DNA of 64,000 bases, from assembly GCF_030811115.1 (NCBI RefSeq), contig NZ_JAUSQK010000001.1, forward strand, positions 1,922,001 through 1,986,000, read 5' to 3'. Each line of letters begins with the position of its first letter. Within the stretch, counting starts at the first letter, position 1. This document shows, piece by piece, positions 1 through 64,000 of the stretch. Source of the stretch: Olsenella profusa DSM 13989. GTDB lineage: Bacteria; Actinomycetota; Coriobacteriia; Coriobacteriales; Atopobiaceae. The position numbers and the translations under genes are program-made. Under the pieces are notes generated by a model. It did no database searches. It had not been told where the DNA came from and saw nothing but the letters and a program-made list of their open reading frames with translations.

Positions 1-115
1 TGAGCTCGGCCTCGTTCCCGCAGTCGGGACAGGTCGCCGTGGGATGTATGCCCATGGGCCTCTCGACCTCGAACCGCTTGCCGCACGTCGTGCACCGGTA
101 GTCGTACAGAGCCAT
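1..115 (-). CDS. FmdB-family zinc ribbon protein (3' truncated by window edge)
   Basis: The reverse strand from an ATG at 113-115 reads MALYDYRCTTCGKRF and continues with a second CPDC pair about 20 residues later, so two CxxC knuckles form a small zinc ribbon. This start and spacing are typical of the FmdB/Zn-ribbon regulatory family, small proteins of roughly 60-110 residues whose role is poorly defined. Only 38 codons lie in the window and the C-terminus is missing. It is transcribed divergently from the HAD-thiamine pyrophosphokinase gene. Confidence 0.75.
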   Translation of the reverse strand, partial: MALYDYRCTTCGKRFEVERPMGIHPTATCPDCGNEAEL

Positions 116-190
116 CGAACCAGTCTCCCTTGCCTGTCGCATCCGCCTGTTCCGTAGCCACTGTACCCGTTGTGCCTCGTGGGTGGGTGG

Positions 191-218
191 TCGATGGCGC
201 CCACCATGCTGCTATCAT
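191..218 (+). promoter_or_regulatory. Possible promoter for the HAD-TPK gene
   Basis: A TATCAT hexamer at 213-218 follows a weak TCGATG hexamer at 191-196 with 16 bases between them, in the divergent gap 116-259. The start codon is about 42 bases downstream of the -10. Only the -10 is a good match. Confidence 0.3.
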
Positions 219-259
219 ATTCGGCGTCCGAGAGATGACGAGGTCAAGGTGGTACTGCC

Positions 260-1612
260 GTGCGCATAGAGGGTGCGATATTCGATCTGGACGGGACCAT
301 CGTCGACTCCATGGGCGTGTGGCATGACGTCACCGTCGAACTGCTGCGGCAGGAGGGCGTCCCCGACGAGGAGGCCGTCTTTGACAGGACGGAGCCCGAG
401 CCAGTGGAGATCATGTGCCGTCACTTCCACGACGTGTACGGGGCGCCCGATTCCGCCGAGGTGATGCAGGAGAGGCTGCTCGCCTGCGTGCGCGATGCCT
501 ACCGCACCTCCGTACACCTGTATCCGGAGTGCGAGCGCTTCCTGCGGGAGCTCGAGGCGGCGGGCGTGAGGCTCTGCGTCGCATCCGCCACAAGCGTCCC
601 TGAGGTGACGGCTGCCCTTGTGGCCCAGGGCATCGATGACCTCTTTGAGTTCGTCATCAGTGCCGATGAGGTGGGGGTGGGCAAGGAGGAGCCGGACATC
701 TACCTCGAGGCCTGCCGTCGCCTGGGGACGCCCCTGGGGGCGAGTTGGGTCTTTGAGGACTCGCCGGTCGGCCTTGCGTCCGCCCATGCGGCGGGCCTTC
801 CCACGGTCTGCGTCTTCGACGACGGCGGCACCCGTAGCCTGGTGGCATCGTCCGCCCCTGCGGACATCCTCGTGCATGGGTATGGCGAGCTGTCACTGTC
901 GCTGCTCGAGGACTACGAGAGGCCCGCTGCCAGGCCAAGGGGCGTCACGCGTGTGCTGGTGGTGGATGGGTCACCCCAGCCCAGCAGCCCCGAGCTCGTG
1001 CGGCGCCTGGCGGGGGAGAGCGACTACGTCATCGCCGTCGATCGCGGCGCGCAGACGCTGCGGGCGGCGGGGGGGACGCCCGATGCGTTCTGTGGCGATG
1101 CCGACTCCGTGGCGCCCGAGACGGGTGCGTGGGCGCGGAACGCCGCACGGCGCATCATCGAGTTTCCCAGGGACAAGTACGCGACCGACCTCGCCCTGTC
1201 CCTGGACTGCGCACGTCACGAGGCCGCACGACGGGGTACGGCGCTCATGCTCACGCTCACCTGTGCCTCGGGGGGTCGGCCCGACCACGCCCTGGCCGTG
1301 CTGGGGCAGCTTGCCTGCCTGGCGCGCGAGAGACATGCGTCCGTGAGGCTTGTGGAGGATGGCTTCGAGTGCCGCGTGCTGCGTGCGGGGGGATGCGACC
1401 GCTGGCGGCTGGATGCGACTGCGCGGGGCAGGACGCTCTCTGCCATTGCCCTGGAACCGGACAGCATGCTCTCGGAGCGGGGGCTCAAGTGGGAGCTTGA
1501 CCAGCGGGAGCTGCCGCCTTTGGGCGATGAGGGCGTCTCGAACGTCGTGACCTCCGCTGCGGCCGAGGTCGTGTGCCATGCGGGCACGTTGGCGGTGTTC
1601 CTGCTCGCATAG
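260..1612 (+). CDS. HAD hydrolase / thiamine pyrophosphokinase fusion protein
   Basis: A 450-residue two-domain protein starting at GTG. Residues 1 to about 215 form a HAD phosphatase of the beta-phosphoglucomutase type, with the nucleophile motif DLDGT at 9-13, a cap region, and a late VFEDSPVG acidic motif. From about residue 228 the sequence is a thiamine pyrophosphokinase, with VVDGS, AVDRGA, FCGDADSV, FPRDKYATDLALSL and SGGRPDH motifs. The kinase transfers pyrophosphate from ATP to thiamine; the HAD half could act on thiamine phosphates or an unrelated sugar phosphate, which the sequence does not tell. Thiamine pyrophosphokinase is normally a free-standing protein of about 210 residues. 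The reading frame is open throughout, so this is a real fusion. Confidence 0.85.
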   Translation: MRIEGAIFDLDGTIVDSMGVWHDVTVELLRQEGVPDEEAVFDRTEPEPVEIMCRHFHDVYGAPDSAEVMQERLLACVRDAYRTSVHLYPECERFLRELEAAGVRLCVASATSVPEVTAALVAQGIDDLFEFVISADEVGVGKEEPDIYLEACRRLGTPLGASWVFEDSPVGLASAHAAGLPTVCVFDDGGTRSLVASSAPADILVHGYGELSLSLLEDYERPAARPRGVTRVLVVDGSPQPSSPELVRRLAGESDYVIAVDRGAQTLRAAGGTPDAFCGDADSVAPETGAWARNAARRIIEFPRDKYATDLALSLDCARHEAARRGTALMLTLTCASGGRPDHALAVLGQLACLARERHASVRLVEDGFECRVLRAGGCDRWRLDATARGRTLSAIALEPDSMLSERGLKWELDQRELPPLGDEGVSNVVTSAAAEVVCHAGTLAVFLLA

Positions 1613-1626
1613 CGGCATACGGATGC

Positions 1627-1666
1627 GGGAGAGCCGTGGACGCTCATGGAACCCGCAGGCTCTCCC
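1627..1666 (+). terminator. Inverted repeat after the HAD-TPK gene
   Basis: GGGAGAGCC at 1627-1635 is complementary to GGCTCTCCC at 1658-1666, just past the stop codon. The loop is 22 bases and no T-run follows, so this is a weak terminator candidate. Confidence 0.35.
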
Positions 1667-1710
1667 CCGGTTCGCGTCCCTGCGAGCTGATGAGGTCTGC
1701 CAGACCCACC

Positions 1711-1734
1711 AAAAGGGGAGCCCGAAGGCTCCCC
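1711..1734 (-). terminator. Rho-independent terminator of rpmB
   Basis: Read on the reverse strand, GGGGAGCC and GGCTCCCC (1715-1734) form an 8-bp stem with a 4-base loop followed by TTTT (1711-1714). It lies 25 bases past the rpmB stop codon. Confidence 0.8.
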
Positions 1735-1758
1735 CGATCGAGCTATGGGGGAAGACGC

Positions 1759-1959
1759 CTACGCCTGCTGGGCGCTGCGGGCGACGGTGCCCTTCTTGAG
1801 GCAGCGGGTGCAGACGTTCCTCTTGACGGCGCGACCGTTCTCATACACGGTGACGCGCTGGATGTTAGGCTTGAACGTACGGTTGACGGTGCGGTGGGAG
1901 TGACTCACGGAACGACCGGCAACGGCGTGCTTGCCGCAGATATCACAGACCTTCGACAT
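1759..1959 (-). CDS. rpmB: 50S ribosomal protein L28
   Basis: A 66-residue basic protein starting MSKVCDICGKHAVAG, with a second pair CTRC near residues 50-53. The two CxxC pairs show the zinc-binding (C+) form of L28. The start is the ATG at 1957-1959; the frame is open further upstream but lacks similarity there. The segment VNRTFKPNIQRV is the typical L28 core. It is monocistronic, with its own terminator, and lies opposite to the Gls24 gene. Confidence 0.95.
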   Translation of the reverse strand: MSKVCDICGKHAVAGRSVSHSHRTVNRTFKPNIQRVTVYENGRAVKRNVCTRCLKKGTVARSAQQA

Positions 1960-2221
1960 GTTACGACCTCCAAAGGGCGACGCGCGGGGCGCCCGCAATT
2001 TCCAAAGCTGCGCAACTATAGCACAGCCAGGGGGATCCTCGAATGCGCAACGCGAGTTGGTGTGTTGGTTTTGTAGGTAGGACGGCGGGCGGCGTGGCCT
2101 GCGGGGCGTCCGAGAGGGGCAAAGTCGACCTCTTCTCGCCGTGCCCTGCACATTGGTGGGCTATGATACATGGCGTATGTACCGGCTGAGCACGCTGTCA
2201 GCCCGGCGAGAGGAGAACTGT

Positions 2222-2569
2222 ATGGCTCAGGACATTCCCGGAAGCCTCAAGGTATCCAACGACGTCATTGCCGATCTCGTGGGGTTCGCCGCCCTTGAAT
2301 GCTATGGCGTCGTGGGCATGACGTTGGGAGACCAGGTGGAGGGCGCCTATCGCCTGCTTCCCACCTATCGCCTGCGCAAGGGCATCGACGTCTCCACGCA
2401 GGAGGGCAGGGTCGTGGTCGACCTGCATGTCATCGTGGTCTCTGGCGTCAACATAACCTCCGTGGCGGATAACCTCGTGAGCGCGGTGCAGTTTGTGCTT
2501 GCACGAATTGCCGAGCTCACGGATGTCGATGTGCGTGTCCATATCGAGGGCATGCGTTCCGTTAGCTAG
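2222..2569 (+). CDS. Asp23/Gls24 family envelope stress response protein
   Basis: A 115-residue protein with the Asp23/Gls24 pattern: GSLKVSNDVIADLVGFAAL at the N-terminus, then a VEGAYRLLPTYRLRKGIDV segment and a DVDVRVHIEGM end. The start is the ATG at 2222, preceded by GAGAGGAGAAC. Family members are small cytoplasmic proteins linked to the envelope and to alkaline stress. The gene directly precedes the DAK2-domain fatty acid kinase gene, a pairing conserved widely in Gram-positive bacteria, and the two probably form an operon. Confidence 0.88.
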   Translation: MAQDIPGSLKVSNDVIADLVGFAALECYGVVGMTLGDQVEGAYRLLPTYRLRKGIDVSTQEGRVVVDLHVIVVSGVNITSVADNLVSAVQFVLARIAELTDVDVRVHIEGMRSVS

Positions 2570-2601
2570 CCGACGGGCTCTGCAGGGGCACAGAGCGTCC
2601 C

Positions 2602-4308
2602 TTGTCCGAGCAACACCACCCCAAGGAACCGAGGATCTCACCCATCATGATTGCTAACTCCATTCGCGCGTGCTTCCCCGCGGCGGCGCAGGTCGTGGCC
2701 GATAAGGCAGACGAGATCAACAAGCTCAACGTCTTTCCCGTGCCCGATGGCGACACGGGCACCAACATGTCACTCACGCTGGGCACCGTGGTGAAGGAGA
2801 TTCAGTCCCTTCCCGAGGGCGCATCCATGGCCGCTGTGGCCAAGGCCATCACGCATGGGTCGCTCATGGGGGCGCGTGGCAACTCCGGCGTCATCACGAG
2901 CCAGATCCTGCGGGGCATCGCCGAGGGGCTCGTAGGCGCAAAGGGTCCCGATGCGACGGCGGCGGACATCGCCGCTGCGCTGCGCACGGGGGTGAAGGTC
3001 GCCTTCAAGGCCGTGCGCAAGCCGGTCGAGGGTACCATCCTCACCGTGCTCAAGGATGTCTCCGCCCGTGCCGATCAGATGGAGAAGGCCAAGGCGACGC
3101 CCGCCGAGGCGCTCGACGCCATCGTGACGGAGGCCTACGAGTCCGTCGCACGCACGCCCGACCTGCTGCCCGTCCTCAAGGAGAATGGCGTGGTGGACTC
3201 CGGCGCCTATGGCCTGGCGGTCTTCATCGAGGCCTTCGTGAACGCCTTCGAGGGCAAGTCCGGCGAGCTCACCGACTTCAAGACCACCGTAGAGGCGGGT
3301 GGCGCCAAGGCGCATGTGGCCGATGTGGTGGACATAGAGATCAATGACGATTGGGAGGGTTCGGAGTATCGCTACTGCACCGAGTTCCTCTTCCGTGCGG
3401 ACAGCCCCCAGTTTGACGAGGAGGCTTGCCTCAAGTTCTTCACGACCATGGGCGACTGCGAGCTCTTGGTGGGCACCAATCCCGATTACAAGTGCCACGT
3501 GCACACCAACCGCCCCGACCGCGTGCTGCGCCACATGCTGCATCACGGCCAGGTCTACAACGTGTTCGTGCACAACATGGACATCGAGGCGCAGGAGCGC
3601 ACGGAGTCCATCCGCGAGGACAAGGCATCCGATGGGCCCCAGAAGGAGCTGGGCTTCGTGGCCGTCGCCGCTGGTTCCGGCGAGGCGGACATCCTCACGT
3701 CGCTTGGTGTCGACGTCATCGTCTCCGGTGGCCAGACCATGAACCCCTCCACGGCGGACATCGTGGACGCCGTTCACAGGGCACATGCCAGGGCCGTCAT
3801 CGTGTTGCCTGACAACGGCAACATCCGCATGGCGGCAGAGGCCGCCGTCTCCGCATGTGATGACGTTCGGGTGGGTGTGGTCCCCACCAAGACGGTGCCC
3901 CAGGGCTTTGCCGCCATGTTTGCGGCGGACGTGGAGGCGAGCCTGGAGGACAACATCGAGGCCATGGGCGAGGCCATCAAGGAGGTACGCGATGGCGAGG
4001 TGACCACGGCCGTGCGTGATTCCTCGGCGGTCGACGGCAGTCCCATCCACGTCGGTGATGTCATGGGCATCGAGGGTGGTGCCATCCAGGTCGTCGGCTC
4101 CGACGTGCAGCAGGTGACGCTCGACCTCATCAATCGCATGCAGGATGACGAGGAGGGTGACACCCTCACCATCCTCGCGGGCGCCGACATGGGCGACGAG
4201 GCCTTCTCCGTTCTGTTGGCCGCCATCGAGCAGGCGCAGCCCGACCTCGAGATCGACTCCCACCGTGGCGAGCAACCGCTGTACCCGGTGGTCTTCTCGA
4301 TCGAGTAG
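2602..4308 (+). CDS. fakA: DAK2/DhaL-domain protein, fatty acid kinase subunit A (FakA/YloV family)
   Basis: A 568-residue protein. The N-terminal domain resembles the DhaL/DAK2 ATP-binding kinase fold: NVFPVPDGDTGTNM near residues 37-50 supplies the nucleotide-binding aspartates, and GARGNSGVI follows at about 93. The C-terminal half is the conserved FakA region. FakA phosphorylates exogenous fatty acids held by a DegV-type FakB carrier; no degV gene is in this window. The start is uncertain: TTG at 2602 keeps the full N-terminus but has a weak ribosome site, while ATG at 2647 is 15 codons later behind GAGGA. It follows the Gls24 gene by 32 bases and precedes recG by 17. Confidence 0.88.
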   Translation: MSEQHHPKEPRISPIMIANSIRACFPAAAQVVADKADEINKLNVFPVPDGDTGTNMSLTLGTVVKEIQSLPEGASMAAVAKAITHGSLMGARGNSGVITSQILRGIAEGLVGAKGPDATAADIAAALRTGVKVAFKAVRKPVEGTILTVLKDVSARADQMEKAKATPAEALDAIVTEAYESVARTPDLLPVLKENGVVDSGAYGLAVFIEAFVNAFEGKSGELTDFKTTVEAGGAKAHVADVVDIEINDDWEGSEYRYCTEFLFRADSPQFDEEACLKFFTTMGDCELLVGTNPDYKCHVHTNRPDRVLRHMLHHGQVYNVFVHNMDIEAQERTESIREDKASDGPQKELGFVAVAAGSGEADILTSLGVDVIVSGGQTMNPSTADIVDAVHRAHARAVIVLPDNGNIRMAAEAAVSACDDVRVGVVPTKTVPQGFAAMFAADVEASLEDNIEAMGEAIKEVRDGEVTTAVRDSSAVDGSPIHVGDVMGIEGGAIQVVGSDVQQVTLDLINRMQDDEEGDTLTILAGADMGDEAFSVLLAAIEQAQPDLEIDSHRGEQPLYPVVFSIE

Positions 4309-4325
4309 GTCTGCGGGCACGTCCC

Positions 4326-6485
4326 GTGAGGCAGGGGCCAACCATATCCGAGGTCGCCGAGCGCCTGCATCGGACGACCTCGCTTGCACAGAGCTCGTCG
4401 ATGCTCCGCTACGTGCGCGGCGCGCGCGCGGAGGCGCTTGGGCGCATGGGGCTCACGCGCGTGCGCGACGTGCTGCTCAATGTGCCCCATCGCTACCTGG
4501 ACTTCTCCAGCGTCGTGGACATCGCCCATGCCGACGTGGGATCAAAGGCAACCATCGTCGCCACGGTCGATCGGGTCAAGCTCAAGCGTCCGCGGCCCCG
4601 CATGCAGGTCGTGGAGGTCTTCGTGCTTGACCAGACGGGGGTCATGCAGGTGACCTTCTTCCGTCAGCCGTGGATTGCCGACCAGCTCAAGCGGGGGGAT
4701 CTCATCGCGCTCTCGGGCAAGGTCACGTTCTCCTATGGCTTCAAGGAGATGAGGGCGCCGTTCATGGAGTGTCTGGGTGGGGAGGACGATTCCTCCTCCT
4801 ATGCGCGCATCCTCCCGGTGCATCCTACGACCGAGGGCGTGAGCGCCGCGTGGATGCGACGTATCGTCTCGGCGGCTGTCGCCGAGCACGCGGACGTGTG
4901 CGATGTCCTGCCCGCGCGCCTTGTGGCGCGCCGCCGCCTCATGACGCTCGCACGCGCCCTGCGCGAGGTGCATTTTCCCAGGACCATGGCCCTTAAGGAC
5001 GAGGCCCGCCGTCGCCTCGCCTATGATGAGCTCGTCTGCCTGCAGCTGGCGCTCATGACGCGCCAGAGTCTGGAGCAGCGTGGCATCACGCCGACGAGCC
5101 ATGTGACGGATGGCGCTCATGTGCGGGCGTTGCGCGCCGCCCTGCCCTTCGCGCTCACGGACGAGCAGCGCCAGGCGGAAGACGAGATCCTGGCGGACAT
5201 GGCGGCCCCCCACCCCATGAACCGGCTCCTTTTGGGGGACGTGGGCACGGGCAAGACGGCCGTGGCCGCCGTGGCGCTCGCCGCCGCGGCCGACACCGGC
5301 TCCCAAGCTGCCATGATGGCTCCCACCTCGGTGCTGGCGGCACAGTATGCCGAACGTCTCGGCCCCCTGCTGGATGCGGCAGGCGTCACCTGGGCACTCG
5401 TGACGGGCTCGACGCCCGAGGGGAAGCGGGCGCGGATCGAGGTGGACATTGCCGCCGGGAGGACGAGCGTCGTCTTCGGCACCACGGCGATCCTCTCGGA
5501 TGCGCTCGCGTTTGCGCGCCTGAGCCTCGTCGTCATCGACGAGCAGCATCGCTTTGGCGTTGACCAGCGAGCGGCCCTCAGGCACAAGGGCGCTGGCGCG
5601 GACCTTTTGGCCATGACGGCCACGCCCATCCCGCGCACGATGGCCCTCACGTTCTATGGCGACATGAGCTGCTCGCGCATCGTGCACCGACCCAACCCCG
5701 GCGCAGGCGTGAGCACCACCTGCATTGCCCCCGAGAACCTCGACCTTGCCTACGGCGCCATCCGCGAGGCGCACGAGCAGGGAAGACAGGCCTATGTGAT
5801 CTGCCCCCTCGTCGATGACGACGATGACGGAACGGGGCTCGACGACGTCCCCACTGCGTCGCTCTCCCATGCGCGCACCCTTCACTCCGCCGTTGCCACC
5901 CAGCGGCAACTGAGACGTACGCTTGCGGGCCTGTGCGTGGGGCTGCTGCACGGACGGCTCCCCGCTGCGGACAAGGACGCCATCATGTGCGACTTCCGTG
6001 CGGGAGCGATAGACGTGCTGGTCTGCACGACCGTCGTCGAAGTGGGTGTGGACGTGCCCAATGCCACCGTCATGCTCGTGTTCGACGCCGATCGCTTTGG
6101 CCTGGCCACCCTGCACCAGCTGCGCGGCCGCGTGGGCAGGGGGAACCGGGCGGGGCGGGTGTTCCTCTCCTGTGCAGCCAGGCGGGACACGCCCGCCCGC
6201 AGGCGCCTTGCGGCACTCGAGGCGACGAGCGATGGCTTCGAGCTTGCGGAGCTCGACCTCAAGATCCGTCACGAGGGGGAGGTGCTGGGGTATCGCCAAA
6301 GTGGCGGCGTCTCGCTGCGTATCGCCGACCTTGCCGAGGATGGCGACCTCATCGCCTGGGCACACGAGGATGCCGCCGCCATCGTGGAGCATGACCCCAC
6401 CCTGCGCGAGGATGAGCATGTGGCCCTCTCCCTTGAGGTGCAGGATCGCTTTGGCGCCTACTTCGAGGAGGTCGAGCGGACGTGA
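4326..6485 (+). CDS. recG: ATP-dependent DNA helicase RecG
   Basis: A 719-residue superfamily 2 helicase that remodels stalled replication forks and branched DNA. An N-terminal wedge domain with an OB-fold is followed by helicase motifs: Walker A GDVGTGKT near residue 302, the DEQH box in VVIDEQHRFG, motif III TATPIPRT, and a C-terminal RGRVGRG motif VI. The length fits the family. GTG at 4326 is the start. The stop codon overlaps the rsmD start by 4 bases (GTGA), so the two are co-translated. Confidence 0.95.
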   Translation: MRQGPTISEVAERLHRTTSLAQSSSMLRYVRGARAEALGRMGLTRVRDVLLNVPHRYLDFSSVVDIAHADVGSKATIVATVDRVKLKRPRPRMQVVEVFVLDQTGVMQVTFFRQPWIADQLKRGDLIALSGKVTFSYGFKEMRAPFMECLGGEDDSSSYARILPVHPTTEGVSAAWMRRIVSAAVAEHADVCDVLPARLVARRRLMTLARALREVHFPRTMALKDEARRRLAYDELVCLQLALMTRQSLEQRGITPTSHVTDGAHVRALRAALPFALTDEQRQAEDEILADMAAPHPMNRLLLGDVGTGKTAVAAVALAAAADTGSQAAMMAPTSVLAAQYAERLGPLLDAAGVTWALVTGSTPEGKRARIEVDIAAGRTSVVFGTTAILSDALAFARLSLVVIDEQHRFGVDQRAALRHKGAGADLLAMTATPIPRTMALTFYGDMSCSRIVHRPNPGAGVSTTCIAPENLDLAYGAIREAHEQGRQAYVICPLVDDDDDGTGLDDVPTASLSHARTLHSAVATQRQLRRTLAGLCVGLLHGRLPAADKDAIMCDFRAGAIDVLVCTTVVEVGVDVPNATVMLVFDADRFGLATLHQLRGRVGRGNRAGRVFLSCAARRDTPARRRLAALEATSDGFELAELDLKIRHEGEVLGYRQSGGVSLRIADLAEDGDLIAWAHEDAAAIVEHDPTLREDEHVALSLEVQDRFGAYFEEVERT

Positions 6486-7066
6486 TCAGGATGCGCATCG
6501 TGGGGGGCGCATGGCGTGGTCGGGCCATCGCGGCCCCCGAGGGCAGGCATACGCGCCCCACCACGGAGCGCATGCGCGAGTCGCTCGCCTCCATGGTACT
6601 CTCGGCCTGTGGACTCGACCTCTCGGGCCTGCGTGTCCTGGACGCCTTTGCGGGCTCGGGCGCCGTAGGCCTCGAGCTGCTCTCGCGCGGGGCCGCACGC
6701 TGCACCTTTGTGGAGCGCGATCGCAGGGCGGCCAACGTCGTGCGCTCGAACGCGCGCTCCCTCGGTGCGCTCGACGTCGCCACGATCGTCTGTGCGGACG
6801 TCACACGACTGGCGTCGGGGCCCATCGAGGGCGGTCCCTTTGCGCTTGTGGTGCTCGATCCGCCCTATGCCGTGGATGCGGATGTGGTCTCGCGGCTCGT
6901 GGGGGACCTCGTGCGGGCGGGCGCACTCACGGGGCGTGCCCTCGTGGCCTATGAGCACGAGGGCACGCGCCCGGGCCTCAGTCTGCCGGGGTTCTCGGTG
7001 CTGAGGGAACGGACGCATGGCATCACCGCCGTCACGCTGTTTCACAGGAAGGAAGCGCATGAGTGA
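6482..7066 (+). CDS. rsmD: 16S rRNA (guanine(966)-N(2))-methyltransferase RsmD
   Basis: A 194-residue SAM-dependent methyltransferase that modifies G966 of 16S rRNA. Visible motifs are RIVGGAWRGR at the start, the TRPTTERMRESL segment, the SAM-binding motif LDAFAGSGAVGLE and the catalytic DPPY. GTG at 6482 overlaps the recG stop. The 3' end overlaps the coaD start by 8 bases, the usual rsmD-coaD arrangement. Confidence 0.95.
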   Translation: MIRMRIVGGAWRGRAIAAPEGRHTRPTTERMRESLASMVLSACGLDLSGLRVLDAFAGSGAVGLELLSRGAARCTFVERDRRAANVVRSNARSLGALDVATIVCADVTRLASGPIEGGPFALVVLDPPYAVDADVVSRLVGDLVRAGALTGRALVAYEHEGTRPGLSLPGFSVLRERTHGITAVTLFHRKEAHE

Positions 7067-7571
7067 GGAACTGATCGGTCATGTGGTGGTTCCGGGCACG
7101 TTTGATCCCGTGACGCTGGGGCACCTCGATGTCATCGCGCGCTCGAGGCGCATGTTTCCCAAGGTGACGGTTGCCGTTGCGGAATCGGTCGCCAAGCATG
7201 GCACGGGTACGGCCTTCTCGCTCGACGAGCGGGTGGGGCTCGTGCGTCGCTCCGTGCGCGAGGTGGGCATCGAGAGCGGCGTCCAGGTGATTCCCTTTGG
7301 TGGCCTGCTCGTGGACCTGTGCCGCACGCTCGATGTGGGCGGCGTGGTCAAGGGCCTGCGCGCCATGACCGACTTCGAGTACGAGCTTCAGCAGGCCGAC
7401 CTCAACTATCACCTGGCGCCCGACATCGAGTCCATCTTCGTGATGAGCAACCCGAGATATGGGTATGTCTCGTCCTCCATCGTGCGCGAGCTGGCGTCCA
7501 TGGGTGGCGACGTGTCCTTCCTCGTCACGGACTGCGTCCGCGAGACGCTCATGGCACACTATGGCAGATAG
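7059..7571 (+). CDS. coaD: Phosphopantetheine adenylyltransferase
   Basis: A 170-residue nucleotidyltransferase that makes dephospho-CoA from 4'-phosphopantetheine and ATP in CoA synthesis. The N-terminal PGTFDPVTLGHLDV carries the TxGH nucleotide-binding motif; VKGLRAMTDFEYE and the SSSIVREL motif follow. The start is ATG at 7059 (MSEELIGH), behind GGAAG; the frame is open further upstream but that part is not conserved. It is the last gene of the recG-rsmD-coaD set and is convergent with the phosphate transporter. Confidence 0.95.
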   Translation: MSEELIGHVVVPGTFDPVTLGHLDVIARSRRMFPKVTVAVAESVAKHGTGTAFSLDERVGLVRRSVREVGIESGVQVIPFGGLLVDLCRTLDVGGVVKGLRAMTDFEYELQQADLNYHLAPDIESIFVMSNPRYGYVSSSIVRELASMGGDVSFLVTDCVRETLMAHYGR

Positions 7572-7580
7572 TGCAGGACC

Positions 7581-7624
7581 TAGGATGGACGAACGTGGTG
7601 GGCCCATCCATCGTGTCTGTCCTA
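7581..7624. terminator. Possible shared terminator hairpin between coaD and pit
   Basis: UAGGAUGGACG at 7581-7591 can pair with the stretch at 7614-7624, using some G-U pairs, to form an 11-bp stem between the convergent genes. It has no T-run and overlaps the stop codon of the Pit gene, so confidence is low. Confidence 0.3.
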
Positions 7625-8611
7625 GGCATGCAGGACGATGAATGCCACCGCGGCGCCGAGCAGCATGGTGGCGGGAAGCGTCACGAACCACGCCCGTACG
7701 ATGCTCTTGGCGAGGCCCCAGTGGACCTTCTTGAAGCCCTTCGCCGCACCCGAGCCCATGACGGCCGTGGTCACCACCTGCGTGGTGGAGACAGGCGCGG
7801 CCAGCGCCGTCATGACCTGGATGGCGATGGCGCTCGACGTCTGAGAGACAAAGCCCATGACGGGCTCCAGCCTGGTGACGCCGCTGCCCACGGTCTTCAT
7901 GATGCGCCGCCCACCGATGGCTGTGCCCAGGGCCATCGTAGTCGCGCAGAACACCTTTGCCCACAGGGGCACACCGGCTCCCCCGGGCAGCATGCCCACG
8001 CCGATGAGCGCCATCGTGATGATGCCCATCGTCTTCTGGGCGTCGTTGGAACCATGGCTGAAGGCCATGAACAGGCTCGAGACGATCTGCAGCTGGTGGA
8101 AGAGCGTGGTCGTATGGTGGCAGGTCCAGTTGGCGAAGAGCTCGAAGACGACCTTCATGAGGAAGAATCCCAGCACCAGACCGATAAGGGGCGAGGTGAA
8201 GAGGGGGATGACGACCTTCTCGAGGACGCCGTCCCACATCACGTGCTCCGTGGTGCCCGTGTAGATGATGGTCGCGCCGATGAGCGAGCCGATGAGGGCA
8301 TGGCTCGAGCTTGAGGGGATGGAGAGCCACCAGGTGAGGAGATCCCACATGATGGCGCCGATGAGGGCGGCAAGAATGACCGAGAGGTCGAGGCTCACGT
8401 TCACCAGGCCATGTGCGATCGTCATGGCCACGCCCTCGTGCGTGAGGGCGCCCAGGAAGTTCATGGCGGCGCTCGCGAGGATGGCGACGCGGGGCGTGAG
8501 GGCCCTGGTGTAGACGGTGGTCGCGATGGCATTGGCCGTGTCGTGGAAGCCGTTGATGAACTCGAAGACGAGCGCCGTCAGCACGACACCGATAAGCAGT
8601 GCGTTAGGCAT
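7622..8611 (-). CDS. pit: Inorganic phosphate transporter, PiT family
   Basis: A 329-residue polytopic membrane protein of the PiT family, which imports phosphate with cations or protons. The N-terminal FEFINGFHDTANAIAT carries the family signature (GxxDxAN), which recurs in altered form in the second half as AFSHGSNDAQKTMGI, reflecting the internal duplication. The length is at the short end but complete for bacterial Pit. It follows the DUF47 gene with an 8-base overlap, the standard pairing in which the DUF47 protein regulates the transporter. Confidence 0.92.
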   Translation of the reverse strand: MPNALLIGVVLTALVFEFINGFHDTANAIATTVYTRALTPRVAILASAAMNFLGALTHEGVAMTIAHGLVNVSLDLSVILAALIGAIMWDLLTWWLSIPSSSSHALIGSLIGATIIYTGTTEHVMWDGVLEKVVIPLFTSPLIGLVLGFFLMKVVFELFANWTCHHTTTLFHQLQIVSSLFMAFSHGSNDAQKTMGIITMALIGVGMLPGGAGVPLWAKVFCATTMALGTAIGGRRIMKTVGSGVTRLEPVMGFVSQTSSAIAIQVMTALAAPVSTTQVVTTAVMGSGAAKGFKKVHWGLAKSIVRAWFVTLPATMLLGAAVAFIVLHA

Positions 8612-9230
8612 TTTTCAGCACCACATCGCTCACGATGGTGGACACGAGCTTGATGGCGTCTATGGTGTCCTCCATGTGGTTGAATATGGTGTTCCACTTG
8701 AGCAGGTGGGTGGCGGGGGCGTCATTCTCGTTGTACAGGCGGGCGATGGCATCGTGGTAGACATCGTCGGCCTGGTCCTCGATCTCGTGAATCCTGTGGG
8801 TCTGCTCCATCACGACGGGATCCCTCTTGAAGTTGGAGAGGTGCGCGAACATCTTTCGGAGCTCTGTGGTGCCCTGGTCGGTGAGGCGTGCGAGCTCGAC
8901 GGCCTCAGGGCGCATGGACCCGACGTGGAAGATCTCGAGGCGGCGGGAGATGTTCTCCATGCCGTCCACCACGTCATCCATCTTGAGTGCGAGCTCGTTG
9001 ATGTCCTCTCGGTCGAACGGGGTGATGAATGACTCATAGAGCCTGGTGAGCAGGTTGTGCACCTTGTCGTCACACTCGGTCTCGATGTCCTTCATGGCAC
9101 GGATCCTCTCGACGCCATCGGGGTAGGATTCGAATATGTCAAGGTATGCCTTGCCGGATCGGTCGAGCTCGGCGCAGAGGTCCTCGAGCAGGGAGTAGAA
9201 GAGGTCTTCCTTCTTGCGTACGCGACTCAT
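8604..9230 (-). CDS. DUF47 / PhoU-like phosphate transport regulator
   Basis: A 208-residue, mostly helical, charged protein of the DUF47 family, a PhoU relative found upstream of Pit transporters and thought to control them. The motif DREDINELALKMDDVVDGM, with paired acidic residues, is the typical DUF47 metal-binding helix. The ATG at 9228-9230 follows GAAGGGACTGCC. It is translationally coupled to the transporter by an 8-base overlap. Confidence 0.88.
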   Translation of the reverse strand: MSRVRKKEDLFYSLLEDLCAELDRSGKAYLDIFESYPDGVERIRAMKDIETECDDKVHNLLTRLYESFITPFDREDINELALKMDDVVDGMENISRRLEIFHVGSMRPEAVELARLTDQGTTELRKMFAHLSNFKRDPVVMEQTHRIHEIEDQADDVYHDAIARLYNENDAPATHLLKWNTIFNHMEDTIDAIKLVSTIVSDVVLKNA

Positions 9231-9392
9231 GGCAGTCCCTTCGTGTTGGGAACCTTGCTATCCGATGGCCCTTTGTTGCAACACGCATATAGTACGTCAA
9301 GGAAGATGATGGAAAGGCCAAATCGAGTCAGGAAGGTATCCAGTTGCGCTTTTTGGGTGCTCTTGGTGGGAGAGGGGCTCTCAACGCTATTC

Positions 9393-9401
9393 TGCTAGAA
9401 T
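9393..9401 (+). promoter_or_regulatory. Extended -10 promoter upstream of the sepIVA-like gene
   Basis: TGCTAGAAT at 9393-9401 is an extended -10 element (TGn plus TAGAAT), about 70 bases upstream of the start codon. No clear -35 is visible. The same nonamer appears before several other genes in the window. Confidence 0.5.
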
Positions 9402-9471
9402 GCAGTGAAATGAGCACCGCCGTGCCGCGTGGCACGACTCTTGGGTCTTTGGAAGACGAAAGGAGCCCTGC

Positions 9472-9969
9472 ATGCAGCCGGGTGAGGAAATCGAGAGCTT
9501 GCTCGATGAGCTCGAACAGGTCGTGAGTGAAGGCAAGACCCCCCTGACCGGCGGTGGCCAGAAGCGGATCGTCGATGCCCAGGAGATCTATGAGATCCTC
9601 GATGAGGTGCGCAGTCGCTTCCCCCAGGAGTTCGCCGATGCCCGTCGCATCGTCAAGGAGGAGGGCGAGACCCTCGAGCGTGCCCAGCAGCAGGCAGACT
9701 CCATCATTGCCGACGCCCAGCAGCAGGCCATGATTCTCGCCGGCGATCAGGAGGTCGTGCGCCTCGCCCAGCAGAAGGCGGATGACGTGCGCGACCAGGC
9801 TCAGCAGTATGAGCGTGACACCCGCTATAACGCGGAGGAATATGCCGACACCGTGCTCGCTCACCTGGAGGACAATCTCAAGTCGCTCACCAACTCCGTC
9901 ACGCGCGTGCGCCAGACGCTCGACGAGAACGCTGGCTCCCGCAACGATTCCAACAACGTCCCCTGGTAG
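9472..9969 (+). CDS. Coiled-coil septation protein, SepIVA-like (DivIVA-related)
   Basis: A 165-residue acidic coiled-coil protein rich in Gln, Glu, Ala and Arg between about residues 45 and 150 (for example RAQQQADSIIADAQQQAMIL). There is no membrane segment or catalytic motif. Its place just upstream of the DUF177-rpmF pair and near coaD, rnc and smc matches the position of Rv2927c (SepIVA), a septum-associated DivIVA-like protein of mycobacteria. The assignment rests on synteny plus composition. Similar proteins are sometimes labelled ATP synthase subunit B-like because of the coiled coil. Confidence 0.6.
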   Translation: MQPGEEIESLLDELEQVVSEGKTPLTGGGQKRIVDAQEIYEILDEVRSRFPQEFADARRIVKEEGETLERAQQQADSIIADAQQQAMILAGDQEVVRLAQQKADDVRDQAQQYERDTRYNAEEYADTVLAHLEDNLKSLTNSVTRVRQTLDENAGSRNDSNNVPW

Positions 9970-9974
9970 CAGGC

Positions 9975-10550
9975 GTGCGGCAGGTTCTCACGATCATAGA
10001 TGACCGTCTCGCCGACGCAGGTGGCTGTGTGCCCCTTAAGGGGCACGGTGACGAGCACGCCTATGTGTTGGGTGAGAAGGAGTTCTCGCTTCCCGACGGA
10101 TTCGACTTCGACCTCATGCTCACCAATGCGGGCGATGGCATCCTGGCGACGGGCATCGTGTGCGCCCATGTGCTGAGCACCTGTGACCGCTGCCTGGACG
10201 AGGCGTCATTCGACATCGCGGGCGAGGTGGACGAGTACTATCTCTTCAAGGCGCCCGATGATGGTGTCGAGCTGGGCGATGACGAGGATGAGGTGGACTT
10301 CTCCCTGGTGGGGGATGACCATACCATCGACCTCACGGATGCCCTCGCCTCCGCCATCCTCATGGAGACGCCCTTTGTGGTGCTGTGTCATGAGGGCTGC
10401 AAGGGGCTGTGTCCCATCTGTGGAGCCAACCTCAACCACACCGATTGTGGCCACGCTGCCCAGGTGGAGGCACGGCGCGAACGGGAGCGGATGGAATCGA
10501 GCCCCTTTGCGGCGCTCAGGGACCTCAGGCTGGAGGGGGAGGATACGTAG
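9975..10550 (+). CDS. DUF177/YceD family protein
   Basis: A 191-residue YceD/DUF177 protein, linked in bacteria and plastids to 23S rRNA accumulation and ribosome assembly. The cysteine-rich parts CDRCLDEASFDI and CHEGCKGLCPICGANLNHTDCGH are the family hallmarks and suggest metal binding. GTG at 9975 starts 5 bases after the previous stop. It stands directly upstream of rpmF, the near-universal arrangement of this family. An acidic stretch in the middle (GDDEDEVDF) is typical. Confidence 0.88.
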   Translation: MRQVLTIIDDRLADAGGCVPLKGHGDEHAYVLGEKEFSLPDGFDFDLMLTNAGDGILATGIVCAHVLSTCDRCLDEASFDIAGEVDEYYLFKAPDDGVELGDDEDEVDFSLVGDDHTIDLTDALASAILMETPFVVLCHEGCKGLCPICGANLNHTDCGHAAQVEARRERERMESSPFAALRDLRLEGEDT

Positions 10551-10627
10551 TGCCTGCCGCCCGTACGTGTTCCCTTCTCGTGTATTTGCGTGAAGATTGG
10601 GGTCTCGATGGCCCGACCCAGGACGCG

Positions 10628-10636
10628 TGGTATAGT
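10628..10636 (+). promoter_or_regulatory. Extended -10 promoter for rpmF
   Basis: TGGTATAGT at 10628-10636 is an extended -10 in the DUF177-rpmF gap. It would start a transcript about 65 bases before the rpmF start codon. No good -35 is visible. Confidence 0.45.
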
Positions 10637-10708
10637 TATCGCCTGTGTGTTTGATGGAATGATCGCCCGTATCCGCAGGGGCGTGCATGAGGGTAAGAGA
10701 GGTACAAG

Positions 10709-10888
10709 ATGGCAGTTCCCAAGCAGAAGAAGGGCCGCGGCGCCACGCACACGCGCCGCTCCGCCAACGGCACGCTCGCCGCATCGGCACGCTCCGTGTG
10801 CCCTCGGTGCGGAGCACCCAAGCTTCCGCACCATGTGTGCCCCAGCTGCGGCTATTACAAGGATCGTGAGGTCGTTGTCACCGAGTAG
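10709..10888 (+). CDS. rpmF: 50S ribosomal protein L32
   Basis: A 59-residue basic protein starting MAVPKQKKGRGATHTRRSAN, the canonical L32 N-terminus. It carries two CxxC pairs (CPRC and CPSC) for zinc and ends YYKDREVVVTE. The ATG at 10709 follows GAGAGGTACAAG. It sits between the DUF177 gene and plsX, as in most bacteria. Confidence 0.97.
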   Translation: MAVPKQKKGRGATHTRRSANGTLAASARSVCPRCGAPKLPHHVCPSCGYYKDREVVVTE

Positions 10889-10909
10889 CCCCAACAGCGT
10901 ATGAGGCCT

Positions 10910-10950
10910 GGGGGACCGGCTCCGTTGGGGGTCGGTCTCCCTTTGTGTTT
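10910..10950 (+). terminator. Terminator or attenuator between rpmF and plsX
   Basis: GGGGACCG near 10911-10918 can pair with CGGTCTCCC at 10933-10941 with one bulged T, followed by TTTGTGTTT. The hairpin begins about 22 bases past the rpmF stop and may uncouple rpmF from plsX. Confidence 0.5.
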
Positions 10951-10982
10951 GGACGACCCGGGCTCGAGCCAGAAGGGTGGGG

Positions 10983-11990
10983 ATGATCCGCATGAGTTGC
11001 ATTTGTGTCGATGCCATGGGCGGCGACGAGAGGCCCGAGGTGGTGCTCGCCGGCATCGAGGCCGCCCTTGCCGAAAGCGACGATCTGAGCGTTCTGGTGG
11101 TGGGCGACGAGGACGTGGTCGTACCCTTCTGTGCCCACCACGAGCGGACCCGTGCGCTGGTGAGCACCGAGGTCATCGCCATGGACGAGCATCCCACCAA
11201 CGCCGTGCGCTCCAAGAGGGACTCCAGCATCGTGCGGGGCCTGGCGGCCGTGCACACGGGCGAGGCGGACGGCTTCTTCTCCGCTGGCTCGACGGGTGCC
11301 ATCTTTGCTGCGGCCAGTCTGGGTGTCGGTCGCACCAAGGGCGTCAAGCGTGCGTGCATCGCCACGGCCGTGCCGGGCATCATGGGCAGGAGCACCGTGT
11401 TTCTGGACATGGGCGCCAACGCTGACGTGCGCCCGGACATGATGGTGCAGTTTGCCCATATGGGACGTGCCTATGCGCGCACCGTTTTGGGTGTGGGCGA
11501 CCCCACGGTTGCCCTGCTCTCCAATGGTGCAGAGGAGACCAAGGGCTCCCAGGCCGCCCTTGCCGAGCACGAGGCGCTCGCCGCCGCCTCCGGCGACGCC
11601 GGCTGGTTCGTTGGCAACTGCGAGGGCACGGACCTGCTTGCCGGCCGCTTTGACGTCATCGTGACGGACGGCTTCTCGGGCAACATCGCCCTCAAGTCCG
11701 TGGAGGGCTGTGCCAAGTTCATCGTGAGTCAGCTCAGGGAGATCGCCGCATCCTCCCCGCGCTACGCCACAGGCGCCTGGCTGCTCAAGCCCGGCCTCAA
11801 GGGGCTCGTCTCCAAGCTCTCGGGTGACCAGTATGGTGGGGCCATGCTGTTGGGCCTCAAGGCGCCCGTGCTCATTGGCCATGGCGCCACGTCCCCCAAG
11901 GCCGTCAAGAACGGCGTCCTGGCCACCCAGAGGGCCTGCGCCGCCAAGCTCGTGGAGCGTCTCGCCGCCGAGGTGCAGGCGGAGCCGTAA
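10983..11990 (+). CDS. plsX: Phosphate acyltransferase PlsX
   Basis: A 335-residue enzyme that converts acyl-ACP and phosphate into acyl-phosphate for phospholipid synthesis. Motifs: ICVDAMGGDERPEVVLAG at the start, TGAIFAAASLGVGR, FLDMGANADVRPDM, and VTDGFSGNIALKSVEG. Three in-frame starts compete (GTG 10977, ATG 10983, ATG 10992); ATG 10983 is preferred because AGAAGG lies 6 bases before it. acpP follows, so this is a lipid-synthesis pair. Confidence 0.95.
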   Translation: MIRMSCICVDAMGGDERPEVVLAGIEAALAESDDLSVLVVGDEDVVVPFCAHHERTRALVSTEVIAMDEHPTNAVRSKRDSSIVRGLAAVHTGEADGFFSAGSTGAIFAAASLGVGRTKGVKRACIATAVPGIMGRSTVFLDMGANADVRPDMMVQFAHMGRAYARTVLGVGDPTVALLSNGAEETKGSQAALAEHEALAAASGDAGWFVGNCEGTDLLAGRFDVIVTDGFSGNIALKSVEGCAKFIVSQLREIAASSPRYATGAWLLKPGLKGLVSKLSGDQYGGAMLLGLKAPVLIGHGATSPKAVKNGVLATQRACAAKLVERLAAEVQAEP

Positions 11991-11999
11991 CGCGTCAAT

Positions 12000-12008
12000 T
12001 GCTACAAT
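12000..12008 (+). promoter_or_regulatory. Extended -10 promoter for acpP
   Basis: TGCTACAAT at 12000-12008 is an extended -10 element starting 10 bases past the plsX stop and about 47 bases before the acpP start. No convincing -35 is visible. Confidence 0.45.
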
Positions 12009-12055
12009 CAGAGGGATGGGATTTGTCCTGGAGGACGAGATGGGAGATGGTGTGC

Positions 12056-12295
12056 ATGTCCCATGAGGAGCTGCTCGACAGGGTGCTCGACCTGGTGGCA
12101 GACGAGCTGGAGTGCGATCGCTCGGAGCTTACGACCGCGACCGAGTTCAAGGAGCTGGGCGCCGACTCCTTCGACCTGCTTGAGCTGGTGACCACCTTCG
12201 AGGAGGAGTTTGGCACACGGCTGGGCGACGGGGATCTCACAGGCATCGCCACCATCGGGGATGCGGTCGTGGCCATCGAGCGTTCACAGGGGTAG
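12056..12295 (+). CDS. acpP: Acyl carrier protein
   Basis: A 79-residue acidic carrier protein with the phosphopantetheine attachment motif GADSFDLLEL, Ser38 being the modified residue. It shuttles acyl chains in fatty acid synthesis. The ATG at 12056 gives MSHEELLDRV; the frame stays open further upstream but the extra residues are not conserved. It lies between plsX and rnc. Its DSFD variant differs from the common DSLD but keeps the serine. Confidence 0.93.
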   Translation: MSHEELLDRVLDLVADELECDRSELTTATEFKELGADSFDLLELVTTFEEEFGTRLGDGDLTGIATIGDAVVAIERSQG

Positions 12296-12302
12296 GGCAT
12301 AC

Positions 12303-13073
12303 ATGAAGATAGCCGCGCACATCACGGCCGTAGAGAAGATCGTGGGCCATACGTTCTCCAATCGCGAGCTCCTGGAGCACGCCCTCACCCACCCCTCCGC
12401 CGTGGAGGGCCGGTCCGTCTCGGCCTCCTACGAGCGCCTCGAGTTCCTCGGTGACTCCATCCTCGGTGCCATCATCGCCACCGAGGTGTTCGAGCGCTTC
12501 CCCACCATGGACGAGGGCGAGCTCACGCGTCTCAAGATCTCGCTCGTGTCGGGCAAGACCCTGAGCGAGGTCGCCCAGGACCTCGGCATAGGCGAGCACA
12601 TCATCCTGGGTGAGTCGGAGCGGGGCACGGGTGCCCGTGGGATGCACTCCGCGCTCGAGAACGTCTACGAGTCCATCGTGGGGGCGCTCTACCTCGACGG
12701 GGGCTATGAGGCGGCGCACAGGTTCGTCATGCGCACGCTCGCAGCGCGCATCACCCCCACGCTGGCCAGGCGCCCCGTCTCGCCCAAGTCGCGCCTGCAG
12801 GAGGTCACGCAGCGCGACGCCCACTGCGCTCCCGAGTATCGCCTGGTGGGCGAGGAGGGTCCGGCGCACAGCCCCACGTTCACGTCCGTGGTGCTCGTGG
12901 ATGGGAGGCGCATGGGCAGGGGCTCCGGGTCCTCCAAGAAGGAGGCCGAGACCGAGGCCGCGTGCGACGCGCTCGAGCGCCTCGCTGCCGAGGGGCCCTT
13001 GGCAGCCACGGACGCTGACGCGGACGCGTCTCGGGCTAGGATGCGGGGGATGCGTTGTATCTCAAGTCGCTGA
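12303..13073 (+). CDS. rnc: Ribonuclease III
   Basis: A 256-residue double-strand-specific endoribonuclease that processes rRNA and mRNA. The signature ERLEFLGDSILG appears near residue 45, and the second catalytic cluster includes LENVYESIVGALYLDGG. A dsRNA-binding domain (SPKSRLQEVTQRD to KKEAETEAACDALERL) occupies the C-terminal third, followed by a short Arg-rich tail. ATG 12303 begins 8 bases after acpP. The 3' end overlaps the smc start by 19 bases. Confidence 0.95.
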   Translation: MKIAAHITAVEKIVGHTFSNRELLEHALTHPSAVEGRSVSASYERLEFLGDSILGAIIATEVFERFPTMDEGELTRLKISLVSGKTLSEVAQDLGIGEHIILGESERGTGARGMHSALENVYESIVGALYLDGGYEAAHRFVMRTLAARITPTLARRPVSPKSRLQEVTQRDAHCAPEYRLVGEEGPAHSPTFTSVVLVDGRRMGRGSGSSKKEAETEAACDALERLAAEGPLAATDADADASRARMRGMRCISSR

Positions 13074-16000
13074 CGCTCAAGGGCTTCAAGTCGTTTGCCG
13101 ATCGCACGGTCATGTCATTCGATTCCGGTCTCAACGTGGTGGTGGGTCCCAACGGCTCGGGCAAGTCCAACATCTCCGATGCCATCCTGTGGGTCCTGGG
13201 GGAGCAGAGCGCCAAGATGCTGCGCGGACAGGCCATGGAGGACGTCATCTTCTCGGGCTCCTCGGGCCGCTCTGCCGTCGCCCTCGCCGAGGTCACGCTC
13301 ACGCTCGACAACGCCGACCACATCATTCCCATCGACTTCGCCGAGATCGCCATCACGCGCAGGATGTATCGCTCGGGCGAGTCCGAGTACCTCATCAACG
13401 GCTCGCCGAGCCGCCTGCGTGACATCACGGACATCCTGCACGACTCCGGTCTCGGCAAGGACACCCACTCCATCATCAGCCAGGGCAAGCTCGACTCCAT
13501 CCTGGCCAGCCGCCCCGAGGAGCGCCGGGAGCTCATCGAGGAGGCGGCCGGCATCTCCAAGCACCGCCGCCGCAAGGAGCGCTCCGAGCGCAAGCTCAAG
13601 GCCATGCATGACAACCTCCTGCGCGCCAAGGACATCGAGCGTGAGATACACCGCCAGCTGAGGCCCCTGGAGCGCCAGGTGGACAAGGCCAAGCGCCAGC
13701 GTGCCGTCTCCGACGAGCTCGATCGGCTCGCACGCATCCTTGCGGTGGACGACCTGCGTCGCCTCCAGGAGCACTACGGCGTGCTGGAGGAGCGCGCACG
13801 CGAGGCCGACGCCGCCATAGAGCTCGCGCAGTTCCGCCTGGACGAGAGGACGGCGGACCTCAACAGGTATCAGGCCCTCCTCGAGGAGAAGGGCATCTTC
13901 GTGGGGGATCTCGGCGAGCAGCGCCGTCGCCTCTCCGACCAGCTGGGCCGCATGGACTCGGACATGCGCCTCTTGGAGGAGAAGGGCAAGAACATGCTCT
14001 CCCGCCTCTCGGACCTCAGGATGAGCCTCTCCAACATGGAGCGCACGCGTCGCGCCACACGGCAGGAGCACGAACGCGTGGGTACGGAGCTTGAGGAGGC
14101 CAAGGGCGAGGACGGGGAGCTGCGCCGACAGGTCGAGGAGCTGGAGCCCAAGGTCCGTGCGGCAACGGAGCGCCGCCGTACGCTGGGGGGCCACCTCTCG
14201 CGCCTGACGGACGAGCAGCGCAGGCTGCAGCGCACGGCCGACCAGGAGACCCTGGCCTATGCCAAGCTCCAGGACCAGATCTCCAATGCCGAGGTCGAGG
14301 ACCGCATGTTCGAGAGCCGTCTCGCCCAGATAGAGGACGGCGAGCGCACGACCCGAGAGGCGCTCGAGGCCCGCGCGGCCGATCGCGAGCGCCTGGGGCG
14401 CGAGCTTGAGGTCGCACGGACGTCAGCGGAACGTGCGCACGAGGGCATACGACGCCTGCAGGGGAAGCTGACGGGATGTCGCGCACGGCAGGATGCGGCA
14501 CGCGAGTCGCTCGCGCGTGCCCGGGCGACGCTCTTGGCCCTCAAGGCCATGGACGAGCAGGCAGAGGGTGCCAACAGGCTGGCGGCGCGCCTCGCCAAGG
14601 ATAGCCCCGAGCTGGTCTCGGCACGCGTCGCGGACCTGATCGACGTACCAGAGGGGCTGGATGCCACCGTCGAGGCGCTTCTTGGCTCCGATGTGGGCGC
14701 GCTCGTGTCTCCCACTGCGAAGGGCGTCCATGCGCTCGTTCACGCCGCGCTGTCCTCACACGAGCGCGGCCGTGCGACCGTCGTCTCCCAGGAGGTTATG
14801 GGGGCGGCTGGGTCCAAGGGTGCGGGGGAGTCGCTCGTGGGGCTCCTGGGCGCCCGTGAGGGCGATGACAGCCTCGTCTCCTCGCTCTTCGCGGGGGTGC
14901 GCCTGGTGGGCACCGTGGGCGAGGCCCTTGCGGCACATGCCCGTGAGCCTCAGGCCACCTACGCCACCCGCGATGGCGTGGTGGTGTGGCCGGACGGCCG
15001 TACGAGCGTGGGCTTCGCAAGCGGCGTTGAGCAGGGCATGCTCGAGCGGAAGCGTCGCATCCGCCGCATGACCAAGGGCATGGCCGCGCTTGAGGCGGCG
15101 CTCAGGGCGGCCAGCGAGGAGCTTGCTCGCAGCGAGCGCGAGCTCTCCGAGGCGCGCGACGCACACGCTGGGGCGCAGGGGGAGGTGGCACGCCTCACGG
15201 GCGAGGTCTCCTCGGCGACGTCCGAGGTCACGCGCCTGAGGGCCCAGATAGACCAGGCGGCGTTCGAGCGTGCCCAGGTGGAGGGCAGCCGCGTTGCCGC
15301 AGGGGAGCGGATGGCGCAGGCCCGCCATGACATTGCGGGGCACAAGGCTGCGGCCGACGAGGCGGCGCACAGGGCGGAGGCGTTGTCGGACGAGCTGGAG
15401 CGTGTCTCCCGCGAGCGCTCTGAGGCGTCACGGGAGGAGGGCTCCCTCGAGTCCAAGCTCTCGGACGCCAAGCTCAAGCTAGCCACCGTGTCGGAGCGCA
15501 GGAGTCACCTCGTCCGGCGCGAGGAGGAGCTCGCACGCCAGCTCGAGCAGGCCGACCGTCGCATCGACGAGGCCGTGAGCTCCGCCGGTGCCCTGGACGT
15601 GCTGCGCCTGCGCATCGATCCGCTGCATAGGCGCTACGAGGGCGTGCGCGAGCGGGCACTGGCATGGGCGGCGCGCCTCAAGGACCGTGCGTCGCTCGCC
15701 GAGGCGGACTCCGATTCCCTCAAGAGGACCATCGGCGACGCCCGTGCGGCGGTCGATGCCGCCTCCCAGGAGCTGGAGCGTGCGCGTGGCCAGGCGAGCG
15801 AGGTCAAGGTGGCCAAGGGACGCCTTGAGGTGCAGGTTGAGAACGCCATCACCAAGATCACCGACACGGGTGCCATCCTCGAGGAGGCCCTTGGGCTCCC
15901 CGCCCCCGATGACCGTGACGCCATGGTGCGCGACGTGGAGCGCCTGGAGGCGGAGCTCGCCGACATCGGCCCCGTCAACGAGGTGGCCATGAGCGAGTAC

Positions 16001-16585
16001 GACCGGCTCAGGCGACGCGCCGACTTCATCGGCGGGCAAGTGGAGGACCTCGAGCGTGCCCGCGCCTCCCTCAAAAGGATCATCACGGCCATCGAGCGCA
16101 AGATGCGCAGGCGGTTCGTGGTGGTGTTCGACAAGGTCAACGCCAACTTCTCGGAGATATTCTCGCTCCTGTTCCCCGGTGGTACCGCCCGTCTCGAGCT
16201 CCTTGACCCCGACCACCTCGACGAGACGGGCATCGAGATCCAGGCGCAGCCACGCGGCAAGCGGATCCAGAAGATGACGCTCATGAGCGGTGGCGAGAAG
16301 TCGCTGACGGCGCTTGCCCTGCTCTTTGCCGTGTATCGGACACGTACGGTGCCGTTCTACGTGTTCGATGAGGTGGAGGCGGCGCTCGACGACTCCAACC
16401 TCTCCAAGCTCCTCGATGCCATCGAGGAGCTCAAGAAGACGACGCAGCTCGTCGTGATCTCCCACCAGAGGCGCACGATGGAGCAGGCCGATGTCCTGTA
16501 TGGTGTGTCCATGCAGGCGGATGGCGTAAGCCACGTGGTGAGCCAGCGGCTCGATCACGCGACGGGAAGGGTGGTTGATGCCTGA
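13055..16585 (+). CDS. smc: Chromosome segregation protein SMC
   Basis: A 1176-residue SMC ATPase of full family length, the core of condensin with ScpA and ScpB. It starts at TTG inside the end of rnc (MYLKSLTLKGFKSFADRTV). Walker A is GPNGSGKSN near residue 32. Two long coiled coils flank a hinge at roughly residues 510-660. The C-terminal head carries the signature SGGEKSL and Walker B FDEVEAALDDSN. The stop TGA shares its last base with the ftsY ATG. Confidence 0.97.
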   Translation: MYLKSLTLKGFKSFADRTVMSFDSGLNVVVGPNGSGKSNISDAILWVLGEQSAKMLRGQAMEDVIFSGSSGRSAVALAEVTLTLDNADHIIPIDFAEIAITRRMYRSGESEYLINGSPSRLRDITDILHDSGLGKDTHSIISQGKLDSILASRPEERRELIEEAAGISKHRRRKERSERKLKAMHDNLLRAKDIEREIHRQLRPLERQVDKAKRQRAVSDELDRLARILAVDDLRRLQEHYGVLEERAREADAAIELAQFRLDERTADLNRYQALLEEKGIFVGDLGEQRRRLSDQLGRMDSDMRLLEEKGKNMLSRLSDLRMSLSNMERTRRATRQEHERVGTELEEAKGEDGELRRQVEELEPKVRAATERRRTLGGHLSRLTDEQRRLQRTADQETLAYAKLQDQISNAEVEDRMFESRLAQIEDGERTTREALEARAADRERLGRELEVARTSAERAHEGIRRLQGKLTGCRARQDAARESLARARATLLALKAMDEQAEGANRLAARLAKDSPELVSARVADLIDVPEGLDATVEALLGSDVGALVSPTAKGVHALVHAALSSHERGRATVVSQEVMGAAGSKGAGESLVGLLGAREGDDSLVSSLFAGVRLVGTVGEALAAHAREPQATYATRDGVVVWPDGRTSVGFASGVEQGMLERKRRIRRMTKGMAALEAALRAASEELARSERELSEARDAHAGAQGEVARLTGEVSSATSEVTRLRAQIDQAAFERAQVEGSRVAAGERMAQARHDIAGHKAAADEAAHRAEALSDELERVSRERSEASREEGSLESKLSDAKLKLATVSERRSHLVRREEELARQLEQADRRIDEAVSSAGALDVLRLRIDPLHRRYEGVRERALAWAARLKDRASLAEADSDSLKRTIGDARAAVDAASQELERARGQASEVKVAKGRLEVQVENAITKITDTGAILEEALGLPAPDDRDAMVRDVERLEAELADIGPVNEVAMSEYDRLRRRADFIGGQVEDLERARASLKRIITAIERKMRRRFVVVFDKVNANFSEIFSLLFPGGTARLELLDPDHLDETGIEIQAQPRGKRIQKMTLMSGGEKSLTALALLFAVYRTRTVPFYVFDEVEAALDDSNLSKLLDAIEELKKTTQLVVISHQRRTMEQADVLYGVSMQADGVSHVVSQRLDHATGRVVDA

Positions 16586-17490
16586 TGGGTCTTGGTGACA
16601 GGCTGCGGGCGGGTCTCTCCCGCTCGCGCGAGGCGCTCTCGGAGATCTTCTATATGGGTGGCGAGGTCGACGAGGACTTCTGGGAGGACCTCGAGGATCG
16701 TCTGGTGATGGGTGACATGGGCGCGGAGGTTGCCTTCCAGGTGGGCAACGACCTGCGCGAGCAGGCCGCCCGCGAGAGCCTGCGCACGGCACCACAGCTC
16801 AAGCGCGCCCTGGCGCAGCGCCTGGCACAGGTCTTTCCCGCCTGCGAGCGGGACCCCTTCGAGGACACGCCCTCCTGCGTGCTCTTCGTGGGCATCAATG
16901 GTGCCGGCAAGACGACGACGGTGGGCAAGCTTGCCCATGTCGCGCGTGGCGAGGGCAAGCGCTGCCTCATCGGGGGTGCGGACACCTTCCGCGCTGCGGC
17001 GATCGAGCAGCTCGAGGTATGGGGGGAGCGCTCCGGCGTGCCCGTCGTCACCCGTGAGCGCGGGGCCGACCCCGCGAGCGTGTGCTATGACGCCTGCGAG
17101 CGCGCGGAGCGCGAGGGTGCGGACCTCGTGCTCGTGGATACAGCGGGGCGCCTGCATACGAGTCCCGAGCTCATGCGCGAGCTTGCCAAGGTGGTCGGCG
17201 TCACGCGCAGGCGCTCCACCATGCCGGTCTCGGTGGTGCTGGTCATCGATGCCAATACGGGGCAGAATGGCCTTGCTCAGGCCAAGGAGTTCAACGGGGC
17301 CCTCGATGTGGATGGCCTCATCGTGACCAAGCTCGACGGTACCGCCAAGGGGGGCATCGTGGTCGCCATCGCACACAACATGGGCCTGCCCATCTACCGC
17401 ATTGGCGTGGGTGAGGGCCTGGAGGACCTCCAGTCCTTCGATGCGCGCGCCTTCTGCGGTGCGCTCGTGGGCGTGGACGAAGGGAAGTAG
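16585..17490 (+). CDS. ftsY: Signal recognition particle receptor FtsY
   Basis: A 301-residue SRP GTPase with a short N domain and an NG core, lacking the long acidic A domain, as is common in Gram-positive bacteria. Visible: GINGAGKTTTVGKLA (P-loop), GADTFRAAAIEQL, VDTAGRLH, and TKLDGTAKGG. It receives the SRP-ribosome complex at the membrane. It starts on the last base of the smc stop and is followed 3 bases later by ffh, so smc-ftsY-ffh is one unit. Confidence 0.96.
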   Translation: MGLGDRLRAGLSRSREALSEIFYMGGEVDEDFWEDLEDRLVMGDMGAEVAFQVGNDLREQAARESLRTAPQLKRALAQRLAQVFPACERDPFEDTPSCVLFVGINGAGKTTTVGKLAHVARGEGKRCLIGGADTFRAAAIEQLEVWGERSGVPVVTRERGADPASVCYDACERAEREGADLVLVDTAGRLHTSPELMRELAKVVGVTRRRSTMPVSVVLVIDANTGQNGLAQAKEFNGALDVDGLIVTKLDGTAKGGIVVAIAHNMGLPIYRIGVGEGLEDLQSFDARAFCGALVGVDEGK

Positions 17491-17493
17491 CGC

Positions 17494-18885
17494 ATGTTCG
17501 ACAGTCTCTCAGACCGCCTCCAAGCGACGTTCGACTCCCTCAGGGGCAAGGGGCGCCTCACGGAGGACGACATCAACCATGCCATGCGTGAGATCCGCCT
17601 GGCCCTGCTTGAGGCGGACGTCAACTACCGTGTGGTCAAGGCGTTCGTGGCCACCTGCAAGGAGCGGTGCATGACCGCCGAGGTCCTGGACTCCCTCTCT
17701 CCGGCACAGAACGTGGTCGCCATCGTGCTCGACCAGCTGACGGAGCTCCTCGGCACGAGCGATTCCGGCCTCGTCCTCGCACAGAACCGCATCCCCAACG
17801 TCATCATGCTCGTGGGCCTGCAGGGCTCGGGCAAGACGACGGCGGCGGCCAAGCTTGCCTACCTGCTCAAGAAGCAGGGAAGGAGCCCGCTTCTGGCCGC
17901 CTGCGACACGCATCGTCCCGCCGCCGCCGACCAGCTCGCCACGCTTGGCGGCGAGATCGGCGTTGCCGTCTATCGTGGCGACGGCACGGATTCCGTCAAG
18001 GTTGCGCAGGGCGCCATACAGGAGGCCGTCGATCACCTCAACGACATCGTGATCGTGGACACGGCCGGCCGCCTTCAGGTGGATGAGGAGATGATGCGGG
18101 AGGCCGTCGACATCAAGCAGGCGGTCAAGCCCGATCAGATCCTCATGGTCGTGGATGCGATGGGCGGCCAGGACGTGGTCAACGTGGTCACGGAGTTCGC
18201 CAGGCGGGTGGACTTCGACGGCGTCGTCATGTCCAAGCTCGACGGCGACGCGCGGGGTGGCGGCGCGCTTTCCGTACGCAAGGTCACCGGCAAGCCCATC
18301 AAGTTCGTCTCGATGGGCGAGAAGCCCGACTCGCTGGAGCCCTTCCATCCCGACCGTATGGCCAAGCGCATCCTGGGTATGGGTGATGTCTATGGCATCA
18401 TCGAGCAGGCCCAGAAGATGGCGGCCGACGAGAGGCAGGCCGCCGACGCCGAGCGCATGCTGCGCGAGGGATTCGACATGAACGACTACCTCTCCCAGCT
18501 CCAGCAGGTGCGCAAGATGGGTGGCGTCAAGAAGATGGTCGGCATGCTGCCTGGTGGCGATCGCATCATGCGCCAGGCCGGCGGCACCATGGACGAGTCC
18601 CAGCTCGGCCGCATCGAGGCCATCATCCGCTCCATGACGGCGGAGGAGCGCCTCAGGCCCAAGCTGATCAATGGCCAGCGCCGTCGCCGCATCGCGGCGG
18701 GCTCCGGTCGCACCGTGCAGGAGGTCAACCTGCTCCTCAAGCAGTGGGGCGAGATGAACAAGATGATGGGCAAGATGCGACAGATGATGGGCTCGCCCTC
18801 CAAGCAGTCCATGCGTCAGATGCGCACCATGATGCGCAACCTCGGCATGGGCGGGGGCATGTCAGGCGGAAGGATGCCCTTCTAG
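17494..18885 (+). CDS. ffh: Signal recognition particle protein Ffh
   Basis: A 463-residue SRP54 GTPase. Motifs: GLQGSGKTTAAAKLA, ACDTHRPAAADQL, VDTAGRLQVDEEM and MSKLDGDARGG. The C-terminal M domain is rich in methionine (for example NKMMGKMRQMMGS) and binds signal peptides and 4.5S RNA. Both SRP and receptor genes are adjacent here. A strong hairpin follows the gene. Confidence 0.97.
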   Translation: MFDSLSDRLQATFDSLRGKGRLTEDDINHAMREIRLALLEADVNYRVVKAFVATCKERCMTAEVLDSLSPAQNVVAIVLDQLTELLGTSDSGLVLAQNRIPNVIMLVGLQGSGKTTAAAKLAYLLKKQGRSPLLAACDTHRPAAADQLATLGGEIGVAVYRGDGTDSVKVAQGAIQEAVDHLNDIVIVDTAGRLQVDEEMMREAVDIKQAVKPDQILMVVDAMGGQDVVNVVTEFARRVDFDGVVMSKLDGDARGGGALSVRKVTGKPIKFVSMGEKPDSLEPFHPDRMAKRILGMGDVYGIIEQAQKMAADERQAADAERMLREGFDMNDYLSQLQQVRKMGGVKKMVGMLPGGDRIMRQAGGTMDESQLGRIEAIIRSMTAEERLRPKLINGQRRRRIAAGSGRTVQEVNLLLKQWGEMNKMMGKMRQMMGSPSKQSMRQMRTMMRNLGMGGGMSGGRMPF

Positions 18886-18914
18886 CAACTGCGTGCAGGC
18901 GGGATGCGGTCAGA

Positions 18915-18945
18915 GGGTCCTGCGAGGCGCTGTCTCGCAGGACCC
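18915..18945. terminator. Bidirectional terminator between ffh and the L,D-transpeptidase gene
   Basis: A perfect 12-bp inverted repeat, GGGTCCTGCGAG at 18915-18926 and its complement at 18934-18945, with a 7-base loop. It sits between two convergent genes. There is no T-run on either side. Confidence 0.6.
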
Positions 18946-18962
18946 TTCCCGTGCCCCTCGTG

Positions 18963-20543
18963 CTACTTGTGCACCACCACGACATCACCCACCTGCGCGA
19001 GGCCGTAGAGGGCTTTGGCCTTCTCGGAGGGAAGGTTGATGCAGCCGTGGCTTCCGTTGGACTGATAGATGGAGCCGCCGAACCTGCCGCGCCACCACGC
19101 GTCGTGGAAGGCCACCAGGTTGTCCACGAAGGGCAGCCAATAGGTGACGGGGGTCTTGTAATCCGGGTCGCCATCGTGATTCTCATCCAGGCCGATGAGC
19201 GTCTGGTTCATGGCCTTGTTGTTGATGAAGTAGACGCCCTCGGGGGTCCCATGGCCCCTGGTGGAGTTGCCCGAGACGATGTCCGTCTCCCACACGAGGC
19301 TGCCCGACTCGTCGTACATGCGGGCGTGCTGCTCGGCGAGGTCGACGTCGATATAGCGCTTGCCCCAGTCGGCGCCGCCGGGGTTGACCGTGGACGCCGT
19401 CTGTTTCCAGGGGATGTCTATCGATGCCGCCGTGCCCGCCTTGATGTTGGCGGAGATGCTCGAGGCCAGTTCGTTGCCGTTGACGTTCCAGCCATAGGTG
19501 CCACCGCTGACCGAGACCTGCTTGCCATAGGGGGTGGTGTACGTACGACTTGCGCCCACGCTGTCCTCCTTCTTGGAGAAGTCGTTCTGTGCCCAGTTGG
19601 CAACCTTGGTGTCATTGAGGGAGGGGGTCATGTCGTTGGCAAAGTCGATCCACTGGGAGATGAGGTCGGGGCCAACGGTATCGACCGTCGATCCGTTGGT
19701 GGTGAGGGTCTGGGTGGCTGCGAGCATGCCGTTCGCCGTCTGCTGGGCATTCGTGAGGACCTCGTCACCCGAGACGATGGCGGGCTTGACAAGGGACTCC
19801 TGACCCAGCTCGAGCGTCTCGGCATAGCCGGACAGGGCAGAGGAGATCTCAGCGAAGACGGCATCGGGGTCAACGGCGGTCCCATACTGCTCCACCTGGA
19901 TCTGGTAGGTCTGCGAGCCGGAATCATAGGCGAGCGTTGCACTCTTGGGCTGGGTGGCATTGGCGTTGACGCCCGCCACCGCCGAGGCGATGGCGCTCTT
20001 GAGCATGTCCGCATCAAAGGTGGGCGCGTAGTCTGCCTCGAGGTCCTCGGGCTGAAAGATGCTCACGGGCCACGCCCAGGCGGAGCGTTGGGCGAGTGCC
20101 GCCTCGAGCGAATCGTCATAGCTATAGACGAGGTTGATGTCCGCCCTCTTGATGCTCATGGCAACGCCATCCCCCGAGACGGTGAGGGTATAGCCTGCGC
20201 TGCTGGTGTTGTACTCCTGCGAGACGGCGGCAGGCGTCCTGAGGGACACGTCGCGGCCGTTTATGGTGGTTCCAGGCAGATAGATGTTCGACCATACCGC
20301 AACACCCACAAGATAGAGGGCGGCGATGATGCCGAGCGCGATGGCCCACCCCTTGGCGGTGCGATGGCGCTTCTCCCCCTTGCCCTCCGGATCGATGGGA
20401 GGCGTCTCTGCGGACTCGGTGGGGGTACGGAAATGTGCAGCACCATGCCTGACAGTCTCGGTCCGTCCGATGACATCGAATGGCTGCTGCAGGTCGTCGT
20501 GTTGTGGTGTGTCAGCCAAGGGTCTGTCCCCATTCACTCTCAA
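18963..20543 (-). CDS. L,D-transpeptidase with putative peptidoglycan-binding repeats (YkuD family)
   Basis: A 526-residue membrane-anchored protein. A cytoplasmic N-terminus of about 65 residues is followed by one transmembrane helix (WAIALGIIAALYLVGVAVW, about 67-88). Then come two extracellular PG-binding-type modules and a C-terminal YkuD domain with the catalytic motif SNGSHGCINLPS. The enzyme would form 3-3 cross-links in peptidoglycan or attach proteins to it. The start is TTG at 20543 or GTG at 20537; neither has a strong ribosome site. It is divergent from the trmH-type gene. Confidence 0.88.
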   Translation of the reverse strand: MRVNGDRPLADTPQHDDLQQPFDVIGRTETVRHGAAHFRTPTESAETPPIDPEGKGEKRHRTAKGWAIALGIIAALYLVGVAVWSNIYLPGTTINGRDVSLRTPAAVSQEYNTSSAGYTLTVSGDGVAMSIKRADINLVYSYDDSLEAALAQRSAWAWPVSIFQPEDLEADYAPTFDADMLKSAIASAVAGVNANATQPKSATLAYDSGSQTYQIQVEQYGTAVDPDAVFAEISSALSGYAETLELGQESLVKPAIVSGDEVLTNAQQTANGMLAATQTLTTNGSTVDTVGPDLISQWIDFANDMTPSLNDTKVANWAQNDFSKKEDSVGASRTYTTPYGKQVSVSGGTYGWNVNGNELASSISANIKAGTAASIDIPWKQTASTVNPGGADWGKRYIDVDLAEQHARMYDESGSLVWETDIVSGNSTRGHGTPEGVYFINNKAMNQTLIGLDENHDGDPDYKTPVTYWLPFVDNLVAFHDAWWRGRFGGSIYQSNGSHGCINLPSEKAKALYGLAQVGDVVVVHK

Positions 20544-20547
20544 GCTT

Positions 20548-20577
20548 TTGTTATGCCCTGTTTCAGTAGCTTATTAT
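20548..20577 (+). promoter_or_regulatory. Promoter for the TrmH-type methyltransferase gene
   Basis: TTGTTA at 20548-20553 and TATTAT at 20572-20577 are spaced by 18 bases in a short AT-rich stretch of the divergent gap. The start codon is about 44 bases downstream of the -10. Confidence 0.5.
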
Positions 20578-20620
20578 TTTAGCCAGTAAGCCGTCTGTGA
20601 CGGTGTCGAGGGGGTGTTTT

Positions 20621-21451
20621 ATGGCAATTTCACGTATCGAACGTGCAAGCGACGAGCGCGTTGCCCATTACGATGCCTTCAGCGATCGCAAGCTGCGCTG
20701 CTTGGGCGATCCCCCTGCCGCGACCATGATCCTTGAGAGCCTCAATGTCATAGAGGCCGCGGTGGGACAGGGCGTCGTCCTGCGCTCCGTGTTGGTGGAC
20801 GAGCGCCACCTCGAGACGCTGCTCGAGCGTATCCCCGTGCTTGCCACGGACGAGACGCCCGTCTATGTGGCCAACCGTGCGACGCTGAGCGCCATCTCGG
20901 GCTTCCGTGTGTCCCGCGGGTACTTTGCCGAGGCCCAGCGCTCCCGTCCGCATGACTTCTGGCAGCTTGCCCCTGGCGCGCGCCGTCTCGTGGTGCTTGA
21001 GGCGCTCACGGACGTCACCAACGTTGGGGCCCTGTTCCGCTCCGCGTCCGCCCTGGGTGCCGATGGCGTGGTGCTGGCACCGATGTGCGCGGACCCCCTC
21101 AATCGCAGGTCCATCCGCGTTTCCATGGGAACGGTCTTTCAGGTTCCATGGTGTGTTGCGCCGACGCCATGGCCCGCGGTCGCACTGAACGCCCTCGGGC
21201 AGTGGGGTTACCTGCGTGCTGGCATGGCCCTCGTGGACGGGGCGCTCAGGCTCGATGACCCCACGCTCAAGAGGCATGAGCGGCTTGCGCTGCTTTTCGG
21301 TGGCGAGGGGTGGGGCCTCTCGGCGAAGGCTCTGGCCGCCTGCGACTGCCCTGTGGCGATACCCATGGCGCATGGCGTGGACTCCCTCAACGTCGCTGCC
21401 TCGTCCGCCGTGGCACTGTGGGAGCTCTTCGCGCGCGGGGATGTCCGGTGA
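20621..21451 (+). CDS. TrmH/SpoU-family RNA 2'-O-methyltransferase
   Basis: A 276-residue SPOUT methyltransferase. An N-terminal substrate-binding part precedes the SpoU core: VLEALTDVTNVGALFRSASALGADGV (motif 1), RVSMGTVFQVP (motif 2) and IPMAHGVDSLNVAASSAVALWE (motif 3, knot). It would methylate a ribose in rRNA or tRNA; the target cannot be told. ATG 20621 follows GAGGGGG; the frame continues upstream to 20597 without a good site. It is convergent with ftsH. Confidence 0.88.
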   Translation: MAISRIERASDERVAHYDAFSDRKLRCLGDPPAATMILESLNVIEAAVGQGVVLRSVLVDERHLETLLERIPVLATDETPVYVANRATLSAISGFRVSRGYFAEAQRSRPHDFWQLAPGARRLVVLEALTDVTNVGALFRSASALGADGVVLAPMCADPLNRRSIRVSMGTVFQVPWCVAPTPWPAVALNALGQWGYLRAGMALVDGALRLDDPTLKRHERLALLFGGEGWGLSAKALAACDCPVAIPMAHGVDSLNVAASSAVALWELFARGDVR

Positions 21452-21483
21452 GTGAGCACAGGGGGCCACAGCCATGATGCTGC

Positions 21484-21515
21484 GCCGGTGCCCGTGCCGG
21501 GTCATGGGCACCGGC
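21484..21515. terminator. Hairpin between the convergent trmH-type and ftsH genes
   Basis: GCCGGTGCCC at 21484-21493 is exactly complementary to 21506-21515, and the loop can extend the stem by three more pairs. It ends two bases before the ftsH stop codon. No T-run follows on either strand. Confidence 0.55.
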
Positions 21516-21516
21516 G

Positions 21517-23415
21517 CTAGGTGGCGGGTGCGGGGATGACGGGCGCAAATCCATCGTCGCGCTTGAGGATGCGCATGAACTCCTCGCCCGTTATGGTCTC
21601 CTTCTTCTGGAGGTAGTGGGCGATCTCGTGCAGCTTGAAGCGGTTGTCGCGCAGCGTCCTGAGGGCCGTCTCATGGCCCTCCTCCACAAGCGCCTTGACT
21701 TCCTCGTCCACATCGCGCGCGGTGCCCTCGGAGCAGGTGAGCTCGGTGTCGCCGCCCAGGTAGCGGTTGCGCTGCTCGCCCAGCGCCATCATGCCGTACT
21801 TCTCGGACATGCCCAGCTGGGTGACCATGGCATGGGCGATCTTGGTCGCCTTCTCGATGTCGTTGGCGGCGCCGGAGGTTATCTGGCCGAATATGAGCTC
21901 CTCTGCCGCCCGTCCGCCGCAGAGCACCGCAATCTGCTGCTTGTACTCCTCGCGCGTGGTGAGGTAGCGCTCGCTCTCCTCGGTCTGCATGGTGAAGCCC
22001 AAGGCTCCCGAGGTACGCGGCACGATCGTGATCTTGGAGACGGGCATGTGGCCGTCCTGCACGGCGGCGACGATGGCGTGGCCGGTCTCGTGGTAGGCCA
22101 CGACCTCCTTCTCGTGCTCGGAGAGCACGGTGGACTTCTTCTTTTCGCCGGCGATGACCACATCCACGGACTCCTCGATGTCCGTTTGGGTCACACAGGC
22201 ACGCCCCATGCGCACGGCGCGTAGGGCCGCCTCGTTTATCATGTTGGCGAGGTCGGCGCCTGAGGCACCAGGGGTCTGGCGGGCGACGACGCCAAAGTCC
22301 ACGCCGGGCTCCATCCTCACATCGTTCGCGTGCAGCTTGAGAATGGCCTCACGACCTGCGAGGTCGGGAAGCTCCACGGGGATGCGACGGTCGAAGCGGC
22401 CGGGACGCAGGAGTGCCGGGTCGAGGGAGTCGGGCCGGTTCGTGGCGGCCAAAACCACGATGCCCTTGTGGTTGTCAAAGCCGTCCATCTCGGCGAGCAG
22501 CTGGTTTAAGGTCTGCTCGCGCTCGTCGTTGGTGTTGAGGCCCGTGTCGCGCCTCTTGCCGACGGTGTCTATCTCGTCGATGAACACGATGCAGGGGGCC
22601 TTCTCCTTGGCCTGCTTGAAGAGGTCGCGCACCTTGGCGGCACCACGGCCCACGAACATCTCCACGAACTCGGAGCCCGAGATGGAGAAGAAGGGGACCT
22701 TGGCCTCGCCGGCGACGGCCTTGGCCATGAGGGTCTTGCCCGTGCCCGGGGGACCTACGAGCAGGGCTCCCCTGGGACAGCGGGCGCCGATGGCATTGTA
22801 CTTGTCGGGATGCTCGAGGAAGCTCACGATCTCCTCGAGCGACTCCTTGGCCTCATCCTGGCCCGCCACATCACTGAACGTGATGCCGGTCTCCTCGCCC
22901 TTGACCTCCTTGGCGCCGGAGCGTCCCAGGCCGCCCGAGCCGAAGCCCAGGCCACCCCCAAAGTTCATGGAGGGGGTGTCATCGCCCATGGCCTTCTTGA
23001 GCCTGCGATTGAGCAGCCAGCCGCCACCGAAGATGAGGATGAGGGGCAGGAGGTTGATGAGCAGGTAGAGCCACAGGTTGGAGCTCTGATCGGGAATCTC
23101 GGCGTTCATCTCGACGTTGTGGGCCTCGAGCCTCCTCACCAGGTCGGTATCGTTGGGCCAGGCGGTGGTGCGGAACTCCTGCGAATCCGCCCCCTCTCCC
23201 GTGGTGTAGGTGAGCTGGCTGTTGCTGGTGTCCAGGTGCACCTGCTTGACCTTGTTGTTGTTGATGTCGTCCACCAGCTGGCTGTAGCTCACGTCCTTGA
23301 TCTGCGTTGCCATGATGCTTGGGTAGGCATAGGCACGCAGGGCGATGAGAGTGACGATGGCAATGATGACGTACATGATCATCGATTGGTGCTTCTTGCG
23401 GTTATCCATCTCCAT
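21517..23415 (-). CDS. ftsH: ATP-dependent zinc metalloprotease FtsH
   Basis: A 632-residue membrane AAA protease. Two transmembrane helices (about residues 12-33 and 112-132) flank a small external domain. The AAA module has Walker A GPPGTGKT, Walker B VFIDEID and the second region of homology RPGRFDRR. The protease site is HETGH, a variant of the usual HEAGH that keeps the zinc ligands. The pore loop is FVGRG. The start is the ATG at 23415 behind GAGGAG; the frame is open on the reverse strand for another 1.4 kb, but that part overlaps a real gene on the other strand. It degrades membrane and regulatory proteins. Confidence 0.96.
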
Positions 23416-23546
23416 GACGGAGGCTCCTCTTCTGTCGACGTGACGACACCCGCCACGCTGCAATGCCACTAAGATACCCCACCTAGAACGATTCTTTACA
23501 TGATGAATCGGAGTCACGCGTCTTCTATCATCACCGTCCACCACGT

Positions 23547-23577
23547 TTTCCACAGGGTGCCTCATTTGTATTAGAAT
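23547..23577 (+). promoter_or_regulatory. Putative promoter for the proline-rich membrane protein gene
   Basis: TTTCCA at 23547-23552 and TAGAAT at 23572-23577, with 19 bases between, lie in the AT-richer gap 23416-23622 between the divergent ftsH and this gene. The start codon is 45 bases downstream of the -10. Confidence 0.4.
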
Positions 23578-23622
23578 GTGGACACGTCCCAATATTCTTG
23601 TTACCCAACGCAAGGAGGATTC

Positions 23623-24699
23623 ATGGCAGACGAGACCCCTCAGACCCCAGGAGCACCTGGCGGCGTATCCCAGCCCCAGCAGCGCCAACCTCAACCACCC
23701 CAGGCCCCACGGGGCGTCCCCCAGGCGGGGGCGCCCGTGCCGCCGGGAGCGCCCCAGCAGCCGGCGGCGCAGGGCCCGACGGCAGCGCCGGGGCAGCCGT
23801 CGACGGCGGTGCCCGCCGGGGCGCAGGGAGGCGCTGCAGCCCCTGCGCCGTACCCGCCGACCGCAGGCGCACAGCCTGGTGCGGCCCCAGGTGGCCCCGT
23901 GGGGCCGACGGAGGCGGCCACGCCCAAGAAACCGCTTTCCAAGCAGACCATCCTCATCATCGTGGCTGTCGTCGTCGCCATCGTCTGCCTGGTCGTGGGA
24001 GGCTACGTGGGCGCCTCGAGGGAGAACGGTCGCATCCGCAACCTGAGCGATAGCGACCTCAAGAGCGAGTTTGGCTATGTGCGCCAGGAGAACATCCCCT
24101 CCAGCGACAGCTCGACCAAGGGCAAGACGAACTCGAAGAGGAACTCCGACAGCGGCTCCACGGGCACCGAGCTCACGGGCGAGGTGTCCTCCGATTGGCA
24201 GGACTGCGAATTCTCCATCGACGACCACAAGTTCAGGCTCGGCGAGTCCACGCTGGGCGATCTCATGAGCCAGGCGGGCTGGGAGTTCGAGAACGCCAGC
24301 TATGACGACGGCTATGTCGTCAACCCCGACCAGACGCTGACGGGTATCACCCTCAAGCACGACGACTACGGCTACCTCTACATCGGAATCGCCGTCACGA
24401 ACGACAGCGAGGACCAGATGGACATCAAGGACTGCAAGCTCTCGGCCTTCAGCGTGACGTACAGCGCCAGCGCGAAGAAGGCGCCGACGGTCATCATCGC
24501 GGGCGGCGTCACCCTGGGGCAGACGGGCTACGACGATGCCAAGGCGGCCATCTCGGATGCCCCCTCGAACGAGTCCAACAGCGGTAACTACCAGACCATG
24601 ACCTTTGACTCCCGCGACCACACCACGAGCCTCAACCTTGGCTTCTATGACAGCAACAGCTATGCCCTCTCGAGCATTACGATGACCAAGCGCATCTAG
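23623..24699 (+). CDS. Proline/alanine-rich single-pass membrane protein of unknown function
   Basis: A 358-residue protein I do not recognise as a named family. Residues 1 to about 103 are a low-complexity, Pro/Gln/Ala/Gly-rich cytoplasmic tail. One transmembrane helix follows at about 107-130 (ILIIVAVVVAIVCLVVGGYVG). After it comes a Ser/Lys-rich linker, then a folded-looking extracellular domain of about 170 residues containing one Cys pair (DWQDCEF and IKDCKL). ATG 23623 lies 5 bases behind AAGGAGG, an excellent ribosome site. It is divergent from ftsH and followed by a strong hairpin, so it is monocistronic. A surface or envelope role is inference. Confidence 0.8.
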   Translation: MADETPQTPGAPGGVSQPQQRQPQPPQAPRGVPQAGAPVPPGAPQQPAAQGPTAAPGQPSTAVPAGAQGGAAAPAPYPPTAGAQPGAAPGGPVGPTEAATPKKPLSKQTILIIVAVVVAIVCLVVGGYVGASRENGRIRNLSDSDLKSEFGYVRQENIPSSDSSTKGKTNSKRNSDSGSTGTELTGEVSSDWQDCEFSIDDHKFRLGESTLGDLMSQAGWEFENASYDDGYVVNPDQTLTGITLKHDDYGYLYIGIAVTNDSEDQMDIKDCKLSAFSVTYSASAKKAPTVIIAGGVTLGQTGYDDAKAAISDAPSNESNSGNYQTMTFDSRDHTTSLNLGFYDSNSYALSSITMTKRI

Positions 24700-24729
24700 T
24701 CGTCCTTGTCCGCTGCCACACGACGGTGC

Positions 24730-24765
24730 CACGGCCCCCACGGAGCGTCCTCCGTGGGGGCCGTG
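24730..24765 (+). terminator. Terminator after the proline-rich membrane protein gene
   Basis: A perfect 16-bp stem (24730-24745 with 24750-24765) with a 4-base loop lies 30 bases past the stop codon. No clear T-run follows, but the stem is very stable. Confidence 0.65.
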
Positions 24766-24806
24766 TGTGAACAATTGGGGGCACGCGCACCGGGCCTCGA
24801 CGCGCG

Positions 24807-24815
24807 TGCTATGAT
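24807..24815 (+). promoter_or_regulatory. Extended -10 promoter of the ileS T-box leader
   Basis: TGCTATGAT at 24807-24815 is an extended -10 element located directly before the first conserved part of the T-box leader, as expected for its transcription start. Confidence 0.5.
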
Positions 24816-24824
24816 GCCAACTCG

Positions 24825-25080
24825 AAGCGAGGAAGGGGAGAGTACCTCGGGGAGCACGCCTCACAGAGAGCGGGAAGGCTGAGAGACCGCAGGCGCGTCC
24901 GGGCGAAGATCACCCCAGAGCCGCGACCCCAAAGCGCCTCGCGCGCAAGTAGGCGTCGCCGGAGTGGCCGCCGAGACAGGCCAGCCGAGTTGCGGCCTTG
25001 GCCGCGTGCTGGGTGGTCACAAGCGAAGCATGCAACCGTGCGCTTCGTCCCAGCAGAGAGGGACGGGCGCATGTTTTTGT
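24825..25080 (+). promoter_or_regulatory. T-box riboswitch, isoleucine specifier, upstream of ileS
   Basis: The leader has a GA-rich Stem I base with an AGTA box (about 24829-24844), an AGAGAGC and GGCTGAGAG apical region (24864-24885), and a specifier loop with ATC (Ile) at 24909-24911. The T-box core CTGGGTGGT at 25009-25017 has TGGT at 25014-25017, complementary to the ACCA end of tRNA-Ile. An antiterminator can form from CTGGG/CCCAG (25009-25013 with 25049-25053) and CGAAG/CTTCG (25024-25028 with 25043-25047). The competing terminator pairs 25040-25051 with 25060-25070 and is followed by T5 at 25074-25078. Uncharged tRNA-Ile would therefore stabilise read-through into ileS. Confidence 0.88.
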
Positions 25081-25102
25081 GCCCATGAAAGGACGGGAAC
25101 GC

Positions 25103-27910
25103 GTGGCGAACAGGTATAAGGATACGACGAATCTCCCCAGGACGAAGTTCCCCATGCGGGCGAACCTTGCGGCCAACGAGCCCAAGCGCCTCGCCCAGTG
25201 GGAGGAGAACCACGTCTACGAGCAGATGCTCGCCAAGAACGAGGGGCACGAGAAGTTCGTGCTGCACGACGGCCCCCCGTACGCCAATGGCCCCATCCAT
25301 CTGGGGCATGCTCAGAACAAGATCTCCAAGGACATCATCAACCGCTACTGGTCCATGCGTGGCTTCCAGACGCCCTACGTGCCCGGCTGGGACTGCCATG
25401 GCCAGCCCATCGAGCACAAGGTGGAGGAGGATCTGGGCACCGAGAGGTTCAATCAGCTCCCCACCGTCAAGATTCGCGAGATCTGCAACAGGGTGGCCGT
25501 CGAGCAGGTGGACACGCAGCGCTCGGGCTTCAAGCGCCTGGGCGTGCTGGGCGAGTGGGACAATCCCTACCTCACCTACACGCACGACTACGACGCCACC
25601 GACATCGAGATCTTCAAGGCCATCTTCGACAGGGGCGCCATCTACCGCGGTCGCAAGCCCGTGCACTGGTGCAGCCACTGCCATACGGCGCTCTCCGAGG
25701 CGGAGATCGAGTACGCCGACGAGGTCAGCCCCGCCATCTTCGTCCGCTTCGAGATGGCCACCGTACCCGAGGGCCTCGAGGCCTTCAAGGGTAGGCTCTG
25801 GGTGGACATCTGGACCACCACGCCGTGGACCCTGCCCGCCGACGATGCCGTCATCCTGCATCCCGAGGCGGACTATGTGGCCGTCGTCGTCGACGGCCGT
25901 GCGGAGATCATGGCCGAGGCGCTTGTGGAGACGTGCTGTGCCAAGTTTGGCTACGAGCGCTACGAGCTGGCCCGAGACGCCAGCGGTGCCATCTGGCGCA
26001 CGAGCGGCGCCGAGCTGGCGCACAATCGCTACCGGCAGCCCATCTTCGGCGATGCGGGCGAGACGGGCGAGTTCATCTATGCGGACTACGTCACGCTCGA
26101 CGATGGCACCGGCATCGTGCACAGCGCCCCTGGCCACGGCGTGGATGACTACATCGCCGGCATGAGGTTCGACATCCCCGTGATCATGCCCGTGGACGAT
26201 GACGGCCGCTTCTACCGGGGCGAGGGCATCGGCACAGGTGGTCCCTGGGGTGGCATGGAGGTCAGCGAGGCCAACCCCGAGATCATCGAGTGGCTCCGGG
26301 AGCGCGGCACGCTCATCCTGTACGAGGACATCACGCACAGCTATCCGCACTGCTGGCGGTGCAAGAACCCCGTCATCTTCCGCGCCACGAACCAGTGGTT
26401 CGTCTCCATGGACAGGACGGGGCTCAGGCGGCAGGCGCTCGAGGCCCTCGCGCACGTGGACTTCTATCCCGCCCACGCCATCAAGCGCATCGGCTCCATG
26501 GTCGAGCAGCGCCCTGACTGGTGCATCTCGCGCCAGCGCAACTGGGGCGTGCCCATCCCGGCCTACACCTGCCAGGACTGCGGTGAGACGGTCATGAGCG
26601 ACGAGACGCTCGACAAGGTCATCGAGCTCTTCCGGCAGAAGGGTTCCGATGCGTGGTTCACGGACGATCCCGCCAGCTACCTGGGCGACGCCTGTGTGTG
26701 CCCCTCCTGCGGCAGCCACAACCTCAAGGCCAACGGTGACATCCTGGACGTGTGGTGGGACTCCGGCGTCTCACATACCGCCGTGTGCAGGCATCGCGAC
26801 TACCTCAAGTTCCCAGCTGACATGTACCTTGAGGGGTCCGACCAGCACCGCGGCTGGTTCATGAGCGCCCTCATGACGTCCGTGGGCGCCTATGGCGTCG
26901 CCCCCTACAGGTCCGTGGTGTCCCAGGGCTTCACGCTCGACGGCAAGGGTCGCAAGATGTCCAAGTCGCTCGGCAACGTCATCGATCCCAACGAGGTCTG
27001 TGCCGAACGCGGTGCCGACATCCTGCGCCTGTGGGTGGCCTCGGTGGACACCTCCACTGACGTCCCCTGTGACGAGGACATCCTCGCCCATGTGGGCGAT
27101 GCCTATCGCAAGATCCGCAACACCTTCCGCTTCCTCTTGGGTGAACTGGAGGGCGAGTTCGACCTCGCCACCGATGGCCTGCCCGCAGGCGAGCTCGAGC
27201 CACTCGACCGGCTGGCCGTGGCCCGCATGAGCCAGGTGCACGACGAGGTGAGCCGTGCCTATGAGGGTTACCGCTTCAACGTGGTGTACCGCACGCTGTA
27301 CGACTACATCATCACCGAGCTCTCCAACGACTACCTCAATGCCACCAAGGACCGTGCCTACTGCGAGGGCAAGGGCTCCACGGCGCGCAGGAGCGTGCAG
27401 ACCGCCTGGTCTTACATCCTCAAGATGCTGGTGCACGACTTCCAGCCCATCTTGGCCTACACCTGCGACGAGGTCATGGCCTACCTGCCACAGTCCCTGC
27501 GAGACGGCCAGACCCATGCGGCCCTGCTCGACTGGTTCGAGGCACCCTTGGCTCCCGAGGGATACGAGCCGCTTCTGGCTACCTACAGGGCGCTTGACGA
27601 GGCGCGCTCCGCCTTCACCAAGGCCTACGATGCGGCCCTCGCGAACGGTGTGGTCACGGAGAAGACCACCCAGGCGACGCACGCGGAGCTGACGCTGCCG
27701 CATGGGGCGTTTGCGCTGCTGACCGGCGGGGGGGCGCCCGACCTGGCGGAGGCCTTCGTGTGTTCCGACGTCTACGCGCACGAGGGCGACGAGCTTGCCT
27801 GTGAGGTGCTGCCCGCCGAGGGCGGCAAGTGCCCACGCTGCTGGAACTGGCGCAAGCTGGGCGCAGATGGCCTGTGTGCGCGCTGCCACGATGTGGTGGA
27901 GAGCCTGTAG
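25103..27910 (+). CDS. ileS: Isoleucine--tRNA ligase
   Basis: A 935-residue class I synthetase charging tRNA-Ile. The HIGH motif is HLGH in GPIHLGHAQNK, the KMSKS loop is GRKMSKSLGN, and the CP1 editing domain lies between. The C-terminus ends in a zinc finger (CPRCWN and CARCHD). GTG at 25103 gives the usual MANRYKDTTNLP start; ATG at 25085 is possible but lies right at the leader terminator with no ribosome site. Expression is controlled by the T-box just upstream. lspA follows after a strong hairpin. Confidence 0.96.
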   Translation: MANRYKDTTNLPRTKFPMRANLAANEPKRLAQWEENHVYEQMLAKNEGHEKFVLHDGPPYANGPIHLGHAQNKISKDIINRYWSMRGFQTPYVPGWDCHGQPIEHKVEEDLGTERFNQLPTVKIREICNRVAVEQVDTQRSGFKRLGVLGEWDNPYLTYTHDYDATDIEIFKAIFDRGAIYRGRKPVHWCSHCHTALSEAEIEYADEVSPAIFVRFEMATVPEGLEAFKGRLWVDIWTTTPWTLPADDAVILHPEADYVAVVVDGRAEIMAEALVETCCAKFGYERYELARDASGAIWRTSGAELAHNRYRQPIFGDAGETGEFIYADYVTLDDGTGIVHSAPGHGVDDYIAGMRFDIPVIMPVDDDGRFYRGEGIGTGGPWGGMEVSEANPEIIEWLRERGTLILYEDITHSYPHCWRCKNPVIFRATNQWFVSMDRTGLRRQALEALAHVDFYPAHAIKRIGSMVEQRPDWCISRQRNWGVPIPAYTCQDCGETVMSDETLDKVIELFRQKGSDAWFTDDPASYLGDACVCPSCGSHNLKANGDILDVWWDSGVSHTAVCRHRDYLKFPADMYLEGSDQHRGWFMSALMTSVGAYGVAPYRSVVSQGFTLDGKGRKMSKSLGNVIDPNEVCAERGADILRLWVASVDTSTDVPCDEDILAHVGDAYRKIRNTFRFLLGELEGEFDLATDGLPAGELEPLDRLAVARMSQVHDEVSRAYEGYRFNVVYRTLYDYIITELSNDYLNATKDRAYCEGKGSTARRSVQTAWSYILKMLVHDFQPILAYTCDEVMAYLPQSLRDGQTHAALLDWFEAPLAPEGYEPLLATYRALDEARSAFTKAYDAALANGVVTEKTTQATHAELTLPHGAFALLTGGGAPDLAEAFVCSDVYAHEGDELACEVLPAEGGKCPRCWNWRKLGADGLCARCHDVVESL

Positions 27911-27949
27911 GGAACGTCCGTCTGTAGTAGCCTGGTACCTGCGAGCTAT

Positions 27950-27981
27950 GGGAACCGTCCCGCCTGCGCGGGACGGTTCCC
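27950..27981 (+). terminator. Terminator after ileS
   Basis: A perfect 14-bp stem (27950-27963 with 27968-27981) with a CTGC loop lies 40 bases past the ileS stop. No T-run follows. Confidence 0.6.
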
Positions 27982-28020
27982 CTCCGTGAGGGAGGCGAGT
28001 TGGGAACGAGCAGAGGTACT

Positions 28021-28527
28021 ATGGCGTCGCGGCCCATGCGCATGCGTGGCTTCGGGCTCGCTGCCGTCCTGGCGGTGGCGCTCGACCAGCTCTCAAAGGC
28101 CTGGGTGCGCGACAACCTGCCGCTCGGACGTCACACGGGCCTCATACCGCATCTGCTTGGCCTCGTCCACGTGCGCAACACCGGGGCGGCCTTCAGCATG
28201 GGGGAGGGCGCCGGCCTGGTGTTCGTGGCGGTGGCGCTGGTGGTCACTATCATCTGTACCGTCATCGTGTGGCGCCGCTGGCTGCCGCTCACGCTCGTCG
28301 TGCCCTTGGGCTGCATCGTGGGCGGGGGCATCGGCAACATGATCGACCGCCTCGGCCAGGGGTTCGTGACGGACTTCCTGTCCCTCGACTTCGTCAGCTT
28401 TCCCATCTTCAATGTGGCCGACTGCTTCGTGACCGTGGGCATCGTCGTGGCCTTCGTTGTCTGGCTCATGTGGGATGCCCGCCATCAGCTCAAGGGGGCG
28501 CCCACCCGGAGGGGCACGGCATCGTGA
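28021..28527 (+). CDS. lspA: Lipoprotein signal peptidase (signal peptidase II)
   Basis: A 168-residue membrane aspartic protease that removes signal peptides from prolipoproteins. Four hydrophobic segments are visible. The conserved motifs are LDQLSKAWV near the start, VRNTGAAFSM, GNMIDRLGQGFVTDFL and NVADCFVTVG; the last two contain the catalytic aspartates. ATG 28021 follows AGAGG. A TTG at 28000 behind GGGAGG is an alternative start. The stop overlaps the next gene by 4 bases. Confidence 0.93.
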   Translation: MASRPMRMRGFGLAAVLAVALDQLSKAWVRDNLPLGRHTGLIPHLLGLVHVRNTGAAFSMGEGAGLVFVAVALVVTIICTVIVWRRWLPLTLVVPLGCIVGGGIGNMIDRLGQGFVTDFLSLDFVSFPIFNVADCFVTVGIVVAFVVWLMWDARHQLKGAPTRRGTAS

Positions 28528-29555
28528 CGCGTATCCTTGAGCTTCTTGTGGGACCCGAGGGGGAGGGGTCGCGCCTCGACGCCTTCCTTGCCGTCCAGGA
28601 GGGCATGCCCTCGCGCTCTGCCTGTGCCCGGCTGGTGGAGGCGGGTGCCGTCACCATCAACGGCACGGACGCCACGTCAAAGTCCGAGCGCGTCGTTCTC
28701 GGCGATCGCATACGTGCGAGCATCGAGGAGCCAGAGCCTGCGGCACCTGGCGCCCTCGTCCCCAACCATGCGATCCCCCTGGACATCCGCTATGAGGACG
28801 ATCGCCTCATCGTGCTTTCCAAGCAGGCGGGGCTCGTGTGCCATCCCAGCCCCGGCCATGTGGATGACACGCTGGCCAACGCCCTCGTCGCGCACTGTGG
28901 CTACGACCATCTGGGCACCCTCCAGGGAGACGACCGACCGGGCATCGTGCATCGGCTCGACCGGGACACCTCGGGCCTCATGGTGGCAGCCAAGGACGAC
29001 GAGATGCAGCGCGCGCTGCAGGACCTCATCCGCCTGCGCGTGCTCGACCGGCGCTACGTGGTGCTGGTGCATGGCTATGTGGCACCGGACCAGGGGACCA
29101 TCACCACGGGCATCGCCCGCTCCCCGCGCGACCGCCTGCGCATGACCGTCTCCGACGACCCCTTGGCGCGCGAGGCCATCACCACGTTCACCACGCTGGA
29201 GCGCTTTGAGGCGGGCCGCTATGATGAGGGGTACAGCCTGCTCGAATGCCACCTCTACACCGGACGCACGCACCAGATTCGCGTGCACATGCGCCACATC
29301 GGCCACCAGGTGGTGGGCGACCAGCCCTATGGGCGCGGGGACGCCCGGCGCAACCGTGGGCTCGTCCGACAGTTCCTGCACTCGTGGCGCATCGCCTTCG
29401 ACCATCCCGCCACCGGCGAGCCGATCGTGCGGGCTGACGTGCTCCCCCCTGACCTACTCGATATACTGAAGGGGCTTGGAGACAGCTCCATGGGACGTAC
29501 CGAGGCGGGCGTACGCATCTGTCCACAGCTTGGCGTCGATGGCCCCACGGCGTAG
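28524..29555 (+). CDS. rluD: RluD-family 23S rRNA pseudouridine synthase
   Basis: A 343-residue RluA/RluD-type pseudouridine synthase. An N-terminal S4 RNA-binding domain (RLDAFLAVQEGMPSRSACARLV) precedes the catalytic domain with GIVHRLDRDTSGLMV, which contains the catalytic aspartate. GRTHQIRVHMRHIGHQVVGD is the second signature. It begins at GTG 28524, overlapping the lspA stop, the common lspA-rluD pairing. An unconserved tail of about 30 residues ends the protein. The target site in rRNA cannot be told from sequence alone. Confidence 0.9.
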   Translation: MTRILELLVGPEGEGSRLDAFLAVQEGMPSRSACARLVEAGAVTINGTDATSKSERVVLGDRIRASIEEPEPAAPGALVPNHAIPLDIRYEDDRLIVLSKQAGLVCHPSPGHVDDTLANALVAHCGYDHLGTLQGDDRPGIVHRLDRDTSGLMVAAKDDEMQRALQDLIRLRVLDRRYVVLVHGYVAPDQGTITTGIARSPRDRLRMTVSDDPLAREAITTFTTLERFEAGRYDEGYSLLECHLYTGRTHQIRVHMRHIGHQVVGDQPYGRGDARRNRGLVRQFLHSWRIAFDHPATGEPIVRADVLPPDLLDILKGLGDSSMGRTEAGVRICPQLGVDGPTA

Positions 29556-29575
29556 TCGGCAGGGAAGGAGTCCTC

Positions 29576-30865
29576 GTGGACTTGCAAAGGCTCGGCATCA
29601 CACCCATCGTCATCTTCAATGGCATCGTGTGGCTCTTCTTCACCCTGGCCTACTTCTACCAGCTCGTCTACATCATCCGCGTGTCGGTGCGCGGTACGGT
29701 CGTGCTGCCCAAGGCGAAGAGGGATCACAGCTATGCCTTCGTGATCGCCGCGCACAACGAGGAGCCCGTCATTGGCAACCTCGTTCGTTCCATTCTCACG
29801 CAAAAGTACGACGGCCTCGCCGACTGCTTCGTGGTGGCGGATGCCTGCACCGACGCAACGGCCGAGGAGGCACGCAAGGCGGGGGCCATCACCTGGGAAC
29901 GCAACGACCTCGCCCGCAAGGGCAAGAGCTGGGTCTTGGACTATGCCTTCGACCGTATCCTCAACGAGTACGGCGACCGCTACGAGGCGTTCTTCGTCAT
30001 GGACGCTGACAACATCATCGCGCCCAACTACGTGGAGATCATGAACCGGGCCTTCGATGCCGGCTATCTGGTGTGCACGAGCTACCGCAACTCCAAGAAC
30101 TTCGACTCCAGCTGGATCAGCTCCGCCTATGCGACATGGTTCCTGCGCGAGGCCAAGTTCCTCAACAACGCCCGCATGATGCTTGGTACGAGCTGTGCCA
30201 TCTCCGGCTCGGGATGGCTCGTGTCGGCGAGCATCATCCGCGGCATGCACGGATGGCGATTCCATACCCTCACGGAGGACATCCAGTTCTCCACGTTCTG
30301 CTGCTCGCACGGCATCCAGATCGGCTACGCCCCGGCGGAGTTCTTCGACGAGCAGCCCGTCACCTTCAAGGCGTCCTGGACGCAGCGCATGCGCTGGACC
30401 AAGGGTTTCTACCAGGTGTTCTTCTCATACAACCACAATCTGCTCCACGGCATCCGCAAGGGGAGCTTCTCCTCGTACGACATGCTCATGACGGTGGCGC
30501 CCGGCATGATCCTCACGCTGCTCTCGTTCTTCGTCAACGCCGCCTACCTCATCATCGGCTCGCTCAGCCATGGCTTCATCGCCACCAATGCCGAGCTCGC
30601 CATGTGCATCGGGTCGCTGCTCATGACGTTTGGCTCCATATACGTCGTGTTCCTCATCCTGGCGGTCATCACCACCGTGAGCGAGCGGAAGCACATCCAC
30701 GCCAAGAGGCGCTGGCGCATCGTCACCAACCTCTTCACGTTCCCGATCTTCATGATGACCTACATCCCCATCACGGTCGCGGCCCTGTTCAAGAAGGTCG
30801 AGTGGGTGCCCACGAAGCATGACATCGCCGTCAACTTCGATGACGTCATGAGCGAGGACGTCTGA
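29576..30865 (+). CDS. Membrane-bound family 2 glycosyltransferase
   Basis: A 429-residue processive-type GT2 enzyme. An N-terminal membrane helix (about 12-35) is followed by the GT-A domain: [25 protein letters not shown], the metal-binding DAD in FFVMDADNI, the catalytic TED in TLTEDIQFS and the RMRWTKG motif (a Q/RxxRW variant). Three or more C-terminal helices follow. This layout resembles synthases that export a polysaccharide or glycolipid as it is made. Substrate and product are unknown. GTG 29576 starts 20 bases after the rluD stop. Confidence 0.85.
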
Positions 30866-30879
30866 CGTCGGCGCCCCCT

Positions 30880-30901
30880 CGAGGCCGTCGGTGCGGCCTC
30901 G
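30880..30901 (+). terminator. Hairpin after the glycosyltransferase gene
   Basis: CGAGGCCG at 30880-30887 pairs exactly with 30894-30901 across a 6-base loop, 15 bases past the stop. No T-run follows. Confidence 0.4.
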
Positions 30902-30966
30902 CCTCGTGGGCGGCGGCAGGGCTTCAGGGGGAGGAGACGGCGGCTTCCCGTGGCATGCCCCAGTGA

Positions 30967-30975
30967 TGCTACAAT
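30967..30975 (+). promoter_or_regulatory. Extended -10 promoter for guaB
   Basis: TGCTACAAT at 30967-30975, the same form as the acpP promoter, lies about 50 bases before the guaB start codon. No clear -35 is visible. Confidence 0.5.
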
Positions 30976-31025
30976 CGCCTACAGTTTATGGCTGCGGGTA
31001 TCAGCGTCTACAGAGGGAGCGTTCC

Positions 31026-32540
31026 ATGGCACATTTCTTCGAGGGAGAGTCCCACACCTTTTCCGAGTATCTGTTGGTGCCGGGCTATTCCTCACATGAG
31101 AACGTGCCTCAGGGCGTCTCGCTCAAGACGCCGCTCGTCAAGTTCAGGCGTGGCGAGCACTCTGCCCTCACCATGAACATCCCTCTGACATCCGCCGTCA
31201 TGCAGGCGGTCTCCGGTCCGCGCCTTGCCATCGCACTTGCGCAGGAGGGCGGCATCTCCTTCATCTACCAGTCCCAGGCCCCCGAACAGGAGGCCAAGAT
31301 GGTGCGCGAGGTCAAGTCGTACAAGGCGGGCTTCGTGGTCTCCGACTCCACCCTGACGCCGAGCATGACCCTGGCCGACGTGCTCGAGCTGCGCAACCGC
31401 ACGGGCCATTCCACGATGCCCGTCACGGAGGACGGCAGTGCGCATGGCCTGTTCTGCGGCATCGTCACGAGTCGTGACTATCGCGTCTCCCGCGACGACC
31501 CCAGCAAGAGGGTCTGCGAGTTCATGACCCCTGCCCAGCAGTGCATCACGGCGCAGGAGGGCACCACCCTCAAGGCCGCCAACGACATCATCTGGGACCA
31601 CAAGCTCAACCAGCTGCCCATCGTCGATGGGGAAGGCAGGCTCGTGTCACTCGTGTTCCGCAAGGACTACGACTCGCACAAGAGCCTGCCGAACGAGCTG
31701 CTCGACGAGCACAAGAGCTACATCGTCGGCGCGGGCATCAACACGCGCGACTATGCCGAGCGCGTGCCCCTGCTCGTCGAGGCTGGTGCGGACGTGCTCT
31801 GCATCGACTCCTCCGAGGGCTTCAGCGAATGGGAGAAGCTCACGCTCGACTGGATTCGTGAGCACTATGGCAATACCGTCAAGGTGGGCGCGGGCAACAT
31901 CGTGGATGCCGAGGGCTTCCGCTACCTGGCGGAGGCGGGTGCCGACTTCGTGAAGGTGGGCATCGGCGGTGGTTCCATCTGCATCACGCGCGAGCAGAAG
32001 GGCATCGGCCGCGGTCAGGCCTCGGCGCTCATCGACGTGTGCCGTGCTCGCGACGAGTACTTCGAGGAGGCGGGCGTCTACGTGCCCGTGTGCTCCGATG
32101 GCGGCATCGTGTACGACTACCACATGATGCTCGCCTTGGCCATGGGTGCCGACTTCCTCATGCTGGGCCGCTACTTCGCCCGCTTCGACGAGAGCCCGAC
32201 GCGCCGCCTCAACGTCAATGGCTCCTACGTGAAGGAGTACTGGGGCGAGGGCTCGGCGCGCGCGCGCAACTGGGCCCGCTACGACCTCGGCGGTGACAAG
32301 AGGCTCTCCTTCGTGGAGGGCGTGGACTCCTACGTGCCCTACGCCGGCCCACTCAAGGAGAACGTGGAGGGGTCACTCACCAAGGTGCGCTCCACGATGT
32401 GCAACTGCGGCGCGCTTGACCTCTGCGAGCTGCGTGAGAAGGCCAAGATCACGCTCGTCTCCGCCACCTCGCTCGTGGAGGGTGGCGCGCACGACGTCAT
32501 CCTCAAGGAATCCGACTCCAGCACCAACTTCAGGTCGTAG
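31026..32540 (+). CDS. guaB: Inosine-5'-monophosphate dehydrogenase
   Basis: A 504-residue IMP dehydrogenase that converts IMP to XMP with NAD+, the committed step to GMP. The N-terminal barrel is interrupted by two CBS domains (about residues 105-225). The catalytic loop is [20 protein letters not shown], with the active-site Cys in SICITR; this version differs from the common GPGSICTT form but is known in a sub-group of the family. The flap and mononucleotide motifs ([24 protein letters not shown]) are present. ATG 31026 follows GAGGGAGCGTTCC. Confidence 0.94.
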
Positions 32541-32654
32541 GGAGCTGATCGCATCCATCGTGCGCCCGTGCCCCGCCCCGAAAGGCAAGGTGGGCGGCAC
32601 GTCCTGGCGAGGCGCTCCCATGGGGTGTGGGGGAAGGCCCCTGCCCTGCGCTAC

Positions 32655-32663
32655 TGCTAGAAT
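32655..32663 (+). promoter_or_regulatory. Extended -10 promoter for the XpaC-like gene
   Basis: TGCTAGAAT at 32655-32663 is identical to the element upstream of the sepIVA-like gene and lies 47 bases before the start codon. Confidence 0.5.
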
Positions 32664-32710
32664 CAGATGCCAGGCGAGGGGACGTGCACGGACTCTTCCA
32701 GGGAGTGACG

Positions 32711-33802
32711 ATGGGCGACAAGGACATGCGCGATCTACAGCAGCAGGGCAGCGAGCTCGTGCGGCAGGTGAGCCAGGCGGTCTCGAAGATAGACTTCGAG
32801 GGCACCGCCCATTCGCTGGGCCAGGCGGCTCGTGGGGTTGCCCGGCAGCTGGGGCTCATGGGACCTGCGCCCTCGCCCTACATCGTCTGCGACAGGAGCA
32901 CCGGTGCCGTCGTGAGGATGGTCACGGGCGTCCTGCTGCTGTCCACATTGGTTCCCGCTCTGGGGATTTTCGCCATCGTCCTTCTGGCTCTTGGCCGTGC
33001 GGTGCTGTCGATCGTGTTCGGGCTCGTCAGCATCGTCCTTGCCATCGGCGCCGTGATGCTCATATGCCAGGGGGTGCAGCGTCGCCGCATGACGAAGGCC
33101 CTCTCGCGTGCGGCTGATGCCCTGGGCGAGCGCCAGATGGTCACCCTCACGGATCTCGCCGCTCTCACATCCACGCCCGTCGAGCGCCTGAGACCCCTTG
33201 TCCGTGGGGCCATCGAGCGGGGGCTCATTCCGCGCGGCCACCTTGACACCCCCTTGGGTACCGAGACGCTCTATCTGACAGATGCCCCGTGGGAGGCGGA
33301 TTGTGCGGCTCGCGATGCCTCCCTGCGTCAGGCTGCCGAACGCGCCTCATGGGAACAGACGCTCTCAACGGAGGCCCACGAGGTGATGGATGCCTGCTCA
33401 GCCTTCGTCTCGCGCGTGCATGCGGCCGTGCCCAGGCTGGGCGAGGGGCAGGTCTACCTCCTGCTCGACAGTGTCGCCACCAAGGTCTCGAACCTTTCCG
33501 ACTTCGTCGCGCGCCACCCTGAGGTGGCCCCGCAGCTGCGCCATGCCGTCACATACTATCTGCCTACCGCCACGCAGCTGGTGGATGCCTACGTGGAGAT
33601 CGAGGGACGCGAGCCGAGTCCCCAGTCCGAGGCCACCAAGGCTGAGCTGCGACAGGCGTTCACCCAGTTCGATGTGGCCCTTGGCAAGCTCTCGGAGGAG
33701 CTCATCCGAGAGCAGGCGTGGGATCTCAGGGGCGACCTGAAGGTCATGAGCACCATGCTCGCGCAGGACGGCCTGACCGAGGACGGGGGCATACAGGCGT
33801 AG
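32711..33802 (+). CDS. XpaC-like 5-bromo-4-chloroindolyl phosphate hydrolysis family protein
   Basis: A 363-residue protein. Two hydrophobic segments (about residues 76-118) near the N-terminus would anchor it in the membrane. The rest is helical and includes a winged-helix-like stretch (TLTDLAALTSTPVERLRPLVRGAIERGLIPRG). This layout and the convergent TelA-family neighbour match the XpaC/TelA pair of Gram-positive bacteria, whose function is linked to envelope stress but is not settled. The family name comes from an early phenotypic assay and does not imply a proven phosphatase. ATG 32711 follows GGGAGTGACG. Confidence 0.7.
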   Translation: MGDKDMRDLQQQGSELVRQVSQAVSKIDFEGTAHSLGQAARGVARQLGLMGPAPSPYIVCDRSTGAVVRMVTGVLLLSTLVPALGIFAIVLLALGRAVLSIVFGLVSIVLAIGAVMLICQGVQRRRMTKALSRAADALGERQMVTLTDLAALTSTPVERLRPLVRGAIERGLIPRGHLDTPLGTETLYLTDAPWEADCAARDASLRQAAERASWEQTLSTEAHEVMDACSAFVSRVHAAVPRLGEGQVYLLLDSVATKVSNLSDFVARHPEVAPQLRHAVTYYLPTATQLVDAYVEIEGREPSPQSEATKAELRQAFTQFDVALGKLSEELIREQAWDLRGDLKVMSTMLAQDGLTEDGGIQA

Positions 33803-33821
33803 GGTGCCTGGCCGCGGCGGG

Positions 33822-34976
33822 CTAGGAGGCTTGCGACGCCTCCAGCAGCTTCGCCTTGAGCTCGCCCTCGATCTTGGTGAGCTCGGCCTCGGCCTGGCGA
33901 CGCCTCTCGCGGCCCTCGGACTGCACGCGTGCGACCTCGTCGAGCGTGGAGATGAGCTGCTCGTTGGTGTGGCGGAGCGTCTCGATGTCCACCACGCCGC
34001 GCTCGGCCTCGCGGGCAGACTCCACTGTCGCCACCTTGAGCTGGTCGGCGTTCCTCTTGAGGAGCTGGTTGGTCATGTCCGCCACCTCGCGCTGCGCGCG
34101 GGCCGCTTGCGTCGCATGCTCGATGCCCAGGGCGATGACCATCTGGTTCTTCCAGAGCGGGATGGTGTTGACCACGGTGGACTGGATCTTCTCGGCCATC
34201 ACGGCGTCTGAGCTCTGGACCAGGCGAATCTGCGGGGCCGTCTGCAGGGCCACCTGGCGGGTGAGCTCCAGGTCGAAGATGCGCTTCTCGAAGCGGTCGC
34301 ACTTCTGGGCGAGATCGCGGGCGGCCTGTGCGTCCTCGGCGAGCCCCGACTCCCGGGCCTTGGCCTGCAGGGCGGCAAGCTCGCCCGTGCGCACCTGCTC
34401 CAGCTTCTCCTTGCCGGCCACCACATACATGGTGAGCTCCTTGAAGTAGGCCTCGTTGAGGGCGTAGAGCTGGTCGAGCAGGGCTATGTCCTTGATGAGG
34501 GTGCGTTGGTGCCCCTCGAGAACCTCGGCGATGGCGCGCACGTTCTTCTCCACCTCGCTGTAGCGGGCCTTGAGCGCGTCCAGGCTGCCCTTGGCCTTGC
34601 GGAAGAGGCTGCGGATGCCCTTGGCCTCCTCCTGGTCGGGACTGAAGTTCTTGAGCGTGACGATGAGGGAGGTGACGTCGTCGCCCACCTCGCCGAGGTC
34701 GCGTCCCCGTACTCCGGAGAGGGCGCGCTCGGAGAACTCGGAGACCTTGCGCTGCGACCCCACGCCGTAGGCGAGGACGCCCGCGGTGTCGCTCACGTCG
34801 ATCTTCTCGACGAAGGCGGAGACCTGCTCGCGCTCCTGGGGCGTGAGCGTCGCAGCCGCGTCGGTGGGGGCGGGCTCGGTGATGGGGGAGGGCTCGGGTG
34901 CCTGGGGGGCAAGATCCCCAAACTCGAGCTGTGGTTCGGGCGCTTCCATCCCAAGGTCCTGCATGCCGTCTGCCAT
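33822..34976 (-). CDS. TelA-family toxic anion resistance protein
   Basis: A 384-residue, mostly helical TelA/KlaA-type protein. A Pro/Glu-rich N-terminal tail of about 55 residues is followed by the conserved core: LKNFSPDQEEAKGIRSLF near residue 120, then IALLDQLYALNEAYFKEL and TIPLWKNQMVIALG. Family members were tied to tellurite resistance and cell-envelope stress; the mechanism is unknown. ATG at 34976 lies behind GGGAGGAACC; the frame is open further upstream but overlaps the apbE region. It is convergent with the XpaC-like gene. Confidence 0.82.
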   Translation of the reverse strand: MADGMQDLGMEAPEPQLEFGDLAPQAPEPSPITEPAPTDAAATLTPQEREQVSAFVEKIDVSDTAGVLAYGVGSQRKVSEFSERALSGVRGRDLGEVGDDVTSLIVTLKNFSPDQEEAKGIRSLFRKAKGSLDALKARYSEVEKNVRAIAEVLEGHQRTLIKDIALLDQLYALNEAYFKELTMYVVAGKEKLEQVRTGELAALQAKARESGLAEDAQAARDLAQKCDRFEKRIFDLELTRQVALQTAPQIRLVQSSDAVMAEKIQSTVVNTIPLWKNQMVIALGIEHATQAARAQREVADMTNQLLKRNADQLKVATVESAREAERGVVDIETLRHTNEQLISTLDEVARVQSEGRERRRQAEAELTKIEGELKAKLLEASQAS

Positions 34977-35040
34977 GGTTCCTCCCACCGTGGTCGGGTG
35001 CACATACAAGGGAATTCTAGCGCAGGTTCGCGACTGGTCA

Positions 35041-36093
35041 TCACTCGTTCCGCGTGCGGCTGCCCACCAGCCCGAAGTCGCTCGCCCCGGTCGTGCGGAT
35101 GTCGCCCCCGCCGGTGACGAGGAGCCCCTGGACACCGTGGTACTCGAGGTAGGCGAGGGCATCGGGTACGGGGAGCATGAAGAGGGGCTTGGTGAGCCCG
35201 TCGCCATCGAGGGAGCGCTCGGAGAGGATGGTCGCCCCCACCACGTCACCGCGTACGGGGTAGCCCGTCCTGGGGTCGAGGATGTGCCAGTAGGTGATGC
35301 CGGCCCGCTCGAAGCAACGCTCGTAGAGGCCGCTCGTGACCACGGACGCATCGCTGCGGGAGACCTCGGCGACGATCCCCTCGCCGGCGTCTGTCGCAGG
35401 GTCCTGGACGCCAATCGTCCAGGGACTGCCGTCGGGCCTGCCACCCATGACCATGACGTTACCGCCCAGGTTCACGAAGGCGCTCGTGACGCCTGCCTCA
35501 CGCAGCTGTGCGATGAGGGCATCGGCGATGTAGCCCTTGGCGATGCCGCCGAGATCCAACCTGGCGTCGGCATCGAGGAGGGTCACCAGGTTCCCCTCCA
35601 CCTGGACCTTGGTGTAGTCCACGTGGGGGAGCGCCGCCTCTATCTGGGCGGGGTCCGGCACGATGCCCCCCTTGAAGTCCCAAAGCTCGCTCACGCTGCC
35701 GATCGTGATGTCAAAGAGTCCGTCCGACTCCCGGCAGTAGCCCAGCGCCAGGCGGATGAGCTCCGCCGTCCTGGGATCGACCTCCACGGAGGTGCCGGCT
35801 GTGGCGTTGATGCGCCCCACGTCACTCCCGTCTATGGTACGCGAGAGGAGCCGCTCGAAGGTCCGGCAGAGCTCGACCACCCCGTCGAGCACGTCCTGGG
35901 TCATCACGCCACGCAGGGTGCAGGCCGTATCGAAGCAGAAGGTCGTGGTCTGCAGCTCCTAGGGCGCGCCCGGGGTGGCCAGGCCCCCCGCGCAAGCGGG
36001 GAGGCTGGCCGCGAGGGGGAGTAGGGCCAGGGACCGCAGGAACGCACGCCGGGAGCAGACGCGCGGGGCACGCTCGCCGTCATGGCCGGTCAT
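35041..36093 (-). pseudogene. apbE: apbE (FAD:protein FMN transferase) interrupted by an in-frame amber codon
   Basis: From ATG 36091-36093 the reverse strand encodes a lipoprotein signal (SRRAFLRSLALLPLAASLPA, lipobox Cys34) and 44 residues in all. It then meets TAG at 35959-35961, and continues in the same frame with the ApbE domain to 35041: an FCFDTACTLRG entry strand, LDLGGIAKGYIADALI, the FVNLGGNVMVMGG motif and ILDPRTGYPV. Without the stop the protein would be about 350 residues, normal for ApbE. ApbE attaches FMN to threonines of RnfD and RnfG, encoded nearby. A 288-residue product could restart at ATG 35905-35907 but would lack the signal and first strand. The nonsense codon may be real, a sequencing error or suppressed. 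Confidence 0.8.
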
Positions 36094-37300
36094 CCGGGGC
36101 ACCTCCATCCGTCCGCGAGGCCGTCAGCGGCGGCGCGCCGCTGGCATGCAGGTAGGCGCGGGCGACGCGGGGGGCGACCTCCCACCGCCAGAACGTGCGC
36201 GTCAGCATGCGCGCCCCCCGGTCGGCACAGCAGGAGACCAAATCATCGGCGAGCAGGGGGGCGAGGCCCGTGGCGATGGAGAGCGCCAGGAGCGGCCCCT
36301 CGAGATCGAAGCCCAACCTGTCGAGGGGTGAGAGGGCCCGCCGCACGGTGGGGACGAGATCCTCCAGGCCAACATGCGAGGCGAATGCGACGTTCGCGAG
36401 CGTGATGGCAAGGACGCGCAGCGTCATGGCAGCGGCCTGCGCCAGGCCATCGCTCGTGACGAGGACGGGCCCCAGGGAGGCCAGCACCAGGCCGGAGCTC
36501 ACCGTGGCAACCTGCAGGGCAGAGGTGAGCAACGCCAGGAGGAGCAGGGGGACGAGGCCTCGCGCCGCCAGGCGCGGCCGTACGCGGGCGACCAGGCAGG
36601 CCACGAGGGTGGCGCCGGTGGCCGCAAGGAGCAGGGGGAGTGACCCGAGGCGCACGAGAGCGACAGCGTAGGCGACAAGCAGGGCGAGGCGTGCGCCCGC
36701 ATGCCGGGCGGGTGCGGCGCCCGTCGCCAGGGCGACATGGCGCTCGGGGGGCCGCAAGGCCGAGGACGCCGGTCTGGCACCAGGCTCCGTCATGTCCCCG
36801 AGTGCCTCGAGGACCCAACCGGCCAGGATGCCCGTCAGCCCCCCGGTGAGCGCACCCACCACCAACAGCGGCGGTGCACCATACCACACGAGGGACGTCC
36901 CCAGCAGCCACCAGGCCACGCAGAGCTGTCCCAGCTCGTGGAGGATGCCACCGACGACCGAGGTCATGGCGGGATGCAGCGTCCGCAGGCGGGAGAGCGG
37001 GGCCATGCCTCCCAGGGCGAGGAGCGACCCCAGGGCGGAGTAGGCAATCATGAGAGGGCTGCCAAAGAGGAGTCCCACGGCAAGCACCTTCACCACGCAC
37101 ACGCACAGGGTCGCCCGCGCCCCCAACTCATAGAGGGCCACGAGGATGGCGATGTTGGCGAGGCCCAGCTTGACACCGGGGATGGGCGCAGGGACGAAGG
37201 ACTCGAGGTACCCCAGGACGAGCGCGAGGGCGACGAGGGCACCCACGCGCTCCCAGGGAAGCGTATGGTCTGCGACCCTCCTCTGTCGGCGCCTTCCCAT
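36080..37300 (-). CDS. Gx-type transporter / EcfT-like transmembrane fusion protein
   Basis: A 406-residue polytopic membrane protein made of two usually separate proteins. Residues 20 to about 180 match the Gx transporter / HepS1-like family (PGVKLGLANIAILVALYELG, GGILHELGQL, GGLTGILAGWVLEAL), an S-component-like fold. Residues from about 205 on resemble the CbiQ/EcfT subunit of energy-coupling factor transporters, ending with a DRGAR variant of the ARG-containing coupling helix. The neighbours (NusG-II protein and ApbE upstream of rnf) are the usual partners of Gx proteins in anaerobes. No ECF ATPase gene is in the window. The substrate is unknown. The stop overlaps the apbE start by 14 bases. 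Confidence 0.75.
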   Translation of the reverse strand: MGRRRQRRVADHTLPWERVGALVALALVLGYLESFVPAPIPGVKLGLANIAILVALYELGARATLCVCVVKVLAVGLLFGSPLMIAYSALGSLLALGGMAPLSRLRTLHPAMTSVVGGILHELGQLCVAWWLLGTSLVWYGAPPLLVVGALTGGLTGILAGWVLEALGDMTEPGARPASSALRPPERHVALATGAAPARHAGARLALLVAYAVALVRLGSLPLLLAATGATLVACLVARVRPRLAARGLVPLLLLALLTSALQVATVSSGLVLASLGPVLVTSDGLAQAAAMTLRVLAITLANVAFASHVGLEDLVPTVRRALSPLDRLGFDLEGPLLALSIATGLAPLLADDLVSCCADRGARMLTRTFWRWEVAPRVARAYLHASGAPPLTASRTDGGAPDDRP

Positions 37301-37301
37301 G

Positions 37302-37766
37302 TCAGCGGGCCGTCACATCCACGTCGAAGGCCTGTCTCTCGTCCTTCCAGCCCACGGCGTCGACGTCGGCCTGCGTGCCGTCCTGTGCCGTGTCCTCGCC
37401 TCGCGCGGGCACGACCTCGACCCACAGCTGGTGGGGAAGGCAGATGAGCTGCTGGCCGGTCTCGCTGATGGGGGTCTGTCGCAGGCACGAGCCGTGGGGG
37501 CAGTCCGCGTCCGTCATGCGTGCGGCACCGTCTGCGACCATGATGGTATTGGATCCGAGGGACGAGGTGACCTCCAGCGTGGTGGGCGTGTCCAAGGGGA
37601 GCCGCCAGATGTGCCCGTCCGCATCGTGCACGACGGCGACGGGAGTGCCCTCCGTGGGGAGGCGTGTCTGGCCCCCCGCGACGAAGGAGCCCACGAGCAG
37701 GGCCATCACGGCGATGCCGACCACGAACGTGGCCCGATAGGTCCTCACGACGTGGACTGCCCTCAC
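37302..37766 (-). CDS. NusG domain II-containing membrane-anchored protein
   Basis: About 154 residues. One N-terminal transmembrane helix (FVVGIAVMALLVGSFVAGG) is followed by an extracytoplasmic NusG-II domain with the diagnostic CPHGSCLRQTPI and QQLICLPHQLWVEV motifs. These proteins accompany Gx transporters, ApbE and Rnf or other flavinylated electron transfer systems. The start is uncertain: GTG 37766 is chosen, GTG 37748 is possible, and the frame is open to 37916. The next gene begins 1 base after the stop. This is the first gene of the leftward set facing the IS element. Confidence 0.8.
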   Translation of the reverse strand: MRAVHVVRTYRATFVVGIAVMALLVGSFVAGGQTRLPTEGTPVAVVHDADGHIWRLPLDTPTTLEVTSSLGSNTIMVADGAARMTDADCPHGSCLRQTPISETGQQLICLPHQLWVEVVPARGEDTAQDGTQADVDAVGWKDERQAFDVDVTAR

Positions 37767-38059
37767 GATGGATGCCCCCCGTGGTGGGATGGCGCGCTCA
37801 TCGGTCGCATCCCCGGCGACGCGCAATGGACTATGACATACCGCTTGGCGGCTGGGACAGGGCCGTTCGAGCCCGCGGTTGTGTAACATGCGAAAAAAGT
37901 TGAGAAACTCACCCATTCTTATAGCACCCGTTTTTAGCGTTTAGCACCACGACCCTTTGGGATTCCAGGCACATGTTTCCACCCTGAAAACCAGCCCCGA
38001 GCTGGTATTTTTCTGCCCTTTCCCTTGACTTGACAGGCTGCCTCCTGGTAGAATTCCTA
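37767..38059. other. Divergent gap left of the IS element
   Basis: About 290 bases, AT-rich from 37880. They should hold the promoter of the leftward NusG-II operon and the original left part of the rnf control region. TAGCACC occurs at about 37923-37929 and again at about 37941-37947, resembling the end of the neighbouring IS, so an older insertion remnant is possible. TTGACTTGACA at about 38027-38037 resembles a -35 but has no well-placed -10. I see no gene here. Confidence 0.5.
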
Positions 38060-38071
38060 TATGGTGCTATG
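38060..38071 (+). repeat. Left terminal inverted repeat of the IS element
   Basis: TATGGTGCTATG; exact complement of 39875-39886. Confidence 0.75.
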
Positions 38072-38097
38072 GTGTTATCACTTGACAGGGGGACGGG

Positions 38098-39879
38098 ATG
38101 GCCTACTTCCTCAAGAGGACCAGGAACAAGAAGGGCCTCTACCTGCAGATCTACGAGAGCCACTGGGACCCGGAGCGCCGCCACACGGTCAACAGGTCGG
38201 TGAGGGCCGTGGGCTACGAGCACGAGCTCAGGGAGTCCGGGATCGAGGACCCCATCTCGCACTTCAGGGCGGAGGTCGCCTCGATGAACGCCGAGCGCAA
38301 GGCGGCCAGGGAGGCGGAGAGGGCGCGCGAGATCGGCCCCGAGCCGGCGGAGCGGCACCTGGGCCACTTCGCGATCAAGGCGATCGACGACGCCCTGGGC
38401 GCCGCCGCCGACCTCGCCTGGCTGCAGGTCCCCTCCGGCTTCCGCTTCCCGCTGGCGGGCCTGCTGTCCTCGCTCGTCTGCGCGCGCGCCGTGGCGCCGC
38501 GCTCGAAGTCCGGGACCTTCCACGACGTGCTGCCGCTGATGGAGGGCGTGAGCGCGCGGTTCTCGCTCGACCAGCTCTACGACGGCCTCGCCTACCTGGG
38601 CGAGGAGTACGAGAAGGTCGTGGAGATCTACAACGACCGGGCCTCCCGCCTCTTCCCCAGGGACACCTCCGCCTCCTACTTCGACTGCACCAACTTCTAC
38701 TTCGAGATAGGCCGCGAGGACGGCTTCCGCAGGAAGGGGCCCTCCAAGGAGCACGGGCCCGAGCCGATCGTCGGGATGGGGCTGCTGCTCGACGCCGACT
38801 GCGTGCCGATGGGCATGAGCGTCTACCCGGGCAACGAGAGCGAGAGGCCGCAGCTCAGGCATGTGGTGGCGCAGCTCAAGGAGCGCAACGCGATAGCCGG
38901 CCGCACGGTGAGGGTGGCCGACAAGGGCCTCAACTGCGCCGACAACGTCGCCGACGCCGTGCTCGCCGGCGACGGATACATCTTCTCGAAGTCGGTCAGG
39001 GCGCTGCCGGCGGCCGAGCGCGCCTGGGCGCTGTCCGAGGGCGGCTGGACCGACGTCGTCGACGGGCGCGGGAACGTCGTCTGGAGCTACAAGGAGGCCA
39101 CGGGCGACTTCGGGTACAGGGTGACCGGCGGGGGCGGGCGGAGGAGGGACGTGAGCCTCCCCGAGAAGAGGGTGGTCACCTACAGCCCGAAGCTCGCGAG
39201 AAAGCAGACGTACGAGATAAACAGGCAGGTCGAGAAGGCGAGGGCGCTCAGGCTCGCCGCCGCCAGGAGGTCCGAGTACGGCGGCAGCGCCAGGTACGTC
39301 ACCTTCACCCCCGTCGACGGCGACGGCGAGGTCAGGGACGGCGCGAGGGTGGTCGCCACGCTCAACCGCGAGGCGATAGGGAAGGCCAGGTCGGTTGCCG
39401 GGTACAACATGATCGTCACCTCGGAGGTCGGCATGTCCGCCCGGGAGGCGTGCGACACCTACCACAGACTGTGGCGGGTCGAGGAGAGCTTCAGGGTGAT
39501 GAAGTCGGAGCTCGACGCCAGGCCCGTCTACCTGCAGAGGCAGAGCACCATCACCGGGCACTTCCTCGTCTGCTACCTCGCGGTGCTGCTGGTGAGGCTG
39601 CTTCAGGTCAAGGTGCTGGGCGACGAGTTCCGCTCGGAGGAGGTCATGGGGCTCTGCCGCGGGCTCAACGTCTGCCAGGCGTCGGAGAGGAGGTACGTGA
39701 ACGTCTCGAGACGCACCCCCATCATCGAGGAGCTCGCCTCGAGGACGGGGCTTCCGCTGCTGCACTTCAACCTGACGGGGGGCGACGTCCGCGCGATCTC
39801 GAGCTGCACGCTCGACATGCTGAGGGGCAACGGGAAGGCCCCCTCCGCCGGCAAAAGGGTGGCGGAGGGGGCCTCATAG
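38098..39879 (+). CDS. IS1634-family transposase (DDE type)
   Basis: A 593-residue IS4-superfamily transposase with no stop or shift, so probably active. The DDE residues lie in YFDCTNFYFE (first Asp, about 197), VADKGLNCADN (second Asp, about 282) and WRVEESFRVMKSEL (Glu, about 464, in the YREK-like region). The starting MAYFLKRTRNKKGLYLQIYE is typical of the family. GC and codon use match the host's high-GC style, so it has circulated in related genomes. The stop lies inside the right end, just before the host rnf operon. Confidence 0.92.
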   Translation: MAYFLKRTRNKKGLYLQIYESHWDPERRHTVNRSVRAVGYEHELRESGIEDPISHFRAEVASMNAERKAAREAERAREIGPEPAERHLGHFAIKAIDDALGAAADLAWLQVPSGFRFPLAGLLSSLVCARAVAPRSKSGTFHDVLPLMEGVSARFSLDQLYDGLAYLGEEYEKVVEIYNDRASRLFPRDTSASYFDCTNFYFEIGREDGFRRKGPSKEHGPEPIVGMGLLLDADCVPMGMSVYPGNESERPQLRHVVAQLKERNAIAGRTVRVADKGLNCADNVADAVLAGDGYIFSKSVRALPAAERAWALSEGGWTDVVDGRGNVVWSYKEATGDFGYRVTGGGGRRRDVSLPEKRVVTYSPKLARKQTYEINRQVEKARALRLAAARRSEYGGSARYVTFTPVDGDGEVRDGARVVATLNREAIGKARSVAGYNMIVTSEVGMSAREACDTYHRLWRVEESFRVMKSELDARPVYLQRQSTITGHFLVCYLAVLLVRLLQVKVLGDEFRSEEVMGLCRGLNVCQASERRYVNVSRRTPIIEELASRTGLPLLHFNLTGGDVRAISSCTLDMLRGNGKAPSAGKRVAEGAS

Positions 39880-39886
39880 CACCATA
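39875..39886 (+). repeat. Right terminal inverted repeat of the IS element
   Basis: CATAGCACCATA; exact complement of 38060-38071. It overlaps the last codons of the transposase gene. Confidence 0.75.
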
Positions 39887-39916
39887 AATGAGGTTCAAAT
39901 ACCAAAGTCAGGTTCG

Positions 39917-41242
39917 GTGGCTCCGCTGCTGCGTTCCGTGAGGAAGCTGCGTGGCGCGGCGATTCCGCACAACAAGTACACGCGCGACCTCATGACGACG
40001 GTCATGCCGCTGCCCACGAGGGTCGTGCTCCCCATGCAGCAGCATGTGGGCTCCCAGTGCGAGCCTCTCGTCAAGCGCAGGGCGCACGTCGACGTGGGCA
40101 CCCGCGTCGGCCACTCCCAGGCGCGCACCACGGCCGACATCTTCTCGCCGGTCTCCGGCACCGTGATGGAGGTCCGCGACGCCTTCTACGCCAACGGCAG
40201 GGCGGACAAGGTGGTGGTGATCGAGCCGGACGGCGGGCAGACCGTCGATGCGTCCGTGCGCAGGCCCCAGGTGACGGACTATGCCAGCCTCGTCGAGGCG
40301 CTCAAGCACAGCGGCATCGTCGGCCTGGGCGGTGCGGGGTTCCCCACCGCCCTCAAGATGGACGCCGACTTCGCCAACATCGACCTCTGGCTCGTCAACG
40401 CCGCCGAGTGCGAGCCCTTCATCTCGAGCGACTTTCGCGAGATGCTCGAGCACCCCCACGACATCCTCCTGGGCATCCAGACCTGTCTCGACCTCTCGGG
40501 CGTTCCCCGCGCGCTCATCTGCATCGAGGACGACAAGCCCGAGGCCATCGAGCTCCTGCGGCGGCTCTGCGCGGACAGGCCCCAGATCGACGTCCACGTG
40601 CTGCCCTCCCGCTACCCACAGGGGGCCAGTCGCGTGCTGGTGCGCACGGTCACGGGCCGTGCCGTGCCGCGCGGTGGCCATCTCACCGACGTGGGCGTCA
40701 TGCTCTTCAACGTGACGACCATGTCGGCCATCGGCGGGTTCCTCCAGACGGGCATGCCCCTCATACGGAGGCGCATCACGGTGACGGGCGATGCCGTCGC
40801 GCGTCCCCAGAACCTCGAGGTGTGCATCGGTGCGCCCATCCGCGAGGTGCTCGCGCACTGTGGCATCGCACGCGAGCCCACGAAGGTCATCATCGGTGGA
40901 CCCATGATGGGCAAGGCCCAGGTGAACCTCGATGCCCCCATCGTGCGCCAGGAGAGTGGCCTTCTGGCCTTTGGGGACCACACGCCCACGAGCGCCCGTA
41001 CGGCCGCCTGCATCCGCTGCGGGACCTGCACCAACTCGTGTCCCATGATGCTCTCGCCCATGGAGATACAACGAGCCTATCGGCGCAGGGACGTGGCCGC
41101 CCTCGACGCGCTCATGGTGGACCTCTGCGTGGAGTGCGGCACCTGCTCCTATGTGTGCCCCTCCCACCAGCCGCTCATCCCCTCCGTGGGGCTCGCCCGC
41201 AGGATGCTCAAGGCGGAGCGTCGCAGGGAAGGGAGGGGCTGA
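39917..41242 (+). CDS. rnfC: Rnf electron transport complex subunit RnfC
   Basis: A 441-residue peripheral subunit of the Rnf complex, which moves electrons from ferredoxin to NAD+ and pumps Na+ or H+. It has LRGAAIPHNK near the start (the RGGIHPPHNK region), a Gly-rich nucleotide/FMN region (GIVGLGGAGFPTALKM), and two ferredoxin-like 4Fe-4S motifs, CIRCGTCTNSCP and CVECGTCSYVCP. The start is GTG 39917, the only one in frame; the ribosome site is weak (CAGG). The IS element ends only 30 bases upstream, so the native promoter has been displaced. rnfD starts 1 base after the stop. Confidence 0.92.
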   Translation: MAPLLRSVRKLRGAAIPHNKYTRDLMTTVMPLPTRVVLPMQQHVGSQCEPLVKRRAHVDVGTRVGHSQARTTADIFSPVSGTVMEVRDAFYANGRADKVVVIEPDGGQTVDASVRRPQVTDYASLVEALKHSGIVGLGGAGFPTALKMDADFANIDLWLVNAAECEPFISSDFREMLEHPHDILLGIQTCLDLSGVPRALICIEDDKPEAIELLRRLCADRPQIDVHVLPSRYPQGASRVLVRTVTGRAVPRGGHLTDVGVMLFNVTTMSAIGGFLQTGMPLIRRRITVTGDAVARPQNLEVCIGAPIREVLAHCGIAREPTKVIIGGPMMGKAQVNLDAPIVRQESGLLAFGDHTPTSARTAACIRCGTCTNSCPMMLSPMEIQRAYRRRDVAALDALMVDLCVECGTCSYVCPSHQPLIPSVGLARRMLKAERRREGRG

Positions 41243-41243
41243 C

Positions 41244-42227
41244 ATGTCGAGGGAACCCAACGTAACGCTCTCGCTGGGGCCGGCACCCCAGCTCGTGACG
41301 CCCGTCACCACGCGCACCATCATGCGGAACGTCCTCATCGCCCTGGCACCCTGCCTCGTGGCGTCCCTCGTCCTCTTCGGCCTCGATGCCCTGCGCGTCA
41401 CGGCGACCTCCGTCGTCGCGTGCGTGCTCCTCGAGTGGCTGTGGTGCCGTCTCAGGAAGGTCCCGAGCACCGTGGGCGACCTCTCGGCCGCGGTCACGGG
41501 TGTCCTTCTGGCCTTCAACATACCAGCGGGCATGCCCACCTACATGGTCGTGGTCGGTGCCTTCGTGGCCATCATCCTCATCAAGGAGCTCTTCGGAGGC
41601 ATCGGCTGCAACTTCGCCAACCCAGCCATCATGGGGCGCATCGTGCTGTCCATAGCCTTCCCCGCGGCCATGACCACCTGGGTGGTCCCGCGCGTCACGC
41701 TCTCCTCCGTCGACGCGGTGAGCTCGGCCACCATGCTCGCCCCCTCGGCGACCAGGATCCCCCTCTGGGACATGTTCGTGGGTACCGAGATGGGCACCCT
41801 CGGAGAGACGAGCGCCCTGGCCATCCTGGTGGGACTCGCCTACCTCCTGGCCACCCACACCATCACCTGGCATATCCCCGTCGTCTACGTGGGCCTCGTC
41901 TTCGTCCTCTCGGCCCTCATGGGGTTGGACGCCCCGGCCCAGGTGCTCTCGGGCGGCCTCATGCTGGGCGCCGTCTTCATGGCGCCGGACTATCCCACTG
42001 CCACGATCACGCCCCAGGGCAAGGTGGCCTATGCCATCGGCCTCGCCCTCATCACCTGCCTCATCCGCTTCTGGGGCAACATGAACGAGGGCTGCGCCTA
42101 CGCGATCCTCTTCATGAACCTCCTCGCCCCCTACATCAACGAGCTCACGGTGGACACGCCCCTCGGCGGCACCAGGCCCAGCCTGCGCGTGCGGCTGCGG
42201 GACCGGGGAGGTGAGACCCATGAGTAG
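41244..42227 (+). CDS. rnfD: Rnf electron transport complex subunit RnfD
   Basis: A 327-residue membrane protein with about nine helices, carrying covalent FMN. The flavinylation site is DAVSSAT with Thr163, a variant of the common SGAT motif. Other conserved parts are GGIGCNFANPAIMGR and FMAPDYPTATITPQGK. ApbE would attach the FMN, but the neighbouring apbE is interrupted. ATG 41244 follows GGGAGGGGCTGAC. The end overlaps rnfG by 8 bases. Confidence 0.93.
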   Translation: MSREPNVTLSLGPAPQLVTPVTTRTIMRNVLIALAPCLVASLVLFGLDALRVTATSVVACVLLEWLWCRLRKVPSTVGDLSAAVTGVLLAFNIPAGMPTYMVVVGAFVAIILIKELFGGIGCNFANPAIMGRIVLSIAFPAAMTTWVVPRVTLSSVDAVSSATMLAPSATRIPLWDMFVGTEMGTLGETSALAILVGLAYLLATHTITWHIPVVYVGLVFVLSALMGLDAPAQVLSGGLMLGAVFMAPDYPTATITPQGKVAYAIGLALITCLIRFWGNMNEGCAYAILFMNLLAPYINELTVDTPLGGTRPSLRVRLRDRGGETHE

Positions 42228-42783
42228 GCCACGGGAGGGGGCGATCCTCCCCCTCGTCCTCAAGGCGGGCCGGCCTGTCTTCGTGCTCGTTGCCATCTGT
42301 CTCGTGGCGAGCGCGCCGCTCGCCCTCGTCAATGCCCTGACGGCTCCTGTCATCGCCGATGCGGCGCGGGAGCGCGCCCAGGCCACCTACCGCTCCCTCA
42401 TGCCCGACGCTGCGCGCTTCGAGGAGGTCCCCTGCGAGGTCGAGGGCGTCACCACGGCGCTGCGCGCGCTCGATGCGACGGGCGCGCCCATCGGCTATGT
42501 GGTGGTGGCCGAGGCTCAGGGCTATGGTGGGGAGCTTCCCATCGCCGTCTCCTTCTTCCTCGATGGCAGCGTCGGGAGTATCGTTGCCATGGACAACGAG
42601 GAGACGCCGGGCTTGGGCAAGCGGGTCGCAGAGCCCGACTTCTCTGACCAGTTCGTGGGACGTCCCGCCGAGGAGGTCGCCCTCGCGGACGTTGACACCA
42701 TCAGTGGGGCGACTATCTCCTCGAAGGCATACGTCCTGGCGTTCAACCGGGCGATCGAGGCATACCAGGAGGTGCAGGGATGA
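42220..42783 (+). CDS. rnfG: Rnf electron transport complex subunit RnfG
   Basis: A 187-residue protein with one N-terminal transmembrane helix (about 18-42) and an external FMN-binding domain. The flavinylation motif is DTISGATISSKAY with Thr165. MDNEETPGLGKRV is the conserved middle motif. ATG 42220 follows GGGAGGTGAGACCC. It overlaps rnfD and rnfE by a few bases each, so translation is coupled. Confidence 0.93.
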   Translation: MSRPREGAILPLVLKAGRPVFVLVAICLVASAPLALVNALTAPVIADAARERAQATYRSLMPDAARFEEVPCEVEGVTTALRALDATGAPIGYVVVAEAQGYGGELPIAVSFFLDGSVGSIVAMDNEETPGLGKRVAEPDFSDQFVGRPAEEVALADVDTISGATISSKAYVLAFNRAIEAYQEVQG

Positions 42784-43580
42784 GCGAGAGGAACGAGGGG
42801 GCCAAAGACGGGCGGACACCGGCCCTGTCAGGGGTGTTCTCCCAGGGGATCCTCAAGGACAACCCCGTCCTGCGCCAGATGCTCGGGCTCTGTTCGACGC
42901 TGGCCATCACCACGGCGGTCACGAACGGCATCGGCATGGGGGCGGCCACCACCTTCGTGCTCGTGTGCTCCGGGGTCGTGGTGTCGCTCCTCAGGCGGGT
43001 GATCCCCACCACGGTGCGCCTGCCGGCCTACATCACCATCGTCGCGAGCTTCGTCACCCTCGTGCAGATGCTTGTCAGGGCCCATGCGCCCGCCCTCGAC
43101 GAGAGCCTGGGCATCTACCTGCCGCTCATCGTCGTCAACTGCATCGTCCTCGGGCGTGCCGAGGCCTTCGCCTCCAAGGGCACGCCCGTGAGGGCGGCAG
43201 CGGACGGCCTGGGCATGGGGGTGGGCTACACGCTTGCCCTGGTGCTCGTCTCGGCCATCCGCGAGCTTCTGGGCGCGGGCACCCTCCTGGGGGTGCGTCT
43301 GCTGCCTCCCACCGTGGAGCCCCTGCTCATCATGGTCACGCCGGCGGGGGGCTTCGCCACCCTCTCCGTCGTGATGGCGGCCTCCATCTGGCTGGAGCAG
43401 GCCCGGCAGCGCCGGGCGGGCCTGGCCGCCCGTCCGTCCCGCACGGCGGAGGAGGTCTGCGCGTCATGCGACCTGGGCTGCATGACGGCTGGCAGCGAGT
43501 GCGTCGGGCCTGACGTGGGGGTCTCCCTCGTGCGGACCGAGGGAGCGCTCGCCGGAAGTGGGGAGGGGGGCGAGGCCTGA
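42780..43580 (+). CDS. rnfE: Rnf electron transport complex subunit RnfE
   Basis: A 266-residue polytopic subunit, paralogous to RnfA. The core (GILKDNPVLRQMLGLCSTLAIT, YLPLIVVNCIVLGRAEAFA, ADGLGMGVGYTLALVLVSAIRELLGAG) ends near residue 215. A C-terminal extension of about 50 residues contains CASCDLGCMTAGSEC, an unusual cysteine cluster that could bind metal; it is not part of the core family. The ATG overlaps the rnfG stop. Confidence 0.92.
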   Translation: MSERNEGAKDGRTPALSGVFSQGILKDNPVLRQMLGLCSTLAITTAVTNGIGMGAATTFVLVCSGVVVSLLRRVIPTTVRLPAYITIVASFVTLVQMLVRAHAPALDESLGIYLPLIVVNCIVLGRAEAFASKGTPVRAAADGLGMGVGYTLALVLVSAIRELLGAGTLLGVRLLPPTVEPLLIMVTPAGGFATLSVVMAASIWLEQARQRRAGLAARPSRTAEEVCASCDLGCMTAGSECVGPDVGVSLVRTEGALAGSGEGGEA

Positions 43581-44171
43581 TGGCGACCTACGCGGCGATT
43601 CTCTTCGGCATGATCCTCTCGGACAACCTCGTGCTCGCGAAGTTCATGGGCATGTGCCCCTTCCTGGGCGTCTCGAAGCGGCTTGACTCCGCCGTGGGCA
43701 TGGGGGCGGCCGTCACGCTGGTGATGGTCGTCGCCATGTCGGTCACCTGGCCCATCCAGCAGCTCCTGGACCTCTGGGGCATCGGCTACCTGCAGACCGT
43801 CGCCTTCATCCTCGTCATCGCCATCCTCGTGCAGCTGCTGGAGATGGCCATCCGCAAGCAGTTCCCGCCGCTCTACACGTCGCTCGGTGTGTACCTGCCG
43901 CTCATCACCACCAACTGCGCCGTCTTGGGCGTCACCATCCTTGCCATCGAGGACGGCTACACCTACCTGGAGTCGCTCGTGGCGGCGCTCGGCGGGGGGG
44001 CTGGGGTTCCTCTTTGCCATGATCCTCTTCTGTGGCGTGCGGCGGCGGGTGGAGGAGGCCGACCCTCCTGAGGCCTTCAAGGGCATGCCCATCACACTCA
44101 TGGCCGCCGCCATCGTGGCGATGGCCTTCATGGGCTTCGCGGGCGTCATCGAGAACCTCTTCGGCGTCTAG
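43580..44171 (+). pseudogene. rnfA: rnfA with a one-base frameshift in a G7 tract
   Basis: From ATG 43580 the frame reads a perfect RnfA for about 140 residues (ILSDNLVLAKFMGMCPFLG, YLPLITTNCAVLGV), then leaves frame at the G-run 43994-44000. The remaining RnfA sequence (FLFAMILFCGVRRRV to the GVIENLFGV end at 44171) continues in the next frame. Removing one G restores a protein of about 196 residues, the normal length. RnfA is an essential membrane subunit holding an intramembrane iron site with RnfE. The rest of the operon is intact, so a homopolymer read error or slippage is at least as likely as a dead gene. Confidence 0.85.
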
Positions 44172-44180
44172 GGGGAGGGC

Positions 44181-45011
44181 ATGCAGACGATAATCCACTC
44201 CGTCCTCCTCATCGTCGTCATCGGTCTCGTGGGCGGCGTCATCCTCGTGATAGGGTCCAGGCTCTTCTCCGTGGAGGTGGACTCGCGGCTGTGGCACGTC
44301 ATAGACATGCTGCCCGGCCTCAACTGTGGCTCGTGCGGCAACCCGGGCTGTGCGGGCTACGCCAGCGCCATCCTCGCGGGCGCCCCCTGCGACCTCTGCG
44401 GGCCGGGAGGGGAGGCCACGGCCAACGCCATCGCGCTCTACCTCGGCAGGGATCCCGGTCACACCACGGTAAGGAAGGCCGTCGTCACCTGCAACGGCGC
44501 CGCCGACCGCCTGCGCTCCGTGGAGGCCTACGAGGGCGACCCCAGCTGCCGCGTCTTCGACCTCATGGGGTACATGACGGAGTCGTGCACCTATGGCTGC
44601 CTGGGGCTCGGCGACTGTGTGGCGTCGTGTCCCTTCGACGCCATCCGCATCAACGGGAACCATGTCGCCGCGATCGACGTCGGGCGCTGCATGGCCTGTG
44701 GAATCTGCGTGGACGTATGCCCGCGCCATGTCATCGCCATTCACGAGCGCTCGCAGACGGACAGTCCCTCCGTCGTCCTGTGCTGCAACACCATGATGGG
44801 CAAGCGCGCCCAGGAGGCCTGTGCCAACGCCTGCATCGGCTGCGGACGCTGCGTGGGGGCCTGCCCCGAGGGATGCATCACGGTCATGGACCACGTCGCC
44901 CGGATCAACGACGCATGCTGCACGGGCTGTGGCAGCTGCATCGAGGTGTGCCCCGCGAAGGCCATCCGTCCCATCGACCTCTCGCGCCGGGAGAAGGGGG
45001 CTCTCGTCTAG
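44181..45011 (+). CDS. rnfB: Rnf electron transport complex subunit RnfB
   Basis: A 276-residue ferredoxin-like subunit that takes electrons from reduced ferredoxin. An N-terminal membrane helix is followed by the Fe-S domain MLPGLNCGSCGNPGCAGYA. Several more cysteine motifs come next: YGCLGLGDCVASCP, CMACGICVDVCP, CIGCGRCVGACPEGC and CCTGCGSCIEVCP. ATG 44181 follows GGGGGAGGGC. It is the last gene of rnfCDGEAB. Confidence 0.94.
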   Translation: MQTIIHSVLLIVVIGLVGGVILVIGSRLFSVEVDSRLWHVIDMLPGLNCGSCGNPGCAGYASAILAGAPCDLCGPGGEATANAIALYLGRDPGHTTVRKAVVTCNGAADRLRSVEAYEGDPSCRVFDLMGYMTESCTYGCLGLGDCVASCPFDAIRINGNHVAAIDVGRCMACGICVDVCPRHVIAIHERSQTDSPSVVLCCNTMMGKRAQEACANACIGCGRCVGACPEGCITVMDHVARINDACCTGCGSCIEVCPAKAIRPIDLSRREKGALV

Positions 45012-45172
45012 GTCCCGCGTGCCCCGCAGCTCCGCTGGCCGACCGCAAACAGCGAAAACGGGGCCGTTCGTAAGTGTTAACAATGGCTGTGCCGCATCTG
45101 CACTAAGGTACAAGTCACATGTGAATGTCAGAGGAGGGGAACGGCAACATCCAAGCCGGAGATGGAGGAGCC

Positions 45173-45778
45173 ATGCAAGTCGATGCACGCGATCTTTTCA
45201 ACCCCAAGCCGGTCATCATGGCACTCGAGGCGCTGTCGGAGCTCAGGGAGGGCGAGACGCTCGCCGTCTCCGTCAATGACGGCATGGCGGTTGAGAGCCT
45301 GGTGAGGCTTGCCGACGAGCAGCACTGCAAGTTTATGCGCGAAGACGAGGGCGACTACACGGTGATCACGCTTGCCCCCACGGAGCCCATCGTCACGAAC
45401 AAGCCCATCGAGCGGGCCGTTGCCCTCATGGATGTGATCGATCAGCAGCCGACGGTCATCATTGGGTCGGAGGCCGTCGGTTGTGGCGACAAGGAGCTCG
45501 GCCGCATTCTCATGGGCGAGATCATCTACGACATGGCCTTGCAGGAGGTGGCACCACGGGAGCTCGTCTTCGTCAACAGCGGTGTCAAGCTCACCACTAC
45601 GGGTAGCAACATCATCGACCAGCTCAAGATGATCGAGGCACTGGGGGCGGACATCCACTCCGAGGCCGTGAGCCTTGACGGATATGGCCTGACGGAGCAG
45701 GTGGAGGTCGGTGACATCATCCAGCCGTACAACATCGCGCAGATCCTCGTGAGCCGCACCAACGTCGTCATGCTGTAG
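45173..45778 (+). CDS. yedF: YedF-like sulfurtransferase / selenium metabolism protein
   Basis: A 201-residue protein with an N-terminal TusA/SirA-like domain and a C-terminal DsrE-like domain (TVIIGSEAVGCGDKELGRILM onward), the YedF layout tied to selenium or sulfur transfer. The TusA motif reads VDARDLFNPKPVIMAL: position 10, normally the sulfur-carrying Cys of CPxP, is Asn here. The DsrE half keeps a Cys in VGCGDKELG. ATG 45173 follows GGAGGAGCC and starts MQVDARD; an upstream ATG at 45125 lacks a ribosome site. No selD or selA is in the window. Confidence 0.8.
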   Translation: MQVDARDLFNPKPVIMALEALSELREGETLAVSVNDGMAVESLVRLADEQHCKFMREDEGDYTVITLAPTEPIVTNKPIERAVALMDVIDQQPTVIIGSEAVGCGDKELGRILMGEIIYDMALQEVAPRELVFVNSGVKLTTTGSNIIDQLKMIEALGADIHSEAVSLDGYGLTEQVEVGDIIQPYNIAQILVSRTNVVML

Positions 45779-45850
45779 GGCCGGTACCATCGTATCGGTT
45801 GTTCACGAGACGGCGGTCTCCCCTACCTTGGTCGGGCGTGCGTATGACAA

Positions 45851-45894
45851 AAGCGTGCGTCTCAGTGCCAGTTCTGTCGCTGAGACGCACGCTT
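45851..45894. terminator. Bidirectional terminator between yedF and the leftward peptide locus
   Basis: A perfect 15-bp inverted repeat (45851-45865 with 45880-45894) with a 14-base loop. On the reverse strand the stem runs into TTTT. It serves the convergent yedF and 45935-46339 genes and marks the left border of the AT-richer insert. Confidence 0.75.
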
Positions 45895-45934
45895 GGCTAA
45901 GGGGTGGCGTCGTGGGATGTGATATAGCTGGGGG

Positions 45935-46339
45935 TTAGCGCGGGGTGTCCTCGCCCTCTTCCTGTGCAGCGAGGGTGATTCTACTAGCCTGGTAGGCTCC
46001 CTGCTCATCCTTATATCTGAAGAAATCAATCGCGATTGTGTCGCCGACTACCACGTCATCCAGCTGATCCTCTATCCCCCAGGCAGCCACGTCGAAGAGT
46101 ACGGTGTCACCCACCCCGAAGTCTTCCTCGGAACTCATACTCGTCTCTTCCACGTGCACTGTGACGAGACCCCTCTCCTGATCGATCGAGAGGACTGTCC
46201 CCCTGCACTCGTAGAGCACCCACACGTTGCCTCCCACCAACCCTTTGTCGGGGGGCTGCTCATAGAGGGTGTAGGCTACCAGCCCCAGAGCGGCGAGGGC
46301 AACCGATAGCAACACGATCCACTTGAGTGCGCTACGCAT
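45935..46339 (-). CDS. Small membrane-anchored protein of unknown function
   Basis: A 134-residue protein: one N-terminal transmembrane helix (about residues 7-26, IVLLSVALAALGLVAYTLY), then an acidic extracellular domain of about 105 residues. The domain looks beta-rich and OB-like (GTVLSIDQERGLVTVHV, FGVGDTVLFDVAAWGI, VGDTIAIDFF). I recognise no named family. The start is the ATG at 46339, 8 bases behind GGAGC. It overlaps the upstream peptidase fragment by 8 bases and is the last gene of the leftward set. A role in self-protection or peptide handling is only a guess from position. Confidence 0.65.
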   Translation of the reverse strand: MRSALKWIVLLSVALAALGLVAYTLYEQPPDKGLVGGNVWVLYECRGTVLSIDQERGLVTVHVEETSMSSEEDFGVGDTVLFDVAAWGIEDQLDDVVVGDTIAIDFFRYKDEQGAYQASRITLAAQEEGEDTPR

Positions 46340-46736
46340 AGACAAAAGCTCCGTAGGTCGTACTGTAGTCCGATGGAACGTATGAGAGGTACATCACTGA
46401 ATCATACCATCCATCAGCGACTACAAGGGTATTGATGGCTTGGCCGGTTGCCTTCTTGGTGGCGATTGCATAGCCTTGTGCACACATCGAGTGTCCTATG
46501 GGGCTTCCGTAGAAAATGGCTGATACTATGCTGTTCCGGCCTGCAGCAACCTGTTGCTTGAAGTCTTCGAAGGATGGCTTGGACACGGTCTGCCCTGTCA
46601 CAAGTGTGCCCTTGTTTTGGGCATATAGCTGAAAACCAGGGGCGATGTGTCGTCTGATGACACATCGAGCTGAATTCCTAGTCCAAAATGCCATCAGATG
46701 TACACTCGTATACCCGTACGTTAGGTCGTTGATCAA
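46332..46736 (-). pseudogene. C-terminal fragment of a papain-like/C39-type cysteine peptidase
   Basis: A 134-codon frame that opens right after a TAA and has only a TTG start with no ribosome site. Its sequence resembles the second half of a C39-type peptidase: FEDFKQQVAAGRNSIV, then GHSMCAQGYAI with the catalytic-type His, and NTLVVADGWYDSV as the Asn/Asp part. The half with the catalytic Cys is missing, and the preceding sequence belongs to the protease-like membrane gene. It is either a remnant or a very short new gene. It overlaps 45935-46339 by 8 bases. Confidence 0.55.
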
Positions 46737-46765
46737 GATGAATGTAACTTATCTAGCATGCGGTT

Positions 46766-47485
46766 CTATCCGATAAGGAACCTTAGGACTACACAGGAGA
46801 TCAACAAGATCGCCAAGCCTCGGATGCAATCTTCAAGGATTCTCCTTGGAGTTTCCTGACAGAGATTGTAGCGTTTGGTTGCTGCAGCTATTGCATAGTA
46901 ACCGTCGCTCTTCATGATTGGTGCAAGATTCGTAATCATCGTGAGCAAAACAAAATCTGATGCGCCCCCAAGTCTGAGCTTTCCCAAGCAAACTATGAGC
47001 AAGAGTGCTGCATTAGCAGCATTGCCAGCGAGATATACGGCCATACGTTTGTAGGTAGGTAGTAAATAGCTATCTGATGTGTCTACATAGAATGTGGGAA
47101 AAATAAAAGTGAACTTGAATCCAATGCCTATCTTGGCCGCAGAATAGAAAAAATGCAGCACTAATGCATGAGCTAGCTCATGCATCGCTACATTTCCTAC
47201 AATAAATATGATTGACAGTGGTAGGGGACATAGACTTGCATGTGGAGAAGATAGCAGAGAAAGCAAAAGTCCAGCAAATATGAGGGCGATTTCAATGCAT
47301 AGAGGGAGAGCATCATCCGAAATCACTAGCTTGCCCCAAAGTATGTCATTGTCTCGAATCTGCTCATATGTTTTTGTGTCTGGATGGTAATACTTACCAT
47401 CCACCCTTATTAATTGCAGCTTTGACGGCGAATCTTCAATATAGAGAGCTCTTCGCCCCCTAATGATTTTAGTTGAGGACTTCAT
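46766..47485 (-). CDS. Site-2-type membrane metalloprotease, EpeP/YydH-like
   Basis: A 239-residue multi-span membrane protein with the zinc site HELAH (residues 102-106, in a hydrophobic segment) and a late MKSDGYYAI motif that supplies the acidic third ligand (NxxPxxxxDG-like: NLAPIMKSDG). About five hydrophobic segments are visible. This is the M50/S2P layout of EpeP (YydH), thought to cut the modified epipeptide from its leader in the membrane. ATG 47485 overlaps the end of the radical SAM gene by 17 bases; the frame is open further upstream. AT-rich codons set it apart from the chromosome around it. Confidence 0.72.
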   Translation of the reverse strand: MKSSTKIIRGRRALYIEDSPSKLQLIRVDGKYYHPDTKTYEQIRDNDILWGKLVISDDALPLCIEIALIFAGLLLSLLSSPHASLCPLPLSIIFIVGNVAMHELAHALVLHFFYSAAKIGIGFKFTFIFPTFYVDTSDSYLLPTYKRMAVYLAGNAANAALLLIVCLGKLRLGGASDFVLLTMITNLAPIMKSDGYYAIAAATKRYNLCQETPRRILEDCIRGLAILLISCVVLRFLIG

Positions 47486-48395
47486 TGCGGAACTGGTTGA
47501 AAAATCGAGTGTCACGGAATAGATATTCACATGCTTCGCATGGGGTTGAAAACTCACTTGGACAGTCAGCCTCATCTGAGATGACATCTAGGAATGGAGT
47601 CAGCCCTTTTGTGAACAATGAGACAAGCAGTTTATTGTGTTTCGTCCGACTGATAACCTTAGAGAGAGGCTCTACTGTCAAATCTCCGATTCTCAGAATC
47701 GTACCTTCAACCACTTGTGAACAGCATGGATAGACTTGAAGTGCGGTGTTGATGAGCAGCGTATGCTTGAGGGCCACTGAACAAGGCAGCTTCTCTTTTC
47801 CAAATCGATAAGGGCGAATGAAGCGTTCTTCATCGAAATTAGTTGCCAGACCCGTTCTCATAACGGGCTGATAAAGGAAATTACAACGATAGGCATATTC
47901 GCCAAGCATATCTAAGACGGTTCCCGCACTCATGGAGTCTTTCAGGAAGCATCCTACGATATCTGTGGGTATTCCTTTGTTCCAAGCGAGATCGATGAGC
48001 GTTTTGATGCTATTTAGGTCGACGTATTTGCAATGGAATTCGTCATAGCTAAACGATATATATTTGATTCGCTGACTATTCCTGGTAAGAAACGAGCTTG
48101 CTTTTTTTGGGTCTCTTCCCCAAAAGCCATTTGTTTTGAGTGATATTCTCATAGGGCGGCCGAAGTCGTAGTCACACACAGCTTGTACGAGATCTGGATG
48201 CATCATTGGCTCACCACCTGTGATACCAACATATGTGATCGACCTTACCTCTTTTATCTGACTGAGCACTGCCGTGAGTTCTTGATGCGTAAGAGTGTGA
48301 TGTTGCTCCTGAAGCTCCGGCTTACCAGCGCAACACATCTTGCATCGTGCGTTGCAGTCATCGGTTAGCACGAGTCCCACGCTATCGAATACCAT
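47469..48395 (-). CDS. Radical SAM peptide-modifying enzyme, EpeE/YydG-like (putative epimerase)
   Basis: A 308-residue radical SAM protein. The cluster motif is CNARCKMC (Cys14, 18, 21), with GGEP near residue 58 and further core motifs. The C-terminal third has extra cysteines (LPCSVALKH, YPCCSQ, CPSEF, CEACEYLF) that could hold a second Fe-S cluster and a catalytic Cys. Size and layout match EpeE (YydG), which converts L-Val and L-Ile of a peptide into D-residues by H-atom abstraction. ATG 48395 is 7 bases behind AGAGGTGG. The gene lies between the ABC permease and the protease genes, overlapping both. Epimerase activity is inferred from the neighbourhood. Confidence 0.75.
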   Translation of the reverse strand: MVFDSVGLVLTDDCNARCKMCCAGKPELQEQHHTLTHQELTAVLSQIKEVRSITYVGITGGEPMMHPDLVQAVCDYDFGRPMRISLKTNGFWGRDPKKASSFLTRNSQRIKYISFSYDEFHCKYVDLNSIKTLIDLAWNKGIPTDIVGCFLKDSMSAGTVLDMLGEYAYRCNFLYQPVMRTGLATNFDEERFIRPYRFGKEKLPCSVALKHTLLINTALQVYPCCSQVVEGTILRIGDLTVEPLSKVISRTKHNKLLVSLFTKGLTPFLDVISDEADCPSEFSTPCEACEYLFRDTRFFNQFRNEVLN

Positions 48396-49107
48396 TTTCA
48401 AGCCACCTCTTTTTCAATAAGAGAATTACAAGAATGTTGAGTACTGCGATCCCAAGGGCATAGGCAAGACAGAGGGGGATATGAGGCATCTCGTTTGCCG
48501 TGAAGGTCGAGAGATCGGTGATGTTCCTTTCAAGATCCTTGTAGACGAAGCCATTTTGCTCAAAGAACTGTAGGAACCTCAGGGATTCGTTTGAGAGGGC
48601 GACATAGAGTGCAACGAGCGAGTAGATGAAACTGACAAAGTACGACCTGATGAAGGTTCCAAGGATACAAGCAAGCATCGTATAGAAGGAAAAGTATGTG
48701 ACTATGACTGCTACAAAGTGCAGCAACATGCTGAGGAAAGGTCGGAAATCGCCAAAGTGAAGGCAGGTAACGGACAGCCCGATGGTAGCTCCTAGCGTGA
48801 AGAACAGTATGAGACATAGGTCCTTCGCAACGAAGTAGCGGACCGAGCCCATTCCTAGGTCTCGATAGAAGAGGATGGATTTCTCGCTGAAGTCGAGACA
48901 GACGTAGGACGCCGCCAAGGCAGGAAGTATGAAGACACCCAGTTGTGTAAGAACGACGTAGGTCCCGAGCAACGTCCCCTCAAGGTCGACTCCGTCAGGA
49001 TAGGCGGGAATCTGCATGACATACCCAAGAGCGAACAGGCCCATGGACAGCGCGACCGTGATGGGGAGATACACGCCATGAGAGAAGCGTCGAAGTTCGA
49101 CTAGCAT
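48382..49107 (-). CDS. ABC transporter permease, EpeB/YydJ-like
   Basis: A 241-residue membrane protein with six predicted helices and no soluble domain of note. Its length matches the permease of YydIJ/EpeAB transporters (about 240 residues). It overlaps the ATPase gene by 7 bases and the radical SAM gene by 14 bases. It would export the modified peptide or protect the membrane from it. Sequence alone gives only a generic ABC-2-like permease; the assignment rests on the ATPase and operon. Confidence 0.72.
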   Translation of the reverse strand: MLVELRRFSHGVYLPITVALSMGLFALGYVMQIPAYPDGVDLEGTLLGTYVVLTQLGVFILPALAASYVCLDFSEKSILFYRDLGMGSVRYFVAKDLCLILFFTLGATIGLSVTCLHFGDFRPFLSMLLHFVAVIVTYFSFYTMLACILGTFIRSYFVSFIYSLVALYVALSNESLRFLQFFEQNGFVYKDLERNITDLSTFTANEMPHIPLCLAYALGIAVLNILVILLLKKRWLENGIR

Positions 49108-49742
49108 GGAACGCCACCTCCTATATAGCGCCTTACTATGGTTTTCGTCGGAAGGTCCTTCTCTATGTGCCCATCCTCAAGGAGATAGTTGGCTCCTGGC
49201 ATTTCTGTGAGATCAGACAGATCATGGGTAATGTTGATAGAGGTTATTTCCGGGCGATTAAGGTACTTGTTAAAGAACGACCGTATCGTTCGCGTGCTTG
49301 TCTGATCGAGTGCGGAAGTGCATTCGTCGAGCACGATGACTTTTGGGTTCTTGGAGAGAAAGAAGAGAATCTTGAGTTTCTGCCTCTGGCCGTCGCTGAG
49401 TCTCCTAAGCCTTAGACCTTCCTGGATTGAGGCTATGTTCAGGCCCTGATACAGCCTACGGCAGGCATTGCCATCAGAGTGTGCTTCTGCGGCTCTGATG
49501 ACATCAGATACGTGGAGATCGAGTGGCAGACCGCTGTAGCTTCCGATTACGCTCACTTCTCCACCTTGGGTGGACACGATCCCCCCGTGTGGTATGAGCC
49601 CCGCGAGCGACTTGGCGAAGGTAGACTTGCCACTGCCGTTTTTGCCTAGAAGATGGTTGATACGACCTGCGGGAAACGAGACATCCGCATGACTCAGTAC
49701 CGTTCTGTTTCTAAATCCGACCGAGTAATCAATTAGCTTCAT
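49101..49742 (-). CDS. ABC transporter ATP-binding protein, EpeA/YydI-like
   Basis: A 213-residue ABC ATPase: Walker A GKNGSGKST (about residue 34), signature LSDGQRQKL (a variant of LSGGQ), Walker B VIVLDECTSALD and H-loop NITHDLSD. Length and place right after the putative precursor match EpeA/YydI. It is the first gene after the intergenic hairpin and is coupled to the permease gene by a 7-base overlap. Confidence 0.82.
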   Translation of the reverse strand: MKLIDYSVGFRNRTVLSHADVSFPAGRINHLLGKNGSGKSTFAKSLAGLIPHGGIVSTQGGEVSVIGSYSGLPLDLHVSDVIRAAEAHSDGNACRRLYQGLNIASIQEGLRLRRLSDGQRQKLKILFFLSKNPKVIVLDECTSALDQTSTRTIRSFFNKYLNRPEITSINITHDLSDLTEMPGANYLLEDGHIEKDLPTKTIVRRYIGGGVPC

Positions 49743-49770
49743 GATGATTGTCCAAAATGGTACACGGAAA

Positions 49771-49800
49771 GGCCCGTGGACTCCATGGAGGCCACGGGCC
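49771..49800 (-). terminator. Partial terminator/attenuator between precursor and transporter genes
   Basis: On the reverse strand GGCCCGTGG pairs with CCACGGGCC (49771-49779 with 49792-49800), with an inner CTCC/GGAG extension, followed by TTTCC. It lies 11 bases past the precursor stop. Such hairpins commonly let the peptide transcript exceed that of the biosynthetic genes. Confidence 0.65.
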
Positions 49801-49810
49801 CCTCGTTGGT

Positions 49811-49972
49811 CTACCAGCCAATGAAAGTGGCGTTTACGTTCTGGAAGAGATATACAGGGCTAAGGACATCCTCGAGCCTGCATGTCTCAAGTTCCTTCTC
49901 GAGTTCTTTCTGTTCCATGGGGTTTTCGACAATGAAATCATCTATGGTCTGGCGCGGATCTTGGTTATCCAT
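49811..49972 (-). CDS. Putative epipeptide-type RiPP precursor (53 residues)
   Basis: ATG 49972 lies 6 bases behind GAGG and opens a 53-residue acidic peptide. The N-terminal 37 residues look like a leader (ending CRLEDVL). The C-terminal part SPVYLFQNVNATFIGW is hydrophobic and aromatic. It aligns without gaps with the core of YydF/EpeX (WYFVKSKENRWILGSGH, quoted from memory): Tyr41 over Tyr34, Phe50 over Trp43 and Ile51 over Ile44, the residue that becomes D-allo-Ile in YydF. The second YydF site, Val36, falls on Phe43 here; Val40 and Val46 lie nearby. Position, size and neighbours support a precursor, but the similarity is short. Confidence 0.7.
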   Translation of the reverse strand: MDNQDPRQTIDDFIVENPMEQKELEKELETCRLEDVLSPVYLFQNVNATFIGW

Positions 49973-50010
49973 GGCAATCCTCAACTCTTCCTCTCGTTCT
50001 GAATGCGATT

Positions 50011-50029
50011 GCATGCTGGTCGACCATGC
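50011..50029. promoter_or_regulatory. Dyad in the divergent control region of the peptide locus
   Basis: The 19 bases hold an inverted repeat GCATG-N9-CATGC with a nested palindrome TGGTCGACCA. It lies between the precursor start (49972) and the response regulator promoter (50126-50131), 39 bases before the precursor gene on the reverse strand. It is a candidate operator for the response regulator encoded next door. Confidence 0.4.
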
Positions 50030-50125
50030 TTTGCATTGTGCTCGATCAGTCTTAAGGTCAAATAAAGCAGATACTAAGAAAGTCATAAGATGCGCCATGG
50101 AAAAATAACGTATGAGCTGAATGGC

Positions 50126-50131
50126 TATAAT
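50126..50131 (+). promoter_or_regulatory. -10 element of the response regulator operon
   Basis: A perfect TATAAT, 40 bases upstream of the chosen ATG at 50171. No good -35 is visible, as in promoters that need an activator. A transcript starting near 50138 excludes the upstream in-frame start at 50090. Confidence 0.5.
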
Positions 50132-50170
50132 CCAAATTGTGGCAGGATGTCCCGGGAGATGTCGGTTCTC

Positions 50171-50887
50171 ATGCACGAAAAGGTATTGGTGGTAGAGGAC
50201 GACCGGGACATTTCGACCATCGTGATGGACTGCTTGAGTGCCGAGGGATATGAGTGCCATGCAAGCTATGCTGGCAACGATGCACTGAGAGAGTTTGGGG
50301 CCCAGCCCTATGATCTGGTCATCTGCGACCTCATGTTGCCGGGGTGTCCGGGAGAGCGGGTCGTGAGTGCCATAAGGTCAAGAGATAGCACTATACCCAT
50401 ACTCATTATATCTGCCCGTGGAAGTACTTCGGACAAGGTAGATCTCTTGTCGCTTGGCGCAGATGACTATCTGGCCAAGCCCTTTGACATAGCGGAGCTG
50501 ATAGCACGCGTCGGCGTCCAACTGCGTCACACGAGACATGAGGATTCCGAGAAGATCGGCCGTAGTTGGGTCTCAGTGGGTAGGTGGGTGCTGGACCGGG
50601 ATTGCAGGACGCTTGAGATCGACAAGGTTTCGTTGTCTCTGACATGCATAGAGTTCAATCTCGTCGAGGCGCTCGTCAGCCATCCCAAAAGGGTTTTTAC
50701 GCGTCCAGAGCTATTCGAAATTGCCTGGGGCGAACGTTTTTCCAATGATGCAGGGACGGTGAATGTCCATATATCGAACATTCGAACAAAGCTGAGGCCG
50801 ACGGGGACCGATTCCTACATTGATACCGTTTGGGGTGTAGGATTCAGGCTCGTTGTTCCACAAGATGATGGGGAAATCCCCGCGTGA
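50171..50887 (+). CDS. OmpR-family response regulator
   Basis: A 238-residue two-domain regulator. The receiver has the acidic pair at 9-11 (VVEDD), phospho-acceptor Asp53 (VICDLMLPG) and Lys103 (LAKPFD). A winged-helix DNA-binding domain fills the C-terminal half (LTCIEFNLVEALVSHPKRVFTRPELFEIAWG and the DTVWGVGFRL end). ATG 50171 is chosen (MHEKVLVVEDD); ATG 50147 and 50159 have no spaced ribosome site. It is the first gene of a four-gene overlapping set ending with its kinase, and probably acts on the divergent gap. Confidence 0.88.
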   Translation: MHEKVLVVEDDRDISTIVMDCLSAEGYECHASYAGNDALREFGAQPYDLVICDLMLPGCPGERVVSAIRSRDSTIPILIISARGSTSDKVDLLSLGADDYLAKPFDIAELIARVGVQLRHTRHEDSEKIGRSWVSVGRWVLDRDCRTLEIDKVSLSLTCIEFNLVEALVSHPKRVFTRPELFEIAWGERFSNDAGTVNVHISNIRTKLRPTGTDSYIDTVWGVGFRLVVPQDDGEIPA

Positions 50888-51795
50888 ACGCCCTCGAGAC
50901 AGCATCCTTAACGAAGGTGTGGGGTAGGGTGAAGGCCGTCAATGCGGTGTCGATGCATGTAGAGAATGGCGCGATCTATGGGCTTGTCGGTGATGCGGGG
51001 TCTGGAAAAACAACGCTGCTGAGCCTAGCTTCTGGGCTGATGGCTGCTGATACGGGTGAAGTCATCTTGTTCGGTAACCGTTCGACGCGATATTCCCGAA
51101 CTCGTGTTGGGGCGATGCTTGGGCCACAATCCACCATTGGATATCTCACTGCGCTTGATAATCTCATGATCAAGGCCTTGGCCAGTGGATTGGTTGACGC
51201 CCGAGCTCGCTGTATTGAGGTTCTGGATACCCTTGGTGTGAACGATATTAAGGTTCGTGTTAGATATTCTTCAGTCGACCAGCGTGTACGCATCAGAATC
51301 GCGCTCGCCCTTGTCAATAGGCCCGATTTGCTCTTATTGGATGAGCCATTTGTGGGGCTTGACTCTCGTTCGTCCCTTGAACTTAGCTCAACCCTTCTTA
51401 CACTTAACGAGGAAACGGGGATTACCATCGTCATGGCCTCGCGACGAATAGGCTGGCTCCAGTCAATGGCGACACATTATGGTGTCCTGAAACAGGGGCG
51501 CTTACAGCGTGAGGTTTCCACGACACGCCTGCTGGTCGAATGCGATGGCTCAATTAGGCTTCGCACTGTTGATTTGCCGAGGGTTATGGTTCTACTTGAG
51601 GAATCCTTGGGACCCGACTGCATCGAATCGTGTCGCGATATGATGACAGGAGAGGACTATCTTTGCATAAGGGATACCGATGAGTACCTGCTGTCTGGGT
51701 TGCTGCACGATATGGACGCAGAGGTACTTGAGATGTACAGGTCAAGGAGGAGTCCTGAAGAGGTGCTTTTGGATGGTGCAAGGGACTCATCATGA
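50884..51795 (+). CDS. ABC transporter ATP-binding protein, BcrA/LanF immunity type, with degenerate signature
   Basis: A 303-residue ABC ATPase of the bacitracin/lantibiotic-immunity type. Walker A is GDAGSGKTT near residue 37 and Walker B is LLLLDEPFVGLDS. The signature motif, normally LSGGQ, reads YSSVDQ, and the usual H-loop His is replaced by Arg (MASRRIGW). ATP hydrolysis may therefore be altered. A C-terminal extension of about 90 residues follows the ATPase core. GTG 50884 overlaps the regulator stop by 4 bases. It pairs with the next permease; a role in self-protection or peptide sensing is inference. Confidence 0.82.
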   Translation: MNALETASLTKVWGRVKAVNAVSMHVENGAIYGLVGDAGSGKTTLLSLASGLMAADTGEVILFGNRSTRYSRTRVGAMLGPQSTIGYLTALDNLMIKALASGLVDARARCIEVLDTLGVNDIKVRVRYSSVDQRVRIRIALALVNRPDLLLLDEPFVGLDSRSSLELSSTLLTLNEETGITIVMASRRIGWLQSMATHYGVLKQGRLQREVSTTRLLVECDGSIRLRTVDLPRVMVLLEESLGPDCIESCRDMMTGEDYLCIRDTDEYLLSGLLHDMDAEVLEMYRSRRSPEEVLLDGARDSS

Positions 51796-52688
51796 CAAAT
51801 CTGTTATTATCAGATTTTTATCGCATATCGCGGACTAGGCCGTGTTGGATTCTGGCTGTCATCGTTGTTGCCTTAGGTGCTTGGTCAGCACTCGTTGTGT
51901 CGGAGTCGGGCTTGGGTCTTGGTGTATCTGCATCACTCGTCTTTGGCGTGCATGGGTGGTATGGCGCAAGTGTGCCCGCATCCGAAAGCGCAAAGTTTCT
52001 GACGCAAGCGTGGGGGCAGGCCTTTCTTGCGGGTGGCTCATTGACGCTTGTTATCTCGCTTTTTGGTGCGGGCCTCATGTCATCCGACTTCGTATGGGGC
52101 TATGAGTGCAATCTACTGGGAACGGGCTGCTCCAGGCGCCTCTATCTCCTTGAAAAGGTCGTCCTTTGCACAATGGCATCTGCCTTGGTGTTGCTGCTTT
52201 CTGCGGGCGCATCTCGGTTGACGCTTATCGCGAGAGGATTCTCGTTCTCTTTTTCGGAAGAGGCTTGGATGCTTACCGGGTGGCTTGTACTTGCATGGCT
52301 GCATCTCACCGCTTATGCTGCGCTTTCGTTGCTGTTGACTGCCGTTCTCAAAAGTCGAACGAAGGGAATGGTGGTCGGTGCAGCAATGGGATCGGGGATT
52401 ATTGGCATGGCCGTATGGGCGTCTTTCATGATGGCTGCGCGGCAATGGCCCGCTCTTTCGCGGATTGCAACATTGCTTCCCTATTGCAATGGCCAGCTGT
52501 TGGGACAAGGTTCTCAGATTTTCTTTGACATATATGGGAGTACCGAATCGGACGTTGCCAACAGGGTGCTTACGATCTTGGGGAATGCGGGAATCGATCC
52601 GCTGTGGCACATCTTGCTTGTGGACGTTGCCGTCCTTCTGCTGGTGTTGGTAGGCATATGTGCGCTTGGACGCTGGAGCAGACATTGA
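51792..52688 (+). CDS. ABC-2-type transporter permease (putative peptide immunity)
   Basis: A 298-residue membrane protein with about six helices and an early 60-residue extracellular loop, a layout like BcrB/LanE-type permeases. It starts ATGA-overlapped with the ATPase gene and itself overlaps the kinase gene by 31 bases. No substrate can be read from the sequence. Confidence 0.75.
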   Translation: MTNLLLSDFYRISRTRPCWILAVIVVALGAWSALVVSESGLGLGVSASLVFGVHGWYGASVPASESAKFLTQAWGQAFLAGGSLTLVISLFGAGLMSSDFVWGYECNLLGTGCSRRLYLLEKVVLCTMASALVLLLSAGASRLTLIARGFSFSFSEEAWMLTGWLVLAWLHLTAYAALSLLLTAVLKSRTKGMVVGAAMGSGIIGMAVWASFMMAARQWPALSRIATLLPYCNGQLLGQGSQIFFDIYGSTESDVANRVLTILGNAGIDPLWHILLVDVAVLLLVLVGICALGRWSRH

Positions 52689-53587
52689 TTGGCCTGATAG
52701 TTGGAGTGGCACTCGGCTTTCTTTTTGCGAGCCTTATCTATGAGGGTGAGATTCGTCGACAGGGACGAATATTCGAGGACAAGACCTCTTTGGGAAGCAT
52801 TCACATGGGGGCAATGCTTGCTAGCCGAGGATGGAGAAGATTTGCCCGGATAGTGAATGCCCACCTCGCTCTCATGCAGCAGCAATTGAGTGCAAGCCTT
52901 GCGGAGCAGAGATCCTTCAGGCGGGGCTTGTCTGCTCTTGGTCATGATATGCGTACCCCTCTTACCGGTGTGAAGGGATACGTGCAGCTTGCAAGAAGGA
53001 CAGTAGACGATCCTGGGATACAAGCGCGCCTTGATGCCGCAGTCGAAAGAATAGATGCGGCTGAGGGCATGCTTGACAGGCTGCAGGTATACGCGCGGGC
53101 GAATGATCCCGATCGCAGCTACATATATGAGCAGGTGGGAGTGCTGACATTACTGATTGAAGTTCTTGACGATCATGAGATCGAGTTTCGCCAACGGGGA
53201 TGGGAGCCGCGTGTCAGCTTCGAAAACGAAGCGCTTCGAGTTGTTGCCGATCGAGAGGCCCTTCGGAGAGTCCTTGACAATCTCGTTGTTAATGCCTTGC
53301 GTCATGGGGTGTCCCCGCCCTCCCTTTTCCAGCAGGGCGATGCAAACCAATGGAGCCTTAGCATTACAAACGACTTGAAGGAGGGGGAAGCGGTGGATAT
53401 GACTCATCTCTTCGATCGCTTTTGGAAGGCAGATGCCTCGCGCCGTGCGTCTGGCATGGGCTTGGGTCTTTCTATTGCACACTCCCTTGCGCGTGATATG
53501 GGGATGTCTCTGCGAGCCACGACTGGCGATGGCGCCATTAGCTTCATCTTGTCCCCGTTGTGCCGGGACAAGTCGAATACCTGCTAG
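52658..53587 (+). CDS. Sensor histidine kinase with a minimal membrane sensor
   Basis: A 309-residue kinase. A single N-terminal hydrophobic hairpin or helix (about 8-28) is the only membrane part and there is no extracellular sensor domain, as in intramembrane-sensing kinases paired with peptide ABC transporters. The phospho-acceptor is His96 in [14 protein letters not shown]. The ATPase domain has the N box ([12 protein letters not shown]), an F-box-like FDRFWK and the G box ([13 protein letters not shown]). It is the last gene of the regulator-ABC-kinase set and probably senses through the adjacent transporter. The leuS promoter overlaps its stop codon. Confidence 0.87.
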
Positions 53588-53590
53588 AAT
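53582..53590 (+). promoter_or_regulatory. Extended -10 promoter for leuS
   Basis: TGCTAGAAT at 53582-53590, identical to elements before two other genes, overlaps the kinase stop codon and lies 38 bases before the leuS start. It marks the return to chromosomal promoter style at the right border of the AT-richer insert. Confidence 0.5.
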
Positions 53591-53628
53591 CGTTCATCGT
53601 ATGTCCGCATGCAGGAAAGGTCTTCCCC

Positions 53629-56193
53629 ATGAGCGAGAGCGCAAGCGAAAACACGAGTTACCCGTCGTATGACGCCCAGACCATAGAGACCAAGTGGCAG
53701 CAGAGGTGGGAGGACGAGGGCCTCTACAGGACCGACGAGGACCCCGCCAAGCCCAAGCGGTATGTGCTCGAGATGTTCCCGTACCCCTCCGGCGACCTGC
53801 ACATGGGTCATGCGCGCAACTACACCATCGGCGACGCCATGGCCCGCCAGGCGCACATGCGCGGCTTTGACGTGCTGCACCCCATGGGCTTCGACGCCTT
53901 CGGCCTGCCGGCGGAGAACGCCGCCATCAAGCACCACACGCAGGCGGCCAAGTGGACCTACCAGAACATCGACCGGGCCGTGCGCACCATGAGGCGCATG
54001 GGCTTCTCCTTTGACTACGACCGCATGTTCAACACCTGCGACCCCGAGTATTACCGCTGGGGCCAGTGGATGTTCATCCAGATGTGGAAGAGGGGCCTGG
54101 CCTACCGCGCCACCTCGCCGGTCAACTGGTGCCCCGGCTGCAAGACGGTGCTCGCCAACGAGCAGATCGTGGACGGCCGCTGCTGGAGGTGCGGCTCCAT
54201 CCCCGAGAGGCGCAACCTCTCGCAGTGGTACCTCAAGATCACCGACTACGCCCAGGAGCTCCTGGACGACCTCGACACGCTCACGGGCTGGCCCGAGAAC
54301 GTGAAGGCCCAGCAGCGCAACTGGATCGGCCGCTCCGAGGGTGCCGAGATCGACTTCAGGCTGGCGGACGAGGACGGTGTGACGCCCACGGATCGCACCA
54401 TTACCGTGTTCACGACGCGCGCGGACACGCTCTTCGGCACCACCTTCATGGTGCTGCCGCCCGAGAGCGAGCTTGCCGAGGAGTTGGTCGTGGGCACCGA
54501 GCACGAGGCCGCCTATCGCGAGCTGCGCGCTGCCACCGAGAGGGTCTCCAGCGTGGAGCGTCAGGGCTCCGATCGCGAGAAGCACGGCGTGCCCACCGGC
54601 CGCTTCGTCATCAATCCCATCACGGGCGAGCCGTTTCCCATCTGGGTGGCGGACTACGTGCTCATGGACTATGGCACCGGCGCCGTCATGGGCGTGCCCT
54701 GCGGCGACCAGCGCGACTTCGAGTTCGCCAAGAAGTATGGCCTGGACATCGTCCCCATCATCTGCGAGAAGGATGGTCCGCTGTACGAGCGCCTCAAGGA
54801 TCAGAGGGACATCGTGGTTCGCGACGTCGACTGGGACGGCGCCATGGCCATCGAGGGATATCTCGTGCAGTCCGGTGCGTTCACGGGCCTCAAGGGCGGC
54901 AAGCACTCGGAGGGCGTCGCGGCCATCCTCGGCTGGCTCGAGGAGCATGGCTGCGGTCGCGCGAAGGTGCAGTTCCGCCTGCGCGACTGGCTCATCAGCC
55001 GCCAGCGCTACTGGGGCAACCCCATCCCCATGATCCACTGCGACGACTGCGGCGACGTCCCCGTGCCCGAGGACCAGCTGCCGGTGCGCCTGCCCGAGGG
55101 GCTCGACCTCGGTGCGGGCGAGACGCTTGCCGAGTACGCACCCTTCTTTGAGACCACCTGCCCGAAGTGCGGCAAGCCGGCCCGCCGCATCACCGACACC
55201 ATGGATACCTTCACCTGCTCCAGCTGGTACTACCTGCGCTACTGCGACCCGCACAACGATGCGTCACCGTTCTCGCGCGAGGCCGTGGACCGCTGGATGC
55301 CCGTCGACAACTACATCGGTGGCATCGAGCACGCCATCCTGCACCTGCTCTACTCGCGCTTCTGGACCAAGGTCATGCGCGACCTCGGCCTCGTGGGCAC
55401 GGACGAACCCTTCACCAACCTGCTCTGCCAGGGCATGGTCAAGGATGCCAACGGCGACACCATGAGCAAGTCCAAGGGCAACGTGGTGCCGCCCTCGAGC
55501 GTCATCGGGCCGTATGGCGCGGATACGATGCGCCTGGCCATCCTCTTCATTGCCCCGCCCGAGAAGGACTTCGACTGGGACGAGGATGCCGTCGCGGGCG
55601 CGAACCGCTTCATCAGGCGCGCGTGGCGCGTGGTGTGGGAGCTTGCCAACGCCGGTGACGCTGCGGCGCCGCTTGACGTGACGACGCTGGACGCCAGGGC
55701 CAAGGAGCTCAACCGCACCCTGCACGAGCTCGGCCTGCGCTGCACGGCCGACTTCGACCGCGGGCAGTTCAACACGGCCATCTCCGCATGCATGGAGCTC
55801 ACGAACGCCGCGAGCAAGTACCTGCTGGAGACCGCCGAGGGCGAGCGCGCCGCCTCCGTGTGCTGGCGCGTGGCACACGACCTGGTGGCCATGCTGGCGC
55901 CCATCTGCCCGCACTGGGCCGAGGAGCTCTTCCATGAGGCGCTGGGCCAGACAGGCTCCGTCTACGACGAGCCCTGGCCCGCGTTCGACGCCGAGCAGGC
56001 CAAGAGCGACATGGTCGAGATCGTGGTGCAGGTCAAGGGTAAGAACCGTGCCCACATCGAGGTGGCGGTGGACGCGCCGAAGGACGAGCTCGAGACGGCG
56101 GCCCGCGAGGCCGTGGCCGAGCAGATTGCCGGCAGGGACGTGAGGAAGGTCATCGTCGTGCCCGGGCGCCTCGTGAACATCGTAGCGGTGTAG
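53629..56193 (+). CDS. leuS: Leucine--tRNA ligase
   Basis: An 854-residue class I synthetase charging tRNA-Leu. HIGH is HMGH in [20 protein letters not shown] is TMSKSKGNV, and the CP1 editing domain with [17 protein letters not shown] is present. A zinc-type CPGCKT/CWRC pair lies near residue 165. ATG 53629 follows AGGAAAGG; the frame is open upstream to 53560 inside the kinase gene. The high GC content resumes sharply here. Confidence 0.96.
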
Positions 56194-56202
56194 GGGCTCG
56201 TC

Positions 56203-56485
56203 ATGGCGAGCTATCCCTTCAGCGCCCTCGTCGGCCAGGACGACCTGCGGCGCGCCCTCGTCCTCAACCTGGTCGACCCCACCATCGGCGGCGTCCTCAT
56301 CCAGGGGGAGAAGGGCACGGGCAAGACGACGGCCGTCCGCGCGCTGCCCGCACTCATGGGTGGCGACCTGCGCGTGGTGGAGCTGCCGTGACCCTGCCCG
56401 TCTGATGGGCGCGGACTATCGCCAGCTCGACGAGTCGCGCGTCGGGGATCCCCGCAGCATCATCGAGGAGGTACTCGCCCACTAG
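56203..56485 (+). pseudogene. Remnant of a magnesium/cobalt chelatase ATPase gene (ChlI/ChlD type)
   Basis: The first 62 codons encode the start of a ChlI-like AAA protein ([40 protein letters not shown] with Walker A), then TGA at 56389-56391. In another frame, 56405-56485 encodes GADYRQLDESRVGDPRSIIE and a short end, which looks like the C-terminal tail of a larger protein, possibly the ChlD/vWA end of the same gene. A normal gene is 1-2 kb, so a large internal deletion is inferred. It starts 10 bases past leuS. Confidence 0.65.
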
Positions 56486-56766
56486 GAGCCAGGCCAAGTG
56501 TGCGTTGGATTCACGTTGAAAATTCCCAACTGGGCAAACGCGAGGTGACCTCGGTTCAACGCGCGCTTTCTCGATGTCCCTCGCCTTTGCCGTAGCGACT
56601 GCCACCGCTTACGTGATTGCGCCTCCAGTGGGGTAGCCTCGGGCAGAAAATATGATCAAATTCATGAAATACTGGGTTCATGCATACGGACTGCACGAGG
56701 GGGAGCAAGGCCCGGGATTGCCAAGGGAGGGGCGTGGCCCAAGGCCACCAAAGGAGAGGAGAGGCT

Positions 56767-58047
56767 ATGGCAGAGGTCGACTATCATCCCATGTGGGAGA
56801 GCCTAGGCATGGACGTCGAGGCCCATGATGGGCTACTGGCAGCGGTGGGGCAGATGTTCCAGGACTCGTTCCTTGTGCAGGAGAACCGCCCGGCGAGCAC
56901 CGACTACCTCGACAGCGTGGTCGCCAACATCCACTCCGGGCGCATCCAGGAGATGCTCGACCAGAAGGAGGCCGGTACCGCCACAAAGATCGTGGGTTCG
57001 TTCTGCCTCTACGTGCCCGAGGAAGTCATCATGGCCGCCCGAGGCATCTCTGTGGGACTCTGCTCCGGCGCCGACTGGGCCACGGACAAGGTGGAGAAGC
57101 ACATCCCCCACAACACCTGTCCGCTCATCAAGAGCTTCAACGGCTTCAAGCTGGGGCGCGTCTGCCCCTACATCGAGTCGAGCGACCTGGTGGTGGGCGA
57201 GAACACCTGCGACGGCAAGAAGAAGGCCTACGAGTTCTTCGGCACGCAGAAGCCCATGCACATCATGGATGTTCCCAACGTCAAGACCGATACCGCCCTT
57301 GCCTCCTATAGGGAGCAGGTACGTCTCCTGGCCCAGCGCGTGGAACAGGAGACTGGGGTCAAGATCACGGAAGAGGGCCTGAGGGCGGCCATCAGGCTCG
57401 TCAACGAGAAGCGCCGCGCGCTCCAGCGCCTGTCCGCAACGCGGGCGGCGGACCCCGCCCCCATCTCTGGGCTGGACTGCCTCCTCACCGTGCAGGCCGC
57501 CTTCATGGACGACCCGGTGCGCCTGACGGCAGCCATCAACGCCATGGCCGACGAGTGCGAGCGGCGCGTGAGGGACGGCGTAGGCGTGGCCCCCAAGGGC
57601 ACCAAGCGCGTCCTATATACCGGAACGCCCATGCCCGTCCCGTTCTGGAAGCTCTTTACCCTCATCGAGCAGGCCGGCGCCGTCGTGGTGGGCGAGGAGT
57701 GCTGCACGGGCTCGCGCTACTACAAGGATCTCGTCGATGAGTCCGGCGAGACGGTCGACGAGATGCTCGACCGGATAGCGGAGCGCTACTACGACATCAA
57801 CTGCGCCATCTTCACGCCCAACGAGGGCCGCATGAAGGACGTCATCGGCATGGCCAAGAACCTGCATGCCGACGGCATCGTCGACTGCTCGCTCCAGTTC
57901 TGCACGCTCTACGACATGGAGTCGTTCACGATGCGGAAGGCGGCCGAAGAGGCGGGCATCCCCTACATGCACATCTCGACCGACTACTCCAACGAGGACA
58001 CGGGCCAGCTGACGACCCGCATCCAGGCCTTCATCGAGATGATCTAG
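56767..58047 (+). CDS. Double-cubane-cluster anaerobic reductase (2-hydroxyacyl-CoA dehydratase D-subunit family)
   Basis: A 426-residue protein of the HgdB/BcrC superfamily, like YjiM. Conserved cysteines lie in SFCLYVPEE, GLCSGAD, NTCPLIKS, GRVCPYIES, GENTCDGKKK, GEECCTGSR and VDCSLQFC; in the family such residues hold a [8Fe-9S] double cubane. These enzymes reduce hard substrates at very low potential after ATP-driven activation by a separate activase, which is not seen here. ATG 56767 follows AAAGGAGAGGAG. The upstream gap (56486-56766) holds an AT-rich patch (about 56647-56672) that may be its promoter. The substrate is unknown. Confidence 0.88.
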   Translation: MAEVDYHPMWESLGMDVEAHDGLLAAVGQMFQDSFLVQENRPASTDYLDSVVANIHSGRIQEMLDQKEAGTATKIVGSFCLYVPEEVIMAARGISVGLCSGADWATDKVEKHIPHNTCPLIKSFNGFKLGRVCPYIESSDLVVGENTCDGKKKAYEFFGTQKPMHIMDVPNVKTDTALASYREQVRLLAQRVEQETGVKITEEGLRAAIRLVNEKRRALQRLSATRAADPAPISGLDCLLTVQAAFMDDPVRLTAAINAMADECERRVRDGVGVAPKGTKRVLYTGTPMPVPFWKLFTLIEQAGAVVVGEECCTGSRYYKDLVDESGETVDEMLDRIAERYYDINCAIFTPNEGRMKDVIGMAKNLHADGIVDCSLQFCTLYDMESFTMRKAAEEAGIPYMHISTDYSNEDTGQLTTRIQAFIEMI

Positions 58048-58119
58048 GCCTGGCACGGAACCATGCATGAGGCGGGCCGCGCAGCGACTCGCGCGCCGGG
58101 TGCGACAGGGAGGAGGTTC

Positions 58120-58463
58120 ATGAGGGAGATGCTCACGCGTTGCACGCTCATCAAGGTGACCGTTGGGGTCGGGACGGTCTTCGTCCTTGCCCCGCCGGCA
58201 GCAACCACGACACCCCCATCGACGAGCCCGTCGCCTCCAAGGGCACCGGCAAGGGGATGAACCCGGTCGAGCTGCTGCTCTGCTCTCTCGGACTACCACG
58301 GCTTCAAGGAGATTCGCATAACCCTCCACTTCCAGATGGAGTCGTCGCAGGAGAGTTGCGATGCCCTCGTGAAGGACGTGGAAGCAAGCTGCCCCGTGAG
58401 CAACACGCTGAGTGGTGGCGCCCTCAAGGTGGTCGCCAACTCGGCCATCATTGAGCCCATGTA
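58120..58463 (+). pseudogene. Broken OsmC-family gene
   Basis: ATG 58120 behind GGGAGGAGG starts an OsmC-like protein, but the sequence changes frame twice. The middle part, in the next frame, reads HDTPIDEPVASKGTGKGMNP and VELLLCSLG. From 58291 the first frame resumes with DYHGFKEIRITLHFQMESSQ and ends CPVSNTLSGGALKVVANSAI. OsmC proteins are peroxiredoxin-like; the first active-site Cys lies in the CSLG part and the second in SCPVS. About 30 residues after CSLG also appear to be deleted. Confidence 0.75.
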
Positions 58464-59250
58464 GGGAGCCACTGGCAGAGGATGGGCCCCCGAGCCGACG
58501 GCTCCCCTCTCCCCACTTGCACGCGGTAGTCGGCCTTGAGCTGACCGTTTCCCATGTGGTCATCCTCCGCGCGCATGAAGGTGGCATCGCGGTCGGTCTT
58601 GGAGAGGAAGCCACGGCCTGCGAGGTCGGTGGCGTTTCTCTCGTTGTGTACCATCTTCTCTCTCCACTCGCCCTCGAGCATGCGCTCGACGCGGCGAAGC
58701 GCCTTGCCTGCGTCGTCTTTGAGACACTTGCCCACGCCTTTCTCCCTGATACGCTTGTTGATGTGCCGTGCGGCCTCGGCGATGGTCTCGGAGTCGACGT
58801 CGCTGGGTCCCTCGGCCGCGAGCCTCTCCTCCTCTGAGCCTGTTCGCATTCGCCTCGATCTTGGTGCCGTCAAGGGTGACGAGGCCCATGTCGGCCAAGA
58901 GGGACATGAACCTGAGAACACCTCTTCGGAGACGGGGCAGATGTGCTCGGAACGGAAACGGTTGACGGTGCTGTGGTCGAGGGGCTGCATGACACAGATC
59001 CAAAGGAATTCAACGTTCTCACACGTCGCCTGGGCGATCCTGTGGGAGGAGCAGATGCCTTGGGCGTAGGCCAGCAGCACCACTTTGAGCATAACCTGTG
59101 GGTCGTGGGCGGGACATCCTCCTCCGGGATAGAGCGCCGTGAGGATGGATCTGTCGATGGACTCCACGACCATATCCACCACGCGGGGAAGGGAGTTCTC
59201 GGGAACAAGGTCGCCGATGTCGGGACAATGATACCAAATGCCAACGTTTC
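58448..59250 (-). pseudogene. IS1182/IS5-type transposase remnant
   Basis: Reverse-strand similarity begins near 59250 (WYHCPDIGDLVPENSLPRVV), without a usable start because a TAG lies just before it. It continues through VLLAYAQGICSSHRIAQATC and DHSTVNRFRSEHICPVSEEV. It then shifts frame for FMSLLADMGLVTLDGTKIEA, with the first catalytic Asp, and returns to the first frame for DSETIAEAARHINKRIREKG and the KADYRVQV end near 58515. The rest of the transposase is missing. Two shifts and a truncated 3' end show it is dead. Confidence 0.8.
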
Positions 59251-59381
59251 CACTGATGAATGGCTATACTTTGCAACTGCAGAGCCGCCGTTGCCAGTCC
59301 TTTTCCGTCAAAGGAGAGCGGAGTCTGCTTTGGGTCCCGCTCTAAAGGGAGGTGCCTTTGATACAGCCCCATGGTTCTTGA

Positions 59382-59408
59382 GGGAGCGAAACGGCCCCAA
59401 GTGCGTGC
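59382..59408 (+). repeat. 27-bp inverted repeat, left arm
   Basis: GGGAGCGAAACGGCCCCAAG followed by TGCGTGC; exactly complementary to 59531-59557 with 122 bases between the arms. Confidence 0.85.
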
Positions 59409-59530
59409 TGGCATCGAGGCCCAAAGGGGGCTCGCGTGGTCAACCGGAGCAATCCCAGCCTCTCACGAACAGAAATCCTGGGCGTTTGCCGGCAGTGGAC
59501 GCCGCCGACGCGCCGCAAGCACACGGCCGG

Positions 59531-59557
59531 GCACGCACTTGGGGCCGTTTCGCTCCC
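59531..59557 (-). repeat. 27-bp inverted repeat, right arm
   Basis: Exact reverse complement of 59382-59408. The pair is too widely spaced for a simple terminator and looks like the ends of a small element or IS ends left after deletion. Confidence 0.85.
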
Positions 59558-59651
59558 ATGAGGCCATCGTTGCGAGGAAGGGGGTGCCGCAGCTGCTGCG
59601 ATACCCCGCGCCGCGTGTGGCAGGCGCGATGGAGCCCCGCCACGCGGGCGC

Positions 59652-60581
59652 CTACGAGGCCACGCGGGTCTCCTCGGGATCCTCCTCGTCCTTGGGCTCC
59701 CTCTGCCTGGCGATGGACCCCACCATCGAGAAGAGGGGCTCCTCCACCTCGAACTCCTTGATGGCGGCGTCCAGCTGGCGCAGCATCCGCTCGCGATCCT
59801 CGGGCAGGCTGCCGTGCACGCGCAGCTCCACGTAGTCATGGAAGCCGTCGAAGTCGACCGGTCCCTCCAGGAGGGAGACCAGCTCGCGGTCCTCGTGCAG
59901 GTTCTCCTGCTCGCTGGCGGGCACGAAGCTGTCACGCTCCACCTCCCGGCCCAGCTCCACGTCCCGATGCAGGAAGAGGCTGAAGTTGCAGATGTAGAGG
60001 GGCTTGGTTCCGTTGAGGAAGGCCGCCGTCGCCCGGGCGTTCTCGATGCCGCGCCCGTGGCCGGCGATGCCCGTCATGATGTGGGCTCCGTACTCCATGC
60101 CAGCGGCGTGCAGGCGGGCGATCTGCCTGCGGGCGGTCGTGTTGTCGTGCTCCTTGTGCATGAAGGCGAGCACGTCGTCCAGGCCGCTCTCGATGCCGAT
60201 GTAGAGGGTGCGCAGGCCACCTGTGGCGATCTTGGCGAGCTCCTCGTTGCTCTTGGCGGCGATGCTCGAGATGGTGGCATCGGCGCTCACGCTGGCGCAG
60301 CCGGGAAGCTGCCGGTGTATGAGCTCGAGGACGGCGAGCAGATCCTCCGTCCTCACGCCAAAGGCGTTGCCGTCTCCCAGCATGACGCCGCGCGGGGACC
60401 TCCCGGTGGCCGCGATGCGCCCCACCTCGGCCTTCACCTGCTCGAAGGGCAGGGTGCGGTAGCTGAGGTGCTTGAAGAGGTCGCAGAACTTGCAGCGGTT
60501 GTAGGGGCATCCGACGCTGATGGGCAGCATGAATGATGCGCGCTCACGTGGCGTGCGACAGATCTGGCCTTCGTACCGCAT
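59652..60581 (-). CDS. Radical SAM protein of unknown function (CX4CX2C type)
   Basis: A 309-residue radical SAM enzyme. The cluster motif is CPYNRCKFC, with four residues between the first two cysteines instead of three; this spacing recurs in a known uncharacterised radical SAM group. Other core features are VMLGDGNAFGV, SADATISSIAAKSNEEL, LYIGIESGLDDVL and YGAHIMTGIAGHG. The last 70 residues are charged with few cysteines, so no SPASM domain. ATG 60581 follows GGAGGCGATACC. Coproporphyrinogen-oxidase-like labels are common for this group but unproven. Confidence 0.85.
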   Translation of the reverse strand: MRYEGQICRTPRERASFMLPISVGCPYNRCKFCDLFKHLSYRTLPFEQVKAEVGRIAATGRSPRGVMLGDGNAFGVRTEDLLAVLELIHRQLPGCASVSADATISSIAAKSNEELAKIATGGLRTLYIGIESGLDDVLAFMHKEHDNTTARRQIARLHAAGMEYGAHIMTGIAGHGRGIENARATAAFLNGTKPLYICNFSLFLHRDVELGREVERDSFVPASEQENLHEDRELVSLLEGPVDFDGFHDYVELRVHGSLPEDRERMLRQLDAAIKEFEVEEPLFSMVGSIARQREPKDEEDPEETRVAS

Positions 60582-60892
60582 GGTATCGCCTCCCTGGGCG
60601 TCCGGGGCACCCCTGCTCCAGCGATGAGATACACCCATTGTAGAATGCCCGTACGGGGAAGTGCGAGGCGCAGGGTCCGTCCCCCCCTCTGTGTGGGACG
60701 TGTTTCCGCCAGCGGTCGTGCTGTCGTGCGAACGGGGGAGCTACGGCCGCGGGCGGGATCCATGGCCTGCCTTCGTCCACGCCCGCCCGTCTCGGGACGC
60801 CCTCGTCTGCCGCCGCTGGCGGATGCCCAGTGAAAGCCTACGTTTTATTGACCATGATAATTCTATAATGGGTCCTCATATGAGCGGGAGAC
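60582..60892. other. Divergent intergenic region
   Basis: About 310 bases. TACAAT on the reverse strand (plus 60637-60642) is a candidate -10 for the radical SAM gene. A GC-rich inverted repeat, CGGGCGGG at 60750-60757 with 60782-60789, lies in the middle. The last 55 bases are AT-rich and hold the promoter of the ABC importer. I see no gene. Confidence 0.5.
60850..60874 (+). promoter_or_regulatory. AT-rich promoter with imperfect dyad before the ABC importer
   Basis: TATAAT lies at 60864-60869, inside an imperfect inverted repeat (GACCAT...ATA / TAT...ATGGGTC, 60850-60874). A repressor bound there would cover the -10, so regulated expression of the importer is plausible. The start codon is 24 bases downstream. 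Confidence 0.4.
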
Positions 60893-61939
60893 ATGAGAAC
60901 CTGGCTATGGCGGAGGCCTATGGAGACTGGAAACTTGAGCAGGGAGGAACTGCTCGACCTCGAGAACGCTCGCAAGACGCCCCGGGAGAGAGCGGTCGAC
61001 CATGCCGTCTGCCTGCTTCCCGTGCTGGTGGGGATGGGCGGCATCCTCGAGTACCTCTACGTTCCCAACAGGCCCGGCTACCGCACCACCTTCGTGTACG
61101 TGTGGTTCCTGAGCGCGCTCGTGGCCCTCTCGCTGGCGGGCGCCCTCCTGACCTTCTGCTCCGGGCGCACCATGCGGCACATACGCCACAAGGCGCCCTT
61201 CCACGTCCTCATCTACCTGCTCTTCATTGGCTATGACCTGCTCACCGACAAGTCAGCCAGCCTCATGATGCCCTTCTTCCCCTCGGTCGACCAGGTGCTG
61301 AACGCCATCCTCTCCGATGGGGCATACCTCTTCGACTGTACCTGGCACTCCCTCATCCTCCTGTTCACGGGCTATGCGATCGGCCTGGTGGTGGGGCTTG
61401 CGACGGGCATCGCCTGCGGCTACAGCAGGCGCATCAACTACTGGATCTCTCCCTTCACACGGTTGCTGGGTGCGATCCCGTCAACGACGTGGATTCCCGT
61501 CGTCATGGTGCTGGCCATGTCGCTCTTCCAGGGGGCGGTGTTCATCATCGCCCTGGGCGTGTGGTTCGCCATCACGGTCTCCACCATCACGGGGATCCGC
61601 ACCATCGACAGGTCGTACTACGAGGCGGCGCGCATCCTGGGCGCGAGCTCCCGCCAGCTGGTGACGCACGTCTCCATCCCCTCGGCCCTGCCGAGCATCT
61701 TCCAGGGCATGACGCAGGCCATGAGCTCCGCCTGCACCGCGCTCATCGTGGCGGAGATGATAGGCGTGCAGTCCGGGCTGGGCTGGTACATCACCTGGCA
61801 GAAGAACTGGGCGGAGTACGACAAGATGTACGGGGCGATCATCGTCATATGCCTCATCTTCGTGGCCGTCAACTTCCTGCTTGAGAGGATCAGGCGCCGG
61901 GTGCTCGTCTGGCAGGAGGGGATGGTGGAGGAGCGATGA
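60893..61939 (+). CDS. ABC importer permease, SsuC/TauC-like
   Basis: A 348-residue membrane protein. The C-terminal 220 residues are a BPD-type permease with the EAA loop (YYEAARILGASSRQLVTHVSIPSALPSIFQG), as in the SsuC/TauC family for sulfonates, taurine, thiamine precursors and similar compounds. The N-terminal 110 residues add about three hydrophobic segments beyond the normal family length. ATG 60893 is chosen; ATG 60920 behind CGGAGG is an alternative. The end overlaps the ATPase gene by 4 bases. Confidence 0.88.
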   Translation: MRTWLWRRPMETGNLSREELLDLENARKTPRERAVDHAVCLLPVLVGMGGILEYLYVPNRPGYRTTFVYVWFLSALVALSLAGALLTFCSGRTMRHIRHKAPFHVLIYLLFIGYDLLTDKSASLMMPFFPSVDQVLNAILSDGAYLFDCTWHSLILLFTGYAIGLVVGLATGIACGYSRRINYWISPFTRLLGAIPSTTWIPVVMVLAMSLFQGAVFIIALGVWFAITVSTITGIRTIDRSYYEAARILGASSRQLVTHVSIPSALPSIFQGMTQAMSSACTALIVAEMIGVQSGLGWYITWQKNWAEYDKMYGAIIVICLIFVAVNFLLERIRRRVLVWQEGMVEER

Positions 61940-62694
61940 GGCTCGAGGTCAACCACGTGAGCAAGAGCTTCGCGGGGGTGGGACCCCACGACGTGGTCGA
62001 CGTGCTCGACGACGTGAGCCTTATAGCGTCCGCCGGCGAGTTCGTGTGCATCGTAGGGCCGTCTGGCTGCGGCAAGTCCACGCTCCTGCGCCTCGTCGCC
62101 GGCCTCGAGGTGCCCACCAAGGGATCCGTCCTGCTGGACGGCACCAAGGTGGAGGGCCCCAGCCCGCGTCGCGGCATGGTCTTCCAGAGGCCCACGCTCT
62201 TCCCGTGGCTGACGGTGCGCAAGAACATCGCCTTTGGCCCGCGCATGTGCGGAGAGGACGGCGACCTCGAACGACGCGTCGACCGGATGCTTGAGCTCGC
62301 GGGCCTCAGAGACTTCGCGGACGTCTATCCCCATCAGCTGTCAGGGGGCATGGCGCAGCGCATCGCCCTCGTTCGCGCCATCATCAACGATCCAGAGGTC
62401 ATGCTCCTCGACGAGCCGCTGGGGGCGCTCGACGCCTTCACCCGCATGGGGATGCAGGATACGATCCTCGCCATGTGGCAGGACAAGAACGACGTGATCC
62501 TCATGGTGACCCATGACGTTGATGAGGCCATCTACATGGGTACGCATGTCATCGTGATGTCTCCCGCCCCAACCCATGTGGCGAAGGCCATCAGGATCGA
62601 CCTCGACTATCCGCGCAACAGGGCGGGTGGGGAGTTTACGGCATATCGCAACCAGATTCTGTCACTTTTGAACTTCGGGAGGGTCTCCTCGTAG
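61936..62694 (+). CDS. ABC importer ATP-binding protein, SsuB/TauB-like
   Basis: A 252-residue ABC ATPase: Walker A GPSGCGKST, Q-loop FQRPTLFPWL, signature LSGGMAQRIALVRAI, Walker B VMLLDEPLGALD and H-loop VTHDVDEAI. Its closest style is the SsuB/TauB/ThiQ-type importer ATPases. It overlaps the permease gene by 4 bases (ATGA). Confidence 0.92.
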   Translation: MRLEVNHVSKSFAGVGPHDVVDVLDDVSLIASAGEFVCIVGPSGCGKSTLLRLVAGLEVPTKGSVLLDGTKVEGPSPRRGMVFQRPTLFPWLTVRKNIAFGPRMCGEDGDLERRVDRMLELAGLRDFADVYPHQLSGGMAQRIALVRAIINDPEVMLLDEPLGALDAFTRMGMQDTILAMWQDKNDVILMVTHDVDEAIYMGTHVIVMSPAPTHVAKAIRIDLDYPRNRAGGEFTAYRNQILSLLNFGRVSS

Positions 62695-62766
62695 CGTCGG
62701 CACGCCCGTCGGCGTGCGAGCGCCTGGCGAGCAGGATCGGTCATGGTCATGAGAGGGGAGAGCAAG

Positions 62767-63846
62767 ATGAGCAGCATGGTGACGCGCAGGGGGTTCGTGG
62801 GCGGGGCGGCCTTGGTGGGGCTTGCCCTTGTCGGATGCGGCAACACGCAGGTCGGTGCCAACGAGAACGACACGTCTGCCGCAGACGCCACCAAGGCCGT
62901 CTACGAGATGTCGAGGGAGGAGGAAGAGGAGGCCATCAAGAAGGAGCCCTTCTATGGCAAGAAGCTCACCGTGGGCTACGGTGGAGGCCTCTGCCTGGGT
63001 GCCTTTGGCATCACCGAGGACCAAGGCTACAGCGCAGACGAGGGCCTCGACTGCGAGCTCATGAACGTCCAATCCAAGATCGATGCGGTCGGGTCGGGGC
63101 AGGTGCAGGTCGTGGGCACCCACATCGCCTCGCTCCTGGTGCCCGCCTACAATGGCATCGGCATGACCTTCACGCTGGGCATCCACTCGGGGTGCAAGTC
63201 GCTCTACGTTCTGACGGACGGGAGCGTGCGGTCGACCCAGGACCTTAAGGGCCAGACCATCGGCGTTCCCGAGGGCATGGGCAGCGCGGACCAGAACATC
63301 GCCATGCGCTTCCTGGGCCGCGACGAGGTGGATCCCAAGACCGACGTCGAGTGGAAGCAGGTCGCCAAGGAGGCCTGCATACAGGGGATGCAGAATGGCG
63401 AGATAGCGGCGGCGGTCCTCGAGGACCAGTACGCCATGCCCTTCGTCAGCGATGGGACCATCACCTACATCCGGTCGCTCACCTACGATGACGACTTCAA
63501 GGTCGAACCCTGCTGCATCCTCGCATTCAACAGCGACTTCGCGAAGGAGAACCCCGTGCACGTCAAGCGCTACACGCGCGCCTTCCAGAAGGCCGGCGTG
63601 TTCATCGAGCAGAACACGGAGCAGGCGCTCGACATCCTCCTGCAGAACTCCTGGGCCTCCGGGGACCGCGATGACGACCTCGCCCTCATGCAGGCGTTCG
63701 ACTACACGATCACGGAGCAGCGCACCAAGGACTCCCTGCTCGACATCATTGCCGACTACCAGAAGTACGGCGTCATCGATAGCGAGCAGAGTGCGGATGA
63801 GGTTCTGGCGAAGGTCTGGGCACCCGTCCTGGATGACGTCCAGTAG
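62767..63846 (+). CDS. ABC importer substrate-binding lipoprotein, SsuA/NMT1-like
   Basis: A 359-residue exported binding protein. The N-terminus has a Tat-like RRGFVGG followed by a lipobox LVGC (Cys23), then an acidic linker. The mature part resembles the NMT1/SsuA-type fold (LTVGYGGGLCLGAFGI, QVQVVGTHIASLLVPAYNGIG, LKGQTIGVPEGMG, AAAVLEDQYAMPFV). The ligand is unknown; sulfonates, nitrate-like or thiamine-precursor compounds are typical for the family. ATG 62767 lies behind GGGGAG; ATG 62743 is an alternative. It is the last gene of the importer set and is followed by a clear terminator. Confidence 0.85.
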   Translation: MSSMVTRRGFVGGAALVGLALVGCGNTQVGANENDTSAADATKAVYEMSREEEEEAIKKEPFYGKKLTVGYGGGLCLGAFGITEDQGYSADEGLDCELMNVQSKIDAVGSGQVQVVGTHIASLLVPAYNGIGMTFTLGIHSGCKSLYVLTDGSVRSTQDLKGQTIGVPEGMGSADQNIAMRFLGRDEVDPKTDVEWKQVAKEACIQGMQNGEIAAAVLEDQYAMPFVSDGTITYIRSLTYDDDFKVEPCCILAFNSDFAKENPVHVKRYTRAFQKAGVFIEQNTEQALDILLQNSWASGDRDDDLALMQAFDYTITEQRTKDSLLDIIADYQKYGVIDSEQSADEVLAKVWAPVLDDVQ

Positions 63847-63880
63847 CCGTATGTCCCACCCGCGTCATTCCGTGCGCCTT

Positions 63881-63919
63881 CGACCGGAAGCTCGATCGGT
63901 TCGTCTTCCGGTCGATTTT
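63881..63919 (+). terminator. Rho-independent terminator of the ABC importer operon
   Basis: CGACCGGAAG at 63881-63890 pairs exactly with 63905-63914, followed by ATTTTC. It lies 35 bases past the stop codon. Confidence 0.8.
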
Positions 63920-63935
63920 CGTACAGCAATCAACT

Positions 63936-63941
63936 TATAAT
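63936..63941 (+). promoter_or_regulatory. -10 element before the gene at the right edge
   Basis: A perfect TATAAT in an AT-rich patch, 13 bases before the ATG at 63954. The -35 region is weak and overlaps the preceding terminator tail. Confidence 0.35.
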
Positions 63942-63953
63942 GCAGAGGAATAT

Positions 63954-64000
63954 ATGACGTGGGTAATCGCGGCGTCGGCCATCACCCCTGCCGATAGGAT
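63954..64000 (+). CDS. Start of an unidentified gene (3' truncated by window edge)
   Basis: ATG 63954 behind GAGGAATAT opens MTWVIAASAITPADR before the window ends. Too short to identify. Confidence 0.45.
   Translation, partial: MTWVIAASAITPADR

Follow-up and report, generated by a model that had tools for sequence, protein, structure and literature searches.

Gene organization of the locus

The window, a 64,000-nucleotide stretch of the genome of the mouth bacterium Olsenella profusa, contains two divergently oriented gene clusters that are listed in Table 1. The reading frames of the regulator, ATPase, permease and kinase on the forward strand are confirmed, with overlaps of 4, 4 and 31 bp. 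The initial annotation of this cluster as four overlapping genes for an OmpR-type regulator, an ABC ATPase, a permease and a kinase is borne out by these frames, and by Pfam domains for all of the products except the permease. Because the regulator, ATPase, permease and one-TM kinase genes are adjacent to one another, the cluster has the layout to which we give the working name of Coriobacteriia regulator-ABC-kinase layout, and it is termed the module hereafter. Its divergent neighbour is an epipeptide-like locus, which represents a distant yydF/I/J/G/H (epe) set. The control region previously proposed to be common to the module and the precursor gene is present as a divergent gap that extends from the start of P0005 to the start of the regulator gene. 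One low-GC stretch spans both the peptide operon and the module, and the segment that holds them was not found beside leuS in any of three congeners of other species.

Table 1. Features of the peptide operon, the shared gap and the module
Feature	Position	Strand	Evidence
YydH/LiaK-like HExxH membrane protease (P0009)	46766..47485	-	NF058609 7.5e-19, under cut-off
YydG/EpeE-like radical SAM peptide epimerase (P0008)	47469..48401	-	TIGR04078 8.5e-39, 133.8 of 300 bits
YydJ-like permease (P0007)	48382..49107	-	NF058605 2.3e-27, under cut-off
YydI-like ATPase (P0006)	49101..49742	-	NF058610 1.3e-52, under cut-off; motifs intact by eye
Strong RNA hairpin between precursor and ATPase genes	49743..49810	-	-32.1 kcal/mol, z -4.14
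Precursor peptide (P0005), 53 aa, ending ...SPVYLFQNVNATFIGW	49811..49972	-	Reading frame; likeness to G057
Shared gap, precursor to regulator start, 198 bp	49973..50170	.	Reading frames
Operator-like array of four direct repeats, period 11 (CTTATGAC, CTTAGTAT, CTTTATTT, CTTAAGAC)	50046..50089	-	Shuffle test; conserved in G057
OmpR/PhoB-type response regulator (P0001)	50171..50887	+	Pfam PF00072 Response_reg 2e-26, PF00486 Trans_reg_C 1e-20
ABC ATPase-like protein (P0002), GTG start	50884..51795	+	ABC_tran PF00005 4.1e-20; motif tables
Permease-like integral membrane protein (P0003), 298 aa, about 6-7 hydrophobic segments	51792..52688	+	Hydropathy
Sensor histidine kinase (P0004), one hydrophobic region, without extracellular domain	52658..53587	+	HisKA 1e-8, HATPase_c 2.4e-12, hydropathy

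Epipeptide-like operon

P0005 shows 42% identity to the precursor encoded by G057, a Coriobacteriia MAG of another genus, with LED..SPVY...NVNA..IG in common. P0005 gives no match in NCBIfam or Pfam, with TIGR04077 (YydF) searched to E 0.1, and the G057 precursor gives no TIGR04077 match at E up to 1. A Macrococcus YydF, used as a positive comparison, matches TIGR04077 at 2.8e-21. The hairpin downstream of the precursor gene is not among the calls of a terminator scan over the region, and is possibly an attenuator or a processing site. The best matches of P0006, P0007 and P0009 are the respective NCBIfam epipeptide families, all below the curated cut-offs. P0008 has TIGR04078 as its best family, likewise below the cut-off. 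Eight cysteine residues of P0008 (C16, C20, C23, C207, C226, C227, C288 and C291) are invariant among this protein, its G057 counterpart and two annotated YydG proteins. The product of the operon is predicted to be epimerised, and the YydIJ-like pair would provide protection to the producer.

Regulator and kinase

The best hydrophobic segment of the kinase is located at residues 10-28, and no Pfam domain other than HisKA and HATPase_c is detected above the gathering score. The kinase thus has almost no sensor domain, as had been noted. The regulators of the window, G057 and a third species, G056, form one group with an ultrafast bootstrap value of 99 and an SH-aLRT value of 98 in a tree of 51 rows (the window, 10 of the fetched family loci and 40 class loci), and the kinases of the same three are grouped with an SH-aLRT value of 94 in a tree of 45 rows. 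Covariation of the recognition helix was also considered, since T[VI]NVH[VI]S seemed limited to the three regulators that share the operator, but was dropped because this helix also occurs in other modules of a wider set.

ATPase and permease of the module

The best NCBIfam match of P0002 is the lantibiotic-protection subfamily TIGR03740 (3.4e-39), with a score of 134.8 bits that is below the cut-off of 309.75. At the level of the family, BcrA-like is a fair description of this ATPase, but three of its five motifs (Q-loop, signature and H-loop) deviate from the canonical form and are lost. The other two, the Walker A lysine and the Walker B DE, remain. Since normal hydrolysis requires the lost motifs, the module ABC pair most likely no longer pumps. 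Normal hydrolysis by P0002 is probably defective, and the motif pattern points to loss of its ATPase activity; slow hydrolysis may still occur with the Walker A and B residues that remain.

The ATPase motifs are intact in 54 of the 60 regulator-adjacent ATPases of the Coriobacteriia modules examined. The six others are those of the window, its sister strain F0195, G057, G056, G019 and L157, the last of which is simply cut by a contig end. An intact paralog of P0002 is encoded in the same genome as the window. These 60 ATPases were chosen by position next to the regulator, and represent the window and the 59 loci that are left when two loci without a regulator and four with a regulator but without an ATPase within 700 bp are omitted from 65. 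This positional tally supersedes an earlier one (53 of 57 intact), in which ATPases were picked by alignment score, so that degenerate copies may have been missed.

P0003 gives no family match in Pfam or NCBIfam, and is 26% identical to its G057 counterpart. The structure models built from two-row alignments are poor, with mean pLDDT values of 59.8 for the ATPase and 41.4 for the permease.

Operator-like repeats in the shared gap

The period of 11 in the window gap is matched by only 1 of 1000 shuffles and that in the G057 gap by none of 1000, while the other periods (9, 10, 12 and 13 in the window) are unremarkable. The 44-bp array is identical at 28 of 44 positions between the window and G057, and none of 2000 shuffles is as good; the best 20-bp match between the two gaps is equalled by 109 of 2000 shuffles. 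In the G056 gap, conservation is limited to the first two repeats. A full four-repeat array was rejected for this gap, since 677 of 1000 shuffles are as good at period 11, which is thus without significance.

The core CTTATRACTTTCTTA has a single site in the genome at two or fewer mismatches, which is the exact match inside the gap, and its reversed control also has one match in this genome. Across 140 family genomes, the core is found exactly in three places, all of them module gaps (window, F0195 and G056), and the G057 gap is one mismatch off. When one mismatch is allowed, 11 of the 15 places in these genomes lie elsewhere, as compared with 13 for the reversed control. The core motif by itself is weak evidence, because it is no rarer than the chance control. 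When the upstream regions of 63 fetched module regulators are scored for the operator, F0195, G056 and G057 reach 14-15 of 15, whereas the other 60 do not exceed 12. The regulator starts were anchored by BLAST in this scoring, and two of the 63 regions are shortened by contig ends. The outcome is the same as that of the first scoring, in which 62 regions were used with starts assigned by a motif rule and F0195 left out. A sigma-70 consensus promoter is not found in either gap scanned. The regulator may bind the four repeats.

Relatives and distribution

G057 has the same divergent layout and repeats as the window, with an epimerase that is 52-53% identical. The Q-loop, signature and H-loop are missing from its module ATPase, as they are from that of the window. 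The G056 ATPase lacks the Walker A lysine as well. The G056 module has no gene for a permease between those of the ATPase and the kinase, and neighbours a different cargo consisting of a secreted-protein gene and a small membrane protein. Identity to the ATPase of the window is 30% for the G057 protein and 28% for the G056 protein. In the sister strain F0195, the module and the operon beside it are retained at 99.6%, but the epimerase frame is truncated and the regulator carries K103E. The F0195 module beside a truncated epimerase represents either recent decay or a module that is not tied to the peptide. The F0195 ATPase differs from that of the window by one synonymous change and no amino-acid change over 304 codons, which carries little weight because the strains are too close.

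The epimerase is detected at E <= 1e-20 in 3 of the 140 family genomes, and the module is divergent from the peptide operon in all three, with the F0195 operon split over two contigs. The co-occurrence of the module with the radical SAM gene, for which comparative genomics had been proposed, is thus found in these three genomes. Relatives of the kinase (E <= 1e-30) are present in 36 of the 140 family genomes, and those of the regulator (E <= 1e-66) in 96 of the 396 genomes of the class. Kin modules are widespread without the peptide genes, which is one of the two findings that had been named as speaking against the initial annotation. The narrow regulator clade was found in four genomes, three of which have the epipeptide locus and one the other secreted cargo.

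Comparison with known systems

The operon resembles B. subtilis yydFGHIJ (epeXEPAB) in its five kinds of genes, which are predicted to encode a small precursor, a radical SAM epimerase, an HExxH membrane protease and a two-gene ABC transporter. It differs from the B. subtilis locus in that the gene order is F-I-J-G-H instead of F-G-H-I-J, the precursor is not recognised by TIGR04077, the host belongs to Actinomycetota and a divergent two-component/ABC module adjoins. No such module is seen within the 8.6 and 9.7 kb displayed of two Macrococcus plasmid loci. In B. subtilis, AbrB/Spo0A and FsrA control the locus and LiaRS mediates the response (PMC12871923 and PMC7026026). Against a protective role of YydIJ, a yydIJ mutant of B. 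subtilis does not differ from the wild type in its MIC for added peptide (PMC7026026), although its stress reporter is about 100-fold more sensitive (PMC12871923).

The module is similar to BceAB-RS in combining a regulator and an ABC protein with a kinase that has no sensor domain. The Bce-type permease is a large FtsX/MacB-type protein with a big extracellular domain. In contrast, the Olsenella permease is short (298 aa, about 6-7 hydrophobic segments) and without a family match, the ATPase is motif-degenerate and a single hydrophobic region is present in the kinase. In BceAB-RS modules it is the transporter that senses, and this sensing has been proposed to read ATP-driven transporter cycling (PMC10314905). 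Such hydrolysis-based flux sensing is expected to fail in the Olsenella module, because its ATPase is motif-degenerate.

The module also resembles LanFEG, BcrAB and CprABC-RK, since TIGR03740 is the best match of its ATPase. These layouts have a small permease and a linked two-component system, as does the Olsenella module. It differs from them in an ATPase that scores below the TIGR03740 cut-off and has lost catalytic motifs, and in a single permease gene. The catalytically complete ATPase that characterises LanFEG and BcrAB is not seen in the motifs of P0002.

Possible role of the module

The gene set, layout, motif loss, conserved repeats and recurrence in a second genus are facts at the level of the sequence. 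They are best explained, with a probability of somewhat less than 0.6, if the module is a dedicated, probably hydrolysis-defective sensor/regulator of the divergent epipeptide-like operon, and self-protection is left to the YydIJ-like ABC. The module would derive from an older one of the peptide-response type with the regulator-ABC-kinase layout, which is common in Coriobacteriia and mostly has an intact ATPase, and the motifs would have been lost in this lineage. The epimerase and the HExxH protease would carry out the maturation of the peptide. The complex of the permease and the ATPase-like protein would detect the mature peptide or its membrane damage and transmit a change in conformation to the one-TM kinase, which would then phosphorylate the regulator. 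The regulator would bind the four 11-bp direct repeats and activate the precursor promoter, and probably its own promoter as well, while the YydIJ-like ABC would provide self-protection. Of the sensing and control proposed in the initial annotation, control is supported by comparison, through the repeats (28/44) and the layout kept in G057; the signal may be the peptide or its effect.

The immunity that had also been attributed to the module is not supported, because three ATPase motifs are lost and a YydIJ-like ABC pair with an intact-looking ATPase lies inside the peptide operon. It is accordingly unlikely, albeit the least so among the alternatives, that the module still works as a detox pump, which both senses the peptide and confers self-immunity, as Bce-like or LanFEG/BcrAB modules do. 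Its gene content and order are those of class relatives, most of which have intact ATPases, lantibiotic protection is the best family of its ATPase, and Walker A and B are kept in the window. However, the window and G057 both lack the Q-loop, signature and H-loop, the G056 module has no permease gene, and the peptide operon has a second ABC pair. The motif loss would also fit a decaying module, in which the ATPase is becoming a pseudogene and only the regulator and kinase, or none of the proteins, work. The missing permease gene of G056, and K103E and the truncated epimerase of F0195, agree with such decay, which is nevertheless the least probable of the alternatives, given that the ATPase frames are open and tightly packed in all three species despite identities of 30% and 28%. 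The F0195 ATPase without amino-acid change points in the same direction, but these strains are too close to weigh much.

Slightly less probable than the pump is a general envelope-stress module that was co-acquired as a neighbour of the peptide operon and is not triggered by the peptide. Its relatives are widespread without peptide genes, F0195 retains it although the epimerase there is truncated, and the core motif, taken by itself, is not rarer than the control. In addition, the B. subtilis epipeptide triggers LiaRS, which is encoded outside the yyd locus (PMC7026026). Against this explanation, the 44-bp array in the shared gap is conserved along with the layout in a second genus.

The dedicated sensor/regulator may, more tentatively, belong to a clade of two-component modules whose ABC is hydrolysis-dead, in one case lacks its permease, and serves as a pure receptor for self-made antimicrobial cargo that is exchangeable behind a conserved 11-bp repeat operator. 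In two genera this cargo would be an actinobacterial epipeptide, and in a third species it would be a secreted protein together with a small membrane protein.

Biological meaning

Epipeptide-like loci are described for Firmicutes in the available text of PMC12871923 and PMC10885120, and an actinobacterial epipeptide is not reported in that of the latter, which mentions both epeXEPAB and Actinobacteria. Literature linking Coriobacteriia with an epipeptide, or Olsenella profusa with a RiPP, was not found in a search that tests novelty lightly. The locus would add an actinobacterium to the hosts of epipeptide-like loci, here with a switch of its own and a precursor from an unrecognised family. 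If the ATPase of a natural module has decayed but its gene and layout are kept, such a module would allow sensing to be separated from pumping.

Gene organization of the locus

The locus lies in a genome of 2.62 Mb in a single contig. The four overlapping genes for a regulator, an ATPase, a permease and a kinase (the module), which the initial annotation had described, are confirmed by reading frames and, for all but the permease, by domain matches. The YydI-, YydJ-, YydG- and YydH/LiaK-like proteins encoded divergently across the shared gap (the cargo) have their best NCBIfam matches in the epipeptide families, all four below the curated cut-offs, and the radical SAM cysteines and C-terminal cysteines of the epimerase are common to two annotated YydG proteins. 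The precursor matches none of the Pfam and NCBIfam models searched; for comparison, a Macrococcus YydF matches TIGR04077. The precursor and YydI-like ATPase genes are separated by a strong hairpin (z -4.14). Until chemical measurements are made, epipeptide-like is the most suitable term for the product.

Features of the window and of compared neighbourhoods (L-numbers)
Position	Strand	Feature	Remark
50171-53587	+	OmpR-type regulator, ABC ATPase-like protein, membrane permease-like protein, histidine kinase	overlapping frames
starts 49972	-	53-aa precursor, then YydI-like ATPase, YydJ-like permease, YydG-like radical SAM epimerase, YydH/LiaK-like HExxH protease	
50089-50046		repeats CTTATGACTTT, CTTAGTATCTG, CTTTATTTGAC, CTTAAGACTGA	read in the cargo direction; inside the shared gap
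46332-46736	-	small ORF 3' of the protease gene	weak C39-like peptidase similarity (E 0.049); possibly a remnant
43580-44171		reading frame apparently in two pieces near 44.0 kb (frameshift or sequence error)	presumably RnfA-like
58448-59182	-	ORF	presumably an IS transposase
L036:10042-11025 (G056)		218-aa protein with Tat-like signal and 99-aa hydrophobic protein	encoded divergently to a module with a degenerate ATPase, in the place of the peptide operon
L071:9134-11969 (G325)		further YydG/H/I/J-type locus	candidate divergent 50-aa precursor at 11817-11969

Distribution of the epipeptide-like locus

The epimerase is detected at E <= 1e-20 in 3 of the 140 family genomes, namely those of the window, of the sister O. 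profusa strain F0195 and of G057, a Coriobacteriia MAG. When the alignment of the window and G057 epimerases is searched against 396 phylum genomes, the single match at E <= 1e-25 is the window itself. The YydG family model finds matches at E <= 1e-15 in 10 of 396 class genomes, all below its cut-off, and in B. subtilis alone among 14 control genomes. A scan of a named genome collection, limited by its method to close relatives, yields two loci from 55 candidate stretches. The layout of G057 is that of the window, with the kinase, permease, ATPase and regulator genes on one strand and the precursor, YydI, YydJ, epimerase and protease genes on the opposite strand, and LED..SPVY...NVNA..IG is common to both precursors. 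The further locus in G325, a genome from a different family of the order, has an epimerase frame broken by a stop, and visual inspection shows an inverted repeat after its candidate precursor. Regulator and kinase matches are absent from the 19 kb fetched around this locus, and an ordinary family module with an intact ATPase lies ~23 kb off on the same contig. The two Macrococcus plasmid loci have no such module within the displayed stretches.

F0195 lacks 820 bp (window 47107-47926), so that epimerase residues 1-158 are fused to the C-terminal part of the protease (L060:127-942, L037). Its regulator carries K103E, at what we take to be the conserved lysine of the receiver domain, and its module ATPase has no amino-acid change relative to that of the window. 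Peptide and switch may be decaying together in this strain, or its draft sequence may contain errors. F0195 is also a caution that the module can be retained where the epimerase gene is incomplete.

Degeneration of the module ATPase

Walker A, the Q-loop Glu/Gln, the signature S.GM[KR], the Walker B DE and the SH motif were scored in 60 ATPases picked by their position beside the regulator. All five are intact in 54; the others are those of the window, F0195, G057, G056, G019 and L157, the last merely through truncation at a contig end. The window ATPase still has the GSGKTT of Walker A and the DE of Walker B, but is altered in the Q-loop (GAMLGPQ), signature (SSVDQ) and H-loop (ASRR). In G057, DD additionally replaces DE in Walker B. 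The G056 ATPase is without the Walker A lysine, and its gene lies 11 bp from the kinase gene with no permease gene between. The G019 ATPase, whose regulator lies outside the window's group, retains LSGQ and has lost the Q- and H-loops. The motifs are intact in the ATPase of the paralogous module elsewhere in the window's genome (L038) and, as judged by eye, in the YydI-like ATPase of the operon. Because of this motif loss beside an intact-looking YydI-like ATPase, a pumping or detoxifying role of the module is unlikely at this locus, and a conformational sensor role of its ABC proteins would be the best alternative. Immunity conferred by the module, which had been proposed together with sensing, is thus not supported.

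Repeats in the control region

PhoB/OmpR-type regulators usually bind direct repeats spaced 11 bp. The four-unit repeat of the window has a period of 11, equalled in 1 of 1000 shuffles, and the corresponding position of the G057 gap carries TTTATGACTTT, CTTAAGCCTTG, GTTTAGAACGG and CTTAAGACCCT (0 of 1000); periods of 9, 10, 12 and 13 are unremarkable in both gaps. The best 44-bp ungapped match between these gaps is 28/44, which none of 2000 dinucleotide shuffles attains; over 20 bp the match is not striking (109/2000). The G056 gap is without the four-unit array, and its match to the window over 44 bp is equalled by 268/2000 shuffles, but the first two units are common (16/20; 5/2000). Between G056 and G057, 6/2000 shuffles are as good over 44 bp and 113/2000 over 20 bp.

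The core CTTATRACTTTCTTA, at <=2 mismatches, occurs at a single place in the 2.6-Mb genome, exactly and inside the gap; the reversed control likewise occurs once. At <=1 mismatch, 15 places are found in the 140 family genomes against 13 for the reversed control, and therefore most of the 15 are background. The three exact matches in these genomes are in the window, F0195 and G056 gaps, with G057 one mismatch away. When 63 module regulators with BLAST-anchored starts were scored, the core exceeded 12/15 only at F0195, G056 (15/15) and G057 (14/15).

Module family and possible exchange of cargo

Kinase relatives (E <= 1e-30) are present in 36 of the 140 family genomes and regulator relatives (E <= 1e-66) in 96 of the 396 class genomes. 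Sixty-five neighbourhoods were examined, 25 from the family (including F0195 and the paralog) and 40 hand-picked across genera of the class from the listed regulator-relative places. All four genes are detected together, at the BLAST thresholds used, in 26 of the 40, and most of the remainder have one gene undetected or a contig end. The broad family therefore occurs widely without peptide genes, one of the two findings that the initial annotation had named as speaking against its proposal. Regulator homologs in L125, L131, L135 and L156 have no ATPase gene inside 700 bp; L131 and L135 also have no kinase match, and in L156 the ABC genes are located further from the regulator.

The window, G057 and G056 regulators fall into a single group (ultrafast bootstrap 99, SH-aLRT 98; 51 rows), with which the kinase tree is concordant (SH-aLRT 94; 45 rows). 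The G056 protein pair resembles a secreted toxin/immunity-type pair; neither protein matches a known family, and the Tat-like signal is weak (E 0.022). Since G056, which belongs to the same genus as G057, has this other cargo, the module seems able to adjoin different cargo. A single low-GC stretch of the window (~43-55%; flanks ~60-70%) covers both the operon and the module. In three congeners of other species, the sequence 5' of leuS instead matches the window at ~30-35 kb, so that a segment whose end lies close to the kinase stop is not found at leuS, the one place covered by this comparison.

Role of the module

Of the dual role suggested initially, sensing and control of the locus are supported, by evidence that is comparative, and immunity is not. 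We slightly favour, at a probability of about 0.57, that the module is a dedicated regulator of the epipeptide-like operon, acting as a sensor with a probably hydrolysis-defective ABC protein. It is improbable that a general envelope-stress module, not triggered by the peptide, lies beside the operon; this explanation gains from the reversed controls of the core, which are about as frequent as the core itself, and because these were weighed in, it is graded higher, and both dedicated regulation and exchange of cargo lower. The wider proposal is tentative: these modules might form a clade in which a hydrolysis-dead ABC protein serves as the receptor and the cargo is exchangeable behind a conserved 11-bp repeat operator.
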